IMG/VR virus record: IMGVR_UViG_3300047200_000331
Coordinates: 1 to 45,872 of that record
Source of the DNA: a virus
Strand: one strand, 5' to 3'
DNA: 45,872 nt
The notes under the pieces are model-generated. The model saw only the letters and a list, made by a program, of their open reading frames with translations. It did not search any database and was not told where the DNA came from. The position numbers and the translations under genes are program-made. Positions 1 to 45,872 of the stretch are shown here, one piece after another. The stretch's first letter is position 1. Every line of letters begins with the position of its first letter.

Positions 1-116
1 GCTTTCTGACGCCCCTTGTCCTTTAGACGTATCAATACCAAAGATATAATGTTTTGATTGGTCTGGTCGACCAAGAATAAGTGGTCCCCACACCAATAGT
101 TTGCCCTCCTTAACTT
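1..116. repeat. Terminal direct repeat, left copy (circular assembly overlap)
   Basis: Bases 1-116 are repeated at 45757-45872. The only difference is t at position 100 versus c at 45856. Both lie inside the terminase gene, and the change is synonymous (AAA/AAG lysine). The reading frame runs unbroken from base 1 into base 45756. This is the signature of an assembler overlap on a circular or circularly permuted molecule, not of a physical terminal repeat, which would rarely sit within a gene. Confidence 0.93.
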
Positions 117-1272
117 GTCTAAAATCAACCGCATTTATATCTTTCTTTCTTATATATTCCTTTATAAAATCATCAGCAATTTTACCCTTCAGTTTTATAT
201 TCATCTGAATCCGTGGTTCAGAACAATGTAATGCCATGTGTTTTTCTATATTTGATATATTAAACACGGTTTGGCCTGATTCAATATCCTCAGCCAGAAC
301 TTCCTGTGCCATTTCCTGCGGAGTACAAAATTTTTCCTCATTATCAAACCACGGGGACCTTATATGATAATTACCAATATCGTCCTGAGTAATATAACGG
401 CCTCTACCTTTTTCAGGATGATTCCAGAACATTAAAGCAAACGTTCTAATCTGTCCTGATTTTCTCCATCGTGCATACTCAGTTCCGCCGCCAAATGATG
501 TCGAATTGATTATTCTACACGCAGCTACAGGTCGAGTGGAACTACGAATTTTATCACCATTCTGCACTTTAGCAAACTCATCGAGAAACAATATAGCAGC
601 ACGACCACCAGATAATGATACGCTGGTAGTAGCTTCTCCAGCTTCAGTAGAACCGTTTATTTCATTATACATTCGTAACTTAGTTCTATTATCTTTTCCA
701 AGCGTAAGTACATTTGGCGGTAACATCCAATTGGGCAACCATCTGTTTATATAATCTAATTTCCAGAATAATGAATCAGAATTTCCATCTACCAATCCTT
801 CTTGTCTGGACATCAATCGTATTTCTGTTCCTTGTCTAAACAACCACAACCAATGTAAATAATCTAAACAAATCCAACTGGCTCCCATATCCCTTGATTT
901 ATGTATAAGTCCATCTTCTGCATTTACAAAACATTCGTTAATAAAATCAAACACCTGGTCTTGTATAGGCCAAGTAATCATCGGACAATCAGTAATATCA
1001 GCAAGCCGTGGTTTGTGTGTAACAGGGTCAACCTCTTTTTGATGGTAAGTAAAAGCAAAGGCGTTTGTCCAAAATAAATAACTCTCTTTACACGCCGCAA
1101 GTAATTCCTTTTGGAAACCAACATCAGTTTCCGCATCTCGTAATAGTTTTTCTCGCCATTCTTTGTTTGGACCGGGATGCTTAGGAATCCAAATTCCAGT
1201 CTTAATATCTTTATACCGTTCTGGAAATTCTAACGGACAATCAAAATTAGGTTTGAACGAGGAGCCGCTCAT
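1..1272 (-). CDS. terL: Terminase large subunit, N-terminal part (continues at 45756)
   Basis: This is the first 424 codons of the DNA-packaging motor; the gene continues without a break at 45756 down to 45118, giving 636 residues. The ATPase half is visible. A Walker A-like loop, HKSRDMGASW, lies near residues 124-133 and a Walker B strand, AILFLDEF, near 226-233. The RNase H-type nuclease opens with FGIDTSKG at about 411-418. The start is the ATG at 1272, overlapping the preceding NinG-like gene by 26 bases. TerL pumps concatemeric DNA into proheads through the portal and cuts it. The portal gene follows directly, overlapping by ATGA. Confidence 0.93.
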   Translation of the reverse strand, partial: MSGSSFKPNFDCPLEFPERYKDIKTGIWIPKHPGPNKEWREKLLRDAETDVGFQKELLAACKESYLFWTNAFAFTYHQKEVDPVTHKPRLADITDCPMITWPIQDQVFDFINECFVNAEDGLIHKSRDMGASWICLDYLHWLWLFRQGTEIRLMSRQEGLVDGNSDSLFWKLDYINRWLPNWMLPPNVLTLGKDNRTKLRMYNEINGSTEAGEATTSVSLSGGRAAILFLDEFAKVQNGDKIRSSTRPVAACRIINSTSFGGGTEYARWRKSGQIRTFALMFWNHPEKGRGRYITQDDIGNYHIRSPWFDNEEKFCTPQEMAQEVLAEDIESGQTVFNISNIEKHMALHCSEPRIQMNIKLKGKIADDFIKEYIRKKDINAVDFRQVKEGKLLVWGPLILGRPDQSKHYIFGIDTSKGQGASES

Positions 1273-1651
1273 ATTTTTCTTTATAAATCTTTGCTAATTG
1301 TTGATAATCTTCGATTGTATATTCTTCATCGTCTTGTTGAAAAAACAAATGAATCAGTTCATTTACTTTTTCCTGTCCAAATCTTTCCAACATTTTTGCA
1401 TAATAAACAGGCCAAAGACCGTTCAAAACAATATTACATCTGTAACACTGAGCATTAGTTATATTTTCATTAAAAAGAACTATATCAGTTCTACTCGATA
1501 CAAAATGTCCGGCCTGTAAACGTGATACTGGAAACACTTCATTACAAGTTATGCACTTTCCTTCAGTTGTAGTTCCTGTGGTTGCGAGACAATCGCGGGC
1601 ACGAATGAATTTAGAAAACCAGGTCCAGGCATCCTTTTTTTCTTGAGTCAA
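1247..1651 (-). CDS. NinG/Rap-like recombination endonuclease (HNH type)
   Basis: 134 residues, starting at TTG 1651, since no in-frame ATG precedes the conserved part. The core CITC...SRLQAGHFVSSR...NAQCYRCN resembles the lambda NinG (Rap) family: a CxxC knuckle, GHF with the likely catalytic histidine, and a second CxxCN knuckle. Lambda NinG is a structure-specific endonuclease acting on recombination intermediates. It sits in the late operon immediately before terminase, where an HNH nuclease often assists packaging-linked DNA cleavage, so a packaging role is equally possible. The family call is fairly secure; the role is inferred. Confidence 0.75.
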   Translation of the reverse strand: MTQEKKDAWTWFSKFIRARDCLATTGTTTEGKCITCNEVFPVSRLQAGHFVSSRTDIVLFNENITNAQCYRCNIVLNGLWPVYYAKMLERFGQEKVNELIHLFFQQDDEEYTIEDYQQLAKIYKEKYERLLVQT

Positions 1652-1664
1652 AGTTCTTTCTTTC

Positions 1665-2015
1665 TTACTCGTTTTTCATTTCTCCACTTATTTTGTTCAC
1701 TCTATCGCGGCCTATTCTACTAATCCTATCGGGTATACTTTCGTCCTTCTTTTGCAGTTCCTCCGTACTAAGAACTTTACCTTCAAGTCTTTCAAGTATT
1801 ATTTTTATCATCTCAGCATCAGGTTTAGGTCGTTTTGGCAAACCTGTTTTAGAATCCTGCATAATTGGACCCGTACCCAACGCAATATGCCACATTGTTA
1901 AAGCAAGTTTAGCTGCACGGGAAATTAGAGTTTCGCCGTCCGAACCTATCTCTGTTTTCTCAGAAGCGAGTTGCCGTAGGTTTTCTGTAACCAATCTATC
2001 CAAACTCTTAGCCAT
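1665..2015 (-). CDS. Hypothetical protein, possible small terminase subunit
   Basis: 116 residues, mostly charged and predicted helical. It has a central KLALTMWHIALG segment and PDAEMIKIILERLEGK, which resembles phage proteins encoded next to TerL that associate with DNA or packaging. It lies two genes upstream of terL and overlaps the preceding gene by 8 bases. No clear helix-turn-helix is visible, so the small-terminase assignment rests on position, size and the LLERLEGK-like segment only. Confidence 0.6.
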   Translation of the reverse strand: MAKSLDRLVTENLRQLASEKTEIGSDGETLISRAAKLALTMWHIALGTGPIMQDSKTGLPKRPKPDAEMIKIILERLEGKVLSTEELQKKDESIPDRISRIGRDRVNKISGEMKNE

Positions 2016-2202
2016 ATAATTTCTTTATTCTCTTCGCGACCCTTTTCTCTATATCTTTATCACTATGTTTCTTCGGAATGTTTGTACCACTTCGTCTCGC
2101 TACATCAAGGGCAATAGCCACAGCCTGTTTATGTGGTTTTCCGTGTGCCTCTTCGGTCTTTATGTTTTTACCTATGTTTTTCTTGCCACCCAATAAAGGC
2201 AT
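2008..2202 (-). CDS. Small basic DUF6496-like protein
   Basis: 64 residues, very lysine-rich. The pattern KNIGKNIKTEEAHGKPHKQAVAIAL is split here as NIGKNIKTE, then HGKPHKQAVAIAL and ARRSG, matching a small family common in phage late operons (DUF6496-like, recognised from memory). Function is unknown; the basic character suggests nucleic-acid or capsid binding. The ATG overlaps the stop of the protease gene (TAATG), implying translational coupling. Confidence 0.75.
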   Translation of the reverse strand: MPLLGGKKNIGKNIKTEEAHGKPHKQAVAIALDVARRSGTNIPKKHSDKDIEKRVAKRIKKLYG

Positions 2203-2969
2203 TACTTATCTCCAGGAATAAAATAATATTCATTATCATCTTTGTAATTATAGTATGGGTCAACAACTGGTATATCAGAAACTTGTATGTTCTCCAAGGC
2301 CAATGCAATTTTTGCAGTTTCCAAATATTTATTTACTATATCAAATGGTACGCAATAAATAATTCCGGCATATATTTGCGTTGCCGAACCCACAACAATA
2401 CCCGCCAAATATCCATCAGTGGTAAAAACGGGTCCTCCACTACTACCCGAATTAGCTCCTACATCAGTTTGGAATAAAACAGACCAAGTAGGAATCACAC
2501 TACCAAAATTTCGTTTGCGTGCAGACAAAACCCCAGTTGTAACCGAATTGAACCCTTCTTTACCAAACTGACTACCTATTGCAAATAAAAAATCACCTGT
2601 TCTCAGTGAATTTAATGTAACGGTCTTTTCTACATAAGGAAAATTATTTACATCTTCTAATTGTAAAAACCCTATATCGTATTGTCGTAAAGAACAGCTT
2701 TTATCTGTAACATACTTTTTACCATTAGACAATGTTACAGTATATATTGCTGGCAACGTATCAATAACATGACCAGCAGTAACAACTAATCCTTGTCTAT
2801 TTACAATTACACCTGAACCTTGCCAACCACCAGAACAGGAAATGTGTACAACTGCCGGAATTACTTTTGCCACAGTTTTCGACAGTTTAGTCCGTGATGG
2901 TAAAGTTATACACCACGTACACATCAAAACCAACACCAACCACGGAAGATATTTACACAACTTTTTCAT
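2202..2969 (-). CDS. Exported trypsin-like serine protease
   Basis: 255 residues from ATG 2969, which overlaps the upstream stop as ATGA. Residues 1-22 are a typical signal or anchor segment (KK followed by LPWLVLVLMCTWCI). The chymotrypsin-fold triad is visible: His67 in TAGHV, Asp98 in YDIGFLQL and Ser177 in GSSGGP, with an oxyanion-type context as in DegP/HtrA proteases, but no PDZ domain. A longer reading frame upstream of 2969 is ignored because it runs through the previous gene. A secreted phage protease could process virion or host envelope proteins; the target is unknown. Three cysteines in the first 20 residues are unusual. Confidence 0.85.
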   Translation of the reverse strand: MKKLCKYLPWLVLVLMCTWCITLPSRTKLSKTVAKVIPAVVHISCSGGWQGSGVIVNRQGLVVTAGHVIDTLPAIYTVTLSNGKKYVTDKSCSLRQYDIGFLQLEDVNNFPYVEKTVTLNSLRTGDFLFAIGSQFGKEGFNSVTTGVLSARKRNFGSVIPTWSVLFQTDVGANSGSSGGPVFTTDGYLAGIVVGSATQIYAGIIYCVPFDIVNKYLETAKIALALENIQVSDIPVVDPYYNYKDDNEYYFIPGDK

Positions 2970-3316
2970 GCAATTCTCCGTATAAAACCAAGAGCAGAAG
3001 TAGTGTCTGGACAAAAATGTAATGTAGTAGTCCCTTCAGGTATCTTAAAAACGACCGTTTGATACAATGGACATACCCATCTAACATTCGCGGCGGTAGT
3101 ACAAATAGCAATACCAAAATAGAATCCACCCGTTTTATATGCCGTAACCGCATATATACCACCACCTACAACCGTCATTGATTCAGCAGTATCCGCAGTC
3201 CCACCACTGAGTTTTGTACTGGCCCGCAGAGTAGAGTTACTAAACGGGTCAACAGACGTAACGCCTACACCTACAATATTTCCATTATTATCATTAAGTT
3301 TAACTTGGTTACTCAT
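2966..3316 (-). CDS. Hypothetical beta-rich virion-associated protein
   Basis: 116 residues, beginning MSNQVKLNDNNGNIVGVGVTSVDPF, which is typical of small decoration or fibre proteins, then glycine/threonine-rich beta sequence ending FIRRIA. No catalytic motif is seen. It overlaps both neighbours by 4 bases (ATGA), so it is translated as part of the leftward late operon. A virion surface role is inferred from composition and neighbours only. Confidence 0.7.
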   Translation of the reverse strand: MSNQVKLNDNNGNIVGVGVTSVDPFSNSTLRASTKLSGGTADTAESMTVVGGGIYAVTAYKTGGFYFGIAICTTAANVRWVCPLYQTVVFKIPEGTTTLHFCPDTTSALGFIRRIA

Positions 3317-3501
3317 GCCTGGGCCTCCATCGCCGAAATACGGGCAAGTAATTCTTGTTTTTCTGCCAACTCATGTTCCAATTTCTCAATCTCTGTTTCA
3401 AGTTGAGATTTACTGAACTTCCACACAATAGTCGGTTTCGTCAAAACAAAAGACCCATCAGTTGCAAGTTCAAGTACAAGATTTCCAAATGTAGTAGGCA
3501 T
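3313..3501 (-). CDS. Small coiled-coil protein
   Basis: 62 residues from ATG 3501, which has GGAG at a good distance and overlaps the upstream stop (TAATG). The N-terminal half is beta-like (TTFGNLVLEL). The C-terminal half, SQLETEIEKLEHELAEKQEL, is a clear heptad coiled coil, so the protein probably oligomerises. It sits among fibre-like genes; it may be a fibre trimerisation or attachment piece (inference). Confidence 0.7.
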   Translation of the reverse strand: MPTTFGNLVLELATDGSFVLTKPTIVWKFSKSQLETEIEKLEHELAEKQELLARISAMEAQA

Positions 3502-3698
3502 TATATATTCTCCAATACAGTTTGACAATTTATATCACATTTACCATCTATATATCGTTTCAGTCCAATACCTTTAAAAACAATTATATCTGGACTATTA
3601 TCATCTATAAACTTATCTTGTTCTTCGATTGGATAGACTTTAATATCGCAATCGTGTAAATCACAATGTATAGTCTGTATTCCAGAAAACGGCCACAT
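3501..3698 (-). CDS. Hypothetical protein
   Basis: 65 residues, with cysteine/histidine-containing segments HCDLHDC and CDINC that could bind metal. It overlaps the upstream lectin-like gene by one base and the downstream gene by one base. No family recognised. Confidence 0.6.
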   Translation of the reverse strand: MWPFSGIQTIHCDLHDCDIKVYPIEEQDKFIDDNSPDIIVFKGIGLKRYIDGKCDINCQTVLENI

Positions 3699-4225
3699 TA
3701 ACTTTTCTCCCGGACCTCGACATTATCATATACTACATAATATCCCGCAGTAGAATATCCCATCAAACCGACATATCCAGTAGTACATGCCTGAGAAGTA
3801 TCATCAATAGTTATTCTATTTACCCACGCCCCACTTTCCCATTCATCTACAGACAACTGGTATCCGTCTACTCTAAATCTGGTCTTACCATATATACTAT
3901 ATCCAATTGTCGATGTATAAGACCCAAGATTAGTTACAACACCCGCAACTACTTTTTGAATATAGTAAGTTCTTGTGGTTGCACCATATATTACAAGACG
4001 ATAACAATTATTTGCGGTTGCATCACTGCGTAAAACGACCGCACCACCTGCATTTGTATTTGATGTACTATATTTAGATTCACAAATAATTTCTACGTTT
4101 ATTAAATCTGACCGGCCATTCCACAACATCAACTTCGTTCCAGTCAATTGACATCTTTTAGACCCGGTCTCATCTATAATAGCAATTCCACCTGTACCCG
4201 TAATATTCCAATCGGTTCTTGCCAT
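3698..4225 (-). CDS. LamG/concanavalin-like beta-sandwich virion protein
   Basis: 175 residues starting MARTDWNITGTGGIAIID. The order of strands and motifs (VEIICESKYS, GGAVVLRSD, NCYRLVIYG, YYIQKVVAG, KTRFRVDGYQLSVDEWESG, GYVGLMGYS, YYVVYDNVEV) is that of laminin-G/concanavalin-like carbohydrate-binding sandwiches. Such domains occur on phage fibres and bind host glycans or cap the virion. It is packed end to end with the repeat-containing gene at 4226, whose stop abuts this start. Confidence 0.75.
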   Translation of the reverse strand: MARTDWNITGTGGIAIIDETGSKRCQLTGTKLMLWNGRSDLINVEIICESKYSTSNTNAGGAVVLRSDATANNCYRLVIYGATTRTYYIQKVVAGVVTNLGSYTSTIGYSIYGKTRFRVDGYQLSVDEWESGAWVNRITIDDTSQACTTGYVGLMGYSTAGYYVVYDNVEVREKS

Positions 4226-4669
4226 TTACCAAATACCTCCGGTTTCAAAATCCTCCACAAATACAGGAGAATAGTCATTTTCTACGAACCACTCACTATT
4301 AAAATCTTCGGACATCAAACTCACACCAAAAGTATTATTAGTAAACCAATCCATATCAAATAATTCCTGCATTACCAATAACGTTTCGTATGTATCTCCA
4401 CTTTCAAAATCATCAGAAAATATGTTCGCAGTAAACGAGTGGTCAACAAACCATCCGACTGAAAAATCATCCTCAAATGTAACTAATGGCCCACTGTAAC
4501 CATCGTTTGCAATTCCTTCGTAACACCAGTCATTAGGACCTGTACTTCGCCAACTCAAACTATATGTAGTAAAACTTGGATTATCCGATACAGCGTCCGG
4601 TCTTCGTCTATGACATTCACCTAAATCATCGACCGGCAACCAACATATACAATCTTGACAATAAATCAA
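4226..4669 (-). CDS. Three-repeat fibre-like protein with cysteine-rich head
   Basis: 147 residues if TTG 4669 is the start. The N-terminus is cysteine-rich (CQDCICW, GECHRRR, DWCYEG). The rest contains three related segments around DFSVGWFVDHSF, LFDMDWFTNNTF and DFNSEWFVENDY, each followed by an acidic (S/E)DDF- or EDF-type turn. No in-frame ATG exists. An out-of-frame ATG at 4691 runs into a G10 tract; a tract of 9 or 12 G would join it in frame. Fibre role is inferred from neighbours. Confidence 0.6.
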   Translation of the reverse strand: MIYCQDCICWLPVDDLGECHRRRPDAVSDNPSFTTYSLSWRSTGPNDWCYEGIANDGYSGPLVTFEDDFSVGWFVDHSFTANIFSDDFESGDTYETLLVMQELFDMDWFTNNTFGVSLMSEDFNSEWFVENDYSPVFVEDFETGGIW

Positions 4670-4679
4670 TGTGCCGTTG

Positions 4680-4689
4680 CCCCCCCCCC
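4680..4689 (-). repeat. G10 homopolymer at the start of the fibre-like gene
   Basis: On the coding (minus) strand ten consecutive G residues begin with the last base of an ATG (4691-4689). They lie between the stop of the 34-residue gene and the coding frame of the 147-residue gene. It is the only homopolymer of this length I noticed in the window. Changing its length would alternately fuse or separate that ATG and the downstream frame. Confidence 0.85.
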
Positions 4690-4693
4690 ATCA

Positions 4694-4798
4694 TCATTCA
4701 CTTTCTTCTGTATCATCAAACCCATCTTCTATAATTTCTTCAATAATATCATTCACATCAGCACAGATAGAATAAATGGCCATGTTTTTGACCTTCAT
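4694..4798 (-). CDS. Small acidic protein
   Basis: 34 residues (MKVKNMAIYSICADVNDI, then a strongly acidic tail ending DDTEESE). The ATG overlaps the stop of the HNH gene as ATGA. It is followed directly by TGATGATG and the G10 tract. No family recognised; an alternative start at 4783 would give 29 residues. Confidence 0.5.
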   Translation of the reverse strand: MKVKNMAIYSICADVNDIIEEIIEDGFDDTEESE

Positions 4799-5361
4799 TT
4801 CCTATTTGACCACATACCAAATTTTGCTGCTATACGGTTTATTTTTTCAAGAAATTCTGTCAAAGATAATCGTTTTTTCATAAAATTACATATTTTGCAA
4901 CACGGTACACAATTACCAGGAACATATCCTTTAGAATTATCTAATCGGTCTATCCCATTATATTCAAAATTACGGGGCAACCCATAATATTTTCTCGTTC
5001 TCTTTTCAGGTTTGCATCCGCAATAAAAACAATCCTGTAAAACAATTTGTTTGAATCCAGATTTTGTTAAAGCAAAAGACAAATTTCGTTTTTTTGCACC
5101 AGATTTATATTGTGCATATAGTCCGGTCAATGTAACCACTTCATCTGATTTCTTTGGTCTTCCTTTTTGTTCATTCATTATTTCTTTATGTAAACAACCA
5201 CAAGATTCAGTTAAACCTGCTTTTAAACTATCACCATTAGTTATTGTTGTTTTCCCACAATCACATTTACACAACCATTGTACATGGTGGGTATCAGTGC
5301 CAGTTCGTTCTAAAACTATCAAACGTCCGAATCTCTGACCTGTAAGGTCTTTTAATATCAT
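4795..5361 (-). CDS. HNH homing-type endonuclease
   Basis: 188 residues. The N-terminal region, TGQRFGRLIVLER with WLCKCDCG and ESCGCL, is the small DNA-binding zinc module common in phage HNH endonucleases. The catalytic part has CFYCG, NGIDRLDNSKGYVPGNCVPCC and CNFMKKR, the standard free-standing HNH signature in which the Asp-Arg pair and Asn belong to the beta-beta-alpha-metal site. Such enzymes are usually selfish elements. It is inserted between the first gene of the late operon and the fibre-like genes, with 4-base overlaps at both ends, so it is well integrated. Confidence 0.85.
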   Translation of the reverse strand: MILKDLTGQRFGRLIVLERTGTDTHHVQWLCKCDCGKTTITNGDSLKAGLTESCGCLHKEIMNEQKGRPKKSDEVVTLTGLYAQYKSGAKKRNLSFALTKSGFKQIVLQDCFYCGCKPEKRTRKYYGLPRNFEYNGIDRLDNSKGYVPGNCVPCCKICNFMKKRLSLTEFLEKINRIAAKFGMWSNRK

Positions 5362-5600
5362 CTAAAAGGTTTTCCCTTCATCCCCAGAAAAACCCCGGAT
5401 GTATACGCCAAAGTATATACTACTAAACCCCAAACTCCGTCCAAAATTGCTATTTTGAGTATAATAATCCACAAAGAACAAGAAATCAACGCTAAAATAG
5501 TAGCCTTGTATCTGTTACAAAAGGCCATTTCCTGATATTGGCGTGTACTGATGGTACTTTCAATGAGTTTGAGAACAAAAATGGCCACAAAGATTAACAT
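5358..5600 (-). CDS. DUF5698/UPF0316-like membrane protein, first late gene
   Basis: 80 residues with three hydrophobic segments. The pattern VLKLIESTISTRQYQ...RYKATILALISCSLWIIIL...WGLVVYTLAYTSGVFLG follows the UPF0316/DUF5698 plan: transmembrane helix, R...A..L, W, then aYalGfa.G...G. Cellular relatives are integral membrane proteins of unknown function. It is the first gene behind the leftward promoter and has GAAGGA as ribosome binding site. A role at the host membrane, or in lysis, is possible but unproven. Confidence 0.75.
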   Translation of the reverse strand: MLIFVAIFVLKLIESTISTRQYQEMAFCNRYKATILALISCSLWIIILKIAILDGVWGLVVYTLAYTSGVFLGMKGKPFR

Positions 5601-5628
5601 GTCAATCCTTCACCATTTGAATACTTGT

Positions 5629-5657
5629 ATTATATCATATCGCGGTCCAAAAGTCAA
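5629..5657 (-). promoter_or_regulatory. Leftward late-block promoter, sigma70 type
   Basis: Read on the minus strand: TTGACT (5657-5652), a 17-base spacer, then TATAAT (5634-5629) preceded by TATGA, an extended -10. It lies 29 bases upstream of the first leftward start codon (5600). It shares the ATATGATATAAT style with the four rightward promoters, so host RNA polymerase probably transcribes the late block. Confidence 0.85.
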
Positions 5658-5671
5658 GACAAATTTCACAT

Positions 5672-5702
5672 TTTCATAAAAAAATTTCATAAAAAATTCA
5701 TA
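5672..5702. repeat. A-rich tandem repeats
   Basis: TTTCATAAAAAAA (5672-5684), TTTCATAAAAAA (5685-5696) and a partial TTCATA (5697-5702) are arranged head to tail. They resemble the easily melted repeats of replication origins and lie just upstream of the leftward promoter, where they could equally act as an UP-type element. Confidence 0.6.
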
Positions 5703-5870
5703 TAGAAGGACCCAAGGGGCAAGGCCAAGGGGCCGCCCATACAACACAACCATTTTTGTATTGCATCAACACGTTTATATGCAACACAAATACAAATGTA
5801 TATGCCCTGGGGGACCCTGTGATATACATTATACAATTGTTATGTCTGGTAGGACCCTTAACGTTGAACC

Positions 5871-5885
5871 GTTACAAAATGTAAC
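5871..5885. promoter_or_regulatory. 15-bp palindrome, operator-like
   Basis: GTTACAAAATGTAAC has perfect 6-bp arms around three bases. Related GTTACA half-sites recur nearby (for example ATTGTTACAAAC at 6133-6144). It looks like a repressor or initiator binding site; no cognate protein is assigned. Confidence 0.45.
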
Positions 5886-5966
5886 GTGTTGACCCCCTCT
5901 GGGGTGCAGGGGGGACCCAACTCGCGTCCGGCAATCGAAGGGTGATACCCGCCGGTAGGTGTTGCG

Positions 5967-5986
5967 TGTTAGTTATCTATCTAACA
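5967..5986. repeat. Diverged copy of the 20-bp palindrome
   Basis: TGTTAGTTATCTATCTAACA keeps the length and the TGTTAG start of the three identical copies downstream and has perfect TGTTAG/CTAACA arms, but a different centre. Confidence 0.6.
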
Positions 5987-6017
5987 AACTCACGCGGTCT
6001 GCCCTGTGCCCTTGCCT

Positions 6018-6037
6018 TGTTAGATATTTATATAACA
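6018..6037. repeat. 20-bp palindromic repeat, copy 1
   Basis: TGTTAGATATTTATATAACA, an imperfect palindrome with TGTTA/TAACA ends. The same 20 bases recur at 6048 and 6217. Copies 1 and 2 start exactly 30 bp apart, close to three helical turns, so a bound protein would face the same side of the DNA. Confidence 0.85.
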
Positions 6038-6047
6038 GGTTATCGGA

Positions 6048-6067
6048 TGTTAGATATTTATATAACA
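6048..6067. repeat. 20-bp palindromic repeat, copy 2
   Basis: Identical to the copy at 6018, with a 10-bp spacer between them. Confidence 0.85.
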
Positions 6068-6125
6068 ACATTAAATTGCCATTACAGTCATTACAACCGG
6101 CACGTTGCGGGAGGATTGTTAAAGA

Positions 6126-6134
6126 TGTTATAAT
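6126..6134 (+). promoter_or_regulatory. Extended -10 box, possible weak promoter
   Basis: TGTTATAAT, a TGn plus a consensus TATAAT. The -35 is poor (TTGCGG, 18 bases upstream). It points rightward toward the terminator at 6237-6267. Confidence 0.35.
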
Positions 6135-6166
6135 TGTTACAAACAAAGCAGGCTGACTGTCAAGTT

Positions 6167-6175
6167 TGTTATAAT
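6167..6175 (+). promoter_or_regulatory. Second extended -10 box, possible weak promoter
   Basis: TGTTATAAT again, 41 bases after the first, without a recognisable -35. Transcription from here would begin near 6182 and meet the terminator after about 85 nt, giving a short RNA without a good reading frame. Confidence 0.35.
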
Positions 6176-6216
6176 GTGCTGCGTTGCGGAGGGGAGACTA
6201 GGACAACCCACCTGTT

Positions 6217-6236
6217 TGTTAGATATTTATATAACA
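6217..6236. repeat. 20-bp palindromic repeat, copy 3
   Basis: Identical to the copies at 6018 and 6048. It directly abuts the stem of the terminator at 6237. Confidence 0.85.
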
Positions 6237-6267
6237 AGTGTACTACCTCAAATAGTACACTTTTTTT
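6237..6267 (+). terminator. Intrinsic terminator, rightward
   Basis: AGTGTACTA (6237-6245) and TAGTACACT (6253-6261) form a perfect 9-bp stem around a 7-base loop, followed by a seven-T run (6261-6267). It would end transcripts entering from the left, insulating the early promoter at 6504 or ending a small RNA made from 6126-6182. Confidence 0.75.
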
Positions 6268-6423
6268 GACGTTTTACAACGTACTCGTATATTTCAATTT
6301 TACCTATAATATGTGAACGATTGAAAAGCTGCCAATATACTACAATGAATGACTATATACAGGTAAACATAGTATTTTTACATTATTAAGTAAAGATTTT
6401 AGTATAGAGTATATGAGTATAGG

Positions 6424-6463
6424 TATAGTGTGTGTGTGTATGTATAGTGTGTGTGTATAGGTA
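6424..6463. repeat. TG microsatellite, duplicated
   Basis: Two tandem blocks of TATAG followed by TG repeats (6424-6440 and 6443-6463) lie about 45 bp upstream of the early promoter. Alternating TG can adopt unusual helix forms and vary in length. Function unknown. Confidence 0.6.
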
Positions 6464-6503
6464 GAAGAGGGCGAGAGAAAATCGAAAATCGAAGAAAATT
6501 CTC

Positions 6504-6532
6504 TTGACATTGTTTAGTCAATATGGTATAAT
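6504..6532 (+). promoter_or_regulatory. Main early rightward promoter
   Basis: TTGACA (6504-6509), 17-base spacer, TATAAT (6527-6532), with ATATGG before the -10 (TGn-extended). This is a perfect sigma70 consensus. The first gene starts at 6573, giving a leader of about 33 nt. It should be the strongest host-read early promoter. Confidence 0.92.
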
Positions 6533-6572
6533 ACCAAAATCGAAAGTATAATCTTTCATTTTAGGATACACT

Positions 6573-6926
6573 ATGAAAATCAGCGATTTCTATGTATATC
6601 ATAAAGGCCGGGGCTTTGATGTTCGTTGTAGAAAATGTAATGGCCATTGCAAACAACATGTTGACTATTCCGTCCAGCCTGCAATAAAATATTGGGATTG
6701 CCCGGTGTGCAAAAACAATCGCCTATATCTTGCAGATTTATCACAAAGCTCTTTTACTTTCAAAAGTCCGCGTACTATTGCAATAGACGAAAAAACGTAT
6801 CAAAATTTGTTAGCTATGGCAGACGGACAAGAAACATTCATATCGGCTGTTATAGAGCGTATGCTGACCGGACAGCCCTATATGCTGAGCGAGGACGGTT
6901 GGAATGATGCACCGAAAGTATGCTAA
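6573..6926 (+). CDS. First early protein: zinc ribbon plus ribbon-helix-helix-like tail
   Basis: 117 residues. CRKC (with HC following) and CPVC in the first half form a likely four-cysteine zinc ribbon. The second half (RTIAIDEKTYQNLLAMADG...FISAVIERML) resembles the strand-helix-helix of ribbon-helix-helix DNA-binding proteins. It is the first gene after the strongest promoter, where phages commonly place host-takeover or regulatory proteins. The DNA-binding role is inferred. Confidence 0.75.
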   Translation: MKISDFYVYHKGRGFDVRCRKCNGHCKQHVDYSVQPAIKYWDCPVCKNNRLYLADLSQSSFTFKSPRTIAIDEKTYQNLLAMADGQETFISAVIERMLTGQPYMLSEDGWNDAPKVC

Positions 6927-7080
6927 ATGTTCTTATGCTGTCTGGCGACAGACTGTCGATAAACGAGGACACTATCACTTGCAGCGACAATGTGCAATCA
7001 GTCTACGGAAGTGTATTGACTATCGTAAGTCTGAATCCTGTCCCACAAAAAATTTGAAAATTTTGCCAGATTTTACTTGA
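6907..7080 (+). CDS. Small cysteine-containing basic protein
   Basis: 57 residues beginning MHRKYAKCSYAVWRQ, with four cysteines (C8, C29, C35, C45) and many basic residues. It overlaps the previous gene by 20 bases in another frame, and its TGA lies within the -35 of the next promoter (7077-7082). No strong ribosome binding site is visible, so it probably depends on coupled translation. The call rests on the open frame and protein-like composition. Confidence 0.5.
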   Translation: MHRKYAKCSYAVWRQTVDKRGHYHLQRQCAISLRKCIDYRKSESCPTKNLKILPDFT

Positions 7081-7105
7081 CATGTATTATAAAGTATGAT
7101 ACAAT
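7077..7105 (+). promoter_or_regulatory. Promoter giving an apparently leaderless transcript
   Basis: TTGACA (7077-7082), 17-base spacer, TACAAT (7100-7105), with TATGA before the -10. The ATG of the endonuclease VII-like gene is at 7112, just where transcription should begin, so the message may have no leader. Confidence 0.8.
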
Positions 7106-7111
7106 TAAAAC

Positions 7112-7471
7112 ATGAATCAGTATTATCAAACACATAAAAAAGAAATGATTGCAAACGCTGCCCGGTGGTATAAACTGAATCCCGAAAAAGTAGCTAAGAT
7201 AATGCGGTCACGGCATTACTGGCAAAAATATGGCATAACACCAAAAATTTATGAAAAACTACTTTACAAACAAAATGGTTGCTGTGCTATTTGTGGCCGC
7301 CATTGTACAATGTTCTCTACTTATTTTTGTGTAGACGAAGACCCGTTTGTTCATCTACCACGTGGATTGCTTTGTAATGGTTGTAACAGAATTGTCGGTC
7401 AATATGAACATGGACGGCTAAAAAACAAGAATCTTATACAAAAGATTGAAATTTATCTTGCAAAGTATTAA
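7112..7471 (+). CDS. Endonuclease VII-like HNH protein with altered active site
   Basis: 119 residues. The YGITPKIYEKLLYKQNGCCAICG segment, split here as YGITPKIYEKLL and CCAICG, and the later RGLLCNGCN match the phage recombination endonuclease VII family (Holliday-junction resolvase fold with a CxxC/CxxC zinc site). The usual metal-binding DHDH is VDEDP here: Asp75 remains, but the following His is Glu76 and the next His is Pro78. It may be inactive, use another metal ligand, or bind junctions without cutting. Its own promoter begins 35 bases upstream. An intact version is fused to a phosphatase at 13389. Confidence 0.8.
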   Translation: MNQYYQTHKKEMIANAARWYKLNPEKVAKIMRSRHYWQKYGITPKIYEKLLYKQNGCCAICGRHCTMFSTYFCVDEDPFVHLPRGLLCNGCNRIVGQYEHGRLKNKNLIQKIEIYLAKY

Positions 7472-7496
7472 AAAATTACGTATATTATATATAGCA

Positions 7497-7581
7497 AGTG
7501 GTTAAGCTAACTCACCACTATAAAACGGAGAGCGGTTTGCCGGTTCGCCAAAAACCGGCTGCAATTATACTTTAGATAATT
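7497..7581 (+). promoter_or_regulatory. Leader hairpins upstream of the 7598 gene
   Basis: Three consecutive stems: AGTGGT/ACCACT (7497-7502 with 7514-7519), GCCGGTT/AACCGGC (7539-7545 with 7553-7559) and AATTAT/ATAATT (7563-7568 with 7576-7581). They end ten bases before the GAAAGG ribosome binding site. No T-run follows, so they are not terminators. Confidence 0.6.
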
Positions 7582-7597
7582 TTGAAAGGATAAGACA

Positions 7598-7771
7598 ATG
7601 ACGAAGAAAACTCCAAAACAATTCAAACGAGCATTGCTTAACCTAATAGAGCACGCTCCGACAATGGGGACGGTTGTTATTACTGATTTAGCTCAAGATG
7701 TCATTAGGCAAGGTCAATTTGTTTTAGCCCCATTGTTAAAACTTATTGCCAATTCGATTTATACTGATTAA
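7598..7771 (+). CDS. Small hypothetical early protein
   Basis: 57 residues (MTKKTPKQFKRALLNLIEHA...), basic at the N-terminus, then helical and hydrophobic (FVLAPLLKLIANSIYTD). It has a GAAAGG ribosome binding site ten bases upstream. No family recognised. Confidence 0.65.
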   Translation: MTKKTPKQFKRALLNLIEHAPTMGTVVITDLAQDVIRQGQFVLAPLLKLIANSIYTD

Positions 7772-7789
7772 CACGTTAATTATAAAATG

Positions 7790-7833
7790 ACAGTCTTTAC
7801 GCTCCTGCTCACGAGCCGGGGCGTATTAACTGT
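7790..7833 (+). promoter_or_regulatory. Three-tier leader hairpin
   Basis: Outer stem ACAGT/ACTGT (7790-7794, 7829-7833), symmetric 3x3 internal loop (ctt/tta), inner stem TACGCTCC/GGGGCGTA (7798-7805, 7818-7825, one G-U), and within the loop GCTC/GAGC. It ends directly before a GAGG ribosome binding site. The plan is shared with elements near 8427, 8941 and 10181. Confidence 0.7.
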
Positions 7834-7844
7834 TGAGGTGCGAT

Positions 7845-7901
7845 ATGTTTTGCAAAGAAATTTGGATTTTATTTGTGTTTATCACTGTTTCGTTGTGGTA
7901 A
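7845..7901 (+). CDS. Hydrophobic micropeptide
   Basis: 18 residues (MFCKEIWILFVFITVSLW), nearly all hydrophobic after Lys4-Glu5. It has a GAGG site six bases upstream and directly follows the leader hairpin. It could be a membrane micropeptide or a leader peptide for the large RNA that starts 50 bases later. Evidence is only the start site and composition. Confidence 0.4.
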   Translation: MFCKEIWILFVFITVSLW

Positions 7902-7953
7902 AATATTTTTACTTTTCGTTTGCAACGTACCGCAAAATAGTATATAGAGGGGT

Positions 7954-8138
7954 CTTTGACAAGTTAAGACATGCAATCAGCTAAGGGCGGACAAAGCAGA
8001 TACGTCTGGCCTTTGACCTGTACTAAATCCGCCGCTGTTATAATAATGTGAAAAAAGGCCAACAGAAATCGGGGACTAACTCGACAGCCACTATGCTGTA
8101 AAATTAAGATGTTGGTTGCATGTCTTAATCTGTCAAAG
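7954..8138 (+). ncRNA. Structured RNA closed by a 22-bp helix
   Basis: Arms 7954-7975 and 8117-8138 pair over 22 positions, with one A-C mismatch and one G-U pair: 8 bp CTTTGACA/TGTCAAAG, then TTAAGACATGCA with its complement. Inside are GGCGGA/TCCGCC (7986-7991, 8028-8033), GGCCTTT/AAAGGCC (8008-8014, 8054-8060), CTGTT/AACAG (8035-8039, 8061-8065) and ACAGC/GCTGT (8084-8088, 8095-8099). The first two cross, so they form a pseudoknot or alternate. ATTAAGA at 8103-8109 can also pair with TCTTAAT at 8122-8128, opening the long helix. No reading frame or tRNA fold explains it; a 5' regulatory RNA or RNase III substrate is likely. Confidence 0.7.
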
Positions 8139-8154
8139 TTTTTGGAGTTAGACT

Positions 8155-8280
8155 ATGTGTATGTTTGATGATAATGGTGTTATGCTGCCTGAGACCTACG
8201 ATGAGGAGGGTAACCGAACAGGACCGGATTGCCATGGTTGCGGTGAATGTGCAGATTTTGAAGAAGTTGAGGACAAATAA
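8155..8280 (+). CDS. Small acidic CxxC protein
   Basis: 41 residues (MCMFDDNGVMLPETYDEEGN, then CHGCGEC and an acidic tail). It has GGAG seven bases upstream and follows the 185-nt RNA, so that RNA is its leader. The CHGCGEC cluster suggests metal binding. Unknown function. Confidence 0.65.
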   Translation: MCMFDDNGVMLPETYDEEGNRTGPDCHGCGECADFEEVEDK

Positions 8281-8281
8281 T

Positions 8282-8428
8282 ATGTGCGACAAAAGACAAT
8301 TAGTTAAGTACATTTTTCACGACCAGAACGAAGCCTATACCTGTGCTAAGAAGGCTCTTGACGCCCACAGTCGCGTAAGTGTTGGCTACGACGGAGAAAC
8401 TGGTCTCTGGACAGTTTCAATAGGTTAA
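8282..8428 (+). CDS. Small hypothetical protein
   Basis: 48 residues (MCDKRQLVKYIFHDQNEAYT...VGYDGETGLWTVSIG) from ATG 8282, one base after the previous stop. A longer frame from 8165 would run through the upstream gene and is rejected. The fold looks like a small alpha-beta protein. No family recognised. Confidence 0.65.
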   Translation: MCDKRQLVKYIFHDQNEAYTCAKKALDAHSRVSVGYDGETGLWTVSIG

Positions 8429-8503
8429 ACTTTTCTTCGGTGTCCGGCATGGTCTGAGTTGCCATAATGTCAACTTCGCACGCCGGTATCCAAAGAAAAG
8501 TTT
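8427..8503 (+). promoter_or_regulatory. Long multi-tier leader hairpin
   Basis: Outer stem of 11 bp AAACTTTTCTT/AAGAAAAGTTT (8427-8437, 8493-8503), then GG/CC, a 3x3 internal loop (tgt/tat), then CCGGC/GCCGG. It begins at the stop codon of the previous gene and ends just before the AAAGG of the next. Confidence 0.75.
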
Positions 8504-8520
8504 AATAGAAAGGTTATGTA

Positions 8521-8655
8521 ATGAAAAAGACCATATTTACATTAGAAAAAGGCGAATTAGATTATGTAGTGAAATGGCATGGAGAGATTGAATTCAGTGG
8601 TAGTCTTGACTCTTGCTTAACATACATTAAGAATCAATTTGAAAATGGACGTTAA
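8521..8655 (+). CDS. Small hypothetical protein
   Basis: 44 residues (MKKTIFTLEKGELDYVVKWH...YIKNQFENGR), alpha-beta in character, with AAAGG nine bases upstream. It lies between two leader hairpins, so it is effectively its own cistron. No family recognised. Confidence 0.65.
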   Translation: MKKTIFTLEKGELDYVVKWHGEIEFSGSLDSCLTYIKNQFENGR

Positions 8656-8723
8656 ACGCGACTCCCCCTCGTGCCGTAGCGGCTTTCACCTCCGGCTCTA
8701 CGGCACATTAGGAATTTGCGTTT
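8654..8723 (+). promoter_or_regulatory. Leader hairpin of the GTGCCGT class, copy 1
   Basis: Outer stem AAACGC/GCGTTT (8654-8659, 8718-8723), symmetric 11x11 internal loop, inner stem GTGCCGTAG/CTACGGCAC (8671-8679, 8698-8706). It starts within the stop codon of the upstream gene and ends before GAAAGG. Confidence 0.75.
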
Positions 8724-8735
8724 GAAAGGTAAAAC

Positions 8736-8939
8736 ATGGCTGTTAAAGTAAAAAACTTAAAAGAGCAAATAGGTACGCTTGAACCCCGGCCGTTTTTGTA
8801 CTGTTCTATTTGTGGTGCGGAATATTCAGCGAATGCCGGAGATTATTGGACAGCAAACCCGGAGCATATTTTTATATGCTGCGACGAGCCGATATTGTTA
8901 ATGACAACACCTGTGGAATATAGAGAAGTAAAGAGCTAA
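8736..8939 (+). CDS. Zinc-ribbon-like small protein
   Basis: 67 residues. CSICG in the middle and CC near residue 51 could form a zinc site. Start at 8736 follows GAAAGG. Hairpins flank it on both sides. No specific family. Confidence 0.65.
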   Translation: MAVKVKNLKEQIGTLEPRPFLYCSICGAEYSANAGDYWTANPEHIFICCDEPILLMTTPVEYREVKS

Positions 8940-8940
8940 C

Positions 8941-9038
8941 ACTACCTGCGTGCCGTGTTAAGACGTTGCCTTAGAGCTGATGTGGCACGGCACAACGGTA
9001 GTTTTAGACAAAGTCCTATCTGTTACTTATGAATAGGA
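8941..9038 (+). promoter_or_regulatory. Leader hairpin of the GTGCCGT class, copy 2, plus RBS-masking stem
   Basis: Outer ACTACC/GGTAGT (8941-8946, 8997-9002), 3x3 internal loop (tgc/aac), inner GTGCCGTG/CACGGCAC (8950-8957, 8986-8993). A second stem TCCTAT/ATAGGA (9014-9019, 9033-9038) covers most of the AGGAG ribosome binding site of the 9046 gene, so it could control that gene's translation. Confidence 0.7.
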
Positions 9039-9045
9039 GAACAAA

Positions 9046-9489
9046 ATGGCCGGACTACTTTGCAGATATTGTCAAGAATGTGCACACGCCGACACGTGCG
9101 AAGACCCAAAAACCGAAGAAGACATGGGCACAAGTCAAAAAAGACCATGTAAGAATTATGAATTAGCAACAGATGATTTTGTTGAAGATGAAGACGAAGT
9201 GACAGACAAAGATAGTATTGATAATAATGATGTTGTTTTACATAGCCCACAACATGGTGCGTGCGACAATGCTGAACACGTTGATAGTGGAACTGGGACT
9301 GAATCACTTGCCGATAAATTTGTCCGTATATCCGGTAAGCGATTGACGCGAGCCTTGTACGAGTTAAAACTCATGGCACAGTTTGGCCGCCTGCGAAAAC
9401 AGTATGACTGGACGCAGGAACAAGCTGATGCTATTGTGTTAGCATTAAAACAGGCTGTGGATAAAGTAGAACAACAATTGAGGAGATAA
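9046..9489 (+). CDS. Hypothetical protein with cysteine head and helical tail
   Basis: 147 residues. CRYCQECAHADTC near the N-terminus is a likely zinc site; the middle (DDFVEDEDEVTDKDSIDNND) is acidic and probably disordered. The tail from about residue 88 (LADKFVRISGKRLTRALYEL...) is helical and basic. Two small domains joined by a linker are suggested. Unknown function. Confidence 0.7.
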   Translation: MAGLLCRYCQECAHADTCEDPKTEEDMGTSQKRPCKNYELATDDFVEDEDEVTDKDSIDNNDVVLHSPQHGACDNAEHVDSGTGTESLADKFVRISGKRLTRALYELKLMAQFGRLRKQYDWTQEQADAIVLALKQAVDKVEQQLRR

Positions 9490-9492
9490 AAT

Positions 9493-9681
9493 ATGGACGC
9501 ATATACTGCGACTGGATTAGCAGAAGGGTTTATCGAAACTGATAATGAAGAGCAAGTTGTTGAAGCGTGGCAGTATCTTGTTGATACTGGTTTGGCGTGG
9601 AGTTTACAGGGATATTTTGGTCGCACAGCCCGGCAGTTAATTGACGCCGGGATAATTAAGGGGAAAAATAATGCTTTATAG
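9493..9681 (+). CDS. Conserved small phage protein
   Basis: 62 residues. The segment AWQYLVDTGLAWSLQGYFGR followed by TARQLIDAG matches, from memory, a family of about 60 residues found in many unrelated phages, of unknown function. It starts three bases after the previous stop and overlaps the next gene by 11. Confidence 0.8.
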   Translation: MDAYTATGLAEGFIETDNEEQVVEAWQYLVDTGLAWSLQGYFGRTARQLIDAGIIKGKNNAL

Positions 9682-9937
9682 AATCTTTACCGAAAACAAA
9701 CAAAAAGACGGCGTAGCAAAGGTTGTAACCCGGTTTTTTGATGGGTTTACACTAATAGAGGGTGAAGGCTATTGGCAAGGCAAACCAGAAAAAACTTTGA
9801 TTATCGAAATTGATACAATCAATTCTACATGTCCGTCAAACCGTATTTCTGCCATTGTGGACGAAATTAAAGAGTTAAACAATCAACAATGTTGCTTGGT
9901 ACAAGAAACATCACTTGTTAGGAGTTATACACAATGA
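9671..9937 (+). CDS. Hypothetical protein
   Basis: 88 residues, mixed alpha-beta (DGFTLIEGEGYWQGKPEKT...VDEIKELNNQQ). The sequence GYWQG.PE.TLIIEI resembles small phage proteins with a beta-sheet core and a helical end, but no named family is assigned. It overlaps both neighbours (11 and 4 bases). Confidence 0.7.
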   Translation: MLYRIFTENKQKDGVAKVVTRFFDGFTLIEGEGYWQGKPEKTLIIEIDTINSTCPSNRISAIVDEIKELNNQQCCLVQETSLVRSYTQ

Positions 9938-10071
9938 ATGATATTGACTACAATCCGAAGTATGCAACGAAGGACGCTTATGGCAACGTTACTCTAAAAG
10001 CCAAAAAGCAACGGCCAGTCCGGCCCCGGCGTAAAATTCGTTTGAAATTCAAACACGGTTTAACCCCTTAA
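9934..10071 (+). CDS. Small very basic protein
   Basis: 45 residues with a lysine/arginine-rich second half (KAKKQRPVRPRRKIRLKFKH). The ATG overlaps the upstream stop (ATGA). Likely nucleic-acid binding; unknown otherwise. Confidence 0.6.
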   Translation: MNDIDYNPKYATKDAYGNVTLKAKKQRPVRPRRKIRLKFKHGLTP

Positions 10072-10089
10072 TTGAAAGAGAGATAAAGT

Positions 10090-10179
10090 ATGTATTATTG
10101 TATAAGTTTTGGTGTTGGAATAGTTGTAGGAGCCGCAGTATTGTTTATAGGTATATGGCTTGGAGCTAAGATAAGTTAA
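10090..10179 (+). CDS. Single-pass membrane micropeptide
   Basis: 29 residues (MYYCISFGVGIVVGAAVLFI, then GIWLGAKIS), one glycine-rich transmembrane helix with GxxxG-like spacing that would favour helix packing. It has a GAGAG-type site upstream. Unknown role at the host membrane. Confidence 0.5.
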   Translation: MYYCISFGVGIVVGAAVLFIGIWLGAKIS

Positions 10180-10180
10180 T

Positions 10181-10253
10181 TTTGCCCGCGTGCCGTGTAT
10201 ACAGAGATAAAACCGAAAACGGAGAATAAACTCTTCGCACGGCACAACGGCAA
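10181..10253 (+). promoter_or_regulatory. Leader hairpin of the GTGCCGT class, copy 3
   Basis: Outer TTGCC/GGCAA (10182-10186, 10249-10253), 3x3 internal loop (cgc/aac), inner GTGCCGTG/CACGGCAC (10190-10197, 10238-10245). Compared with copies 1 and 2, the outer stems differ in sequence but stay paired, which is covariation. Confidence 0.75.
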
Positions 10254-10277
10254 GATTAACTATTGAAGGGCTTTAAT

Positions 10278-10481
10278 ATGAAAAAAGAGCTAAAACTTTT
10301 TGTCTGGAATGATTTTTGCCCCGATTATACTTCAGGAATTGCCTTTGCGATTGCCAGTACTGAAGACGAAGCCAGACGGTTGATTGTGAAAGAATGTAAA
10401 TGCGAACCTTATACATGGGGTACGTTATCTAAACATCGGTTGGGTAGAAAGTTTGCGGATTGTGTGTTTGGTGGTGGTTAA
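10278..10481 (+). CDS. Hypothetical protein
   Basis: 67 residues from ATG 10278, with GAAGGG nine bases upstream (an earlier in-frame ATG at 10263 overlaps that site). The core FAIASTEDEARRLIVKECKC resembles small phage proteins carrying a helix that begins TEDEAR. A glycine tail ends FGGG. Unknown function. Confidence 0.65.
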   Translation: MKKELKLFVWNDFCPDYTSGIAFAIASTEDEARRLIVKECKCEPYTWGTLSKHRLGRKFADCVFGGG

Positions 10482-10496
10482 TTGAAGGGATAAACA

Positions 10497-11111
10497 ATGA
10501 ATAAACCAAAAAATTTATTAGTACAATATCAAGGCGGCGAGTATGATGGGTGTGTCTGGGAATGGAATTTCTTCTGTTTTGATAGTAAAGGTAAGTTTTA
10601 CAACATTTTTAGTAGTGGTTCTGCCGGGGTTGAAACCGAAGAACAGGCATTAAATCTATTAGATGAAAATAAACCTTATAGTGGAATAAAAAGTCCTATT
10701 GTAACACACCATTGCTATAAACTGAAAACAAAAAAAGCCCTCTTAGAACTTGCAAAAAAGACTAATGTTTATCTACTTAAAGGGCTGATAGAATGGTTCG
10801 GTAAACATTTGCAGGAATATAATGTTTATGCTCTTTGTTCAAAATGTGGGCATGAAATACAAAGCATCGAAGACCTTATTATTGAAGGCGAAGATGAGAT
10901 AATATGTGGAGAATGTTACTCTGCAAACTCTTGTGGTTATTGTGGAGATTATTGCAATAGTGAAAACTTAATTTGTTCTGAAAAAGATATTGTAAAAAAC
11001 GCTGATAGTCTAAAGAGTATATCCAGTAAAACACTATTAGACATACTTGATAATTATGCTCCACTTTGTGTCCATTGTTTTGAACGTTTGGTAGAGCGGG
11101 AATATGAATAG
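10497..11111 (+). CDS. Hypothetical protein with multi-cysteine zinc region
   Basis: 204 residues. The first 85 are alpha-beta (LLVQYQGGEYDGCVWEWNFF). From about residue 110 come CSKC, CGEC, CGYCGDYC, C and CVHC, enough ligands for two or three zinc ions in a RING- or LIM-like arrangement. Such domains act in protein or nucleic-acid binding. It is the largest protein of this small-gene cluster. Unknown function. Confidence 0.7.
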   Translation: MNKPKNLLVQYQGGEYDGCVWEWNFFCFDSKGKFYNIFSSGSAGVETEEQALNLLDENKPYSGIKSPIVTHHCYKLKTKKALLELAKKTNVYLLKGLIEWFGKHLQEYNVYALCSKCGHEIQSIEDLIIEGEDEIICGECYSANSCGYCGDYCNSENLICSEKDIVKNADSLKSISSKTLLDILDNYAPLCVHCFERLVEREYE

Positions 11112-11132
11112 TTAAAAATTGAGGATTGAATT

Positions 11133-11219
11133 ATGAAAGAAGAAAACATTATGTCTGTTGCTGCAATAGCTGTGATTTTGTGGATAGTAGGTTTGTGTAT
11201 TTATTTTGGTTGTAAATAA
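11133..11219 (+). CDS. Single-pass membrane micropeptide
   Basis: 28 residues (MKEENIMSVAAIAVILWIVG and a short tail) with one transmembrane helix after an acidic start. GAGGAT is ten bases upstream. It pairs with the next gene, also a membrane protein. Confidence 0.5.
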   Translation: MKEENIMSVAAIAVILWIVGLCIYFGCK

Positions 11220-11230
11220 GGAGTAAAATC

Positions 11231-11380
11231 ATGTTGTTGATAATTATAAAGATTCTATTAGTAAGTTTGTGGGTACATGCTTTTCTAAAAATCAGTGCAA
11301 ATTTTGTATCTCGTAGAAACATTCCACTTGTTTGGACCTATGGGTTCGGGATAATAACCGGTTTGTTGTGGGTATTGTAA
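11231..11380 (+). CDS. Small membrane protein
   Basis: 49 residues with two hydrophobic segments (LLIIIKILLVSLWVHAFL and YGFGIITGLLWVL) joined by a basic stretch (SRRN). AAGGAG is at a good distance. A holin-like size, but early in the genome and without other support. Confidence 0.55.
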   Translation: MLLIIIKILLVSLWVHAFLKISANFVSRRNIPLVWTYGFGIITGLLWVL

Positions 11381-11394
11381 TTGAGGATTAAACG

Positions 11395-11571
11395 ATGTTG
11401 ACCAGAAAACATTTTAAGGCAATAGCAGAGGTTATCAAAACGGCAGAAAACGTCCACCAAGAAACAATGGACGAAAAACGGCTTTATATTGCAAACCATT
11501 TAGCAGATTTTTGTGAAACACAAAATTCACGTTTTGACCGTGAGAAGTTTTTGACGGCGTGTAATGTTTAA
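11395..11571 (+). CDS. Conserved small phage protein
   Basis: 58 residues (MLTRKHFKAIAEVIKTAENV...FCETQNSRFDREKFLTACN). Proteins of this form, with an opening (T)xxxFKAIAEiIK and a closing F..eKFL.AC, occur in many phages infecting diverse bacteria (recognised from memory); function unknown. GAGGAT lies upstream. Confidence 0.75.
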   Translation: MLTRKHFKAIAEVIKTAENVHQETMDEKRLYIANHLADFCETQNSRFDREKFLTACNV

Positions 11572-11589
11572 TACTCGACCCCTTCTTTT

Positions 11590-11640
11590 CTACCCTTAGA
11601 GAACCGCATCACATCCCCGGTTCGGTTCTCAATAGGTTAG
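11590..11640 (+). promoter_or_regulatory. Two-tier leader hairpin
   Basis: Outer CTACCCT/AGGTTAG (11590-11596, 11634-11640, one mismatch), small internal loop, inner GAGAACCG/CGGTTCTC (11599-11606, 11623-11630). It ends five bases before AAAGG of the next gene. Confidence 0.7.
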
Positions 11641-11656
11641 AATGAAAGGCAATACA

Positions 11657-11881
11657 ATGAACGAAATTGATTTAGTAAAAGTCTCACACACAAACGATTT
11701 GGACTGGGTGGTTCGCGTGATTGATTCTTTGAACAACGCAAACACCGAAGGTATCCGGTCGAGATTATGTATAACAGAAGTCTTAAACTTTCTTAATTGT
11801 TTAGGCGACCCAATACCAAGTGGGAATACAATGTTTTTAACTGACGATGTTGGCTTATATTTAGAAAGGGGATTAACATGA
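11657..11881 (+). CDS. Hypothetical protein
   Basis: 74 residues from ATG 11657 (AAAGG upstream; an earlier in-frame ATG at 11642 precedes that site). Mixed alpha-beta, no motif recognised. Its stop overlaps the next start (ATGA). Confidence 0.65.
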   Translation: MNEIDLVKVSHTNDLDWVVRVIDSLNNANTEGIRSRLCITEVLNFLNCLGDPIPSGNTMFLTDDVGLYLERGLT

Positions 11882-11967
11882 AACTAATTTGCCCGGCTTG
11901 TGGCGAAACTTATTATACTATTGAATGTATTTTTGATGACGACGGCGTTCATTGTCCAAGAAAGTGA
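11878..11967 (+). CDS. Tiny zinc-knuckle protein
   Basis: 29 residues (MKLICPACGETYYTIECIFD and a tail ending CPRK). CPAC plus two more cysteines could hold one zinc. Translationally coupled to the upstream gene by ATGA. Confidence 0.55.
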   Translation: MKLICPACGETYYTIECIFDDDGVHCPRK

Positions 11968-11974
11968 GACAACG

Positions 11975-12247
11975 ATGTTAAAATTAGCAAACAAAACGAT
12001 AAACGGAGTATCAGTATCAGAAATGAAAGATGGTGATGTTGCTGTTATTGTTGGATGGGGCAATGGTGTTACCTATGTTGGTAGTGTTGTCTATGCTGGT
12101 AGGGTTGTTCAACGATATGGGAATAATTTAATCACTCTTGGTGCGAATGAAGGAAAAAGTTGGTCTAATTTTTTTGATTGTATTTTGTCTCCAGATGAGA
12201 ATCGCGTAAGAATATTAGAAAAAGGCGAAACGTTAGTTGTGGAGTAA
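11975..12247 (+). CDS. Hypothetical beta-rich protein
   Basis: 90 residues from ATG 11975. The frame is open further upstream to 11900, but that part overlaps the tiny zinc gene. Many beta strands (DVAVIVGWGNGVTYVGSVVY) suggest a small barrel, followed by a segment ending ILEKGETLVVE. No family recognised. Confidence 0.65.
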   Translation: MLKLANKTINGVSVSEMKDGDVAVIVGWGNGVTYVGSVVYAGRVVQRYGNNLITLGANEGKSWSNFFDCILSPDENRVRILEKGETLVVE

Positions 12248-12252
12248 ATATT

Positions 12253-12507
12253 ATGTCCGAAGATAACTTCTATAATGAATGTCCAATGTGCGGTGGAGTA
12301 GTTTTTACATCTGATGATGGTGAAGAAATTTATTGTATTGATTGTGGCTGGTTCAACGACAATATACAAAAACATACAGAAGAAAACGTCCCATACCCTA
12401 TTTGTCCTTTGAATATGTATTTTGAAGGAGACGAAAACAAGTGTGATACTAATAAATGTGATTTTGATACAGATACTCGAAGTTGTACAGAAGCCTGTAA
12501 AATATAA
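12253..12507 (+). CDS. Zinc-ribbon protein
   Basis: 84 residues. CPMCGG and CIDCGW form a classical zinc ribbon at residues 10-35. The tail carries five further cysteines, including CDTNKCDF and CTEAC. Acidic overall. It ends ten bases before the next promoter. Confidence 0.7.
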   Translation: MSEDNFYNECPMCGGVVFTSDDGEEIYCIDCGWFNDNIQKHTEENVPYPICPLNMYFEGDENKCDTNKCDFDTDTRSCTEACKI

Positions 12508-12516
12508 ACTTTTTTC

Positions 12517-12545
12517 TTGACTTTTGTGTTGCAATATGATATACT
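12517..12545 (+). promoter_or_regulatory. Internal early promoter
   Basis: TTGACT (12517-12522), 17-base spacer, TATACT (12540-12545), TATGA before the -10. The spacer start TTTGTGTTG is identical to that of the promoter at 14405. It drives the nucleotide-metabolism genes from 12614. Confidence 0.8.
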
Positions 12546-12613
12546 ACAATGAATTATAATTTGTAGATGTTGTGCAGTTAAACTATTAAGAAATATATGT
12601 GAGGAAATTGAAG

Positions 12614-12925
12614 ATGAAAATTGATGATATTGTTATAGTAATAGATGGTAGTTATAGTGCAGAATACAAAAACGGGGAATTAAGAGATGCGTTGGCTAGT
12701 ATAGATTGGAGAAATGAGATAAGACGGCGTTGGAAAGTTTTGGCCATCAATTGTAAATTACCCATTTCAGGAACGCCAGATTACCCCGAATATAAATTCA
12801 ATGATACGATTATTTCACCAACTGACGAATTGAACCGTATTGTATTTATCAATTCAAGATTTCTGCAATTATTAGTAGAACCGCGTTACTGTTCTCAATG
12901 CGGTGTTAAACTTTTAGGAGACTGA
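12614..12925 (+). CDS. Hypothetical protein with C-terminal CxxC
   Basis: 103 residues from ATG 12614, with GAGG nine bases upstream; an in-frame GTG at 12599 overlaps that site. Beta-rich start (DDIVIVIDGSYSAEYKNG), ending YCSQCGVKLLGD, a half zinc-ribbon. First gene of its promoter unit. Unknown. Confidence 0.65.
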   Translation: MKIDDIVIVIDGSYSAEYKNGELRDALASIDWRNEIRRRWKVLAINCKLPISGTPDYPEYKFNDTIISPTDELNRIVFINSRFLQLLVEPRYCSQCGVKLLGD

Positions 12926-12927
12926 AA

Positions 12928-13041
12928 GTGACGTTAGATGAAATAATACACGAAGCAAACAGTTTGTCAATCGAAGATTTGGAAGAATTAGCAGAATTTT
13001 GTAATACTTTAGTTAATTGTTTGTTGACAGAGGAAGAATGA
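12928..13041 (+). CDS. Small acidic helical protein, GTG start
   Basis: 37 residues (MTLDEIIHEANSLSIEDLEE...LLTEEE) starting at GTG 12928, with AGGAG eight bases upstream. Entirely helical and acidic; could be a DNA mimic or partner subunit. Unknown. Confidence 0.55.
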   Translation: MTLDEIIHEANSLSIEDLEELAEFCNTLVNCLLTEEE

Positions 13042-13042
13042 G

Positions 13043-13411
13043 ATGACTGAAATCAGAACTTTTTCTACAGGAAGTACGCGAGATACAGATGAAGGAAAAT
13101 TAAACTATCTTAAAGCCCTATCCCCACTTGTATTACAACGATATGTTGAATATTTATCAAAACACAGGCGACAATCTGATGGTACACTGAGAGATTTTGA
13201 TAATTGGAAACAAGGGATTCCAGAACAGACATATAAAGAAAGTTTATTGCGACATGTTATAGCACTATGGTTGCTGCATGAAGGCTATTCTGCAAAAGAT
13301 AATCACGGATTAGTTGATATTGAAGATACTTTAATGGCCATTATTTTTAATGCTATGGGTTGTGCTTATGAAATTTTGAGAGACAAAGATGAAAACAAGA
13401 ACAGAATATAA
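13043..13411 (+). CDS. DUF5664-type dATP/dGTP diphosphohydrolase-like protein
   Basis: 122 residues. RTFSTGSTRDTDEGKLNY, then LSPLVLQRYVEYLSKHR, DNWKQGIP and LLRHVIALW...VDIEDTLMAIIFNAMG reproduce the phage DUF5664 family, annotated as the N-terminal domain of dATP/dGTP diphosphohydrolases. These are helical MazG-like folds in which acidic residues hold magnesium. It may trim purine dNTPs or protect replication. It overlaps the next gene by 23 bases, a fusion with a HAD phosphatase, suggesting consecutive steps in nucleotide breakdown (inference). Confidence 0.75.
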   Translation: MTEIRTFSTGSTRDTDEGKLNYLKALSPLVLQRYVEYLSKHRRQSDGTLRDFDNWKQGIPEQTYKESLLRHVIALWLLHEGYSAKDNHGLVDIEDTLMAIIFNAMGCAYEILRDKDENKNRI

Positions 13412-14396
13412 TAAAAAATATTATCAAGAACACAAAGATAAAATTCTTAAAGTATCAGCAACCAGATATGCTATTTATAAAAACGAAATAAATTTAAGGC
13501 ATAAGAAGTATCGTAAAAGCGAACATGGGCGAATTGTTTTACACTCGAAGAAATTTAATGTTTCTTATGCAGAAGCGAAATATTGGCTTAATATAAAACA
13601 ATGTCAAATATGTGGCGATAATTTAGCAGTTGCTACAGACCACGACCATAAAACTGGCAAAATACGTGGTCGATTATGTTATAGATGTAACCGTGCAATA
13701 GGGGCGTTAGGTGATACAGTAGAATTATTAGAAAAAGCTGTAAATTATCTAAAAGGTGGGTTGTGGGAATCTGTTGCGGAGACAAAAGGTGAATGTGATT
13801 GTAGTTATATAGGCACTGTTACAATTGTACCAAAAATAGACACAATTTTCTGTGATATGGATGGTGTATTGACAGATTTTGTTGGCGAAGTAAATAAAAA
13901 ATTGGGAATTATTGATATTCCTACTAATGAAGGTAAGTGGTTGTGGGACTGGTATGAAGAACATGGTTTTTTAGAAGATGATGTTAATGAAATCTGTACT
14001 GAAGATTTCTGGGCAAATTTGGAATGGACAAAAGAAGGACAAAATATATGGTATAGTGTTCCTGATATAGATATTTATTTTTTATCCGTTCCCATGAAAG
14101 ACGCTAATGCAACAATTAACGGTAAAAAACGATGGTTGGCACGAAACCTTAGTTATTGTAATTTACATGTTCGTTGGAACACACCTATTATAAGTTGTTT
14201 GCCAAAATCTCTTTATGCTAAACCGACAACTTTACTTATAGATGATAAAGATGAAAATGTTGATGAGTTCTATAAAGCCGGTGGTAATGCAATATTGATT
14301 GCCCGACCCTGGAATAGTCGATGGAAAGACGCTAATAGAACGTTAGAATTGTTCAAAGAAGATTTAGAAAATTTAAGAAAAGAAGGAAAATTATAA
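13389..14396 (+). CDS. Endonuclease VII-HAD phosphatase fusion
   Basis: 335 residues in two domains. Residues 1-125: basic start, CQIC (72-75), intact TDHDHKTGKIRGRLC with D84/H85/D86/H87, and CYRCN (97-101), a complete endonuclease VII zinc-HNH core. Residues 148-335: HAD fold with nucleophile motif DMDGVLTD (Asp156, Asp158), a lysine in PKSLYAKP (273-278) and LLIDDKDEN (Asp285/Asp286). The DGVLTD form is typical of 5'(3')-deoxyribonucleotidases. The join is about 20 residues with CDC. One protein could cut branched DNA and dephosphorylate nucleotides; the partnership is inferred. A smaller, altered endonuclease VII copy is at 7112. Confidence 0.82.
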   Translation: MKTRTEYNKKYYQEHKDKILKVSATRYAIYKNEINLRHKKYRKSEHGRIVLHSKKFNVSYAEAKYWLNIKQCQICGDNLAVATDHDHKTGKIRGRLCYRCNRAIGALGDTVELLEKAVNYLKGGLWESVAETKGECDCSYIGTVTIVPKIDTIFCDMDGVLTDFVGEVNKKLGIIDIPTNEGKWLWDWYEEHGFLEDDVNEICTEDFWANLEWTKEGQNIWYSVPDIDIYFLSVPMKDANATINGKKRWLARNLSYCNLHVRWNTPIISCLPKSLYAKPTTLLIDDKDENVDEFYKAGGNAILIARPWNSRWKDANRTLELFKEDLENLRKEGKL

Positions 14397-14404
14397 GATT
14401 TTTC

Positions 14405-14433
14405 TTGACATTTGTGTTGATTTATGATATAGT
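14405..14433 (+). promoter_or_regulatory. Internal early promoter
   Basis: TTGACA (14405-14410), 17-base spacer beginning TTTGTGTTG, TATAGT (14428-14433) with TATGA before it. It starts just after the stop of the fusion gene and should serve the replication genes. Confidence 0.83.
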
Positions 14434-14470
14434 GATGTTATAAGTAGAAATTTAATAATTGGAGACAGAT

Positions 14471-14725
14471 ATGAACACAGTTATATGTCCTGAAATTGAA
14501 AGTACAGTTTGTCCTACTTTTAGTGAAGTTCTGACATCGGGAGAAACGGCGTTTATAGGTGAATGTGGAACGGGACCGGAACATTCACTTTATTTTATTT
14601 GCTATGAACTAATAGTTTTAGCAAGTAATCCTCAAAAAACATGGCGACCGACTTGGCGGACTGAGCGGGGTTCAATTACAATCGACCGCTATGTAGATGT
14701 GATAATAACTGTTAAGGAAAAATAA
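14471..14725 (+). CDS. Hypothetical protein
   Basis: 84 residues from ATG 14471, with GGAG six bases upstream. Beta-rich; VCPTFSEVLTSGETAFIGEC and a C-terminal VDVIITVKEK. No family recognised. Its stop overlaps the next start by one base (TAATG). Confidence 0.65.
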   Translation: MNTVICPEIESTVCPTFSEVLTSGETAFIGECGTGPEHSLYFICYELIVLASNPQKTWRPTWRTERGSITIDRYVDVIITVKEK

Positions 14726-15414
14726 TGAGTAGAATATTAGTAATTCCTGATACACATATTCCTTTTGTACGACCAAAGTTTCTTCAATTCTGCCGTGATT
14801 TATATAAGGAATATCATTGTAATGCAGTCCTTCATATTGGGGACGTAGTAGATAGTCATTCAATCAGTTTCCACGAGCACCACCCGGAACTTCCAAATTC
14901 TCTTGACGAGTATAAACAGGCATTTGAAATGATTAAAGAATGGAAATCTGCTTTTCCAAAAATGAAGGTCTGTTGTGGGAACCATGATTCAAGAATAATT
15001 CGACTTGCTAACTCAGTTAATATTCCAAGTCAAATGTTAAAAACTTATCAAGAAATTTGGAATACTCCAAAATGGGATTGGCAATGGTCGTTTGATATAG
15101 ATAATATTCACTTTGTTCATGGTCATAATAGCGGTGGCGGACTCTGGCCTGCTTACAATATGATGCGTAAGACCGCTCAGTCATGTGTTTGCGGACATTA
15201 TCATAGTGCCGCAGGTTTGAAATACCTCGTAAACCATAACGCCAGATTGTTTGGCCTTGATGTAGGTGCGGGTTGTGATGATACCAAATTAGCATTTGCT
15301 TACAATCAATTCAACACCATTCGGTCGGTTATAAGTGCTGCTGTTATCTTAAACGGTATACCATACTTAGAGGTTATGCCGATAGGAAAAAACGAGAAAT
15401 ACTATAATGGTTAA
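14725..15414 (+). CDS. Calcineurin-like metallophosphoesterase
   Basis: 229 residues with all family motifs: D9/H11 in PDTHIP, D40/D43 in GDVVDSH, N87/H88/D89 in GNHD, H133/H135 in FVHGH and H159/H161 in CGHYH. These ligate two metals. Phage relatives are phosphodiesterases or phosphatases, often next to replication genes; the substrate may be nucleic-acid ends or nucleotides. Length is normal and the site complete, so activity is likely. The substrate is not deducible. Confidence 0.9.
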   Translation: MSRILVIPDTHIPFVRPKFLQFCRDLYKEYHCNAVLHIGDVVDSHSISFHEHHPELPNSLDEYKQAFEMIKEWKSAFPKMKVCCGNHDSRIIRLANSVNIPSQMLKTYQEIWNTPKWDWQWSFDIDNIHFVHGHNSGGGLWPAYNMMRKTAQSCVCGHYHSAAGLKYLVNHNARLFGLDVGAGCDDTKLAFAYNQFNTIRSVISAAVILNGIPYLEVMPIGKNEKYYNG

Positions 15415-15463
15415 AATACAAATACAACTGACGGTTCTACTTTTTATGATTATGAAAGAGTAA
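15407..15463 (+). CDS. Possible hydrophobic micropeptide
   Basis: 18 codons (MVKIQIQLTVLLFMIMKE) overlapping the end of the phosphoesterase gene. The hydrophobic centre is protein-like, but the ribosome binding site is poor. It is listed because it fills the gap 15415-15479. Confidence 0.25.
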   Translation: MVKIQIQLTVLLFMIMKE

Positions 15464-15479
15464 TTTTTGGAGAAAAATA

Positions 15480-15632
15480 ATGGGGAAAGGCGATACTCCA
15501 AGACCCCGACAGATTTCAGATGAAGAATGGGAACTCCGTTGGCAGTTTCTACAAGGGCAGTGGCTTGGAACAGATGAAGAATTTAACAAACGGATTCAAG
15601 AAATACGTATAAGAACAGGAAAACCTCGATGA
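15480..15632 (+). CDS. Conserved small phage protein
   Basis: 50 residues. MGKGDTPRPRQISDEEWELR followed by W is a widespread short phage (and occasional bacterial) protein pattern of unknown function, recognised from memory. TTGGAG is at a good distance. It overlaps the next gene as ATGA. Confidence 0.8.
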   Translation: MGKGDTPRPRQISDEEWELRWQFLQGQWLGTDEEFNKRIQEIRIRTGKPR

Positions 15633-15772
15633 TTTACACAAAAGGACAGTTGGTTACAGAATTAGATGAATATGACGACCAGATGCTTATAGAAATCAAG
15701 GGTCTGGGACAGATAACAAACATAGAGGTTAATGATGAAGGTAATATAGTTTTAATAAGTGAGGATGAATAA
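15629..15772 (+). CDS. Small acidic protein
   Basis: 47 residues (MIYTKGQLVTELDEYDDQML...IVLISEDE), alpha-beta, coupled to both neighbours (ATGA before, one-base overlap after). It resembles small phage proteins of the L...L...DD..v.v form. Unknown. Confidence 0.65.
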   Translation: MIYTKGQLVTELDEYDDQMLIEIKGLGQITNIEVNDEGNIVLISEDE

Positions 15773-16011
15773 TGAGAGACAGCAAATATATATATGATAT
15801 AGCGAGACGTCTTGAAAATATTACAGGATTTGATTGGCCTATGGCTTTAGATTGCCCTGAATATTTAATAGCCCAGTTTGATTATGTTTCAAGTAAATTT
15901 AGAATTTATCAGGATATAAAAATACATGTTGATGATGTTAAAGATAAAACAGATGTGGAAGTTTTACAGTTAATAATAAACAAACTGACAGAGGATATGG
16001 ATAATGATTGA
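15772..16011 (+). CDS. Hypothetical protein
   Basis: 79 residues (MRDSKYIYDIARRLENITGF...LTEDMDND), largely helical, acidic at the end. Overlaps the next gene by 8 bases. No family recognised. Confidence 0.65.
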   Translation: MRDSKYIYDIARRLENITGFDWPMALDCPEYLIAQFDYVSSKFRIYQDIKIHVDDVKDKTDVEVLQLIINKLTEDMDND

Positions 16012-16399
16012 CGTTATATTCAAACAAAAACAAAAACGATATTCTGAACGTATTTATATAGTATTACGAAAATTTTTGAATAAAACACCTGCTGCTGATA
16101 GACCATATATTGAACGCTATATAGATGCAGTCAAAGTGATGGGTGTTGATGACCCTGGGCGATTGTGTGCCGGTACAAGATGTCTCATTGGTACAAAACG
16201 ACAGGCGTTTTTCTGTTTGTTGAGCAGATTGATTATGTCTTGGTGGGATTGGAATAAAAATCCTGGAAAAGAATCTGAATTTCTTGCAATATTAAAAGAT
16301 GTAGAAGGTGTATCAGATAAATATTATCTACAATGCGGTCTTAAAGGCGATGTTAAAAATGGTTTTTATTTAGAGGTTTTTAAAAATGAAAATAGATAA
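16004..16399 (+). CDS. Hypothetical protein
   Basis: 131 residues, basic, predicted helical, with C..GTRC (LCAGTRCLIGTKRQ) and tryptophan-rich SWWDWNKNPG. No family recognised. It overlaps the small membrane gene by 14 bases. Confidence 0.6.
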   Translation: MIDVIFKQKQKRYSERIYIVLRKFLNKTPAADRPYIERYIDAVKVMGVDDPGRLCAGTRCLIGTKRQAFFCLLSRLIMSWWDWNKNPGKESEFLAILKDVEGVSDKYYLQCGLKGDVKNGFYLEVFKNENR

Positions 16400-16550
16400 A
16401 ATTTCTCTTTTTTTAGGATTGTTAAATTGTTTTATTTGTGTGCCATGTTTTGTTATTTCAGCAATAAAAAAGGATACTGTTTTTTTTATACTTGGTTTGT
16501 TTAGTCTTATTATTGGAATAGTAAACATTTGTAATGCTATTGAAGAATGA
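16386..16550 (+). CDS. Small two-helix membrane protein
   Basis: 54 residues with two transmembrane segments (LFLGLLNCFICVPCFVI and FFILGLFSLIIGIVNIC) separated by KKD, ending acidic. Its stop overlaps the polymerase start (ATGA). Unknown function. Confidence 0.6.
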   Translation: MKIDKISLFLGLLNCFICVPCFVISAIKKDTVFFILGLFSLIIGIVNICNAIEE

Positions 16551-17689
16551 ACTGGCAAGAAATTCTCCAATCTGTTAATTTTCCAACGACCGTAGTAGTC
16601 CTTGATTTTGAAACATACTGGACCGATAGTTACAGTTTGAAAAAAATGTCTACAATTGAATATGTTACTGATTCAAGATTTGAAATTATAGGTCTGGGAC
16701 TTGGTAATATTCCAGATGGCTGTTCAGATACTACTAATTATAAATGTGATTTTATATTGCCCGACAAAATAATCAATTTTATAAAGTTTCTTAAAAATGA
16801 GTTTGGACAAAACCTTGAGCGTTGTACAGTGGTGGGACAGAATATTTCATTTTTTGATAATTTGGTACTGTCTCATCACTTTGGCATTATTCCTAAATAT
16901 ACGATAGACATTTTAAATCTCGCTCGGCATGAAGATAGTCAAAGACATAATGATTTGGAGCATTTGTGTAAATATTATAATATATCAGTTGAAAAAGGTG
17001 ATATTAAACAGTTTAAAGGTCTGACTTATAAACAAATGTCGCCGACATTACAAAAACGATTAGCTGAATATTGCAAAATAGATGTTATTGCAGAAACAGA
17101 ATTGTTTAAATTATTACTGCCTAAATTATCTAATCCAGACACAGAATTACGACTTGCTGACCATACATCAAAGATGTATTTACAACCGAGATTGAATTTT
17201 GATTTTGAACTTGCTGATAAACTTATTATAGAAATGAAACAGGAATTAGATAAAATACTCAGTAAAGTTAATCTGGATATTAAAACAATTCGTTCTAATA
17301 AATTTGTAGAAATACTTCAACAGTATCTACCTGAAAATGAACGGGCACCAATGAAATATGGTAAAAGGGGTTCTATTCCTGCATTAGCAAAAACAGACGA
17401 GGCGTTTCAGGTGTTGTTAAATCATCCCAAAGATGAAGTGCGGAATCTTGCACAGGCCCGACTTGCAGCAAAGTCTTGGCCCACACATATAAAAAGAGTA
17501 CAAGGTATGATTGCTCAGGCGAAGGCCTGGAATGGTAAAATCGCTGTACCACTTCGATATTATGCTGCCCACACTGGACGTTTTGGTGGAACAGAGGGAA
17601 TTAACTTACAGAATTTACCCGGCGTTGGCCGAGCGGGTTCGGGTACACATCCATTGCTATCTAAAATACGAGGTTTGCTTGTAGCATGA
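16547..17689 (+). CDS. polA: Family A DNA polymerase, exonuclease and N-terminal palm part
   Basis: 380 residues. Proofreading 3'-5' exonuclease motifs: VVVLDFETY (Asp/Glu), VVGQNISFFDN and EYCKIDVIAE. Polymerase sequence follows from about residue 205, ending YYAAHTGRFGGTEGINLQNL...LLSKIRGLLVA, which in intact enzymes lies directly before motif A. The frame stops at TGA 17687, and the remainder is encoded from ATG 17686 in the -1 frame. The two halves must associate, or a ribosomal slip or sequence error is involved. It replicates the phage DNA with the primase-helicase at 22854. Confidence 0.92.
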   Translation: MNWQEILQSVNFPTTVVVLDFETYWTDSYSLKKMSTIEYVTDSRFEIIGLGLGNIPDGCSDTTNYKCDFILPDKIINFIKFLKNEFGQNLERCTVVGQNISFFDNLVLSHHFGIIPKYTIDILNLARHEDSQRHNDLEHLCKYYNISVEKGDIKQFKGLTYKQMSPTLQKRLAEYCKIDVIAETELFKLLLPKLSNPDTELRLADHTSKMYLQPRLNFDFELADKLIIEMKQELDKILSKVNLDIKTIRSNKFVEILQQYLPENERAPMKYGKRGSIPALAKTDEAFQVLLNHPKDEVRNLAQARLAAKSWPTHIKRVQGMIAQAKAWNGKIAVPLRYYAAHTGRFGGTEGINLQNLPGVGRAGSGTHPLLSKIRGLLVA

Positions 17690-18525
17690 GTAATGTCCTT
17701 GTAATAGTTGATTTAGCTCAAATAGAAGCCCGTATTTTGGCCTGGTTTGCTGGACAGGAAGACTTACTAAAAGGTTTTGCAAATGGTAAAGACATTTATA
17801 GTGAGTTTGCTACTACTTTGTTCGGCCATATTGTGCGTAAGAAGTGTGAAAGTGATTCGCCTGATGCTGCAAAGATATTTACAATACAAAGAAGTTTTGG
17901 TAAAGATACGATACTTGGCTGCGGATATGGAATGGGAACAACCAAATTCTATAGCCGGTGCTTGGCTAACTCAGACCTTAAACCAGCTTTTGATAACGGC
18001 ACTTATGATTTTGCTTTTATTGAAAAACTAATTAAAACATACCGTACAAAATATCCTTTGATTCCAAAATTTTGGACTAATATAGAAAAAGCGTTCAGAT
18101 GGGTAGTAAAATATCCGCAAGAAATTATAAAATTTGAAAGATTTCTCTTTACTTTCTGGAATGAATGTGGTATAGTAAATGTACAATTACCGTCTGGTCG
18201 AGTATTAAAATATCCTCATGCAAGAATTAGAAAAGGTGATAACAGTTTAATATGGGAACATGGTCATCTCTGGGGCGGTTCTATTACAGAGAACCTGGAC
18301 CAGGCAGTTGCCCGTGATATTCTGGCAGAGGCAATACTACGAATGGAAGATGCTGGAATACCTATAGTTTTACACGCTCACGATGAAATTGTTGGGTTAA
18401 TTCCAAAATGGGGGTCTGAAGATGTACTTGCGGCAATGATAGAAAATATGTGTACCCCGCCGTCTTGGGCAATTGGTTTGCCTATCGCGGCAGAGGGGAA
18501 AATTGTAAAGAAATATGAAAAGTAA
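17686..18525 (+). CDS. polA: Family A DNA polymerase, catalytic C-terminal part
   Basis: 279 residues. Motif A, VIVDLAQIEARILAW, appears within the first 20 residues. Motif B is RSFGKDTILGCGYGMG, whose Arg, Lys and Tyr align with E. coli Arg754, Lys758 and Tyr766; the position of Phe762 is Leu. Motif C is HAHDEIVG with the catalytic HDE. All catalytic residues are present, but this half lacks the exonuclease and the HTGRF primer-grip region, which are on the preceding gene. It overlaps that gene by ATGA and the next by 11 bases. Confidence 0.92.
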   Translation: MSNVLVIVDLAQIEARILAWFAGQEDLLKGFANGKDIYSEFATTLFGHIVRKKCESDSPDAAKIFTIQRSFGKDTILGCGYGMGTTKFYSRCLANSDLKPAFDNGTYDFAFIEKLIKTYRTKYPLIPKFWTNIEKAFRWVVKYPQEIIKFERFLFTFWNECGIVNVQLPSGRVLKYPHARIRKGDNSLIWEHGHLWGGSITENLDQAVARDILAEAILRMEDAGIPIVLHAHDEIVGLIPKWGSEDVLAAMIENMCTPPSWAIGLPIAAEGKIVKKYEK

Positions 18526-18670
18526 AAAAATAATTTGGTATTGTAAATATTGTAAGAAGACCTTTAATGAACCAAACCGCTGTTATTTTTTACATTTTTC
18601 TAAAGGACCAGTAGATAAATGTCCTCATTGTGGGTCTAATCCTGTTCAATATAAAAAGTATAAAAAATGA
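18515..18670 (+). CDS. Small zinc-ribbon protein
   Basis: 51 residues. CKYC (10-13) and CPHCGS (36-41) make a complete zinc ribbon, with a lysine-rich tail. It overlaps the polymerase end. Similar to the next gene in layout, possibly a duplicate (WYC.YC...FNEPN versus WYCEDCGETCNEP). Confidence 0.7.
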   Translation: MKSKKIIWYCKYCKKTFNEPNRCYFLHFSKGPVDKCPHCGSNPVQYKKYKK

Positions 18671-18678
18671 GGTGCAAA

Positions 18679-18822
18679 ATGTGGTATTGTGAAGACTGTG
18701 GTGAAACTTGTAACGAACCGGTTCCAGATTTATCTGATGAAACTGGAGAAATGGAAGATTATTGTCCTTATTGTGGGTCTGAATATATACAATTTAATGA
18801 GGAAGAAAATGATGAAATTTAG
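18679..18822 (+). CDS. Small acidic zinc-ribbon protein
   Basis: 47 residues. CEDCGETC near the N-terminus and CPYCGS near residue 31 give a zinc ribbon; the end is acidic. A GAGGTGC site precedes it. Its end overlaps the start of the exonuclease gene. Confidence 0.7.
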   Translation: MWYCEDCGETCNEPVPDLSDETGEMEDYCPYCGSEYIQFNEEENDEI

Positions 18823-20023
18823 TGCATCCTCAATTAGTAATTTTAAAGATTGTTGTATGCGTTTCCGTAACCATGATTTATGGCGTATTCGCAAGGTCGA
18901 AGATACGGAATCACAACGTCGTGGAAATATTTGGCATAAACTTCAACAGTTAATAAGTTTGAAATCAGGTGAAAAATGTCCAGAATGTAAAGGAACAGGA
19001 GGTATTTCTGGTGTTAGTGATTTTGGTATGGATGATATTATTACAATATCCCAATGTCAAATTTGTAATGGTACTGGAAAGATAGGTGAAAACGTTCTTG
19101 ATATTATAACTAATTATATTAACGAACAATATTCAGAACTACCAGAAAACAGAACCTATGAAGATTGGATGGTAGAACGGACTGTAATTCTTAATGCCTT
19201 TGCAGGATATTTATGGTATTATCAAAAACATTATACTGTACTTGTATCTGAATATGAATTTGAAATAGAATTATTTCCGGGTGTCATCTTTCATGGTAAA
19301 ATAGACCAAATTGTTCGGGATGAATTTGGACAGTTATATGTTCGTGAGTTCAAAACAACCAGTAAATCTCTCGATGACCAGACATATTGGAGTCATTTAA
19401 CATTAGATGTACAGACTTCGTTATATTTGATGGTGGCACAATATTTACAATCCAGAGGATTGCTTGTAGAATTTGGAATTACTCCAGATGAGCCACTGAT
19501 TTCAAAAGTGTTGTATAATGTCTGGCACAAACCACAAATTGCCCCGACATGGCTTACACAGAAAGATAGTAAAACGTTAATAGAGACCGGAGAATATTTT
19601 GGACAGAAATTTAATGTAAATTGGTTATCTCCAGACGGGGACCCAGGGGATTTAGGTTCATATTCAGTAAACGAAATTCCACTGCAATTAAAACCTGGTG
19701 CAAAAGAAGGAACCTTTGCAATTTACGAATCGCCGGAACTATTTGGTGCAAGACTCTTGCAAGATATAACTACTCGACCAGAATTTTATTATCAGGAACG
19801 AGAGATTGCTAAAACCGAACAGAATATGTTGAAGTTTTCTAATGAATTACTTAACGTCTATGAGGATATAAAATTCAAAACAGAAAATGATTACTGGTAT
19901 TCATGTGAACGGCAGTGTAATGCGAGATTCCGTTGTGAATATTCTCAAGTATGTAGTAATAATATAGAAATAAATCCAGAAAATATTCCAACTGGATTTG
20001 AATTTGTGGAGGAAAAACAATGA
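18809..20023 (+). CDS. RecB/Cas4-like PD-(D/E)XK exonuclease
   Basis: 404 residues from ATG 18809. The start SASSISNFKDCCMRFRNH is the usual opening of RecB-family nucleases. The active site is GKIDQI (Asp) and REFKTT (Glu, Lys). One N-terminal Cys and the C-terminal SCERQCNARFRCEYSQVC could hold a Cas4-type iron-sulphur cluster. An insert carries two DnaJ-like knuckles, CPECKGTGG and CQICNGTGK. It probably resects DNA ends for single-strand annealing or recombination together with the ATPase and binding protein that follow. The next gene overlaps by ATGA. Confidence 0.85.
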   Translation: MMKFSASSISNFKDCCMRFRNHDLWRIRKVEDTESQRRGNIWHKLQQLISLKSGEKCPECKGTGGISGVSDFGMDDIITISQCQICNGTGKIGENVLDIITNYINEQYSELPENRTYEDWMVERTVILNAFAGYLWYYQKHYTVLVSEYEFEIELFPGVIFHGKIDQIVRDEFGQLYVREFKTTSKSLDDQTYWSHLTLDVQTSLYLMVAQYLQSRGLLVEFGITPDEPLISKVLYNVWHKPQIAPTWLTQKDSKTLIETGEYFGQKFNVNWLSPDGDPGDLGSYSVNEIPLQLKPGAKEGTFAIYESPELFGARLLQDITTRPEFYYQEREIAKTEQNMLKFSNELLNVYEDIKFKTENDYWYSCERQCNARFRCEYSQVCSNNIEINPENIPTGFEFVEEKQ

Positions 20024-20829
20024 GTTTACCACCGACCAAAAATAAACAATTCAAAGTAGTTCCAGGCAACAGTGTAAAACGCGGACAGAAGATTCTCATC
20101 TATGGTGAATCTGGTATAGGTAAAAGTAGTCTTGCTAAACTCGCTCCGAAATGTGTATTTCTTGGCCCCGATGATGGTTCGCAACAACTTATAAATCCGC
20201 CACCGTTTATACACGAGACTGATACATTCAATAATATCCGCCGGGCAAATCAACAACTTGGATTGTTTGATGGTTATGATTCTCTTGTATATGATAATAT
20301 TACAGAAATAGAACGTATAGCTCTGCCCTATGTTTTCCTAAAAGTATCCTTGCCTAAAAGTCCCGTGGGACCTTCAGGTAAAGGCAGTGATTTCAAAACT
20401 ATAGAAGATTATGGATACCACAAAGGTTATCGTTATTGGTATGACATTATGCGTCTTTTCTTACAAGACTGTGACCAACTTGTACAGCAAGGTAAGAATG
20501 TTATTCTAATAGCCCAAAATAAAAACATCAAGGAACCAAATCCCGCAGGCGAAGAATTTCTTAAAGCCGGACCATCTTTGTTGCATGAAAAGGATATAAG
20601 CACCCTGAATATGTATATAGAATGGTGCGACCACGTGTTTCGTATTGGATATTCTAATGTAATAGTAGAAAAAAGTAAAATTGCCGGGGATACTCAACGT
20701 GCAGTTTTTACGCATCCAGAACCTTATTTCTATGCAAAGTCCCGGACAATACCAGTGGAACATTCTGTAGTTCCATTTGAAAATCCAGATGATGATTCTA
20801 TATGGAGATTATTATTCAATGCAAAATGA
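20020..20829 (+). CDS. Sak4-like RecA-fold ATPase (AAA_24 family)
   Basis: 269 residues. Walker A YGESGIGKSS lies at about 29-38, Walker B-like YDSLVYDN at about 86-93, and LIAQNKN is a sensor-like strand. This matches the phage nucleotide-binding protein family related to Sak4, which supports single-strand annealing with a partner binding protein. Genome order (exonuclease, ATPase, SSB-like) is the standard Sak4 module. Confidence 0.85.
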   Translation: MSLPPTKNKQFKVVPGNSVKRGQKILIYGESGIGKSSLAKLAPKCVFLGPDDGSQQLINPPPFIHETDTFNNIRRANQQLGLFDGYDSLVYDNITEIERIALPYVFLKVSLPKSPVGPSGKGSDFKTIEDYGYHKGYRYWYDIMRLFLQDCDQLVQQGKNVILIAQNKNIKEPNPAGEEFLKAGPSLLHEKDISTLNMYIEWCDHVFRIGYSNVIVEKSKIAGDTQRAVFTHPEPYFYAKSRTIPVEHSVVPFENPDDDSIWRLLFNAK

Positions 20830-21004
20830 ATTTGAAAAATGGTTTAAAAAAGAAGGACAGTTTCATACTAATTTGTTTGATAGAGGGAAAGCAAGAAAAA
20901 GTTGGATTGCCGCTTTAAAATGGGTACAAAAACAGTCTGAATATATTGATACAAAATGTGAATTTATTGAGAAAGAATTGGAAAAATTGGATGTTAAAAA
21001 CTAA
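20819..21004 (+). CDS. Small helical protein
   Basis: 61 residues from ATG 20819 (MQNEFEKWFKKEGQFH...), helical, with a coiled-coil-like end (KCEFIEKELEKLD). An upstream in-frame start at 20777 lies inside the ATPase gene. It resembles small phage proteins beginning eFe.Wf.... Unknown. Confidence 0.65.
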   Translation: MQNEFEKWFKKEGQFHTNLFDRGKARKSWIAALKWVQKQSEYIDTKCEFIEKELEKLDVKN

Positions 21005-21167
21005 ACAGATAATCGGTGGTCGTTCTCCAGGTCGTAATTGGTTATGCCCCTGTGGTAGTGGTATAAAATTTAAGGAATGTCATGGAAGTATACAGGGTAT
21101 AAGAATACTCAGGGAATTAAATGTTAAAATTTTATATGATAGAGCAAAACAACAAAACAGAAAGTGA
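20991..21167 (+). CDS. SEC-C motif zinc protein
   Basis: 58 residues from ATG 20991. GRNWLCPCGSGIKFKECHG is a textbook SEC-C motif (CxCx8CH zinc site known from the C-terminus of SecA). Here it is almost the entire protein. It overlaps the previous gene by 14 bases. Role unknown; SEC-C modules mediate protein or ribosome binding. Confidence 0.75.
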   Translation: MLKTKQIIGGRSPGRNWLCPCGSGIKFKECHGSIQGIRILRELNVKILYDRAKQQNRK

Positions 21168-21174
21168 GGAACAA

Positions 21175-21327
21175 ATGAGTGGAATAATAGATGAGTGGGA
21201 TTTTGGAGGACCAATGACCGATGAAGATTTTAGAGAAATTGATAGGTTTTCTCAAAAAAGTGAATCTGAAGAACATAATGAAAAAGCCAAAAATAATCCC
21301 AATCAAGGCGGTCAAAATTGGAATTAA
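21175..21327 (+). CDS. Small acidic disordered protein
   Basis: 50 residues (MSGIIDEWDFGGPMTDEDFR, then polar and asparagine-rich). GAGGA is at good spacing. Likely disordered; could be a partner of the single-strand-binding protein just downstream. Confidence 0.6.
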   Translation: MSGIIDEWDFGGPMTDEDFREIDRFSQKSESEEHNEKAKNNPNQGGQNWN

Positions 21328-21355
21328 ATTTTAAAACAAGAAAGGAACTAAAATA

Positions 21356-22234
21356 ATGACAACAGCAATACAACAAACAGGATTTTTTCGCAGTAAAACT
21401 ATAAAGGAAGGAGTATTTAGCAAACACAGAACAAGTGGCCTTCCTCAATTAGTTTTGTCTCTCAGTGCAGAGGAAGTGTGGGATGAAGACGAAAAGATTT
21501 GGGTAAACTGTAGTCAAACGGAGTCTATCGGACAAGATATAGTTGCATATCTTATGATTGTTGGCAAGACCGAGAATGTTATTTTTCACCATCGACAAAT
21601 AATGAAAGTGTTTGGGTGGGATGGCGTTTCTTTTATGCAACTTGCCATGACTGATTTTGTTAATATCCCTATTCAATGGCGTGTAGACGAAAATCTAAAC
21701 CCAAAAACGGATGTTACAAACCTTCAGGTTGCTGGGATAGACCTATATGATTCAGAACCTGGTAAGTTGGTTCAGAAACTTACACCTGAAGAAATTCAAC
21801 AGTTAGATGCAAAGTACGGCAATGTTCTTCGCAAAGCTGTACAAAGTAATCAGCCTATTAAACCGGTAGGCAAGCCAAGTTTACCGTGGGTGAAAACCAA
21901 TTCAGGACCAAGTGCCCCTGATGGTGATTTAGAACCACCACAAAGAATCACCCTTCCTATTCCAAGCGGACCAAGCAGTCCAGAACCGCCACAAACAGCA
22001 AAACTGCCTAAGAAAACTATAAAGAAGACACCCACTGGTTGTACTGAACAAGAAGCCTGGGATGCCTGTCAAAAAAACAAACCAGAAACTTTATCAGATG
22101 ACCGACTTGCTGAAACTTGGTGCGATGTAGTTGTTAAAATTGCTCCAGGTGGTGATGAAAGTAAAATGAATCCAGAGTTGTGGGCACAAGTACGAGATAT
22201 TGTTATAAAACAAATAAATGATACTCCAGTTTAG
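21356..22234 (+). CDS. Single-strand DNA-binding-type recombination protein
   Basis: 292 residues. The N-terminal 175 form a beta-rich domain (QLVLSLSAEEVWDEDEKIWV, DIVAYLMIVG, GWDGVSFMQLAM), as in DUF669-like phage SSBs encoded next to Sak4. A proline-rich linker follows (about 180-220), and then a helical domain (TEQEAWDACQKNK...PELWAQVRDIV) found at the end of related phage proteins. It should coat single-stranded DNA and work with the exonuclease and ATPase. The assignment depends on order and weak sequence likeness. Confidence 0.75.
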   Translation: MTTAIQQTGFFRSKTIKEGVFSKHRTSGLPQLVLSLSAEEVWDEDEKIWVNCSQTESIGQDIVAYLMIVGKTENVIFHHRQIMKVFGWDGVSFMQLAMTDFVNIPIQWRVDENLNPKTDVTNLQVAGIDLYDSEPGKLVQKLTPEEIQQLDAKYGNVLRKAVQSNQPIKPVGKPSLPWVKTNSGPSAPDGDLEPPQRITLPIPSGPSSPEPPQTAKLPKKTIKKTPTGCTEQEAWDACQKNKPETLSDDRLAETWCDVVVKIAPGGDESKMNPELWAQVRDIVIKQINDTPV

Positions 22235-22248
22235 TTGAAAGGGTTTGT

Positions 22249-22419
22249 ATGTTACAATTGATAATTATAATTGCAGTAGGAATTTTTGTAGCAAGGGTCA
22301 TTGGTGATTTATATGAATGTATAAAAGATAACATCGTAAGAAATAAGTATGAGGATATGAACAGTATAGTAGATAATGCAATTGAAGACTTGAAACATGA
22401 TTTGAAAGGAAAAAAGTAA
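22249..22419 (+). CDS. Small membrane-anchored protein
   Basis: 56 residues: one transmembrane helix (LQLIIIIAVGIFVARVIG), then a charged helix. GAAAGG lies upstream. Its TAA overlaps the next ATG. Unknown. Confidence 0.6.
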   Translation: MLQLIIIIAVGIFVARVIGDLYECIKDNIVRNKYEDMNSIVDNAIEDLKHDLKGKK

Positions 22420-22601
22420 TGGCAAGACGAACATTCAAAGATAGGGATGCACTAATTGCAAAGGCAGTAGAGTATTATTCAGAAGGACGCAGTACACAGT
22501 CCATCGCTAACACTCTACATATTTCACAAGTTACAGTTTATAAGATGCTTGTTAGTGTTGGAACAGTGATGCGTAGTAGAGGTCGTCCGGTAACGGTATA
22601 A
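22419..22601 (+). CDS. Helix-turn-helix DNA-binding protein
   Basis: 60 residues. GRSTQSIANTLHISQVTVYK is a Hin/resolvase-type helix-turn-helix, followed by MLVSVGTVMRSRGRP, an AT-hook-like RGRP that grips the minor groove. It is a small transcription or replication regulator; its target may be the 20-bp palindromes (inference). Confidence 0.8.
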   Translation: MARRTFKDRDALIAKAVEYYSEGRSTQSIANTLHISQVTVYKMLVSVGTVMRSRGRPVTV

Positions 22602-22608
22602 ATTTTTG

Positions 22609-22690
22609 TCGCCGATGTTCTAACCAGTGAGTTAGTGGTAGATTGGCCACAGGGCAACATACAAAGGCCGGTTCGACTCCGGCCCGGCGA
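22609..22690 (+). ncRNA. tRNA-like element
   Basis: 82 nt between two genes. It has a T-arm exactly like a tRNA (GCCGG, loop TTCGACT, CCGGC at 22667-22683) and an acceptor-like stem TCGCCG/CGGCGA (22609-22614, 22685-22690), plus AGTTAGTGGTAGA resembling a tRNA D-loop. A canonical 5-bp anticodon stem with 7-base loop is not found: the best is TTG/CAA around nine bases. It may be a degenerate or unusual tRNA, or a tRNA mimic. Confidence 0.4.
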
Positions 22691-22707
22691 TTTTGGAATT
22701 ATAAAAT

Positions 22708-22857
22708 ATGATTTGTCCTAAATGTAAAAACAAATATCTATGGACACAAATGGGTTTTCAACCTTATAGACCCAAACATGAACATTTTTATAGACTTAGA
22801 CATCGTAAACAATATATTTGTACTTGCGGTTGGAAATCAAAGTTGATAAAAGTATGA
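22708..22857 (+). CDS. Small basic zinc-knuckle protein
   Basis: 49 residues. CPKC at residues 3-6 and CTCGW at 38-42 form a zinc ribbon around a basic, tyrosine/histidine-rich loop. It is coupled to the primase-helicase by an ATGA overlap. Confidence 0.65.
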   Translation: MICPKCKNKYLWTQMGFQPYRPKHEHFYRLRHRKQYICTCGWKSKLIKV

Positions 22858-25070
22858 ATTTAACGGACCTATTTGAAATTTTAAAATCAAACATTTTTCC
22901 AGAAATGTTGGAAGACTTTGCAAAATCACTTGGTGTTAGTGTGGAATCAATTAAAGTAATCGGTGCAGGATTCTACCCGGCAGAACAGGCATGGGTTACT
23001 GCTGAATATGATGAAAAAGATAATGTAATAGGATTACTTAAACGTTACAAAGACGGAACAAAATCCTGTTGGGAAAATTCTAAACGCGGTTTGTATTATA
23101 AAACCGGAGTAAAAAAACATGGTTCATTACTTGAAGACTTTGTTAGAGTTTCTGATGCGGGTGTTAATTGTCCTATATGCGGTAAGCCTGACTGGTGTCT
23201 TGTTAGTAGTGACAATCCCACCGACCCTGATTGCGTTATTTGCCCTCGCATTAAAGAAACCGGAAAACCTATTGGAGATGCTGGATTCTTACATATACGG
23301 CATCATAGAAACACCAATAAGAATATTTATACGAATCTACGAGAACCACTTTTAATAGTCGAAGGTTGGAGTGATGTCTGTGCCGCCTATGATTTAGGAT
23401 TTGATGCCGTAGGTCGTCCGTCTGCTGAAGGCAAACTGGATATGCTTGCTAAGAAAGTCCAGGGATTGCAGACTATTATAATAGGAGAAAACGATAGCGG
23501 GGCTGGTAAAACAGGGATGGAACTTACTTTCACTAAACTCAGTAAATATTGCAAGTCTGTTACTAAAGTCATGCCGCCTACAGGTGTTAAGGACCTTAGA
23601 GAATGGCTAAAAGTTGGGTTAAAACGGGAACAATTACTTGAATATATAAAAGGTCAAGGTAATATGCAAACAGACCCAACTTTACTCAGTAATCCGTCAC
23701 CACTTGGGATTGCAAATCAATGGCTATTAGAACAGCATATAGTAAATGGTACGCTGTTGCTTAGACATTTTCAGAATGATTTTTATAGATTTGATAAAAA
23801 TCATTATATTAAGATAGATGATGATATTCTTTCCCAAGAACTTTATCAATATCTTGAGAACAAATGGTATATACATCCCGAAAAAAACAAAAAGGTCTCT
23901 TATGCTCCAGACAAACAAAAACTTGAAAAAGTTAAACACGCCTGTTTAGCTCAGACTCAATTACCATTCGAGGCCGAACCATTTGTAATTCCTGGTTGCC
24001 CAATTCCAGTGGTTTTTAATAGAGAATCTCAGGTTATTTTTAAAAATGGAATATTAGATATAAATACAGAGAAACTTTCTCAAGTGTCTCCTTATTTATT
24101 TTCCACATCTGTATTGCCTTATGATTATGATTCTGTAATAGATTGTCCATTATGGCGACAGGTTATCAATGAATGGTTTAATGGAGATAAATATTGTGAA
24201 ACACTACTCGCTCAATGGTTCGGTTATAATCTAATTGCTACCTATAAATGGGAAAGAATGATGATATTCTATGGAGTTCCCGCGTCTGGAAAAAGTACAG
24301 TAACCAGTACACTCGCAGCATTACTTGGAACAGATAGATGTTCTGCTTTGGATTTTAATGATTTAAATTATTCTTTTGGTCTTGAAAGTTTAATAGGAAA
24401 ATATTCTGCTATTATATCTGAGGACCAGGTTACCAAACGCATGGATGGCGGACATATCTTACAGTCCTTGAAACGTCTGACTGGACAGAATCTTATATCT
24501 ATAAGAAGAAAATTTAAACCTGCTTATTCTACTCAATTATCTGCCCGTATTACATACGAAACAAACGAACTTCCACGATTTGTAGATAATCCACAGGCAT
24601 TACGGCGAAGAATTTTATTCTTATGTTTCAATAATTCATTTGAAACGAAACCTGATGTTACTTTAAAAGACAGATTAAAACAGGAACTTCCGGGTATTGC
24701 CAATTGGGCTATATTAGGTCTTAAAAGTTTGTTAAAATGCGGGGATTTTGCAGAACCTATTTCATCTTCTCAGGCTAAACACGAACTCAAAATGATGACC
24801 AGTCCTATTGCAGCTATGCTTGATGAATGTTGTGATTTCTCTGATGTAACTGCAATTACAACAAAAGAACAATTATATAATTTGCATAAAGAATGGTTCC
24901 AAGAAAATGGATATACACTCTATAACCGCGTGTGGTTTTCCCGTGTTGTTAACTCAGCATTTCCGAAATTACGGGAGTGTCACCCACTTATAAATGGACA
25001 GCAAACGTCTTGTTGGAAAGGAATGAAAATAAATCAAGAAGCGTTGAGAATTTATATGGGGTATCCTTAA
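22854..25070 (+). CDS. Primase-helicase (Toprim plus D5/SF3-type helicase)
   Basis: 738 residues from ATG 22854, chosen because it overlaps the upstream stop as ATGA; a longer frame from 22818 lies inside the upstream gene. Order: basic start; zinc site CPIC...C...CVICP (about 105-135); Toprim with IVEGWSDV and IIGENDSGAGK (about 165-220); D5-like region; helicase with Walker A YGVPASGKST (about 472-480), Walker B IISEDQ and ITYETNELPRFVDN followed by RRR (arginine finger). It should synthesise primers and unwind DNA at the fork with the split polymerase. Length and order match phage primase-helicases. Confidence 0.9.
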   Translation: MNLTDLFEILKSNIFPEMLEDFAKSLGVSVESIKVIGAGFYPAEQAWVTAEYDEKDNVIGLLKRYKDGTKSCWENSKRGLYYKTGVKKHGSLLEDFVRVSDAGVNCPICGKPDWCLVSSDNPTDPDCVICPRIKETGKPIGDAGFLHIRHHRNTNKNIYTNLREPLLIVEGWSDVCAAYDLGFDAVGRPSAEGKLDMLAKKVQGLQTIIIGENDSGAGKTGMELTFTKLSKYCKSVTKVMPPTGVKDLREWLKVGLKREQLLEYIKGQGNMQTDPTLLSNPSPLGIANQWLLEQHIVNGTLLLRHFQNDFYRFDKNHYIKIDDDILSQELYQYLENKWYIHPEKNKKVSYAPDKQKLEKVKHACLAQTQLPFEAEPFVIPGCPIPVVFNRESQVIFKNGILDINTEKLSQVSPYLFSTSVLPYDYDSVIDCPLWRQVINEWFNGDKYCETLLAQWFGYNLIATYKWERMMIFYGVPASGKSTVTSTLAALLGTDRCSALDFNDLNYSFGLESLIGKYSAIISEDQVTKRMDGGHILQSLKRLTGQNLISIRRKFKPAYSTQLSARITYETNELPRFVDNPQALRRRILFLCFNNSFETKPDVTLKDRLKQELPGIANWAILGLKSLLKCGDFAEPISSSQAKHELKMMTSPIAAMLDECCDFSDVTAITTKEQLYNLHKEWFQENGYTLYNRVWFSRVVNSAFPKLRECHPLINGQQTSCWKGMKINQEALRIYMGYP

Positions 25071-25250
25071 ATGAGTGATAAAAGTGATGAACTTAGAGAA
25101 ATATTATGTAAATGTCAAATATTAGATGGTCTTAATTCAACGGGTATACGTCCAGATTGTGCCTTTTATAGAAAATTAAGACGAGAAGTTTATGATTATA
25201 TGAAAAACCTCAAAGTGGACCCAGAAACATTAAAAAATTGTGCAGAATAA
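25071..25250 (+). CDS. Small hypothetical protein
   Basis: 59 residues (MSDKSDELREILCKCQILDG...) with C..C and a basic middle (YRKLRREVYDYMKN). It starts one base after the helicase stop. Unknown. Confidence 0.6.
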   Translation: MSDKSDELREILCKCQILDGLNSTGIRPDCAFYRKLRREVYDYMKNLKVDPETLKNCAE

Positions 25251-25275
25251 TCTTGAAAGAAAGTGAGGAAATAAA

Positions 25276-25875
25276 ATGAAAAGGTACAAAGAAGAAATAC
25301 TTCGTTTAATTATTGAAGGTTCAATAACACTCGGATTGGCAATAATAATACTTGGAGGTTTTTACTTGCTTTGTTATATTTCTGGTTGCGGTCTTCTTCC
25401 TGTTCAACAGAATCCACATAATAATCCGGTAGTCCCATCTTTGCCACCAGTTAATACAATCATCCAAACAGTTACTAAAACCGACTGGATGTATCCGATT
25501 TGTGTCTTTATGATTATAGGTGGTATTGCGGCTTTTGTAATGGGTCAAGGAATTGGTATCCGAATTGCTATTATAGGTGTTACAGGTGTTACTGTTTTAT
25601 TAACTTTAGCAAAATATTCTACACTTTTGCCTGTTTTGGGATTGACTTTGGTGATAGGTCTTGTTATACTACAGATATATCAACATCGGAGGGCGTTGAT
25701 TGAAATTGTAAAAGGAATCCAAGATTATAAGAATGAAGGCACAGTAATTGGCTCACTTGATTTAGGAAAATCAACTAAAGAACTAATAAATAAATTCCTT
25801 GTAAAACAAAGTAATAGTACAAAGAAAATTGTAGCGAAGGTCAAAGAAAAATTAAATGCAACAAAAACGATTTAA
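25276..25875 (+). CDS. Multi-pass membrane protein
   Basis: 199 residues with about four transmembrane segments (residues 13-39, 73-95, 96-114, 118-136), a proline/asparagine-rich external loop with SGCG, and a lysine-rich cytoplasmic tail. Cys at GCGLLP resembles a lipobox context but is embedded after a helix. It could be a holin or another membrane-modifying protein; position in the early block argues against a simple holin. Confidence 0.65.
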   Translation: MKRYKEEILRLIIEGSITLGLAIIILGGFYLLCYISGCGLLPVQQNPHNNPVVPSLPPVNTIIQTVTKTDWMYPICVFMIIGGIAAFVMGQGIGIRIAIIGVTGVTVLLTLAKYSTLLPVLGLTLVIGLVILQIYQHRRALIEIVKGIQDYKNEGTVIGSLDLGKSTKELINKFLVKQSNSTKKIVAKVKEKLNATKTI

Positions 25876-26116
25876 AATAACCAATCAGGAACAATTACTC
25901 CAGTGGTTGATGCAACAGACCAAACTTCCACCTTCGATCAAACGCTCTGTTGATAATGGTAATATAGACTGCCTGGGATTTTTCAAGATTATTCCAGGCA
26001 GTCTGAGTCCAGGGTGGGTTGTTAGAATCAAAACCAGACCAGAGCGATTGATTGTTGTTTCTGTTCCAAGAAATGAAAGGTATTATTGGTGGTGGATTAA
26101 AGAGGTTCCAAAATGA
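25856..26116 (+). CDS. Hypothetical protein
   Basis: 86 residues, basic, beta-rich, with a YYWWWIKEVPK end. Overlaps the membrane protein by 20 bases and the next gene by 4 (ATGA). No family recognised. Confidence 0.6.
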   Translation: MQQKRFKITNQEQLLQWLMQQTKLPPSIKRSVDNGNIDCLGFFKIIPGSLSPGWVVRIKTRPERLIVVSVPRNERYYWWWIKEVPK

Positions 26117-26271
26117 GCGTAAAAATCAAGAATCCCCGAAAAATAGGAGACTGTAAAATACATGGTAAATCTGTAGATGCGGTTTCTATACAAATAGATA
26201 ACGAACCATCGTTTTTAATTTGTAAAAAATGTTTTGATGAAATATGCCCACGATTAAATGGCTTCAATTAA
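26113..26271 (+). CDS. Small zinc-binding protein
   Basis: 52 residues. CKIHG (14-18) and CKKCFDEIC (37-45) resemble a compact His/Cys zinc site, as in small phage or planctomycete proteins. Overlaps the next gene by 28 bases. Confidence 0.6.
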   Translation: MSVKIKNPRKIGDCKIHGKSVDAVSIQIDNEPSFLICKKCFDEICPRLNGFN

Positions 26272-26462
26272 AAGATATTCCTGGATATATTCAGAAACAA
26301 ACCAGTCTTGAATTTAGTTCTGATATGGTTTACTATTGGATTACAAAAGGTCGAAAATCTGAAAGTGGAAGAACTGTTTTATTAAAAGCCACTAAGAAAT
26401 TAGGGACTTGGCTTACTACAGAAGAATGGGTTAATATATTTATTGAGGAGTGTAGTAAATGA
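26244..26462 (+). CDS. DUF1580/excisionase-like DNA-binding protein
   Basis: 72 residues. SDMVYYWITKGRKSESGRTV followed by LLKATKKLGTWLTTEEWVN has the winged-helix layout of MerR/excisionase-like proteins, in particular the DUF1580 pattern (grkI.L.A...g.w.Tt.eav..F). No integrase accompanies it, so it is more likely a regulator. Confidence 0.6.
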   Translation: MPTIKWLQLKDIPGYIQKQTSLEFSSDMVYYWITKGRKSESGRTVLLKATKKLGTWLTTEEWVNIFIEECSK

Positions 26463-26782
26463 GTAATAAATTAACTAATATAGAAATACAAGAGAATCTT
26501 GATAAATGCGTTCAAAACATCGTACAAAATTTTGGTATACCTGGAGTTAGGTTTTCAGAATTTTTTTCTAAAAGAGGTTATCCGACATTATTTACTATGT
26601 TTGTAGATTCCACTGATTCTATCGCGTTAGACAAAACAGAAATAATTAACAACATCGGTACTAATAAAGACTATAGACGAGTACATAATATAATTAAAAT
26701 AAAACTTATAAACGCTGCTTTAGCACATAAACATTTGGCTGATGAATTATTAAAAAGACTTGGATATAAAGAATTTATTTAA
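26459..26782 (+). CDS. Hypothetical protein, last rightward gene
   Basis: 107 residues (MSNKLTNIEIQENLDKCVQN...KRLGYKEFI), predicted helical. Coupled upstream by ATGA. Its stop region overlaps that of the opposed gene at 26779 by four bases, leaving no room for a terminator. Confidence 0.6.
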   Translation: MSNKLTNIEIQENLDKCVQNIVQNFGIPGVRFSEFFSKRGYPTLFTMFVDSTDSIALDKTEIINNIGTNKDYRRVHNIIKIKLINAALAHKHLADELLKRLGYKEFI

Positions 26783-26982
26783 TGTTTCCAAATTTTACTA
26801 ATAAATCGCCCAAAAGATAGAACACAACATCCGGTCTGTCTATCTAATCGTTCTTCGATATTTTTTTCCAGTGTTTCGTGGTGTTGCAGATGGTTATCCA
26901 TACTTTTTTGAAGACCCGCAACACGTTCATCAATCCTGGCTAACGTTACTTTGATATTTATCAAACATTCATCTTGGTTCAT
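26779..26982 (-). CDS. Small coiled-coil protein, last leftward gene
   Basis: 67 residues: INIKVTLARIDERVAGLQKS and the following residues form a heptad coiled coil, then ERLDRQTGCCVLSFGRFISK. Possibly membrane-associated or a spanin/holin helper (such short coiled coils with a hydrophobic end occur near lysis genes), but not proven. Overlaps the upstream gene by ATGA. Confidence 0.6.
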   Translation of the reverse strand: MNQDECLINIKVTLARIDERVAGLQKSMDNHLQHHETLEKNIEERLDRQTGCCVLSFGRFISKIWKH

Positions 26983-29105
26983 GGTCTTCCTCGTCTTCTG
27001 CGTCTTGAACTTGTTGGTTGTTCCTCTCCCTCTATTGCTTTGCGGAATCGTTTAATTTCATATACTGGTACACCTGCGGGAACGGCAAGTCCTTCATAAG
27101 TCGCGTTTATTGCACGTATAAGAGACTTCTTGCCTTTGTCTGGTTCCCCATTTATGAAAAATCCTATTGATTGGGCAAAATTGTCCGGGGCTGTAGCCAA
27201 AGTGTTGATTACCTGTAAAGGTAACGGTTCCATAATACGACCCATATATATTGGTTTTTGATGTGCAAGTGTGCGTGTAAATTGTTTAAGAACACCCTGT
27301 ATATAATTTCCTACTAATGGAATCATATCAAGGGGTCCCAGAACTGCATCGGTCGCCCATTCATACCATTTCTTACTGTCTTTTAATGAACCAGATAAAA
27401 GACCCACTGTTGCCCAGCCTACGGAATCACGTAATATGTTTTCTACTACATAAGACGATAGTATAGCTGCACTTTTTCGGGCAAAAATCTTTTTATCTTC
27501 GGCAGTCTTTTCACTGTGCGTATAATCATCCCAAGTTTCTTGTCCTGCATTTTGGGCACCCTCTTGAAATGACCGGAATAAATAGAAGATTTTTGATAAG
27601 GTAGCGTGAGAACTCGTAGATACGGAACGGTCAAACTTGTCGTATGATTGCTGTCCGCGTTTACCAACAGTGAATCGTTTACGGATTGCCTGTAAACCTT
27701 CTTCTGTATCTACGCCATATTTTGTATCTTTATCAAACCAATATTTTGTTGCCAGTTCACCTGGTTCGGCCTTGCCAGATTGAACTCTGTTATATTCTGA
27801 CCTAACCGTTCCATAGAGTACAACAAAGGGGGCCAAGTCCGCTTTTTTGAGGGCAATACCAACGGCCTGTCCTGCTGCCAGTTTACCCTGCATCGGTAAA
27901 CTAAGTCCGGCGGTCTCAGCCATTCCACCAATAAGACGGTAGCCCCGGTCCATGTAATATCTACACCATAACCAGGGAATATCTTTCATGGCCTTTTCCC
28001 AGTTACGATAGTCGGCAGCGTATTTCAATCCTTCAACAATATCTGCTTTTTCAAAATCCTTTGCGAACATCGTGGTAGAGGAAATTTGTATAGCGGGGGT
28101 CCTAATATTAGGAAGACTAAATATTGCTCTCGTTGCACCGCGTGTTGTCCTTAAAATCTGAGTCTCTAACCATCCCTTTGGTTCTGGTAATTCTGTTTCA
28201 TTTTTTATTATTCTTAAAAGGTTATCATAAATCTTATCATAACCTTTTTCACGCCAACTTTTTATAGTAGGTCTATGTGTTAAAATTGTTTTGGCAATTC
28301 GCAACGCGGGGGCATAGGCCATGTATTCAGCCGTACCCTCCGCCATGTCTTCCATGTCTTGAAAGAAACTACCTACAATAAGAGGGCCTTTAGGACCTTT
28401 TCGTGTATTAAGAAAACCCTGGTCTTCAAAAAGATTAAATCTTTTTGGCGGTTCTCTAAAAGTAAATCCGGTTTTCTTTCCCGCTTGTTCCGCTTTTTCA
28501 GGATTGAGAGGATAGTAAAATTTACTTTCTACTGCAATATCTTTACCTACCAATATTTGAGATGTGCCATTTATATTTGGTTTAAAATATTTTGGGTCGG
28601 CAGTATTATACCAATAGTCCATTAACTTGATAGATAATGGGTCAGATTCAACTAATTGTTGTAAGGCGTTTAAATCTGATTCAGCATTAACAAGGCGGCC
28701 AGTATAAACACCGTTTATTTTGAATCCTTCTTCTTTGGCATATACTTGTCCTGCTTCTTGACGGAATTGCATATAGAAATTTATTAGATTATCACGTGTT
28801 AATTCATATTCACGACCGTTTACTTTAAACACTATAAGTTCTGGTCCTTTACCCATAAACTCTTTTGCCATTTCAACAGGCATCCACCATCTGTGCATTG
28901 CTCTACTATATTTTGCCAGTTGTGCAGAAGGAATATTATTATCTTTTAGAAATCCTTGAAAGTCCTGATGAAACGATGCCTGAAAACCAGTGAATTTATC
29001 TGCCCCGTTCTCAACAAGGTCTTCACGAAAAACTTTAGTAAGAACGGAATCTTTAAATCCACCCAACATCTTCGATACGTGCGGGCCGAGAATTATCAAT
29101 ACCAA
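26979..29105 (-). CDS. Large internal virion protein, C-terminal half of a split polyvalent protein
   Basis: 708 residues if TTG 29105 starts it; ATG 29069 (MLGGFKDS...) is the first methionine and neither has a good ribosome binding site. Alpha-helical throughout, with KFTGFQASFHQDFQGFLKDN, RWWMPVEMAKEFMGKG and an arginine-rich end (SSRRRRRGRP). It resembles the C-terminal parts of large polyvalent/internal proteins delivered with phage DNA. The preceding frame ends 52 bases inside this one in the other phase, and RPARIEDV then LGGFKDSV reads like one continuous protein, so the two may be halves of a roughly 1,250-residue chain. Confidence 0.7.
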   Translation of the reverse strand: MVLIILGPHVSKMLGGFKDSVLTKVFREDLVENGADKFTGFQASFHQDFQGFLKDNNIPSAQLAKYSRAMHRWWMPVEMAKEFMGKGPELIVFKVNGREYELTRDNLINFYMQFRQEAGQVYAKEEGFKINGVYTGRLVNAESDLNALQQLVESDPLSIKLMDYWYNTADPKYFKPNINGTSQILVGKDIAVESKFYYPLNPEKAEQAGKKTGFTFREPPKRFNLFEDQGFLNTRKGPKGPLIVGSFFQDMEDMAEGTAEYMAYAPALRIAKTILTHRPTIKSWREKGYDKIYDNLLRIIKNETELPEPKGWLETQILRTTRGATRAIFSLPNIRTPAIQISSTTMFAKDFEKADIVEGLKYAADYRNWEKAMKDIPWLWCRYYMDRGYRLIGGMAETAGLSLPMQGKLAAGQAVGIALKKADLAPFVVLYGTVRSEYNRVQSGKAEPGELATKYWFDKDTKYGVDTEEGLQAIRKRFTVGKRGQQSYDKFDRSVSTSSHATLSKIFYLFRSFQEGAQNAGQETWDDYTHSEKTAEDKKIFARKSAAILSSYVVENILRDSVGWATVGLLSGSLKDSKKWYEWATDAVLGPLDMIPLVGNYIQGVLKQFTRTLAHQKPIYMGRIMEPLPLQVINTLATAPDNFAQSIGFFINGEPDKGKKSLIRAINATYEGLAVPAGVPVYEIKRFRKAIEGEEQPTSSRRRRRGRP

Positions 29106-30714
29106 TAAACACCGCTCTTACTTTCGCGACACCTTCTGAAATTGCCCGGCCAAATACACGTTGCCGGATACGTTGCGGGATAGTAATTCTTGACGGTAAT
29201 TCATCTACCACTTTTGCTGTATCCGCCATGATAACAGACATGGTAGTGATTTTACCTGCAAATGGAATCGGTTTTTCAAAATCTTCAGGTTTTGCTTCAA
29301 TAGTTGGTTTGATAGAAATTTCAGGTGGTATAGGTTTCTCTTCTGGTTTTCTACCACCTTCTATCCATTTAGTTACGTCCTTATTATATTCACGAATAGA
29401 TTCTTGTTGTTCAGATATTGTTGGTTTTGTCTCTGATACTTTTTTTACTTCACCAAGTGGTTGAAAGACAATCATATTTGGCGGAATATTAGCAACAAAT
29501 CTTGTTTCTGTTCCTTTTGCTTTACCACCTTCCAGAGAGGGTATTTTAATTCCAATATATCCCTTATTAGCTAACCATTTTTTTTGTTCTGGTTGTAAAT
29601 CATCAAATCCAATTAAAGTTTGTAAACGTGCGGTTTGTTCTGTAATTTCTTTATTGTACCATTTACCAATTGGAAATCCTTCTAGTATAATTCGCACTTC
29701 ATTTTTACCATCTGTTAAATCTAATATTCTGTTTTTCGGTACTTTTATTTCTATTACATTGTCACCAAATCTCTTAGCAATTTCTGGATTATCAGTTGCG
29801 GATATGGCTCCTGTTCTTTCTTTATCTGCAATTACGCCTTCTTTTTTAATTATTTCTGTTGGTACTGTTGTACCGTGATAAACGGTTTCGGTTTCACCAA
29901 TTTTATCTGGTATAGTTGCTTTAATAGTTTCTTCAAGAATTTTAGGTTCTACTTTATCTAAATCAGGGTCATTTTTAACAGCCGATTCTACAGCCTTTTT
30001 ATATAGTCCACGTTGTGCTAATCCCGCGGCCTCAAACCCTATAATAGTAATCCCGGTTTCAAGTATCTGGTCTGGCGTACCGCCTTCCAAAGCAGTCTTA
30101 GTCATAAATCCGCCAGTCACCAATGGTATTCTGGCCCAGGGATTCGGAACAACTTTACCAATAGGGCCAATTATTCCGCCCGTAACCGCAGATTCAACTG
30201 TAGAAATTGCCTTTCGTTTAAGGTATTCTTCAGGAGATAATCTACTTTCTTCTGCCGTAGGTAACTGTAATGCTTGTTGTGCAGCAAATTTACCTGCACC
30301 TTTTAGTGCAAGTTTACCTACGGTTTCACCAACTTTTGCACCGCCGGGCAGAACAGCAAATTCAGAAATAGTTTTTCCTATTTCTGCTACAATTCCAGCG
30401 TATTTCTTGGGGTCTTTAAGACTCATTTCACGTTGGACTCTATCAGTAGCCTCATATATTATATCCATTGTGTCTGGGTCTTTGGTAAGTCTTCTACCTA
30501 TAAATCTAACCAGATTTTGTCGGATATTAAATGGGTCCGTCTTCATTGTGACCATATAAGGTACAAATTCAGAAGCAGGTATTTTTCTTAATGCAGACAT
30601 CGCCACCTGTATCTTTTTCTCGCGTAAGTCTCCAACTTGGTCGAAAACGTCGGTTTTAGTTGGAATAGCGGTTTGTTCTGTATCAATCGAAATAGTATCG
30701 AAAATGTCTGTCAT
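29053..30714 (-). CDS. Virion protein with ADP-ribosyltransferase-like domain
   Basis: 553 residues. Residues 1-270 are helical with alanine/glycine-rich segments suited to membrane contact (VLPGGAKVGETVGKLALKGA). Residues 276-420 look like an ART fold: TVYHGTT (279-283), SATDNPEIAKRFGDN (305-319), IEIKVPKNRILDL and late ETRFVANIP. YHGT and TDNPE.A..FG are typical of ART domains in phage polyvalent proteins. Such enzymes, if injected, could modify host proteins with ADP-ribose. Catalytic glutamate not certain. It may continue in the next frame (26979). Confidence 0.75.
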   Translation of the reverse strand: MTDIFDTISIDTEQTAIPTKTDVFDQVGDLREKKIQVAMSALRKIPASEFVPYMVTMKTDPFNIRQNLVRFIGRRLTKDPDTMDIIYEATDRVQREMSLKDPKKYAGIVAEIGKTISEFAVLPGGAKVGETVGKLALKGAGKFAAQQALQLPTAEESRLSPEEYLKRKAISTVESAVTGGIIGPIGKVVPNPWARIPLVTGGFMTKTALEGGTPDQILETGITIIGFEAAGLAQRGLYKKAVESAVKNDPDLDKVEPKILEETIKATIPDKIGETETVYHGTTVPTEIIKKEGVIADKERTGAISATDNPEIAKRFGDNVIEIKVPKNRILDLTDGKNEVRIILEGFPIGKWYNKEITEQTARLQTLIGFDDLQPEQKKWLANKGYIGIKIPSLEGGKAKGTETRFVANIPPNMIVFQPLGEVKKVSETKPTISEQQESIREYNKDVTKWIEGGRKPEEKPIPPEISIKPTIEAKPEDFEKPIPFAGKITTMSVIMADTAKVVDELPSRITIPQRIRQRVFGRAISEGVAKVRAVFIGIDNSRPARIEDVGWI

Positions 30715-30715
30715 A

Positions 30716-31723
30716 TTAGAATGTATACCCTCTACTCTGTGCTATCTGTCGAGCCTTTTCTTTGTCGCCGCCGGTTTCAGACAGAATTTGTTTAGCCGTT
30801 TGAGTGTCTAATTTTTGTCCAGTAGTTTGACCCACAACAGATTGTTCTGAATGTTTTGATAGTTGGTGTATCATAGTACCACCAACAGGTCCAGCAAAAA
30901 TATATGGATGTCTACCAATCCACCCACTTATTTTTTGAATACCAGTTGGTTTAACCCGTTGTGCAGCCACTCTCTGTCCCGCAACGGCCATTCTTAAACC
31001 TGGAGACATTTCTTCAAAAAGTTGTGTTTCTTTTTCTCCAGTATAATCATATAATCTTTGGGCCATTAAATAAGTTTCTACATCTTTTGGAGAAACCGGT
31101 TCCTGAGAAGTATCTGGTGTGTGTGAATCTTTTTTAGGGTCCATAGATGGGTATAAAACACCTTTACTATCTGGTGCAAATTCATCTAATATTTTTGAAA
31201 GTCTATTCTGTTCTTCCACAATAGCAGCATGTTCTTGCATAAGGTTACGCGGTTTAGTTTCAGGCAACATGTCGTTAATCTGGTCTTCGTCCAAACCAGC
31301 AATACGCCACATTGCTTTTTGGCCACTTTGAGAAGGCATGATTTTTTCATCAACAAGTTTCATTATTTGTTGCATACTAAACAGTTTGGCTTCAGCTTTT
31401 TGTCTGAGTTGTAATCCAGCGTGTGCCACTTGTTGTTTGAGGTCATTTATTGCCTGAATATATTCTTCTGGTTTTGTATAGGTTCGCACATCTAACTCAT
31501 GTTTTGCCTGGTCAAACTGTCGGTTAATTTGTTGTTGTCCAAATGCAACTTCGTCTTCAATTTTAGATATAGGATTAGATTGTCCCTGTTGTGTAGATGA
31601 CGTTCTATATTGACCAGTTGGTTGATATGGGGTTTGTTTCGGACCAGTCCATGTGGATAATGGCATGGTTGTACCTTCACGCAAAACAACGGTTGGCAAA
31701 CCTTGAAACGGTAATCCAGGCAT
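30716..31723 (-). CDS. Internal or ejection-type virion protein
   Basis: 335 residues. A proline/glutamine-rich start, then long helices (QRYLRQK-like KQQVAHAGLQLRQKAEAKLF), then a glycine/histidine segment (GWIGRHPYIFAGPVGGTMIH). Helical, glutamine-rich proteins in this position between tail fibre and large polyvalent proteins are usually ejected into the cell with the DNA. No specific family is named. Confidence 0.65.
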   Translation of the reverse strand: MPGLPFQGLPTVVLREGTTMPLSTWTGPKQTPYQPTGQYRTSSTQQGQSNPISKIEDEVAFGQQQINRQFDQAKHELDVRTYTKPEEYIQAINDLKQQVAHAGLQLRQKAEAKLFSMQQIMKLVDEKIMPSQSGQKAMWRIAGLDEDQINDMLPETKPRNLMQEHAAIVEEQNRLSKILDEFAPDSKGVLYPSMDPKKDSHTPDTSQEPVSPKDVETYLMAQRLYDYTGEKETQLFEEMSPGLRMAVAGQRVAAQRVKPTGIQKISGWIGRHPYIFAGPVGGTMIHQLSKHSEQSVVGQTTGQKLDTQTAKQILSETGGDKEKARQIAQSRGYTF

Positions 31724-31731
31724 TTTGTCTC

Positions 31732-33252
31732 CTATACTATACTCGTAATTATACCACCAACAACTGTTACTGTTTTCAAATCTACTGTAGTAAAACTACC
31801 ACTGACACCATCTGTTCCATTAACATTAAAACAAGTATCTGCTCTAATCTTGCCATTAACGGCTAATTTTTCTGTTATACCAGCACCACCATAACCAATA
31901 GATATTTTACCAGCACTACCATCAACAAACATCAGAACAGTGTTTTTACCATCACAAAAATAAACGTCTCTAAATCGAGTTGCCCCGTTTTGATAACCAT
32001 TATAATTTATTCCGTACGCAGCATCATCATTATTGTAATTATATCCACAATTTATAGAATTACCGGCAATATATAAATCTGCTCCATCTACAGCACTATT
32101 ATTTCCAAATAAAGCCACGACATTAGCAAGTGACGCCCCATAGGAGAATAATTTTATGCCTGCTACTGGAGTAACTCCAATACCTATTGTGTGGAGCGTA
32201 CTATTCACAAGTAGAGTATCTGTATCAACTGTTAATCCAAGAAATGCAGGACTATCAGTAGATTTTACAGATTGACCAATATAAGAATGGTCTGTACCAT
32301 TATTTGATACATGAGAATATGCCGCACCCCAGTTTGTCTCCTGTGTAGTGGTTGGAATTACATATCCAGAAGTAAGAGTAAACACTCCTGTTGTATTTGT
32401 ATAAGTTAATCCTGTTGCAGAAGAAGATATACTTTCACGGGCCTTAGCGGCTGTAAATTGTGTAATAGTACAATTTAATGTCCGAGTAGTAGTAATATCT
32501 CCACCACCTGTCATACCAGTACCCGCAGATATAGATACTCCACTATGACCTATATGTTCGTCAGATGCAAAATTAGTTGTGGCATCATGGTCAATACCAG
32601 AATCTTTTATTACTACTGCACCGTTAGTTACTGTAAAATCATCGGTTGAAAAAGATGCAATACCTTTATTTGTAACAGTAGCATCTTTTCCTGCAATAGT
32701 AATACTACCGGCAGCATTAGTTATATCAATTCCTTCACCTTCAGTTAATGTTGCCAATGTTGGGTCTGCACCTGTATAACCTATTGGTAATTGACCATTA
32801 GTAGCTTGACCAAGTGCAGTGAAAGCCCCCGTACCAGAACCAAGTAAGATTCCACCATCTGTGAATGTTATTGCACCAGAACCACCTTTTCCCACTATTA
32901 AAGGATTTACAAGACCTATAGTAATAGAACCGGCAGCATTATTTACATCTATTTCGTCTGCTGTACCAGTAATTGTTGTCAATACAGGGTCTAATCCTGT
33001 ACTTCCAATAGGTATTTGTCCATTAGTCGCAGAACTAAGTGCTGTAAATGCCCCAGTTCCAGAACCAAGTAAAATTCCATGGTCAGTAAATGTAACCGCA
33101 CCAGAACCCCCATTAGGAACTGTTAATGGAGAAGACAGTGTTACGTCTGCAAATGTAGGGGCACTCAGTGGTCCAAGTAATCTATCTATATCATTGATTG
33201 CGTGGATAACAGAGTTCCAATCACCAACTTTTACTCTACTGGAAATCGTCAT
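31732..33252 (-). CDS. Tail fibre-like receptor-binding protein
   Basis: 506 residues. Two close copies of a fibre repeat occur: GGSGAVTFTDHGILLGSGTG..ALSSATNGQIPIG near 46-90 and GGSGAITFTDGGILLGSGTG..ALGQATNGQLPIG near 120-165. These are collagen/beta-helix type fibre motifs known from environmental phage fibres. The C-terminal part (SFTTVDLKTVTVVGGIITSI) is typical of fibre ends; no S74 autochaperone motif is seen. It would determine host range. Confidence 0.8.
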   Translation of the reverse strand: MTISSRVKVGDWNSVIHAINDIDRLLGPLSAPTFADVTLSSPLTVPNGGSGAVTFTDHGILLGSGTGAFTALSSATNGQIPIGSTGLDPVLTTITGTADEIDVNNAAGSITIGLVNPLIVGKGGSGAITFTDGGILLGSGTGAFTALGQATNGQLPIGYTGADPTLATLTEGEGIDITNAAGSITIAGKDATVTNKGIASFSTDDFTVTNGAVVIKDSGIDHDATTNFASDEHIGHSGVSISAGTGMTGGGDITTTRTLNCTITQFTAAKARESISSSATGLTYTNTTGVFTLTSGYVIPTTTQETNWGAAYSHVSNNGTDHSYIGQSVKSTDSPAFLGLTVDTDTLLVNSTLHTIGIGVTPVAGIKLFSYGASLANVVALFGNNSAVDGADLYIAGNSINCGYNYNNDDAAYGINYNGYQNGATRFRDVYFCDGKNTVLMFVDGSAGKISIGYGGAGITEKLAVNGKIRADTCFNVNGTDGVSGSFTTVDLKTVTVVGGIITSIV

Positions 33253-34034
33253 TATTTTCCCTTATTATAATATTTAAGATACTCAGACGCAGTTCCAGTA
33301 GGATTGGCGTTTTTCCATTGTGCATAAGTGTTAATCTTATATTTTGAACTAATATTTTGATAAGGTGCAACAGGTGTAGAATACGATTTACCTATTATTC
33401 CTGGTTGAATTTTAGACCCTGCGATTGACGCTAACATTTCTGGTGTTTCAACTTTAGACTTTGCAACCTGTTCTTGTGATGCCGGTAAGAAACTCGCAAA
33501 CTGTATTTTCATATCATCTATCGCAGAAGACGGCATCAATTCTCCACCTAAATTAGTACCACCAGTCATAGACTTTGCTATATTTAAACCAGTTTGTAGT
33601 TGCGGTGTAGTCGTTTCACCCCCGCCACCACCACCACCGCTACCTGTAACACCAGCGGTCTGTGCCTGTCCAAACAATTGTATTGCACCTAAATTTGTAC
33701 GTGCTGTTTCAGCGGCCTGTGCCTCTCTAAAGGGCACGCCAACTTCCTGTTCATAACCAAGTTCCATAGAACCTGGTGCAGTTGAACCACCAAGACCTGC
33801 ACTAATCAATGCCTGCATACCAGACGATACACTCTTTGTTTTTTGTCTTTGATACGCAGCATTTTCTTTCTTTATTTCTGCTACACGATTTTTTGCAATA
33901 GCAGAAGTCATTTGTCGTGCAACACCAACGAGTTGGTTCTGGGTATTAGTTGCACGTATACGAGCGTTTTCTGTATTGGCCCACTGTTGCAATCCAGGAG
34001 ATATAACGTAATTACCGTTTTCATCAAAAGGCAT
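33252..34034 (-). CDS. Helical internal virion protein with polyglycine linker
   Basis: 260 residues from ATG 34034, which follows GGGGA; an upstream TTG at 34052 overlaps that site. Helices in the first 120 residues (QQWANTENARIRATNTQNQL), a GSGGGGGGGETTT linker near residue 135, then a C-terminal KYKINTYAQWKNANPTGTAS segment. Its place between the tail protein and the fibre suggests an ejection protein or fibre adaptor. Confidence 0.65.
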   Translation of the reverse strand: MPFDENGNYVISPGLQQWANTENARIRATNTQNQLVGVARQMTSAIAKNRVAEIKKENAAYQRQKTKSVSSGMQALISAGLGGSTAPGSMELGYEQEVGVPFREAQAAETARTNLGAIQLFGQAQTAGVTGSGGGGGGGETTTPQLQTGLNIAKSMTGGTNLGGELMPSSAIDDMKIQFASFLPASQEQVAKSKVETPEMLASIAGSKIQPGIIGKSYSTPVAPYQNISSKYKINTYAQWKNANPTGTASEYLKYYNKGK

Positions 34035-34035
34035 T

Positions 34036-35826
34036 TTAATTCCCCGTTTCAAAAATCAATTTTTCAAACGCCCAAGTTTGAGCAACAGTGTCGTTTCCAA
34101 CACGAACACCGGCATATGTTCCACGCACTTTACGACTATCCTTCATTGTTTTTTTACAAGAATTATTCATAGTCTTAACTAAATCAGGAGTAGAATTTGC
34201 ATCAAGTTTTTCCATTACTTCTTCGGCAGTATCCGCCACAAATACTTTTAATACCACATCATTTGAATCTGTGTGTGTTCCACTCGTTGCACCACCTCCA
34301 GTAACTACAGATATATTACTTATAGAAGAACTTTCCAGGTCTTTAGATAATTGCACCGGGCCAAAAGCAACATAACTATCAATTGCCTCATCAGTCGCAC
34401 CTATATCATCACTTTTAGCAGTCTCATCGAATTTACGAATATATCCGTCCTTACATCCTACAAGTAAATCTGCATAAGTGGGTACATTTGCAGGATAATA
34501 AAATAATGAATATACTCCACATTCTTCTGGGTATGTTTCTGGAACTAATCCTTCTCTTACATTCAAGTCGTAAAAATAATTTGAATTTGTCCCATCTGAA
34601 AGTTTAGTAATACAAATTAAAATTCCATTTCGTAAAACGTCAAACACCATAGAAATACGATGTGTAGTGGGACTGGCAATTTCATCTTTTACTAAATTAG
34701 GGAGTGTGATTGCAGTTATACAAGTAATACTACCAGGAATTGTAGCGACATAAAACCCATTGTGCCCCCAGAAATAGAACTCTCCATTAGGTCCCCAACA
34801 CCAACTTGTAGACCCAAATATACCTGTTGATTTATCCAAACTATTTATAGAACCGCGTTCTGCCGGGTCTCCAGTCATAATAGATAAACTATTTGCACCA
34901 CCTATTATCTGGTAGTCATCACGATATGGGGCAAGTGCTCGAATAATATCTTGGGATTCGCCCATATCACCCACGCCACCACGCATAGGTCTTAGTGCAT
35001 CAGAAATTGAAACACTCGTGTTAAAATCCCAGGGATTATTAGTTCTGGATTTATACCACTGATTAGGATATTCTGGATTACCAGCAAGATAAATAGACCC
35101 GCGGAACATTGAAACAATATATGCCTTATTTGGTAATGTTCCAGAACTTCCACCAGGATAAACAGTCCAAGTATACCAATTTGGGGGTTTAATATTTGTT
35201 GCGGTAGGAGTAAATATACTTCCAGACCCATTAGTATCTACATGATTTGTGGTATTGAACACTCCAGTTGTAATCTGACCCCAAGTATGAGTTTTGGCAA
35301 CATCAACATACTCGACTGTCATTTTCGCACCTGTCGTATCTTGAGTAAGAACATCACCAGCAGTATGCGTTACTGTAAGTGCTGTATGGGTCAACATCCC
35401 ATTGATACCAGTCGGTGTAAATGCAGTACCGGAACCCGAACCAGTTATACTATATGCTGTACTAAATGTACCCGAAGTTACATATCCATAAGTTGCGGTT
35501 TTTGCTGTGTTAGTAAAATCAACTATCATAGTAGCTGTACTTGTTGCCTGAGTAAGGACATCGCCTTTTGCGTGGGCAGTTCCAAGTGCAGTATGTGTCA
35601 GTTTAACATTCACAAAATCTGCAACTCTAAACTTTGTTCCATTTACAATAAATACTTTTTGATACCCCTCACACATTGATAACATATCAGAGGTATCAAT
35701 ATCGTTTTTAGAACCCGGTAATTCTAACATTGTTCCAGGCACAGAAGTATCCTCATACCAAAGAATATCATTGCTACAAACTATAAGTCGTTTATAACTT
35801 ACAACGTCAGTAAGAGTAACTGTCAT
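34036..35826 (-). CDS. Beta-propeller-like tail protein with duplicated insert
   Basis: 596 residues. The start (SYKRLIVCSNDILWYEDTSV, PGTMLELPG, GYQKVFIVNGTKFRVAD) and later blocks (GSIYLAGNPEYPNQWYKSR, GPNGEFYFWGHNGFYVA, YFYDLNVREG) are those of podovirus tube/hub proteins built as beta-propellers. Residues 74-150 and 151-215 are a duplicated beta domain (LTHTAL.T.HA.GDVLTQ..S/T.A.M.V...). It should form part of the short tail. The start overlaps the upstream stop (TAATG), and the first residues resemble the end of the upstream protein. Confidence 0.75.
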   Translation of the reverse strand: MTVTLTDVVSYKRLIVCSNDILWYEDTSVPGTMLELPGSKNDIDTSDMLSMCEGYQKVFIVNGTKFRVADFVNVKLTHTALGTAHAKGDVLTQATSTATMIVDFTNTAKTATYGYVTSGTFSTAYSITGSGSGTAFTPTGINGMLTHTALTVTHTAGDVLTQDTTGAKMTVEYVDVAKTHTWGQITTGVFNTTNHVDTNGSGSIFTPTATNIKPPNWYTWTVYPGGSSGTLPNKAYIVSMFRGSIYLAGNPEYPNQWYKSRTNNPWDFNTSVSISDALRPMRGGVGDMGESQDIIRALAPYRDDYQIIGGANSLSIMTGDPAERGSINSLDKSTGIFGSTSWCWGPNGEFYFWGHNGFYVATIPGSITCITAITLPNLVKDEIASPTTHRISMVFDVLRNGILICITKLSDGTNSNYFYDLNVREGLVPETYPEECGVYSLFYYPANVPTYADLLVGCKDGYIRKFDETAKSDDIGATDEAIDSYVAFGPVQLSKDLESSSISNISVVTGGGATSGTHTDSNDVVLKVFVADTAEEVMEKLDANSTPDLVKTMNNSCKKTMKDSRKVRGTYAGVRVGNDTVAQTWAFEKLIFETGN

Positions 35827-36122
35827 TAGTTTTCCTCATACCAGACTACATTTCCCGCCGCCACAACTAACCTCTTTTGTACTGCCATCATATTAGGTGG
35901 GTCCCAACTTAAAACTGGCGGTTGAAATGCTATTGAAGTAAAATACCATGTATCACCAGTTGTTGTTCCATATTCATTTGTTGCATCTACACGCCAATAA
36001 TATATAATACCGTAATCGAGTGGCAATCCTGGCATTGCCAGAGATAACCCAGATTGCCCTGACGATACTTTTGTAAGACTTCCTGAAACTGTTCCAAAGT
36101 ATACATCATAGGTCTCTGCCAT
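35826..36122 (-). CDS. Fibronectin-like fragment after an in-frame TAA
   Basis: 98 residues. AETYDVYFGTVSGSLTKVSS...YYWRVDATNEYGTTTGDTWY is a fibronectin III-like module. It lies directly after the TAA that ends the gene at 36123, in the same frame; SYPTISWESGS before the TAA and AETYDVYFG after it form one module, since the preceding module reads SWENGGEATSYDVYIG. Thus it is either a separate protein, a product of read-through, or the result of a nonsense change. Its last residues (QKRLVVAAGNVVWYEE) mirror the start of the next gene. Confidence 0.65.
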   Translation of the reverse strand: MAETYDVYFGTVSGSLTKVSSGQSGLSLAMPGLPLDYGIIYYWRVDATNEYGTTTGDTWYFTSIAFQPPVLSWDPPNMMAVQKRLVVAAGNVVWYEEN

Positions 36123-36968
36123 TTATGAACCTGATTCCCAACTAATTGTTGGATAACTAAGTCTTATTCCAGTCGCTTGATAAGATGGCGTAGGAACTAC
36201 AGGTTTTTCTGGACGTGCATCAAAATTCCATTCATCTCCTGTAGTCGTACCACCAGAATTTACAGCGTCTACACGCCAGTAAATTACTTGATTATATGGC
36301 ACTTCATCTATATTTGTAATATAAGTTATTCCACTTTGTCCCGTAGAAACTTCAACTAAATTTCCAGAAACCCCTATATAAACATCATAGGAAGTTGCTT
36401 CACCACCATTCTCCCAACTTAAAGTAAAATCAGAAAAATCAATTCCTGTACTACCATTCACCGGTGTAGGATTTATAGGTTTTTCTGGAGGGGTTAAATC
36501 TCCCCATACTCGATAATCAAATACAGTTAAGGTACCAACATGCCATACAGGCGGGTCTTCATAATACCGATATAAAACTCCAGGATAACCAGACCCTACA
36601 CCTGACATTCCCCATTGTACGCAATTATTTTGGTTTCCTCCAGAATGATTAACTATAATGGCATAAGTTCCAGGTGTTATTGATATTGGAGTAGTAAATG
36701 TAAAAGTTTTATTGGAAGCACTTGTACTCCATCCACTTGCATCGACAACAATGTTCCCTAAAGATGTAGTAGGAAGACCTCCTGATGTCGAATAAATACT
36801 TACTGTTACATTACCGGCTGTTCCTACCCTACGCATTAACATTACAACATAACTTATATTCCAAGAACTTGTTACAGTAAAAATTTCTCCTCTTTCGGCA
36901 ACATAGTTATCTTTAACAGATGGATAACCACCTATATTACCATTCCACCATATTATTTTTGTTGCCAT
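36123..36968 (-). CDS. Virion protein with jelly-roll and fibronectin-like modules
   Basis: 281 residues. Residues 1-155 form a beta sandwich (YVVMLMRRVGTAGNVTVSIY, PGTYAIIVNHSGG) like carbohydrate-binding or DUF-type sandwiches. Then come PEKPINPTPVNGSTGI and a full fibronectin III-like module with VIYWRVDAVNSGGTTTGDEW, then PEKPVVPTPSYQATGI, the start of another, cut by TAA (36125-36123). A surface role on the tail is probable. ATG follows the previous stop by one base. Confidence 0.7.
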   Translation of the reverse strand: MATKIIWWNGNIGGYPSVKDNYVAERGEIFTVTSSWNISYVVMLMRRVGTAGNVTVSIYSTSGGLPTTSLGNIVVDASGWSTSASNKTFTFTTPISITPGTYAIIVNHSGGNQNNCVQWGMSGVGSGYPGVLYRYYEDPPVWHVGTLTVFDYRVWGDLTPPEKPINPTPVNGSTGIDFSDFTLSWENGGEATSYDVYIGVSGNLVEVSTGQSGITYITNIDEVPYNQVIYWRVDAVNSGGTTTGDEWNFDARPEKPVVPTPSYQATGIRLSYPTISWESGS

Positions 36969-36969
36969 A

Positions 36970-37188
36970 TTAACTTACACTCGATACAACGCACATCGCC
37001 ACTATCGGTTCTTCTGCTGCACCACACAATGTACCCGCACCCCATTTATCTAACCCCGGTCTTTGTCCACCGCGTAAACGCCCATCGTGATATGGTCGAA
37101 CATTATTCATTTTATAGGCCGTATTCTGTGGCTGTTTAGATGTCGGAAACCCACGATGTAAACCAAGTACGGGAAATAAAAGTTCGAT
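36970..37188 (-). CDS. Tail-associated protein fragment with ATC (or ATT) start
   Basis: About 73 residues, ELLFPVLGLHRGFPTSKQPQ, then NNVRPYHDGRLRGGQRPGLD and a C-terminal AEEPIVAMCVVSSVS. This is the familiar N-terminal FPl.G...s...Q.P.t...NVRp.....R.RGG.RPGl pattern of podovirus tail proteins. The frame is closed by TAA four codons above, so no ATG is possible before residue 29. AAGGAG lies eight bases before ATC 37188 (or close before ATT 37194). The rest of the usual protein appears to be in the following genes. Confidence 0.6.
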   Translation of the reverse strand: MELLFPVLGLHRGFPTSKQPQNTAYKMNNVRPYHDGRLRGGQRPGLDKWGAGTLCGAAEEPIVAMCVVSSVS

Positions 37189-37220
37189 TTTAATATCTCC
37201 TTATCTATTTATAATTACGT

Positions 37221-37245
37221 CTTGGGTGGTTCTTAGCCACCCAGG
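37221..37245 (-). promoter_or_regulatory. Hairpin between late genes
   Basis: TGGGTGG and CCACCCA (37223-37229, 37237-37243) form a 7-bp stem, extendable to 9 with a wobble, around ttcttag. No T-run follows on the minus strand, so it is more likely an mRNA processing or stability element ahead of the gene at 37188. Confidence 0.5.
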
Positions 37246-37303
37246 TCTACCGCATGTTTTTAACAACGTTCAGTCCATTTAACAGAGGCGGTCGTGATTA
37301 TCT

Positions 37304-38104
37304 TTATGTTGACCTTCCCCCTTCTTGTACCAAACGGACCCAATCCCAAGTCATTTCGGCATCTGCACCAGCCACTTCAATCTTTGATACAGCACTCAAA
37401 CACATTACTGCGTTTGGAATTTTAGCCGCGGTGTTCTCCGCCTTAACAAGGACCCCATTCCTGTAGAAATATACAGCAGTAAGACCGTCAATCATAAAAC
37501 CAAGTTTTACAAACGTATCGTCTTCATTTGTACCTATATCAGTGAACTTTTCCTCAACGGTTGTTCGGGCACTAATCGCTGAAATTTTATTATCTGTACT
37601 TGCCGCCTCATGGTAAAAACCACATTTATCTACTACATCATCAACGACACCAGATGCCATGAGTGTAGTATCCACACCAGCCAGACCAAGATAATACAGG
37701 TCTGTTGCGTCATTCATCTTCACTCTGGCCTCAAACCAAATCTTAACTCCGGCAGCAGGTTTAACCATACAATTTGTCAATTGTGCCTCAATACCGTCAT
37801 CAGAAGTAGTGTTGCCGGCAGAATCGAACTTAATTGCTCCACCTTGTAAAGTAGTTACACCGGCAATCGAACCAGATGTAGTTAGTGTAATTGCCCAACC
37901 TACATCATCTGTCGGAGTAATCTGCCCCATGAAATCATCAAAATAATAAAATCCTTCTGTCGGGTCCAACATTGTCTGTAACACAGGTGCACCCGCCCAC
38001 AAATCTGGACTTGGACCCGTACCGGCAGCAGTACCAGAAACATGGACTGCACTTCTAATCATGTTCTTAATGTACCAACCAAAACTTTCTCTGTTCGCGG
38101 GCAT
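37304..38104 (-). CDS. Beta-sandwich virion decoration protein
   Basis: 266 residues. FYYFDDFMG, GGAIKFDSAG, KIWFEARVKMNDATDLYYLG and FVKLGFMIDGLTAVYFYRNG form the strand series of a concanavalin/lectin-like sandwich common in capsid decoration and tail proteins. GGAAGGAGG is a very strong ribosome binding site. Expressed highly, near the connector genes, it is probably a decoration or head-tail protein. Confidence 0.75.
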   Translation of the reverse strand: MPANRESFGWYIKNMIRSAVHVSGTAAGTGPSPDLWAGAPVLQTMLDPTEGFYYFDDFMGQITPTDDVGWAITLTTSGSIAGVTTLQGGAIKFDSAGNTTSDDGIEAQLTNCMVKPAAGVKIWFEARVKMNDATDLYYLGLAGVDTTLMASGVVDDVVDKCGFYHEAASTDNKISAISARTTVEEKFTDIGTNEDDTFVKLGFMIDGLTAVYFYRNGVLVKAENTAAKIPNAVMCLSAVSKIEVAGADAEMTWDWVRLVQEGGRST

Positions 38105-38117
38105 AATAGCCTCCTTC

Positions 38118-38136
38118 CTGGGGTTATAAATCCCAG
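38118..38136 (-). promoter_or_regulatory. Hairpin next to strong RBS
   Basis: CTGGG/CCCAG (38118-38122, 38132-38136) directly precedes the GGAAGGAGG of the decoration gene. It could protect the message or modulate translation. The T-run needed for termination is absent. Confidence 0.45.
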
Positions 38137-38145
38137 CAATACAAA

Positions 38146-39453
38146 TTATGTAAATGTAGTTTCGCTACCGGACACAGTGCTCGATGCGATGTCATTCCAC
38201 ATTCTTTCTGAACCTCTATGTGTTGTAAGTTTCTTAGGTGCAAGTCTAATATCTTTTTCCCAGGCTTTTGGTAAATCTTTGTTGATATACTTTCCAAGAT
38301 AGTCTACAGGAATATTATCAAAATATGTTTGTGTCTTTGCCAAACATGCAGATAAAATAACTTCATCAAACGCCACTCCAGCGGGGTGTCTATTATTTAC
38401 TGGTTCAAGATAGTAAATACTATTCAATCCAGGAGACGGATTAGTAGAAATACCGTCTGCCGCCAGCCATTTTGCCACTGTAAAAGTAGCCATAGTCCCG
38501 TCATCCGCATTAAAATCTGTTATCACTGCGTATCCGTTTTTTCCTAACCCACTAACTACATATATAGTCCACCCATTAAAATAATCATCTGGAAAACATT
38601 TCCAAATATGACTATCAGTAGTCACAAGTACAGTTGCACTACCATTAAAAGCAGTTCCAGATTCTATTTTAAGACTATTAAACTCTACTTCATAAGGAAA
38701 TATAACTGTATCTGCCGCAGTCGGAGACGGGTCAATAAACAATTCATATCGTCTCGAACCATACGGTCTAATTGCCGCAACACGCGGATAACCTGTCTGT
38801 ACAACTGTCTCACGCATCCTACGCACCTGTGCCTCATGTGCCCAACCTATCATAGAACCACGGTTAGAACCAGCAGCATAAGTAATAGGACCAGTTGTCC
38901 CAGTACAATCTTGCGGTAACAAATATCTTGCCTTATCACCCTGAACCGTCTGTACTCCAGTTATAGAAAAAGAACTCCCAGTTGTCGGGTCTGTTCCGCC
39001 AGGGTCTCCGTTTTCAGTAAGCCAATCTGCAACAGTGCAATCACCTGTAGTTTTGTTATACGCAGTAATTACAGCGTAACTGCCTTTACCTGTTCCGGCA
39101 GTAATGTAAATATAATAACCGTTTATTTGGTCTGTAGTCGTGTAAGTACTTGCTAAACTAAGGTCAATAAGGTGTGTAGCATTTGTTCCTGTATCTGCCG
39201 TCCCTGTAGTTTGAACAGTTGTAAACGTAATTTCGCATATTCTATTACGCCATCTCCAACCAAGTGGGGGTGCGTCCGCCATAAACATTTTTATACCGTC
39301 ATTTAAACACCTTTTACATTTTTGCAGGGAATCTTCGCCTATGGGTATATAGGCACGTTCCTGTCCAGATGTCCCGTAATAACAAACTCCGGCGGCCTCA
39401 GCTATACGCAGTATTAAATCGTAACAAGAAAAACTTGAACTGGGTTCACTCAT
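38146..39453 (-). CDS. Head-tail adaptor (gp11/tubular A-like)
   Basis: 435 residues. The start (CYDLILRIAEAAGVCYYG), KCKRCLNDGIKMFMADAPPL, GWRWR, and a C-terminal AVAFDEVILSACLAKTQTYF-like stretch (GVAFDEVILSACLAKTQTYF) match podovirus adaptor proteins that join portal to tail tube. Two duplicated beta insertions (YYIYITAGTGKGSYAVITAY and WTIYVVSGLGKNGYAVITDF) lie within it. Confidence 0.75.
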   Translation of the reverse strand: MSEPSSSFSCYDLILRIAEAAGVCYYGTSGQERAYIPIGEDSLQKCKRCLNDGIKMFMADAPPLGWRWRNRICEITFTTVQTTGTADTGTNATHLIDLSLASTYTTTDQINGYYIYITAGTGKGSYAVITAYNKTTGDCTVADWLTENGDPGGTDPTTGSSFSITGVQTVQGDKARYLLPQDCTGTTGPITYAAGSNRGSMIGWAHEAQVRRMRETVVQTGYPRVAAIRPYGSRRYELFIDPSPTAADTVIFPYEVEFNSLKIESGTAFNGSATVLVTTDSHIWKCFPDDYFNGWTIYVVSGLGKNGYAVITDFNADDGTMATFTVAKWLAADGISTNPSPGLNSIYYLEPVNNRHPAGVAFDEVILSACLAKTQTYFDNIPVDYLGKYINKDLPKAWEKDIRLAPKKLTTHRGSERMWNDIASSTVSGSETTFT

Positions 39454-39550
39454 TATCTACCTCTACAATATCTTCAACCGTAACCTCATTCAATGGAACT
39501 TCACACTCTTCAAAGTTATCTAATTGGGATAATATTTGTTCCAGTTCCAT
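39446..39550 (-). CDS. Small acidic protein
   Basis: 34 residues from ATG 39550 (MELEQILSQLDNFEECEVPL and an acidic end), with AAAGGG upstream. It overlaps the previous gene by 35 bases in another frame and the adaptor gene by 8. An earlier in-frame start would precede the ribosome binding site. Confidence 0.5.
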   Translation of the reverse strand: MELEQILSQLDNFEECEVPLNEVTVEDIVEVDNE

Positions 39551-39698
39551 TTTCCCTTTTTTGTTCACTTTCTTGATTCTCCTTCGCCCCATTATAAAGT
39601 ATTGACAATGCCTGTTGCAAGACTTCATGGTCGTCTAAAGGGATATTTAATTTTCTAAGTATTCCCCGTAATGTCTGAAAAGCCTGGTCGATATTCAT
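39516..39698 (-). CDS. Small hypothetical protein
   Basis: 60 residues from ATG 39698 (MNIDQAFQTLRGILRKLNIP..., then QALSILYNGAKENQ), with GGAG upstream. Helical; resembles small phage helper proteins between capsid and connector genes. Unknown. Confidence 0.6.
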   Translation of the reverse strand: MNIDQAFQTLRGILRKLNIPLDDHEVLQQALSILYNGAKENQESEQKRENGTGTNIIPIR

Positions 39699-39711
39699 AC
39701 TTTTCTCCAAA

Positions 39712-39736
39712 GGAGGGGGACAAAATATCCCCCTCC
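39712..39736 (-). terminator. GC-rich hairpin after the capsid genes
   Basis: GGAGGGGGA and TCCCCCTCC form a perfect 9-bp stem with a 7-base loop. On the minus strand only three T residues follow, so it is probably a partial terminator or attenuator that lowers expression of connector genes relative to capsid genes, or protects capsid mRNA ends. Confidence 0.55.
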
Positions 39737-39748
39737 ATTCGATAAACT

Positions 39749-40528
39749 TTAAATGGTCCTCTGCAAATGGATAAACGCTGACTGGTCTGTACCAGGTATA
39801 ATAAGAGTTCCGGCGCGTTGGTCAAGAACACCAGTACCTACATCACCACGGTGACTGGTATTTCCATTTGTTGAAAAATAAACACTTCTTTCATAATTAG
39901 TTGGTGCAGCAGCTTGTGAAACTCTATGAATCCCTGCAACCTTAACCCAAATATAAGAATTTGCAGCACAAGCAACCTCTCCAAAACCGCACATTGAAAT
40001 TGTCATGCTGGCCGAAGCAAAAGCAGGTCTAACATCAGCCCACGGATTTGCGATAAGTTCGACACCATCAGCAGAAACAATCGCGTGAGGCAACGCCCCG
40101 TCCAGATATATTGTTGCAGTAGTTCCAGAAGTAGCCGTATTACCAATTATTCCACGCACAGTCTGATTGGCAACGCCATTCTTATACAGAACAATATACC
40201 CACCTCGTAATTCATCCAAAGTAGCCGAAGCAAGCGTCATAGTAATCTCTTTGTCGCCCTTAGCAGCAGTGGCACCTGTTACATACCAGCCGCTCCTCAT
40301 CGTTGCAGCAAAATAAAGAGCATAGTCAAGATAGGCACTTGTAATAGCTACACCGGCTTTTGCGTATATGTATTCACGACCATCTGGTAAAACCACTCTG
40401 TCACCCAAATTATAGGTCGGGTCTTTTGTCAAAGACGACTCATAGACAAAACCATAATCGGGTGCATCCTTACTCTGAATTAGACCTTCTCGGCCTAAAT
40501 AATTAACTTTTGTTTTTCCCATTGCCAT
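39749..40528 (-). CDS. Head protein, possible decoration
   Basis: 259 residues. GLIQSKDAPDYGFVYESSLT, KDPTYNLGDRVVLPDGREYIYAK and a beta-rich remainder resemble the second structural protein found directly after the major capsid gene in several podovirus-like and environmental phages. Likely capsid-associated. GGAG is at good spacing. Confidence 0.75.
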   Translation of the reverse strand: MAMGKTKVNYLGREGLIQSKDAPDYGFVYESSLTKDPTYNLGDRVVLPDGREYIYAKAGVAITSAYLDYALYFAATMRSGWYVTGATAAKGDKEITMTLASATLDELRGGYIVLYKNGVANQTVRGIIGNTATSGTTATIYLDGALPHAIVSADGVELIANPWADVRPAFASASMTISMCGFGEVACAANSYIWVKVAGIHRVSQAAAPTNYERSVYFSTNGNTSHRGDVGTGVLDQRAGTLIIPGTDQSAFIHLQRTI

Positions 40529-40563
40529 AGTTTATATTCTCCTAAACATTAAATTAACATCAA

Positions 40564-41664
40564 TTACGAAGTAATAGCCTTGTGTAAAACATATCCCATT
40601 TTTCTGACGTTCTTTGGAAAATTATTATGAGCTCCGTCAATAAAAACCGTGAAGGTCGTGTGCTGTCCCCTATCCCACATCGGTTCAGTTTCTTCCATCC
40701 AATAACCATCATGTACAAACGGTACAAACTGGCTGAAATCTACACAGTAAATTGGAGAAGTAGTGTCTGACGTTACAACATCCGTTACACTATTCAACTG
40801 TGGAACATAGGTTACGGGCAAACGGTTAATTGTTACACCGCCATCCTTAGTTGAAATATTCCCAAGAACCTCACCGCCAGTATGTCTATCGTCTTTTGCA
40901 TCTGCCAAATCCATTAAGGCCGCAGCAGTATCAAAATCACAATAGATACCCTTACCACGTTCCTGAGTGTTTGACGGGTCCGGTATCATGGGCGGCAACT
41001 CAAATGTAGTGTACATAATTGCCAGTCGAATTTTCTTCAATAGAGAATTATCAACTGCCGTATACACATCACCATAATTCCGCCACATCGCCTCTGTATT
41101 TGCATCAATATTAGCACAAACTGTTCCAGTTGTCCCATCCTGATAACGAATGGTCTTACCTACGAATCCAGCAGTTACAGAATCCGCATCCAACATACGC
41201 AGGTAATACGGAACACCATACGGATACAAGTCATCAGTTGCACTTGTAGGTGTCTTCCAGAATCGTTCCTCAATCAAATCTGCCAGAGACCACAGACCAT
41301 CAATTCTCTTGGTCTTCATCAGATTCACAAATCCCCTTGCCGAATTTTTATTCCGCAGAATCTCAAACTTATCCCACGAATAATCTGTTGATAACTGGGT
41401 CCACGGGACCTTAATGGTGTGCATCACTTGACCAATTTGCGGATTATCTACATCATACGACCGGCGATAATGTGCAGCACCAGTATTACTCAACATCACT
41501 TTTCGTTCAATCTCATTGCCACCGTCAATTACCATTCTATCGGTTTGATAAATACGGCAAGCAATATACTTCTGATTTGTCCAGGCAACCTCGAACTCTT
41601 GCTTGGGCAAATAGTTCAGGGTTTCTGCAATCAAATCAGCTAAATCTACGTTTTTAACTCCCAT
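40564..41664 (-). CDS. Major capsid protein
   Basis: 366 residues. Position directly after the scaffold-like gene, size, and features such as LADLIAETLNYLPKQEFEVA, a long alpha spine (SLADLIEERFW), GIYCDFDTAAALMDLAD and VDFSQFVPFVHDGYWMEETE support an HK97-fold capsid protein of the podovirus type. AGGAG is at good spacing. It should be the most abundant virion protein. Confidence 0.85.
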   Translation of the reverse strand: MGVKNVDLADLIAETLNYLPKQEFEVAWTNQKYIACRIYQTDRMVIDGGNEIERKVMLSNTGAAHYRRSYDVDNPQIGQVMHTIKVPWTQLSTDYSWDKFEILRNKNSARGFVNLMKTKRIDGLWSLADLIEERFWKTPTSATDDLYPYGVPYYLRMLDADSVTAGFVGKTIRYQDGTTGTVCANIDANTEAMWRNYGDVYTAVDNSLLKKIRLAIMYTTFELPPMIPDPSNTQERGKGIYCDFDTAAALMDLADAKDDRHTGGEVLGNISTKDGGVTINRLPVTYVPQLNSVTDVVTSDTTSPIYCVDFSQFVPFVHDGYWMEETEPMWDRGQHTTFTVFIDGAHNNFPKNVRKMGYVLHKAITS

Positions 41665-41679
41665 TATTTATTCTCCTGT

Positions 41680-42711
41680 TTAATCACTCATTCCAAATAA
41701 CTTTTTAAGTCCTCTTTTAGCAGTCTCAAGTGCTTTATCTTCACTTCGTTTAGCACTAATTTGTTCTACTACCGCCTTTTGAGTTCCTTTTACTGTGAGT
41801 CCTCTATTCCGTTCTTTTACTTTATTGATAAGGTCCGTTCTAACACCGGTTTCCCTGACCTTATCACTGACCACCAAATGTGCCTGCAATAGTGCATCCT
41901 CATACTCAATCTTCTTTCCTTGAAACTGTGTTCCTGCAACAATTTGGTCGGTTTTTTCCAGAACTTTCATCCTATTCTGTACTTGTTCACCAGTTAATTC
42001 CTGATGCCAATTATCACTGCCTTTAGATTCTCCATAAAACAGTTTATACGCTGCAATATCAGGTCCATTGAAAAATCCATTTATAGTACGCCACATTCTC
42101 GTATCTTCCTCTGATACTTTTGGTTGCCCTTGTCCTTTCAATCCTGAAATGGTTTCATATAATTGTTCATTCTGGGAAGTAATAACATCCAGAATATCTA
42201 CAAGAGCCGGGTCTTCCTCACCGTACTTTTTTCTGAGTCCTTCTATTGCATCTTTGAATTTTGGTTTAACGGGTCTGTTTTCCTGTTCAAGTTTTTCTTG
42301 GTTTTGTTTTGTAACCAATCTACCTAATGCGGCAGTTTGTTCACTAATGAAATTAGTAGAATCATAAATTTTTCCAAAGGTCTTTAACGCTCGGTCTGGA
42401 TTATCTTTAAAAAATTCAGAAACCTCATCTTCGGACCAACCCTGGTGAATCGCTGCACGGCGGAAATTTTCAGGTAAAACTACTTTATCAGATTTTTTTT
42501 CTAATCCTGTTCCTTCATCGACTGTTTCTTGTTCCAATTCCTTTGTAGTTTCTTGTTCCTTTTCATCTACTTCTGGTTCTTCGTCTGTATCTGTTTGTTC
42601 CTCATCTAACATACCAGGGACCAACGCCAAACGGTCTGCAACTTTTTCCTCTATTGTTGGGTCTAATTTTTCCTTTGCCAATTCGTCTTTTTGCTTTACT
42701 ATATCTGTCAT
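41680..42711 (-). CDS. Scaffolding-like protein
   Basis: 343 residues, acidic and glutamate-rich N-terminus (LDEEQTDTDEEPEVDEKEQE), long charged helices and a basic C-terminal end (KRGLKKLFGMSD) suited to binding capsid protein. This is the usual profile of phage scaffolds just before the capsid gene. Confidence 0.75.
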   Translation of the reverse strand: MTDIVKQKDELAKEKLDPTIEEKVADRLALVPGMLDEEQTDTDEEPEVDEKEQETTKELEQETVDEGTGLEKKSDKVVLPENFRRAAIHQGWSEDEVSEFFKDNPDRALKTFGKIYDSTNFISEQTAALGRLVTKQNQEKLEQENRPVKPKFKDAIEGLRKKYGEEDPALVDILDVITSQNEQLYETISGLKGQGQPKVSEEDTRMWRTINGFFNGPDIAAYKLFYGESKGSDNWHQELTGEQVQNRMKVLEKTDQIVAGTQFQGKKIEYEDALLQAHLVVSDKVRETGVRTDLINKVKERNRGLTVKGTQKAVVEQISAKRSEDKALETAKRGLKKLFGMSD

Positions 42712-42752
42712 TTTATATACCTTGTTTAAGGTTATGGTCGAGGTAAGAAAGA

Positions 42753-43103
42753 CTACGTTATCTTTGTTGTCGACCGTCTTTTACGTTGTGGTAGTTTTTC
42801 AAACCCACAGGTTTTTAAGTATTTATCGTGTTGAGAGAATGAAGTAAACACAGGTCTACGTTCAGAATCAAGAGGAACGTCGGGAAATAATTTTTTATGT
42901 TCCTCTACCTGTGCCGGACTAACCGCAAGAGCGTCAGAATGTAATGGTTTGGTATATTCACGATTACCAACCATAGGTAAATCTATCCGCAAGTCCCGTA
43001 TCATTTTTCTATCACAACACTCTGGTATAGTATCATCGCGCATAGATTTTACAATCTGTGTTGTTTTATTACAAACAGAACAATAAAAACTGTACAACGG
43101 CAT
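42753..43103 (-). CDS. FmdB-like zinc-ribbon protein
   Basis: 116 residues from ATG 43103. MPLYSFYCSVCNKTTQIVKS with CCDRKMIRDLR is the FmdB-type zinc ribbon (mpiY.f.C..Cg...e), followed by a polar region and a basic end (PQRKRRSTTK). It occurs in many phages in the portal-scaffold interval; the function is unknown. Confidence 0.75.
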   Translation of the reverse strand: MPLYSFYCSVCNKTTQIVKSMRDDTIPECCDRKMIRDLRIDLPMVGNREYTKPLHSDALAVSPAQVEEHKKLFPDVPLDSERRPVFTSFSQHDKYLKTCGFEKLPQRKRRSTTKIT

Positions 43104-43104
43104 A

Positions 43105-43338
43105 TTACTTTTTCTTTCCAAAATGTTTTGCGATTTCAGCAGCATCACCTTTACTTAAAGTTTCTGTCTGTCTTCGGGTTTGTGGAGATGCGCTTTCACC
43201 ACCAACAGTTTGTTGTGCTTTTAACCACACTCCAAACGGTTGTGCCGTTCCCTGTCGTCCGGCCCTTTTCTCTTTTTCATAATACAATAAATATCTGCTT
43301 TTATCTTTTAAACCTTCTGCCCAATTTTTAGTAGCCAT
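43105..43338 (-). CDS. Small basic protein
   Basis: 77 residues (MATKNWAEGLKDKSRYLLYY...), lysine/arginine-rich, helical. It overlaps the portal end by 11 bases. May assist packaging or scaffold. Unknown. Confidence 0.65.
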   Translation of the reverse strand: MATKNWAEGLKDKSRYLLYYEKEKRAGRQGTAQPFGVWLKAQQTVGGESASPQTRRQTETLSKGDAAEIAKHFGKKK

Positions 43339-45121
43339 CTAAATTATTTCTCCTTTGTTGCCCTTCACCGGCAGTTTGTTGAGCAAATTGATTGCTTTCT
43401 TGTTCTCCTGTCAAAATTGAATGGGACATAGGAAATCCTTTATTTTGCCCAATTGCTTTTGGATTTAATATCTCTGCCTTCCCAGGATTTAACTGCATCA
43501 TTATAGATAATCTTTTCTGAAACTCTGGGTCATCAAAAATATCTACCACAAAATCACCTATTCCAATTTCTTCAGCAGCATTAGTTATAAATTTTCTAAT
43601 ATTAAAAGGAACGCCAGCCCGCGTACTTATTTGTAATGATGTAAACGCAGCAGGAACTATGTTTGTACAGAATTCAAATATCCGTTTAGTTCGTATAGTT
43701 GGGTCAAGTCTCTGCATAGACCTGTGTTTTATAGTACAGGTCATTTGAGCCATACTACCACGTCTCTGTTCCGGCGTAAGCCACAATTGTATTTCTTTGC
43801 CACCTGTTTCTCGTTTAATAAACGGCATGTTTATCAACGGGTCAGTATCGAGATACCACAAGTGTTTTTCAGTAACCGCCACAGTCTCATCTTCAATAAT
43901 ATCTCTCGAATCCTCTATAGTAACATTAGCGTTACTTTGTAAAATCTCAGACTGTGTAGCAGTAGTCGAATTTTGTTTTAATCCGGAAATTTGGTCTGGA
44001 TTACCTGCTATATAATTATACCATACCTGTAACTGATTCAACATATTAACATTATCAGCGTTAGGCCCACTAATTGACTGTTTATTAACGGCGTTGGGAT
44101 CATCAGAGGCCAACCAATCTTGGTCTTCAGAATCTACCAAGTCCTGTGCTAAATCTGCATACATAGGTCTATAGAAAAACACATCCCTTTGTTTATCTGT
44201 CTGTTTCATCAATTTCTTTGCTACCCTATTCACCATATTGTGCAAATCATACCATATACTTGCAGGTGAAATAGGTAAAGGATTATTAGGAATCGGTGGT
44301 GTAAGGGATAAGAAATTATATGGTCCGGTCTTAGGACCATAAAAATCTTTAACACCAATAAATTTATCAAATTTAACAACTCTTGGGTCTGGTATATAAA
44401 CTATTGCGTTTGCATCTGGAATCCACGTCTTTACAACTTCAACATAGTCTTCTATATCTGCAACTTCAGACGCAATTATATTTCTCTTACTTAAATCTTC
44501 AACACGATTCCCTTTATTTATTGATTTAGTTTCACATTTGGGCAATCGCATTATAAGTTCTTCATCAAGTCCTGAAATCTCAAGAAGAATACTTCGTCTT
44601 ACTCTTGTAATATGTCCAAAAAACCCCGCCTCATCAAGACTTGTACAAACAGGGTCCATAGTACAATTATCAAGGTCTATTGACTGTGTAAATATCATTC
44701 CTGGGTCAAGGTCTACATCATCAAGTTCTATAATATTATCTGACGCACACAGACCCGTTTCCAAAACACTAAGTCCGAACAGACCCCCAGTAACCCATCC
44801 TCGTAATATCTTTTTCAATTTCATTTGTTTATGGAGTCTATCCAACGCCATACTATACAAAAACGCCTGGTCCTTCATTTCCAGAATTTCAGTTGTAACT
44901 TTGTTAATAGGATTGTTCATCACAAGATTAGGTACAAACGCCCGTATAGTAGAGAACATCAAATTTATAGGGGTTTCGCCTGTCAAACCAGAGATTTCAG
45001 TAAAATATTGACCCGCATATTCAGAGATAAATTTCGCTCTCGCTGTACGATATGTTTTTAATCGTTCAAACCCCAACTCTACTAAACGTGAAACTTTAAC
45101 TGGACTCGCTTCTAATATCAT
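43328..45121 (-). CDS. Portal protein
   Basis: 597 residues. Regions: LMFSTIRAFVPNLVMNNP with ALDRLHKQMKLKKILRGWVT, GFFGHITRVRRSILLE, PDPRVVKFDKFIGVKDFYG, IWYDLHNMVNRVAKKLMKQT, SSTTATQSEI-like TTATQSEILQSNANVTIEDS, and LAETEKHLWYLDTDPLINM-like sequence, as in podovirus portals. It starts on ATGA overlap with terL. It forms the dodecameric entry ring with which TerL works. Confidence 0.88.
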   Translation of the reverse strand: MILEASPVKVSRLVELGFERLKTYRTARAKFISEYAGQYFTEISGLTGETPINLMFSTIRAFVPNLVMNNPINKVTTEILEMKDQAFLYSMALDRLHKQMKLKKILRGWVTGGLFGLSVLETGLCASDNIIELDDVDLDPGMIFTQSIDLDNCTMDPVCTSLDEAGFFGHITRVRRSILLEISGLDEELIMRLPKCETKSINKGNRVEDLSKRNIIASEVADIEDYVEVVKTWIPDANAIVYIPDPRVVKFDKFIGVKDFYGPKTGPYNFLSLTPPIPNNPLPISPASIWYDLHNMVNRVAKKLMKQTDKQRDVFFYRPMYADLAQDLVDSEDQDWLASDDPNAVNKQSISGPNADNVNMLNQLQVWYNYIAGNPDQISGLKQNSTTATQSEILQSNANVTIEDSRDIIEDETVAVTEKHLWYLDTDPLINMPFIKRETGGKEIQLWLTPEQRRGSMAQMTCTIKHRSMQRLDPTIRTKRIFEFCTNIVPAAFTSLQISTRAGVPFNIRKFITNAAEEIGIGDFVVDIFDDPEFQKRLSIMMQLNPGKAEILNPKAIGQNKGFPMSHSILTGEQESNQFAQQTAGEGQQRRNNLDGY

Positions 45122-45872
45122 TTAACACCAGAAAAATCGTACCGCTTTTGCCAACTGTTTATAGGTTTCTTTTTGTTCTTAAATTGTTCGTAACGCCAAT
45201 CGAATGACTGGAATACTGCCTCTTTCTTATTTTTTTTAATTTGAATCTTTTCATCTTCCAGTGTTAAGGCATCCGCAATCACAATATCTCCATGAAGTTT
45301 ACGTGCTGATTTACTTTCATACTGTAATTGAGCGGGACCACATCCTTCTCCGGGATAGTGTATATATGTTTTACACTGTTCAAGGCCCTTTCTATCATGG
45401 TTTATATATCCACCACACGTAAGAACCCTATTATATAATGCTAATACTTCGCTCTTGGCCTGGGTGTTTGCGTGCCAACCATACTTTAATGCAGTCTTAG
45501 GCAAACCACTTCCAACAACTCCAGTGCGTTCATTTATATAATAAAACGGATAACCAAAAATTTTAACGAGCAACCGTCCTAAATCCCAACCAGGACCGTT
45601 TTCTTCCCATTTAAGAAAAGGCAATCCGATTGGTAATGCCCCGCCACACCATAAAGCAAGAGCAACCACAATCCTGGAAAACTCATGTGTGGGTGTGTTT
45701 GCGTCTGCCCATCTCGCTATTTTTTCTTTGGTTTCTTTACATTTAATTGAAACAACGCTTTCTGACGCCCCTTGTCCTTTAGACGTATCAATACCAAAGA
45801 TATAATGTTTTGATTGGTCTGGTCGACCAAGAATAAGTGGTCCCCACACCAATAGCTTGCCCTCCTTAACTT
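45118..45872 (-). CDS. terL: Terminase large subunit, C-terminal part (continues from 1)
   Basis: This is the nuclease half of the gene that begins at 1272. The nuclease core shows FGIDTSKGQGASE (first acidic residue) and later KLHGDIVIADALTLED with the distal acidic residues. The C-terminus ends AVFQSFDWRYEQFKNKKKP and a short tail. Codons from 45756 down are contiguous with codon 424 at base 1; 45757-45872 duplicates 1-116. The stop overlaps the portal start. Confidence 0.92.
   Translation of the reverse strand, partial: VKEGKLLVWGPLILGRPDQSKHYIFGIDTSKGQGASESVVSIKCKETKEKIARWADANTPTHEFSRIVVALALWCGGALPIGLPFLKWEENGPGWDLGRLLVKIFGYPFYYINERTGVVGSGLPKTALKYGWHANTQAKSEVLALYNRVLTCGGYINHDRKGLEQCKTYIHYPGEGCGPAQLQYESKSARKLHGDIVIADALTLEDEKIQIKKNKKEAVFQSFDWRYEQFKNKKKPINSWQKRYDFSGVK
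45757..45872. repeat. Terminal direct repeat, right copy
   Basis: Repeats bases 1-116, with c at 45856 instead of t at 100. Confidence 0.93.

Follow-up and report, generated by a model that had tools for sequence, protein, structure and literature searches.

Strongly folded RNA hairpins fill nearly all gaps between the small early genes of an uncultivated phage, and these most likely mark points of cleavage or protection in the long early messenger RNA, as judged from their folding, position and likeness to the early sites of T7. That the structures are under selection is much more secure than their role. The window analyzed here is the whole of the 45,872-base virus record IMGVR_UViG_3300047200_000331 (positions 1 to 45,872), and no near match to it was found among approximately 50,700 phage records. 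Its rightward genes run from about 6.5 to 26.8 kb; many tiny genes come first, followed by genes encoding a split family A DNA polymerase, an exonuclease and a primase-helicase. The window features described below are given on the plus strand. A promoter-like site at 6504..6532 (TTGACA-17-TATAAT, 12/12, extended -10) stands at the head of the early region, and a second one at 7077..7105 (TTGACA-17-TACAAT, 11/12) lies upstream of all hairpins. Thus, the tiny-gene cluster with its hairpins is downstream of both sigma-70-type promoter matches.

Hairpins at the early gene junctions

A preliminary description had listed seven multi-tier hairpins, each directly before a small gene. We compared each element with 200 dinucleotide shuffles, and six of the seven were clearly more stable than their shuffles. 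At revised boundaries, elements 2 to 7 gave z values of -5.2, -6.6, -5.3, -5.0, -8.3 and -4.7, respectively, and 0/200 shuffles were as stable in each case; at the coordinates first proposed, the values were -5.2, -5.8, -4.2, -2.9, -4.8 and -5.1. Element 1 (proposed at 7497-7581) did not survive this comparison. The gap that holds it (7472..7597, before the gene at 7598) contains two ordinary small hairpins that are not multi-tier, with z of -0.9 at the proposed coordinates and -1.1 at revised boundaries, where 24/200 shuffles were equally stable. It is best regarded as lying outside the set. The list had also missed a large structured element of 205 nt at 7946..8150 (-67.5 kcal/mol, z -5.1; inverted repeat I1), which sits in the 253-nt gap before the gene at 8155 and is closed by a 26-bp stem that is 88% complementary (7954-7979 with 8113-8138). 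This element has no match in Rfam.

The early gaps as a whole are also unusually folded. Between 7472 and 11656, seven of the eight gaps of at least 45 nt had z below -2.5, against 28/226 (12%) control gaps from 48 polymerase-related contigs (binomial tail 3e-6); the window gaps were set by hand, and genes in the relatives and controls came from a simple purpose-made caller, by which single boundaries may be off. Terminator-like T-runs were common among the strongest control gaps.

The six retained elements have a similar plan. Element 2 (7788..7835; -23.2 kcal/mol), before an 18-aa ORF at 7845, is a two-tier hairpin with an outer stem of 6-7 bp, a 3x3 loop, an 8-bp inner stem and then a short extra stem. 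Element 3 (8425..8505) has an outer stem of at least 12 bp, a 3x3 loop (TGT/TAT) and an 8-bp inner stem with one A.C mismatch. Element 4 (8652..8726) pairs GTGCCGTA with TACGGCAC in its inner stem, and its internal loop is 4x4 in the register of its family and 5x4 in the minimum-energy fold. Element 5 (8936..9007) has inner arms GTGCCGTG/CACGGCAC and a 3x3 loop (TGC/AAC). It had been given as 8941-9038, which joins the strong hairpin to a separate weak one at 9014..9037 (-2.3 kcal/mol, z -0.8) covering the Shine-Dalgarno sequence of the gene at 9046. Element 6 (10174..10262; -37.6 kcal/mol) has a 13-bp outer stem, a 3x3 loop (CGC/AAC), the inner arms GTGCCGTG/CACGGCAC and a 40-nt apical part. 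Element 7 (11577..11650) is a three-tier hairpin with an 8-bp inner stem (GAGAACCG/CGGTTCTC) and a 2x3 loop, and its base pairs with AAGG of the Shine-Dalgarno region of the next gene. The inner stem is thus at least 8 bp in all six, and the 3x3 internal loop that had been described is exact in elements 2, 3, 5 and 6 but not in elements 4 and 7. In a descriptor scan for a 3x3 loop between an outer stem of 5 bp or more and an inner stem of 7 bp or more, the window gave 6 matches versus 1.5 in shuffles (maximum 5), and only elements 5 and 6 stood out; therefore, the 3x3 two-stem geometry alone is weak evidence.

Most elements fill the interval between the stop codon of one gene and the Shine-Dalgarno sequence of the next, and elements 3-6 start at the stop codon itself, which lies in the outer stem. 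The claim that they end just before a ribosome binding site is borne out for elements 2, 3, 4, 6 and 7, which lie 6-15 nt from the next start codon, but not for element 5 (38 nt). A role in translation would fit this layout: the folded spacer of 80-100 nt may bring the stop codon beside the downstream Shine-Dalgarno sequence (coupling), or may separate neighboring cistrons. The stop codon at the base of the outer stem in elements 3-6 and in the majority of the AAGC-GA hairpins of relatives (described below), and the Shine-Dalgarno sequence within a few nucleotides after most window hairpins, point in this direction. However, overlapping genes, which also occur in this phage, achieve coupling more simply, and such a role leaves unexplained the conserved inner stems and the tandem G.A core described below. 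We consider it unlikely.

The location in an early operon and the multi-tier structure could also suggest transcription signals, such as Rho-assisted or pausing hairpins, or antitermination RNAs comparable to the put sites of HK022. As the preliminary description had noted, no element has a T-run, and none of elements 2-7 appears in the terminator list of the window or combines a G+C-rich hairpin with a T-run as intrinsic terminators do. Moreover, the hairpins are repeated at nearly every gapped junction, whereas antitermination elements are known mainly near the transcript start. Signals of this kind are thus very improbable here.

Paralogous hairpins with covarying stems

The elements had been treated as a single family, but only elements 4, 5 and 6 (models R1 and R2, and pair counts) are demonstrable paralogs. 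A search of the window with a covariance model of these three failed to recover elements 2, 3 and 7, also when the early region was searched unfiltered; these share geometry with elements 4-6 but no detectable sequence. Therefore, the seven hairpins of the preliminary description are three paralogs, three look-alikes and one failing element. Element 3 was considered as a further paralog and rejected, as the double changes seen in alignment A5 assume a homology that model R2 does not support. Alignments A5 and A6 carry a four-letter apical filler and A10 has trimmed loops, all manual edits made for arm register; therefore, E-values of training copies are not evidence.

Among the paralogs, the 8-bp inner stem hardly varies, whereas the outer stems have diverged. 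The outer arms quoted earlier (AAACGC/GCGTTT in element 4, ACTACC/GGTAGT in element 5, and TTGCC/GGCAA) are all present. Nine of 21 pairs changed on both sides (eight outer, one inner) versus 3.4 in shuffles, a count that 0/500 shuffles reached, and pairing fell from 90% to 29-40% when the 3' partners were slid by 1-3 columns. Covariation inside one genome, as originally proposed, is therefore confirmed, and selected RNA structure is well supported for these elements.

This covariation also bears on whether the repeats act as DNA, either as a small mobile or REP-like palindrome or as protein-binding DNA sites. The inner inverted repeat is common to three copies, and folding energy is similar on both strands; therefore, energy does not show which strand is used, and the sense strand is inferred from gene direction. 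However, the outer arms have diverged and yet still pair, the spacers (18-40 nt) do not resemble those of an operator, each copy is fitted into the interval from stop codon to Shine-Dalgarno sequence, and relatives carry a different sequence family with the same plan. A DNA-level function is the most improbable of the readings considered here.

A second hairpin family in related phages

Outside the window, no member of its hairpin family was found in the contigs searched. Among relatives with a similar gene set, the closest is the 46-kb contig G002, which encodes structural proteins up to about 80% identical and a primase only about 37% identical; it lacks the window family. A pattern search of IMG/VR with the inner stem of elements 4-6 gave 32 stretches resembling chance or coding matches; the sole one with a paired outer stem (L091) falls in a coding frame and was rejected. 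Queries with tail-fiber and single proteins gave few useful relatives. Polymerase alignment gave nine loci at 42-53% identity, among them L102, the early gaps of which are strongly folded but unrelated in sequence to the window hairpins. Another contig with a polymerase 50% identical, L215, has one strong hairpin between stop codon and Shine-Dalgarno sequence (z -5.0) and no match to model R3, which is described below; it is binned as Planctomycetota, which is not proof of host.

Two early-gene alignments common to the window and L102 led to related early regions (L180-L199). From these we collected eight hairpins with an AAGC-GA/GA-GCTT core, in which the tandem G.A is conserved and the stems on either side covary. 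In a continuous register, the pairing of outer arms with their own partners was beaten by only 8 of 40,320 reassignments, and that of inner arms by 72. The pair counts showed 31 cells changed on both sides versus 13.1 in shuffles (0/500), and 12 pairs changed on both sides versus 9.2, which is not exceptional. Model R3 of this family found three non-training members at 39-53 bits (L181 12392, L183 9482 and L183 6790), and its best score in 0.73 Mb of control loci was 14.5 bits. With filters off, the highest score in the window was 12.5 bits, which is not a match; members score 39-62 bits. No copy of this family turned up in bacterial and archaeal genomes searched by pattern.

The AAGC-GA family occupies 11 places in six phages, with up to three places per phage; overlapping contig copies and the near-identical loci L185/L186, L194/L180 and L195/L181 are excluded from this count. 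The hairpins follow homologous genes in L102, L181 and L187; in L185 and L183 they lie both after and before homologous genes. In L180, L181, L183 and L185, one is upstream of a gene with two stretches that look helix-turn-helix-like by eye. By these gene comparisons, the second family recurs at orthologous gene junctions. Covariation in homologous intergenic regions, which the preliminary description had proposed as a test, thus gives a mixed answer: the window family itself is absent from the relatives searched, but a parallel covarying family stands at orthologous junctions.

A conserved core might be read by a regulatory protein of phage or host that controls the stability or translation of early genes, through recognition of the AAGC-GA/GA-GCTT core or of the GTGCCGTG inner stems. 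Retention of the tandem G.A core while flanking stems covary is expected of a protein-recognized internal loop, elements 4-6 keep one nearly constant inner stem, and gp43 of T4 binds an RNA hairpin upstream of its own start codon (PMC3014915). However, elements 2, 3 and 7 share no detectable sequence with elements 4-6, the window and its relatives have no common core, and no candidate protein was identified in this analysis. This is a possible explanation, although we hold it to be clearly the less probable one when set beside RNA processing. A broader proposal is that early junctions are ordered by lineage-specific multi-copy structured RNAs, swapped between lineages with junction position and geometry kept, and that their reader is a regulator or processing enzyme dedicated to them, not general RNase III; we offer it tentatively, as unlikely.

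Proposed role in early RNA processing

We give about an even chance to the proposal that the hairpins are RNA processing or end-defining sites that act like the RNase III hairpins of T7. In this model, an early polycistronic RNA would be made rightward from the sigma-70-type promoters near 6504 and 7077, and a hairpin at most gapped junctions of tiny genes would reach from the stop codon of one gene almost to the Shine-Dalgarno sequence of the next. The helix may be cut near the internal loop by host RNase III or a like enzyme, as at the early sites of T7. Cutting would yield short messages: the upstream piece would have its 3' end protected by the hairpin, and the downstream piece would begin with an unobstructed ribosome-binding site. 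Even uncut, the hairpins would still form barriers, shielding each cistron or insulating it from its neighbors. We favor host RNase III or a similar enzyme as the processing agent because of the likeness to T7 sites. In seven of the phages, no gene for RNase III was detected, and therefore a host enzyme must be assumed.

Strong folds, the intergenic position on the sense strand, lack of a T-run, the kept pairing of elements 4-6, T7-like geometry and the junction hairpins of relatives are consistent with processing. Several points count against it. Elements 3, 4 and 7 are more stable antisense, and several other early junctions of the window have no hairpin because their genes abut or overlap. 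Apical parts of elements 4-6 are 18-40 nt long with extra stems, in contrast to about 4-5 nt in T7.

Detailed knowledge of the sites at which early phage RNA is processed or protected comes from a small number of phages, chiefly T7. The related uncultivated phages considered here have two hairpin families at early gene junctions that resemble each other in plan but not in sequence, and one of the two stands at orthologous junctions in several genomes. If they are processing sites, junction hairpins would be a recurrent design of early operons, in which sequence is replaceable and geometry is constant. The conserved tandem G.A core is a testable recognition motif, and the covariance models provide a starting point for searches of other viral contigs for elements of this type.

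Comparison with known systems

T7 was folded as a positive control by the same method. Its early RNase III sites, in gaps that we take to hold them, had z values of -1.3 to -3.6, weaker than elements 2-7. The comparison with T7 made in the preliminary description is apt in geometry. Like the window hairpins, the T7 sites (R0.3, R0.5, R1, R1.1 and R1.3) are hairpins that recur between the genes of an early region, directly before the next gene and without a T-run. The T7 region is polycistronic; elements 2-7 lie between genes with strong promoter matches upstream, on what would be a polycistronic transcript. The T7 sites have a largely conserved inner stem of at least 9 bp, a small internal loop and varied but paired outer stems, a plan like that of elements 4-6. 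Elements 2-7, with an outer stem of 6-13 bp, a small loop and an inner stem of 8-9 bp, form an interrupted helix of about two turns as in the T7 type, element 2 being the shortest. In a study of E. coli RNase III targets, a minimum helix of 22 nt was used (PMC5371410); the total helix is about equal to or longer than this in elements 3-7 and shorter in element 2. The R1.1 site of T7, between genes 1 and 1.1, is a hairpin of 60 nt whose internal loop is 4/5 (PMC6121014), and this asymmetric loop differs from the symmetric 3x3 loop of the window. The inner-arm sequence of T7 (AAGGTC../..GGCCTT) is not shared, and no AAGGTC occurs inside elements 2-7.

The PeSL cassettes of T4-type phages are repeated early intergenic stem-loops, each paired with an early promoter. 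In the window, the distance of 6-15 nt from hairpin to start codon (38 nt for element 5) leaves no room for a promoter. The ESAS of cluster K mycobacteriophages are multi-copy imperfect inverted repeats with a variable spacer, directly upstream of some gene starts (PMC3203893), and the window hairpins are likewise multi-copy imperfect inverted repeats with a variable spacer before a subset of genes. However, the arms of ESAS are 17-bp repeats of conserved sequence that go together with a 13-bp SAS, whereas the outer arms in the window are not conserved and only the 8-bp inner stem of elements 4-6 is. The SAS (GGGATAGGAGCCC) has 0 matches in the window at up to 2 mismatches.

Conserved base pairing, the defining trait of the structured RNAs in Rfam 15, is shared by the hairpins, but neither the window nor the relatives with the AAGC-GA family contain a match at the gathering score of any Rfam 15 family. 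Neither hairpin family thus matches Rfam 15, and the nearest known kinds are the T7 RNase III sites and the ESAS, the defining sequence features of which were looked for and not found.

Additional structured elements

A structured element of 205 nt, closed by a stem of 26 bp, lies at 7946-8150 of the window. Both arms of the closing stem read TTGACA-NN-TTAAGACATGCAA, each directed inward on its own strand. Judged by eye, a pseudoknot of GGCGGA/TCCGCC with GGCCTTT/AAAGGCC is possible in this element, and an Rfam search gave no match to it. The stretch 5' of the early promoter also forms a highly stable structure at 5902-6012 (-52 kcal/mol, z -4.0). In the polymerase-related locus L102, a strong hairpin (3610-3710, -38.6 kcal/mol) has its 5' arm within the gene at 3498-3701. 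The 3' arm of this hairpin extends into the beginning of the AAGC-GA element, a member of the hairpin family at early gene junctions of the relatives; thus, the two could be alternative folds.

A tRNA-like fold is located at 22608-22691, between the gene at 21356-22234 and the primase gene, and such folds lie between the homolog of that gene and primase in L102 (17170-17244) and in another locus, L107 (7264-7337). The fold in the window has an acceptor-like stem of 7 bp and a T-arm with the loop TTCGACT; ARAGORN detected no tRNA there, and the Rfam tRNA-Sec model scored 15 bits, below its cut-off. ARAGORN identified the L107 fold as a full tRNA with the anticodon CTA.

Comparison with the closest relative

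The DNA polymerase of the window is encoded by two ORFs (16547-17689 and 17686-18525). In G002, the closest relative with a similar gene set, an endonuclease VII-like gene separates two pieces of the polymerase. The calcineurin-like phosphoesterase (14725-15414) shares 84% identity with its homolog in G002, whereas identity of the replication proteins is mostly 30-55%.
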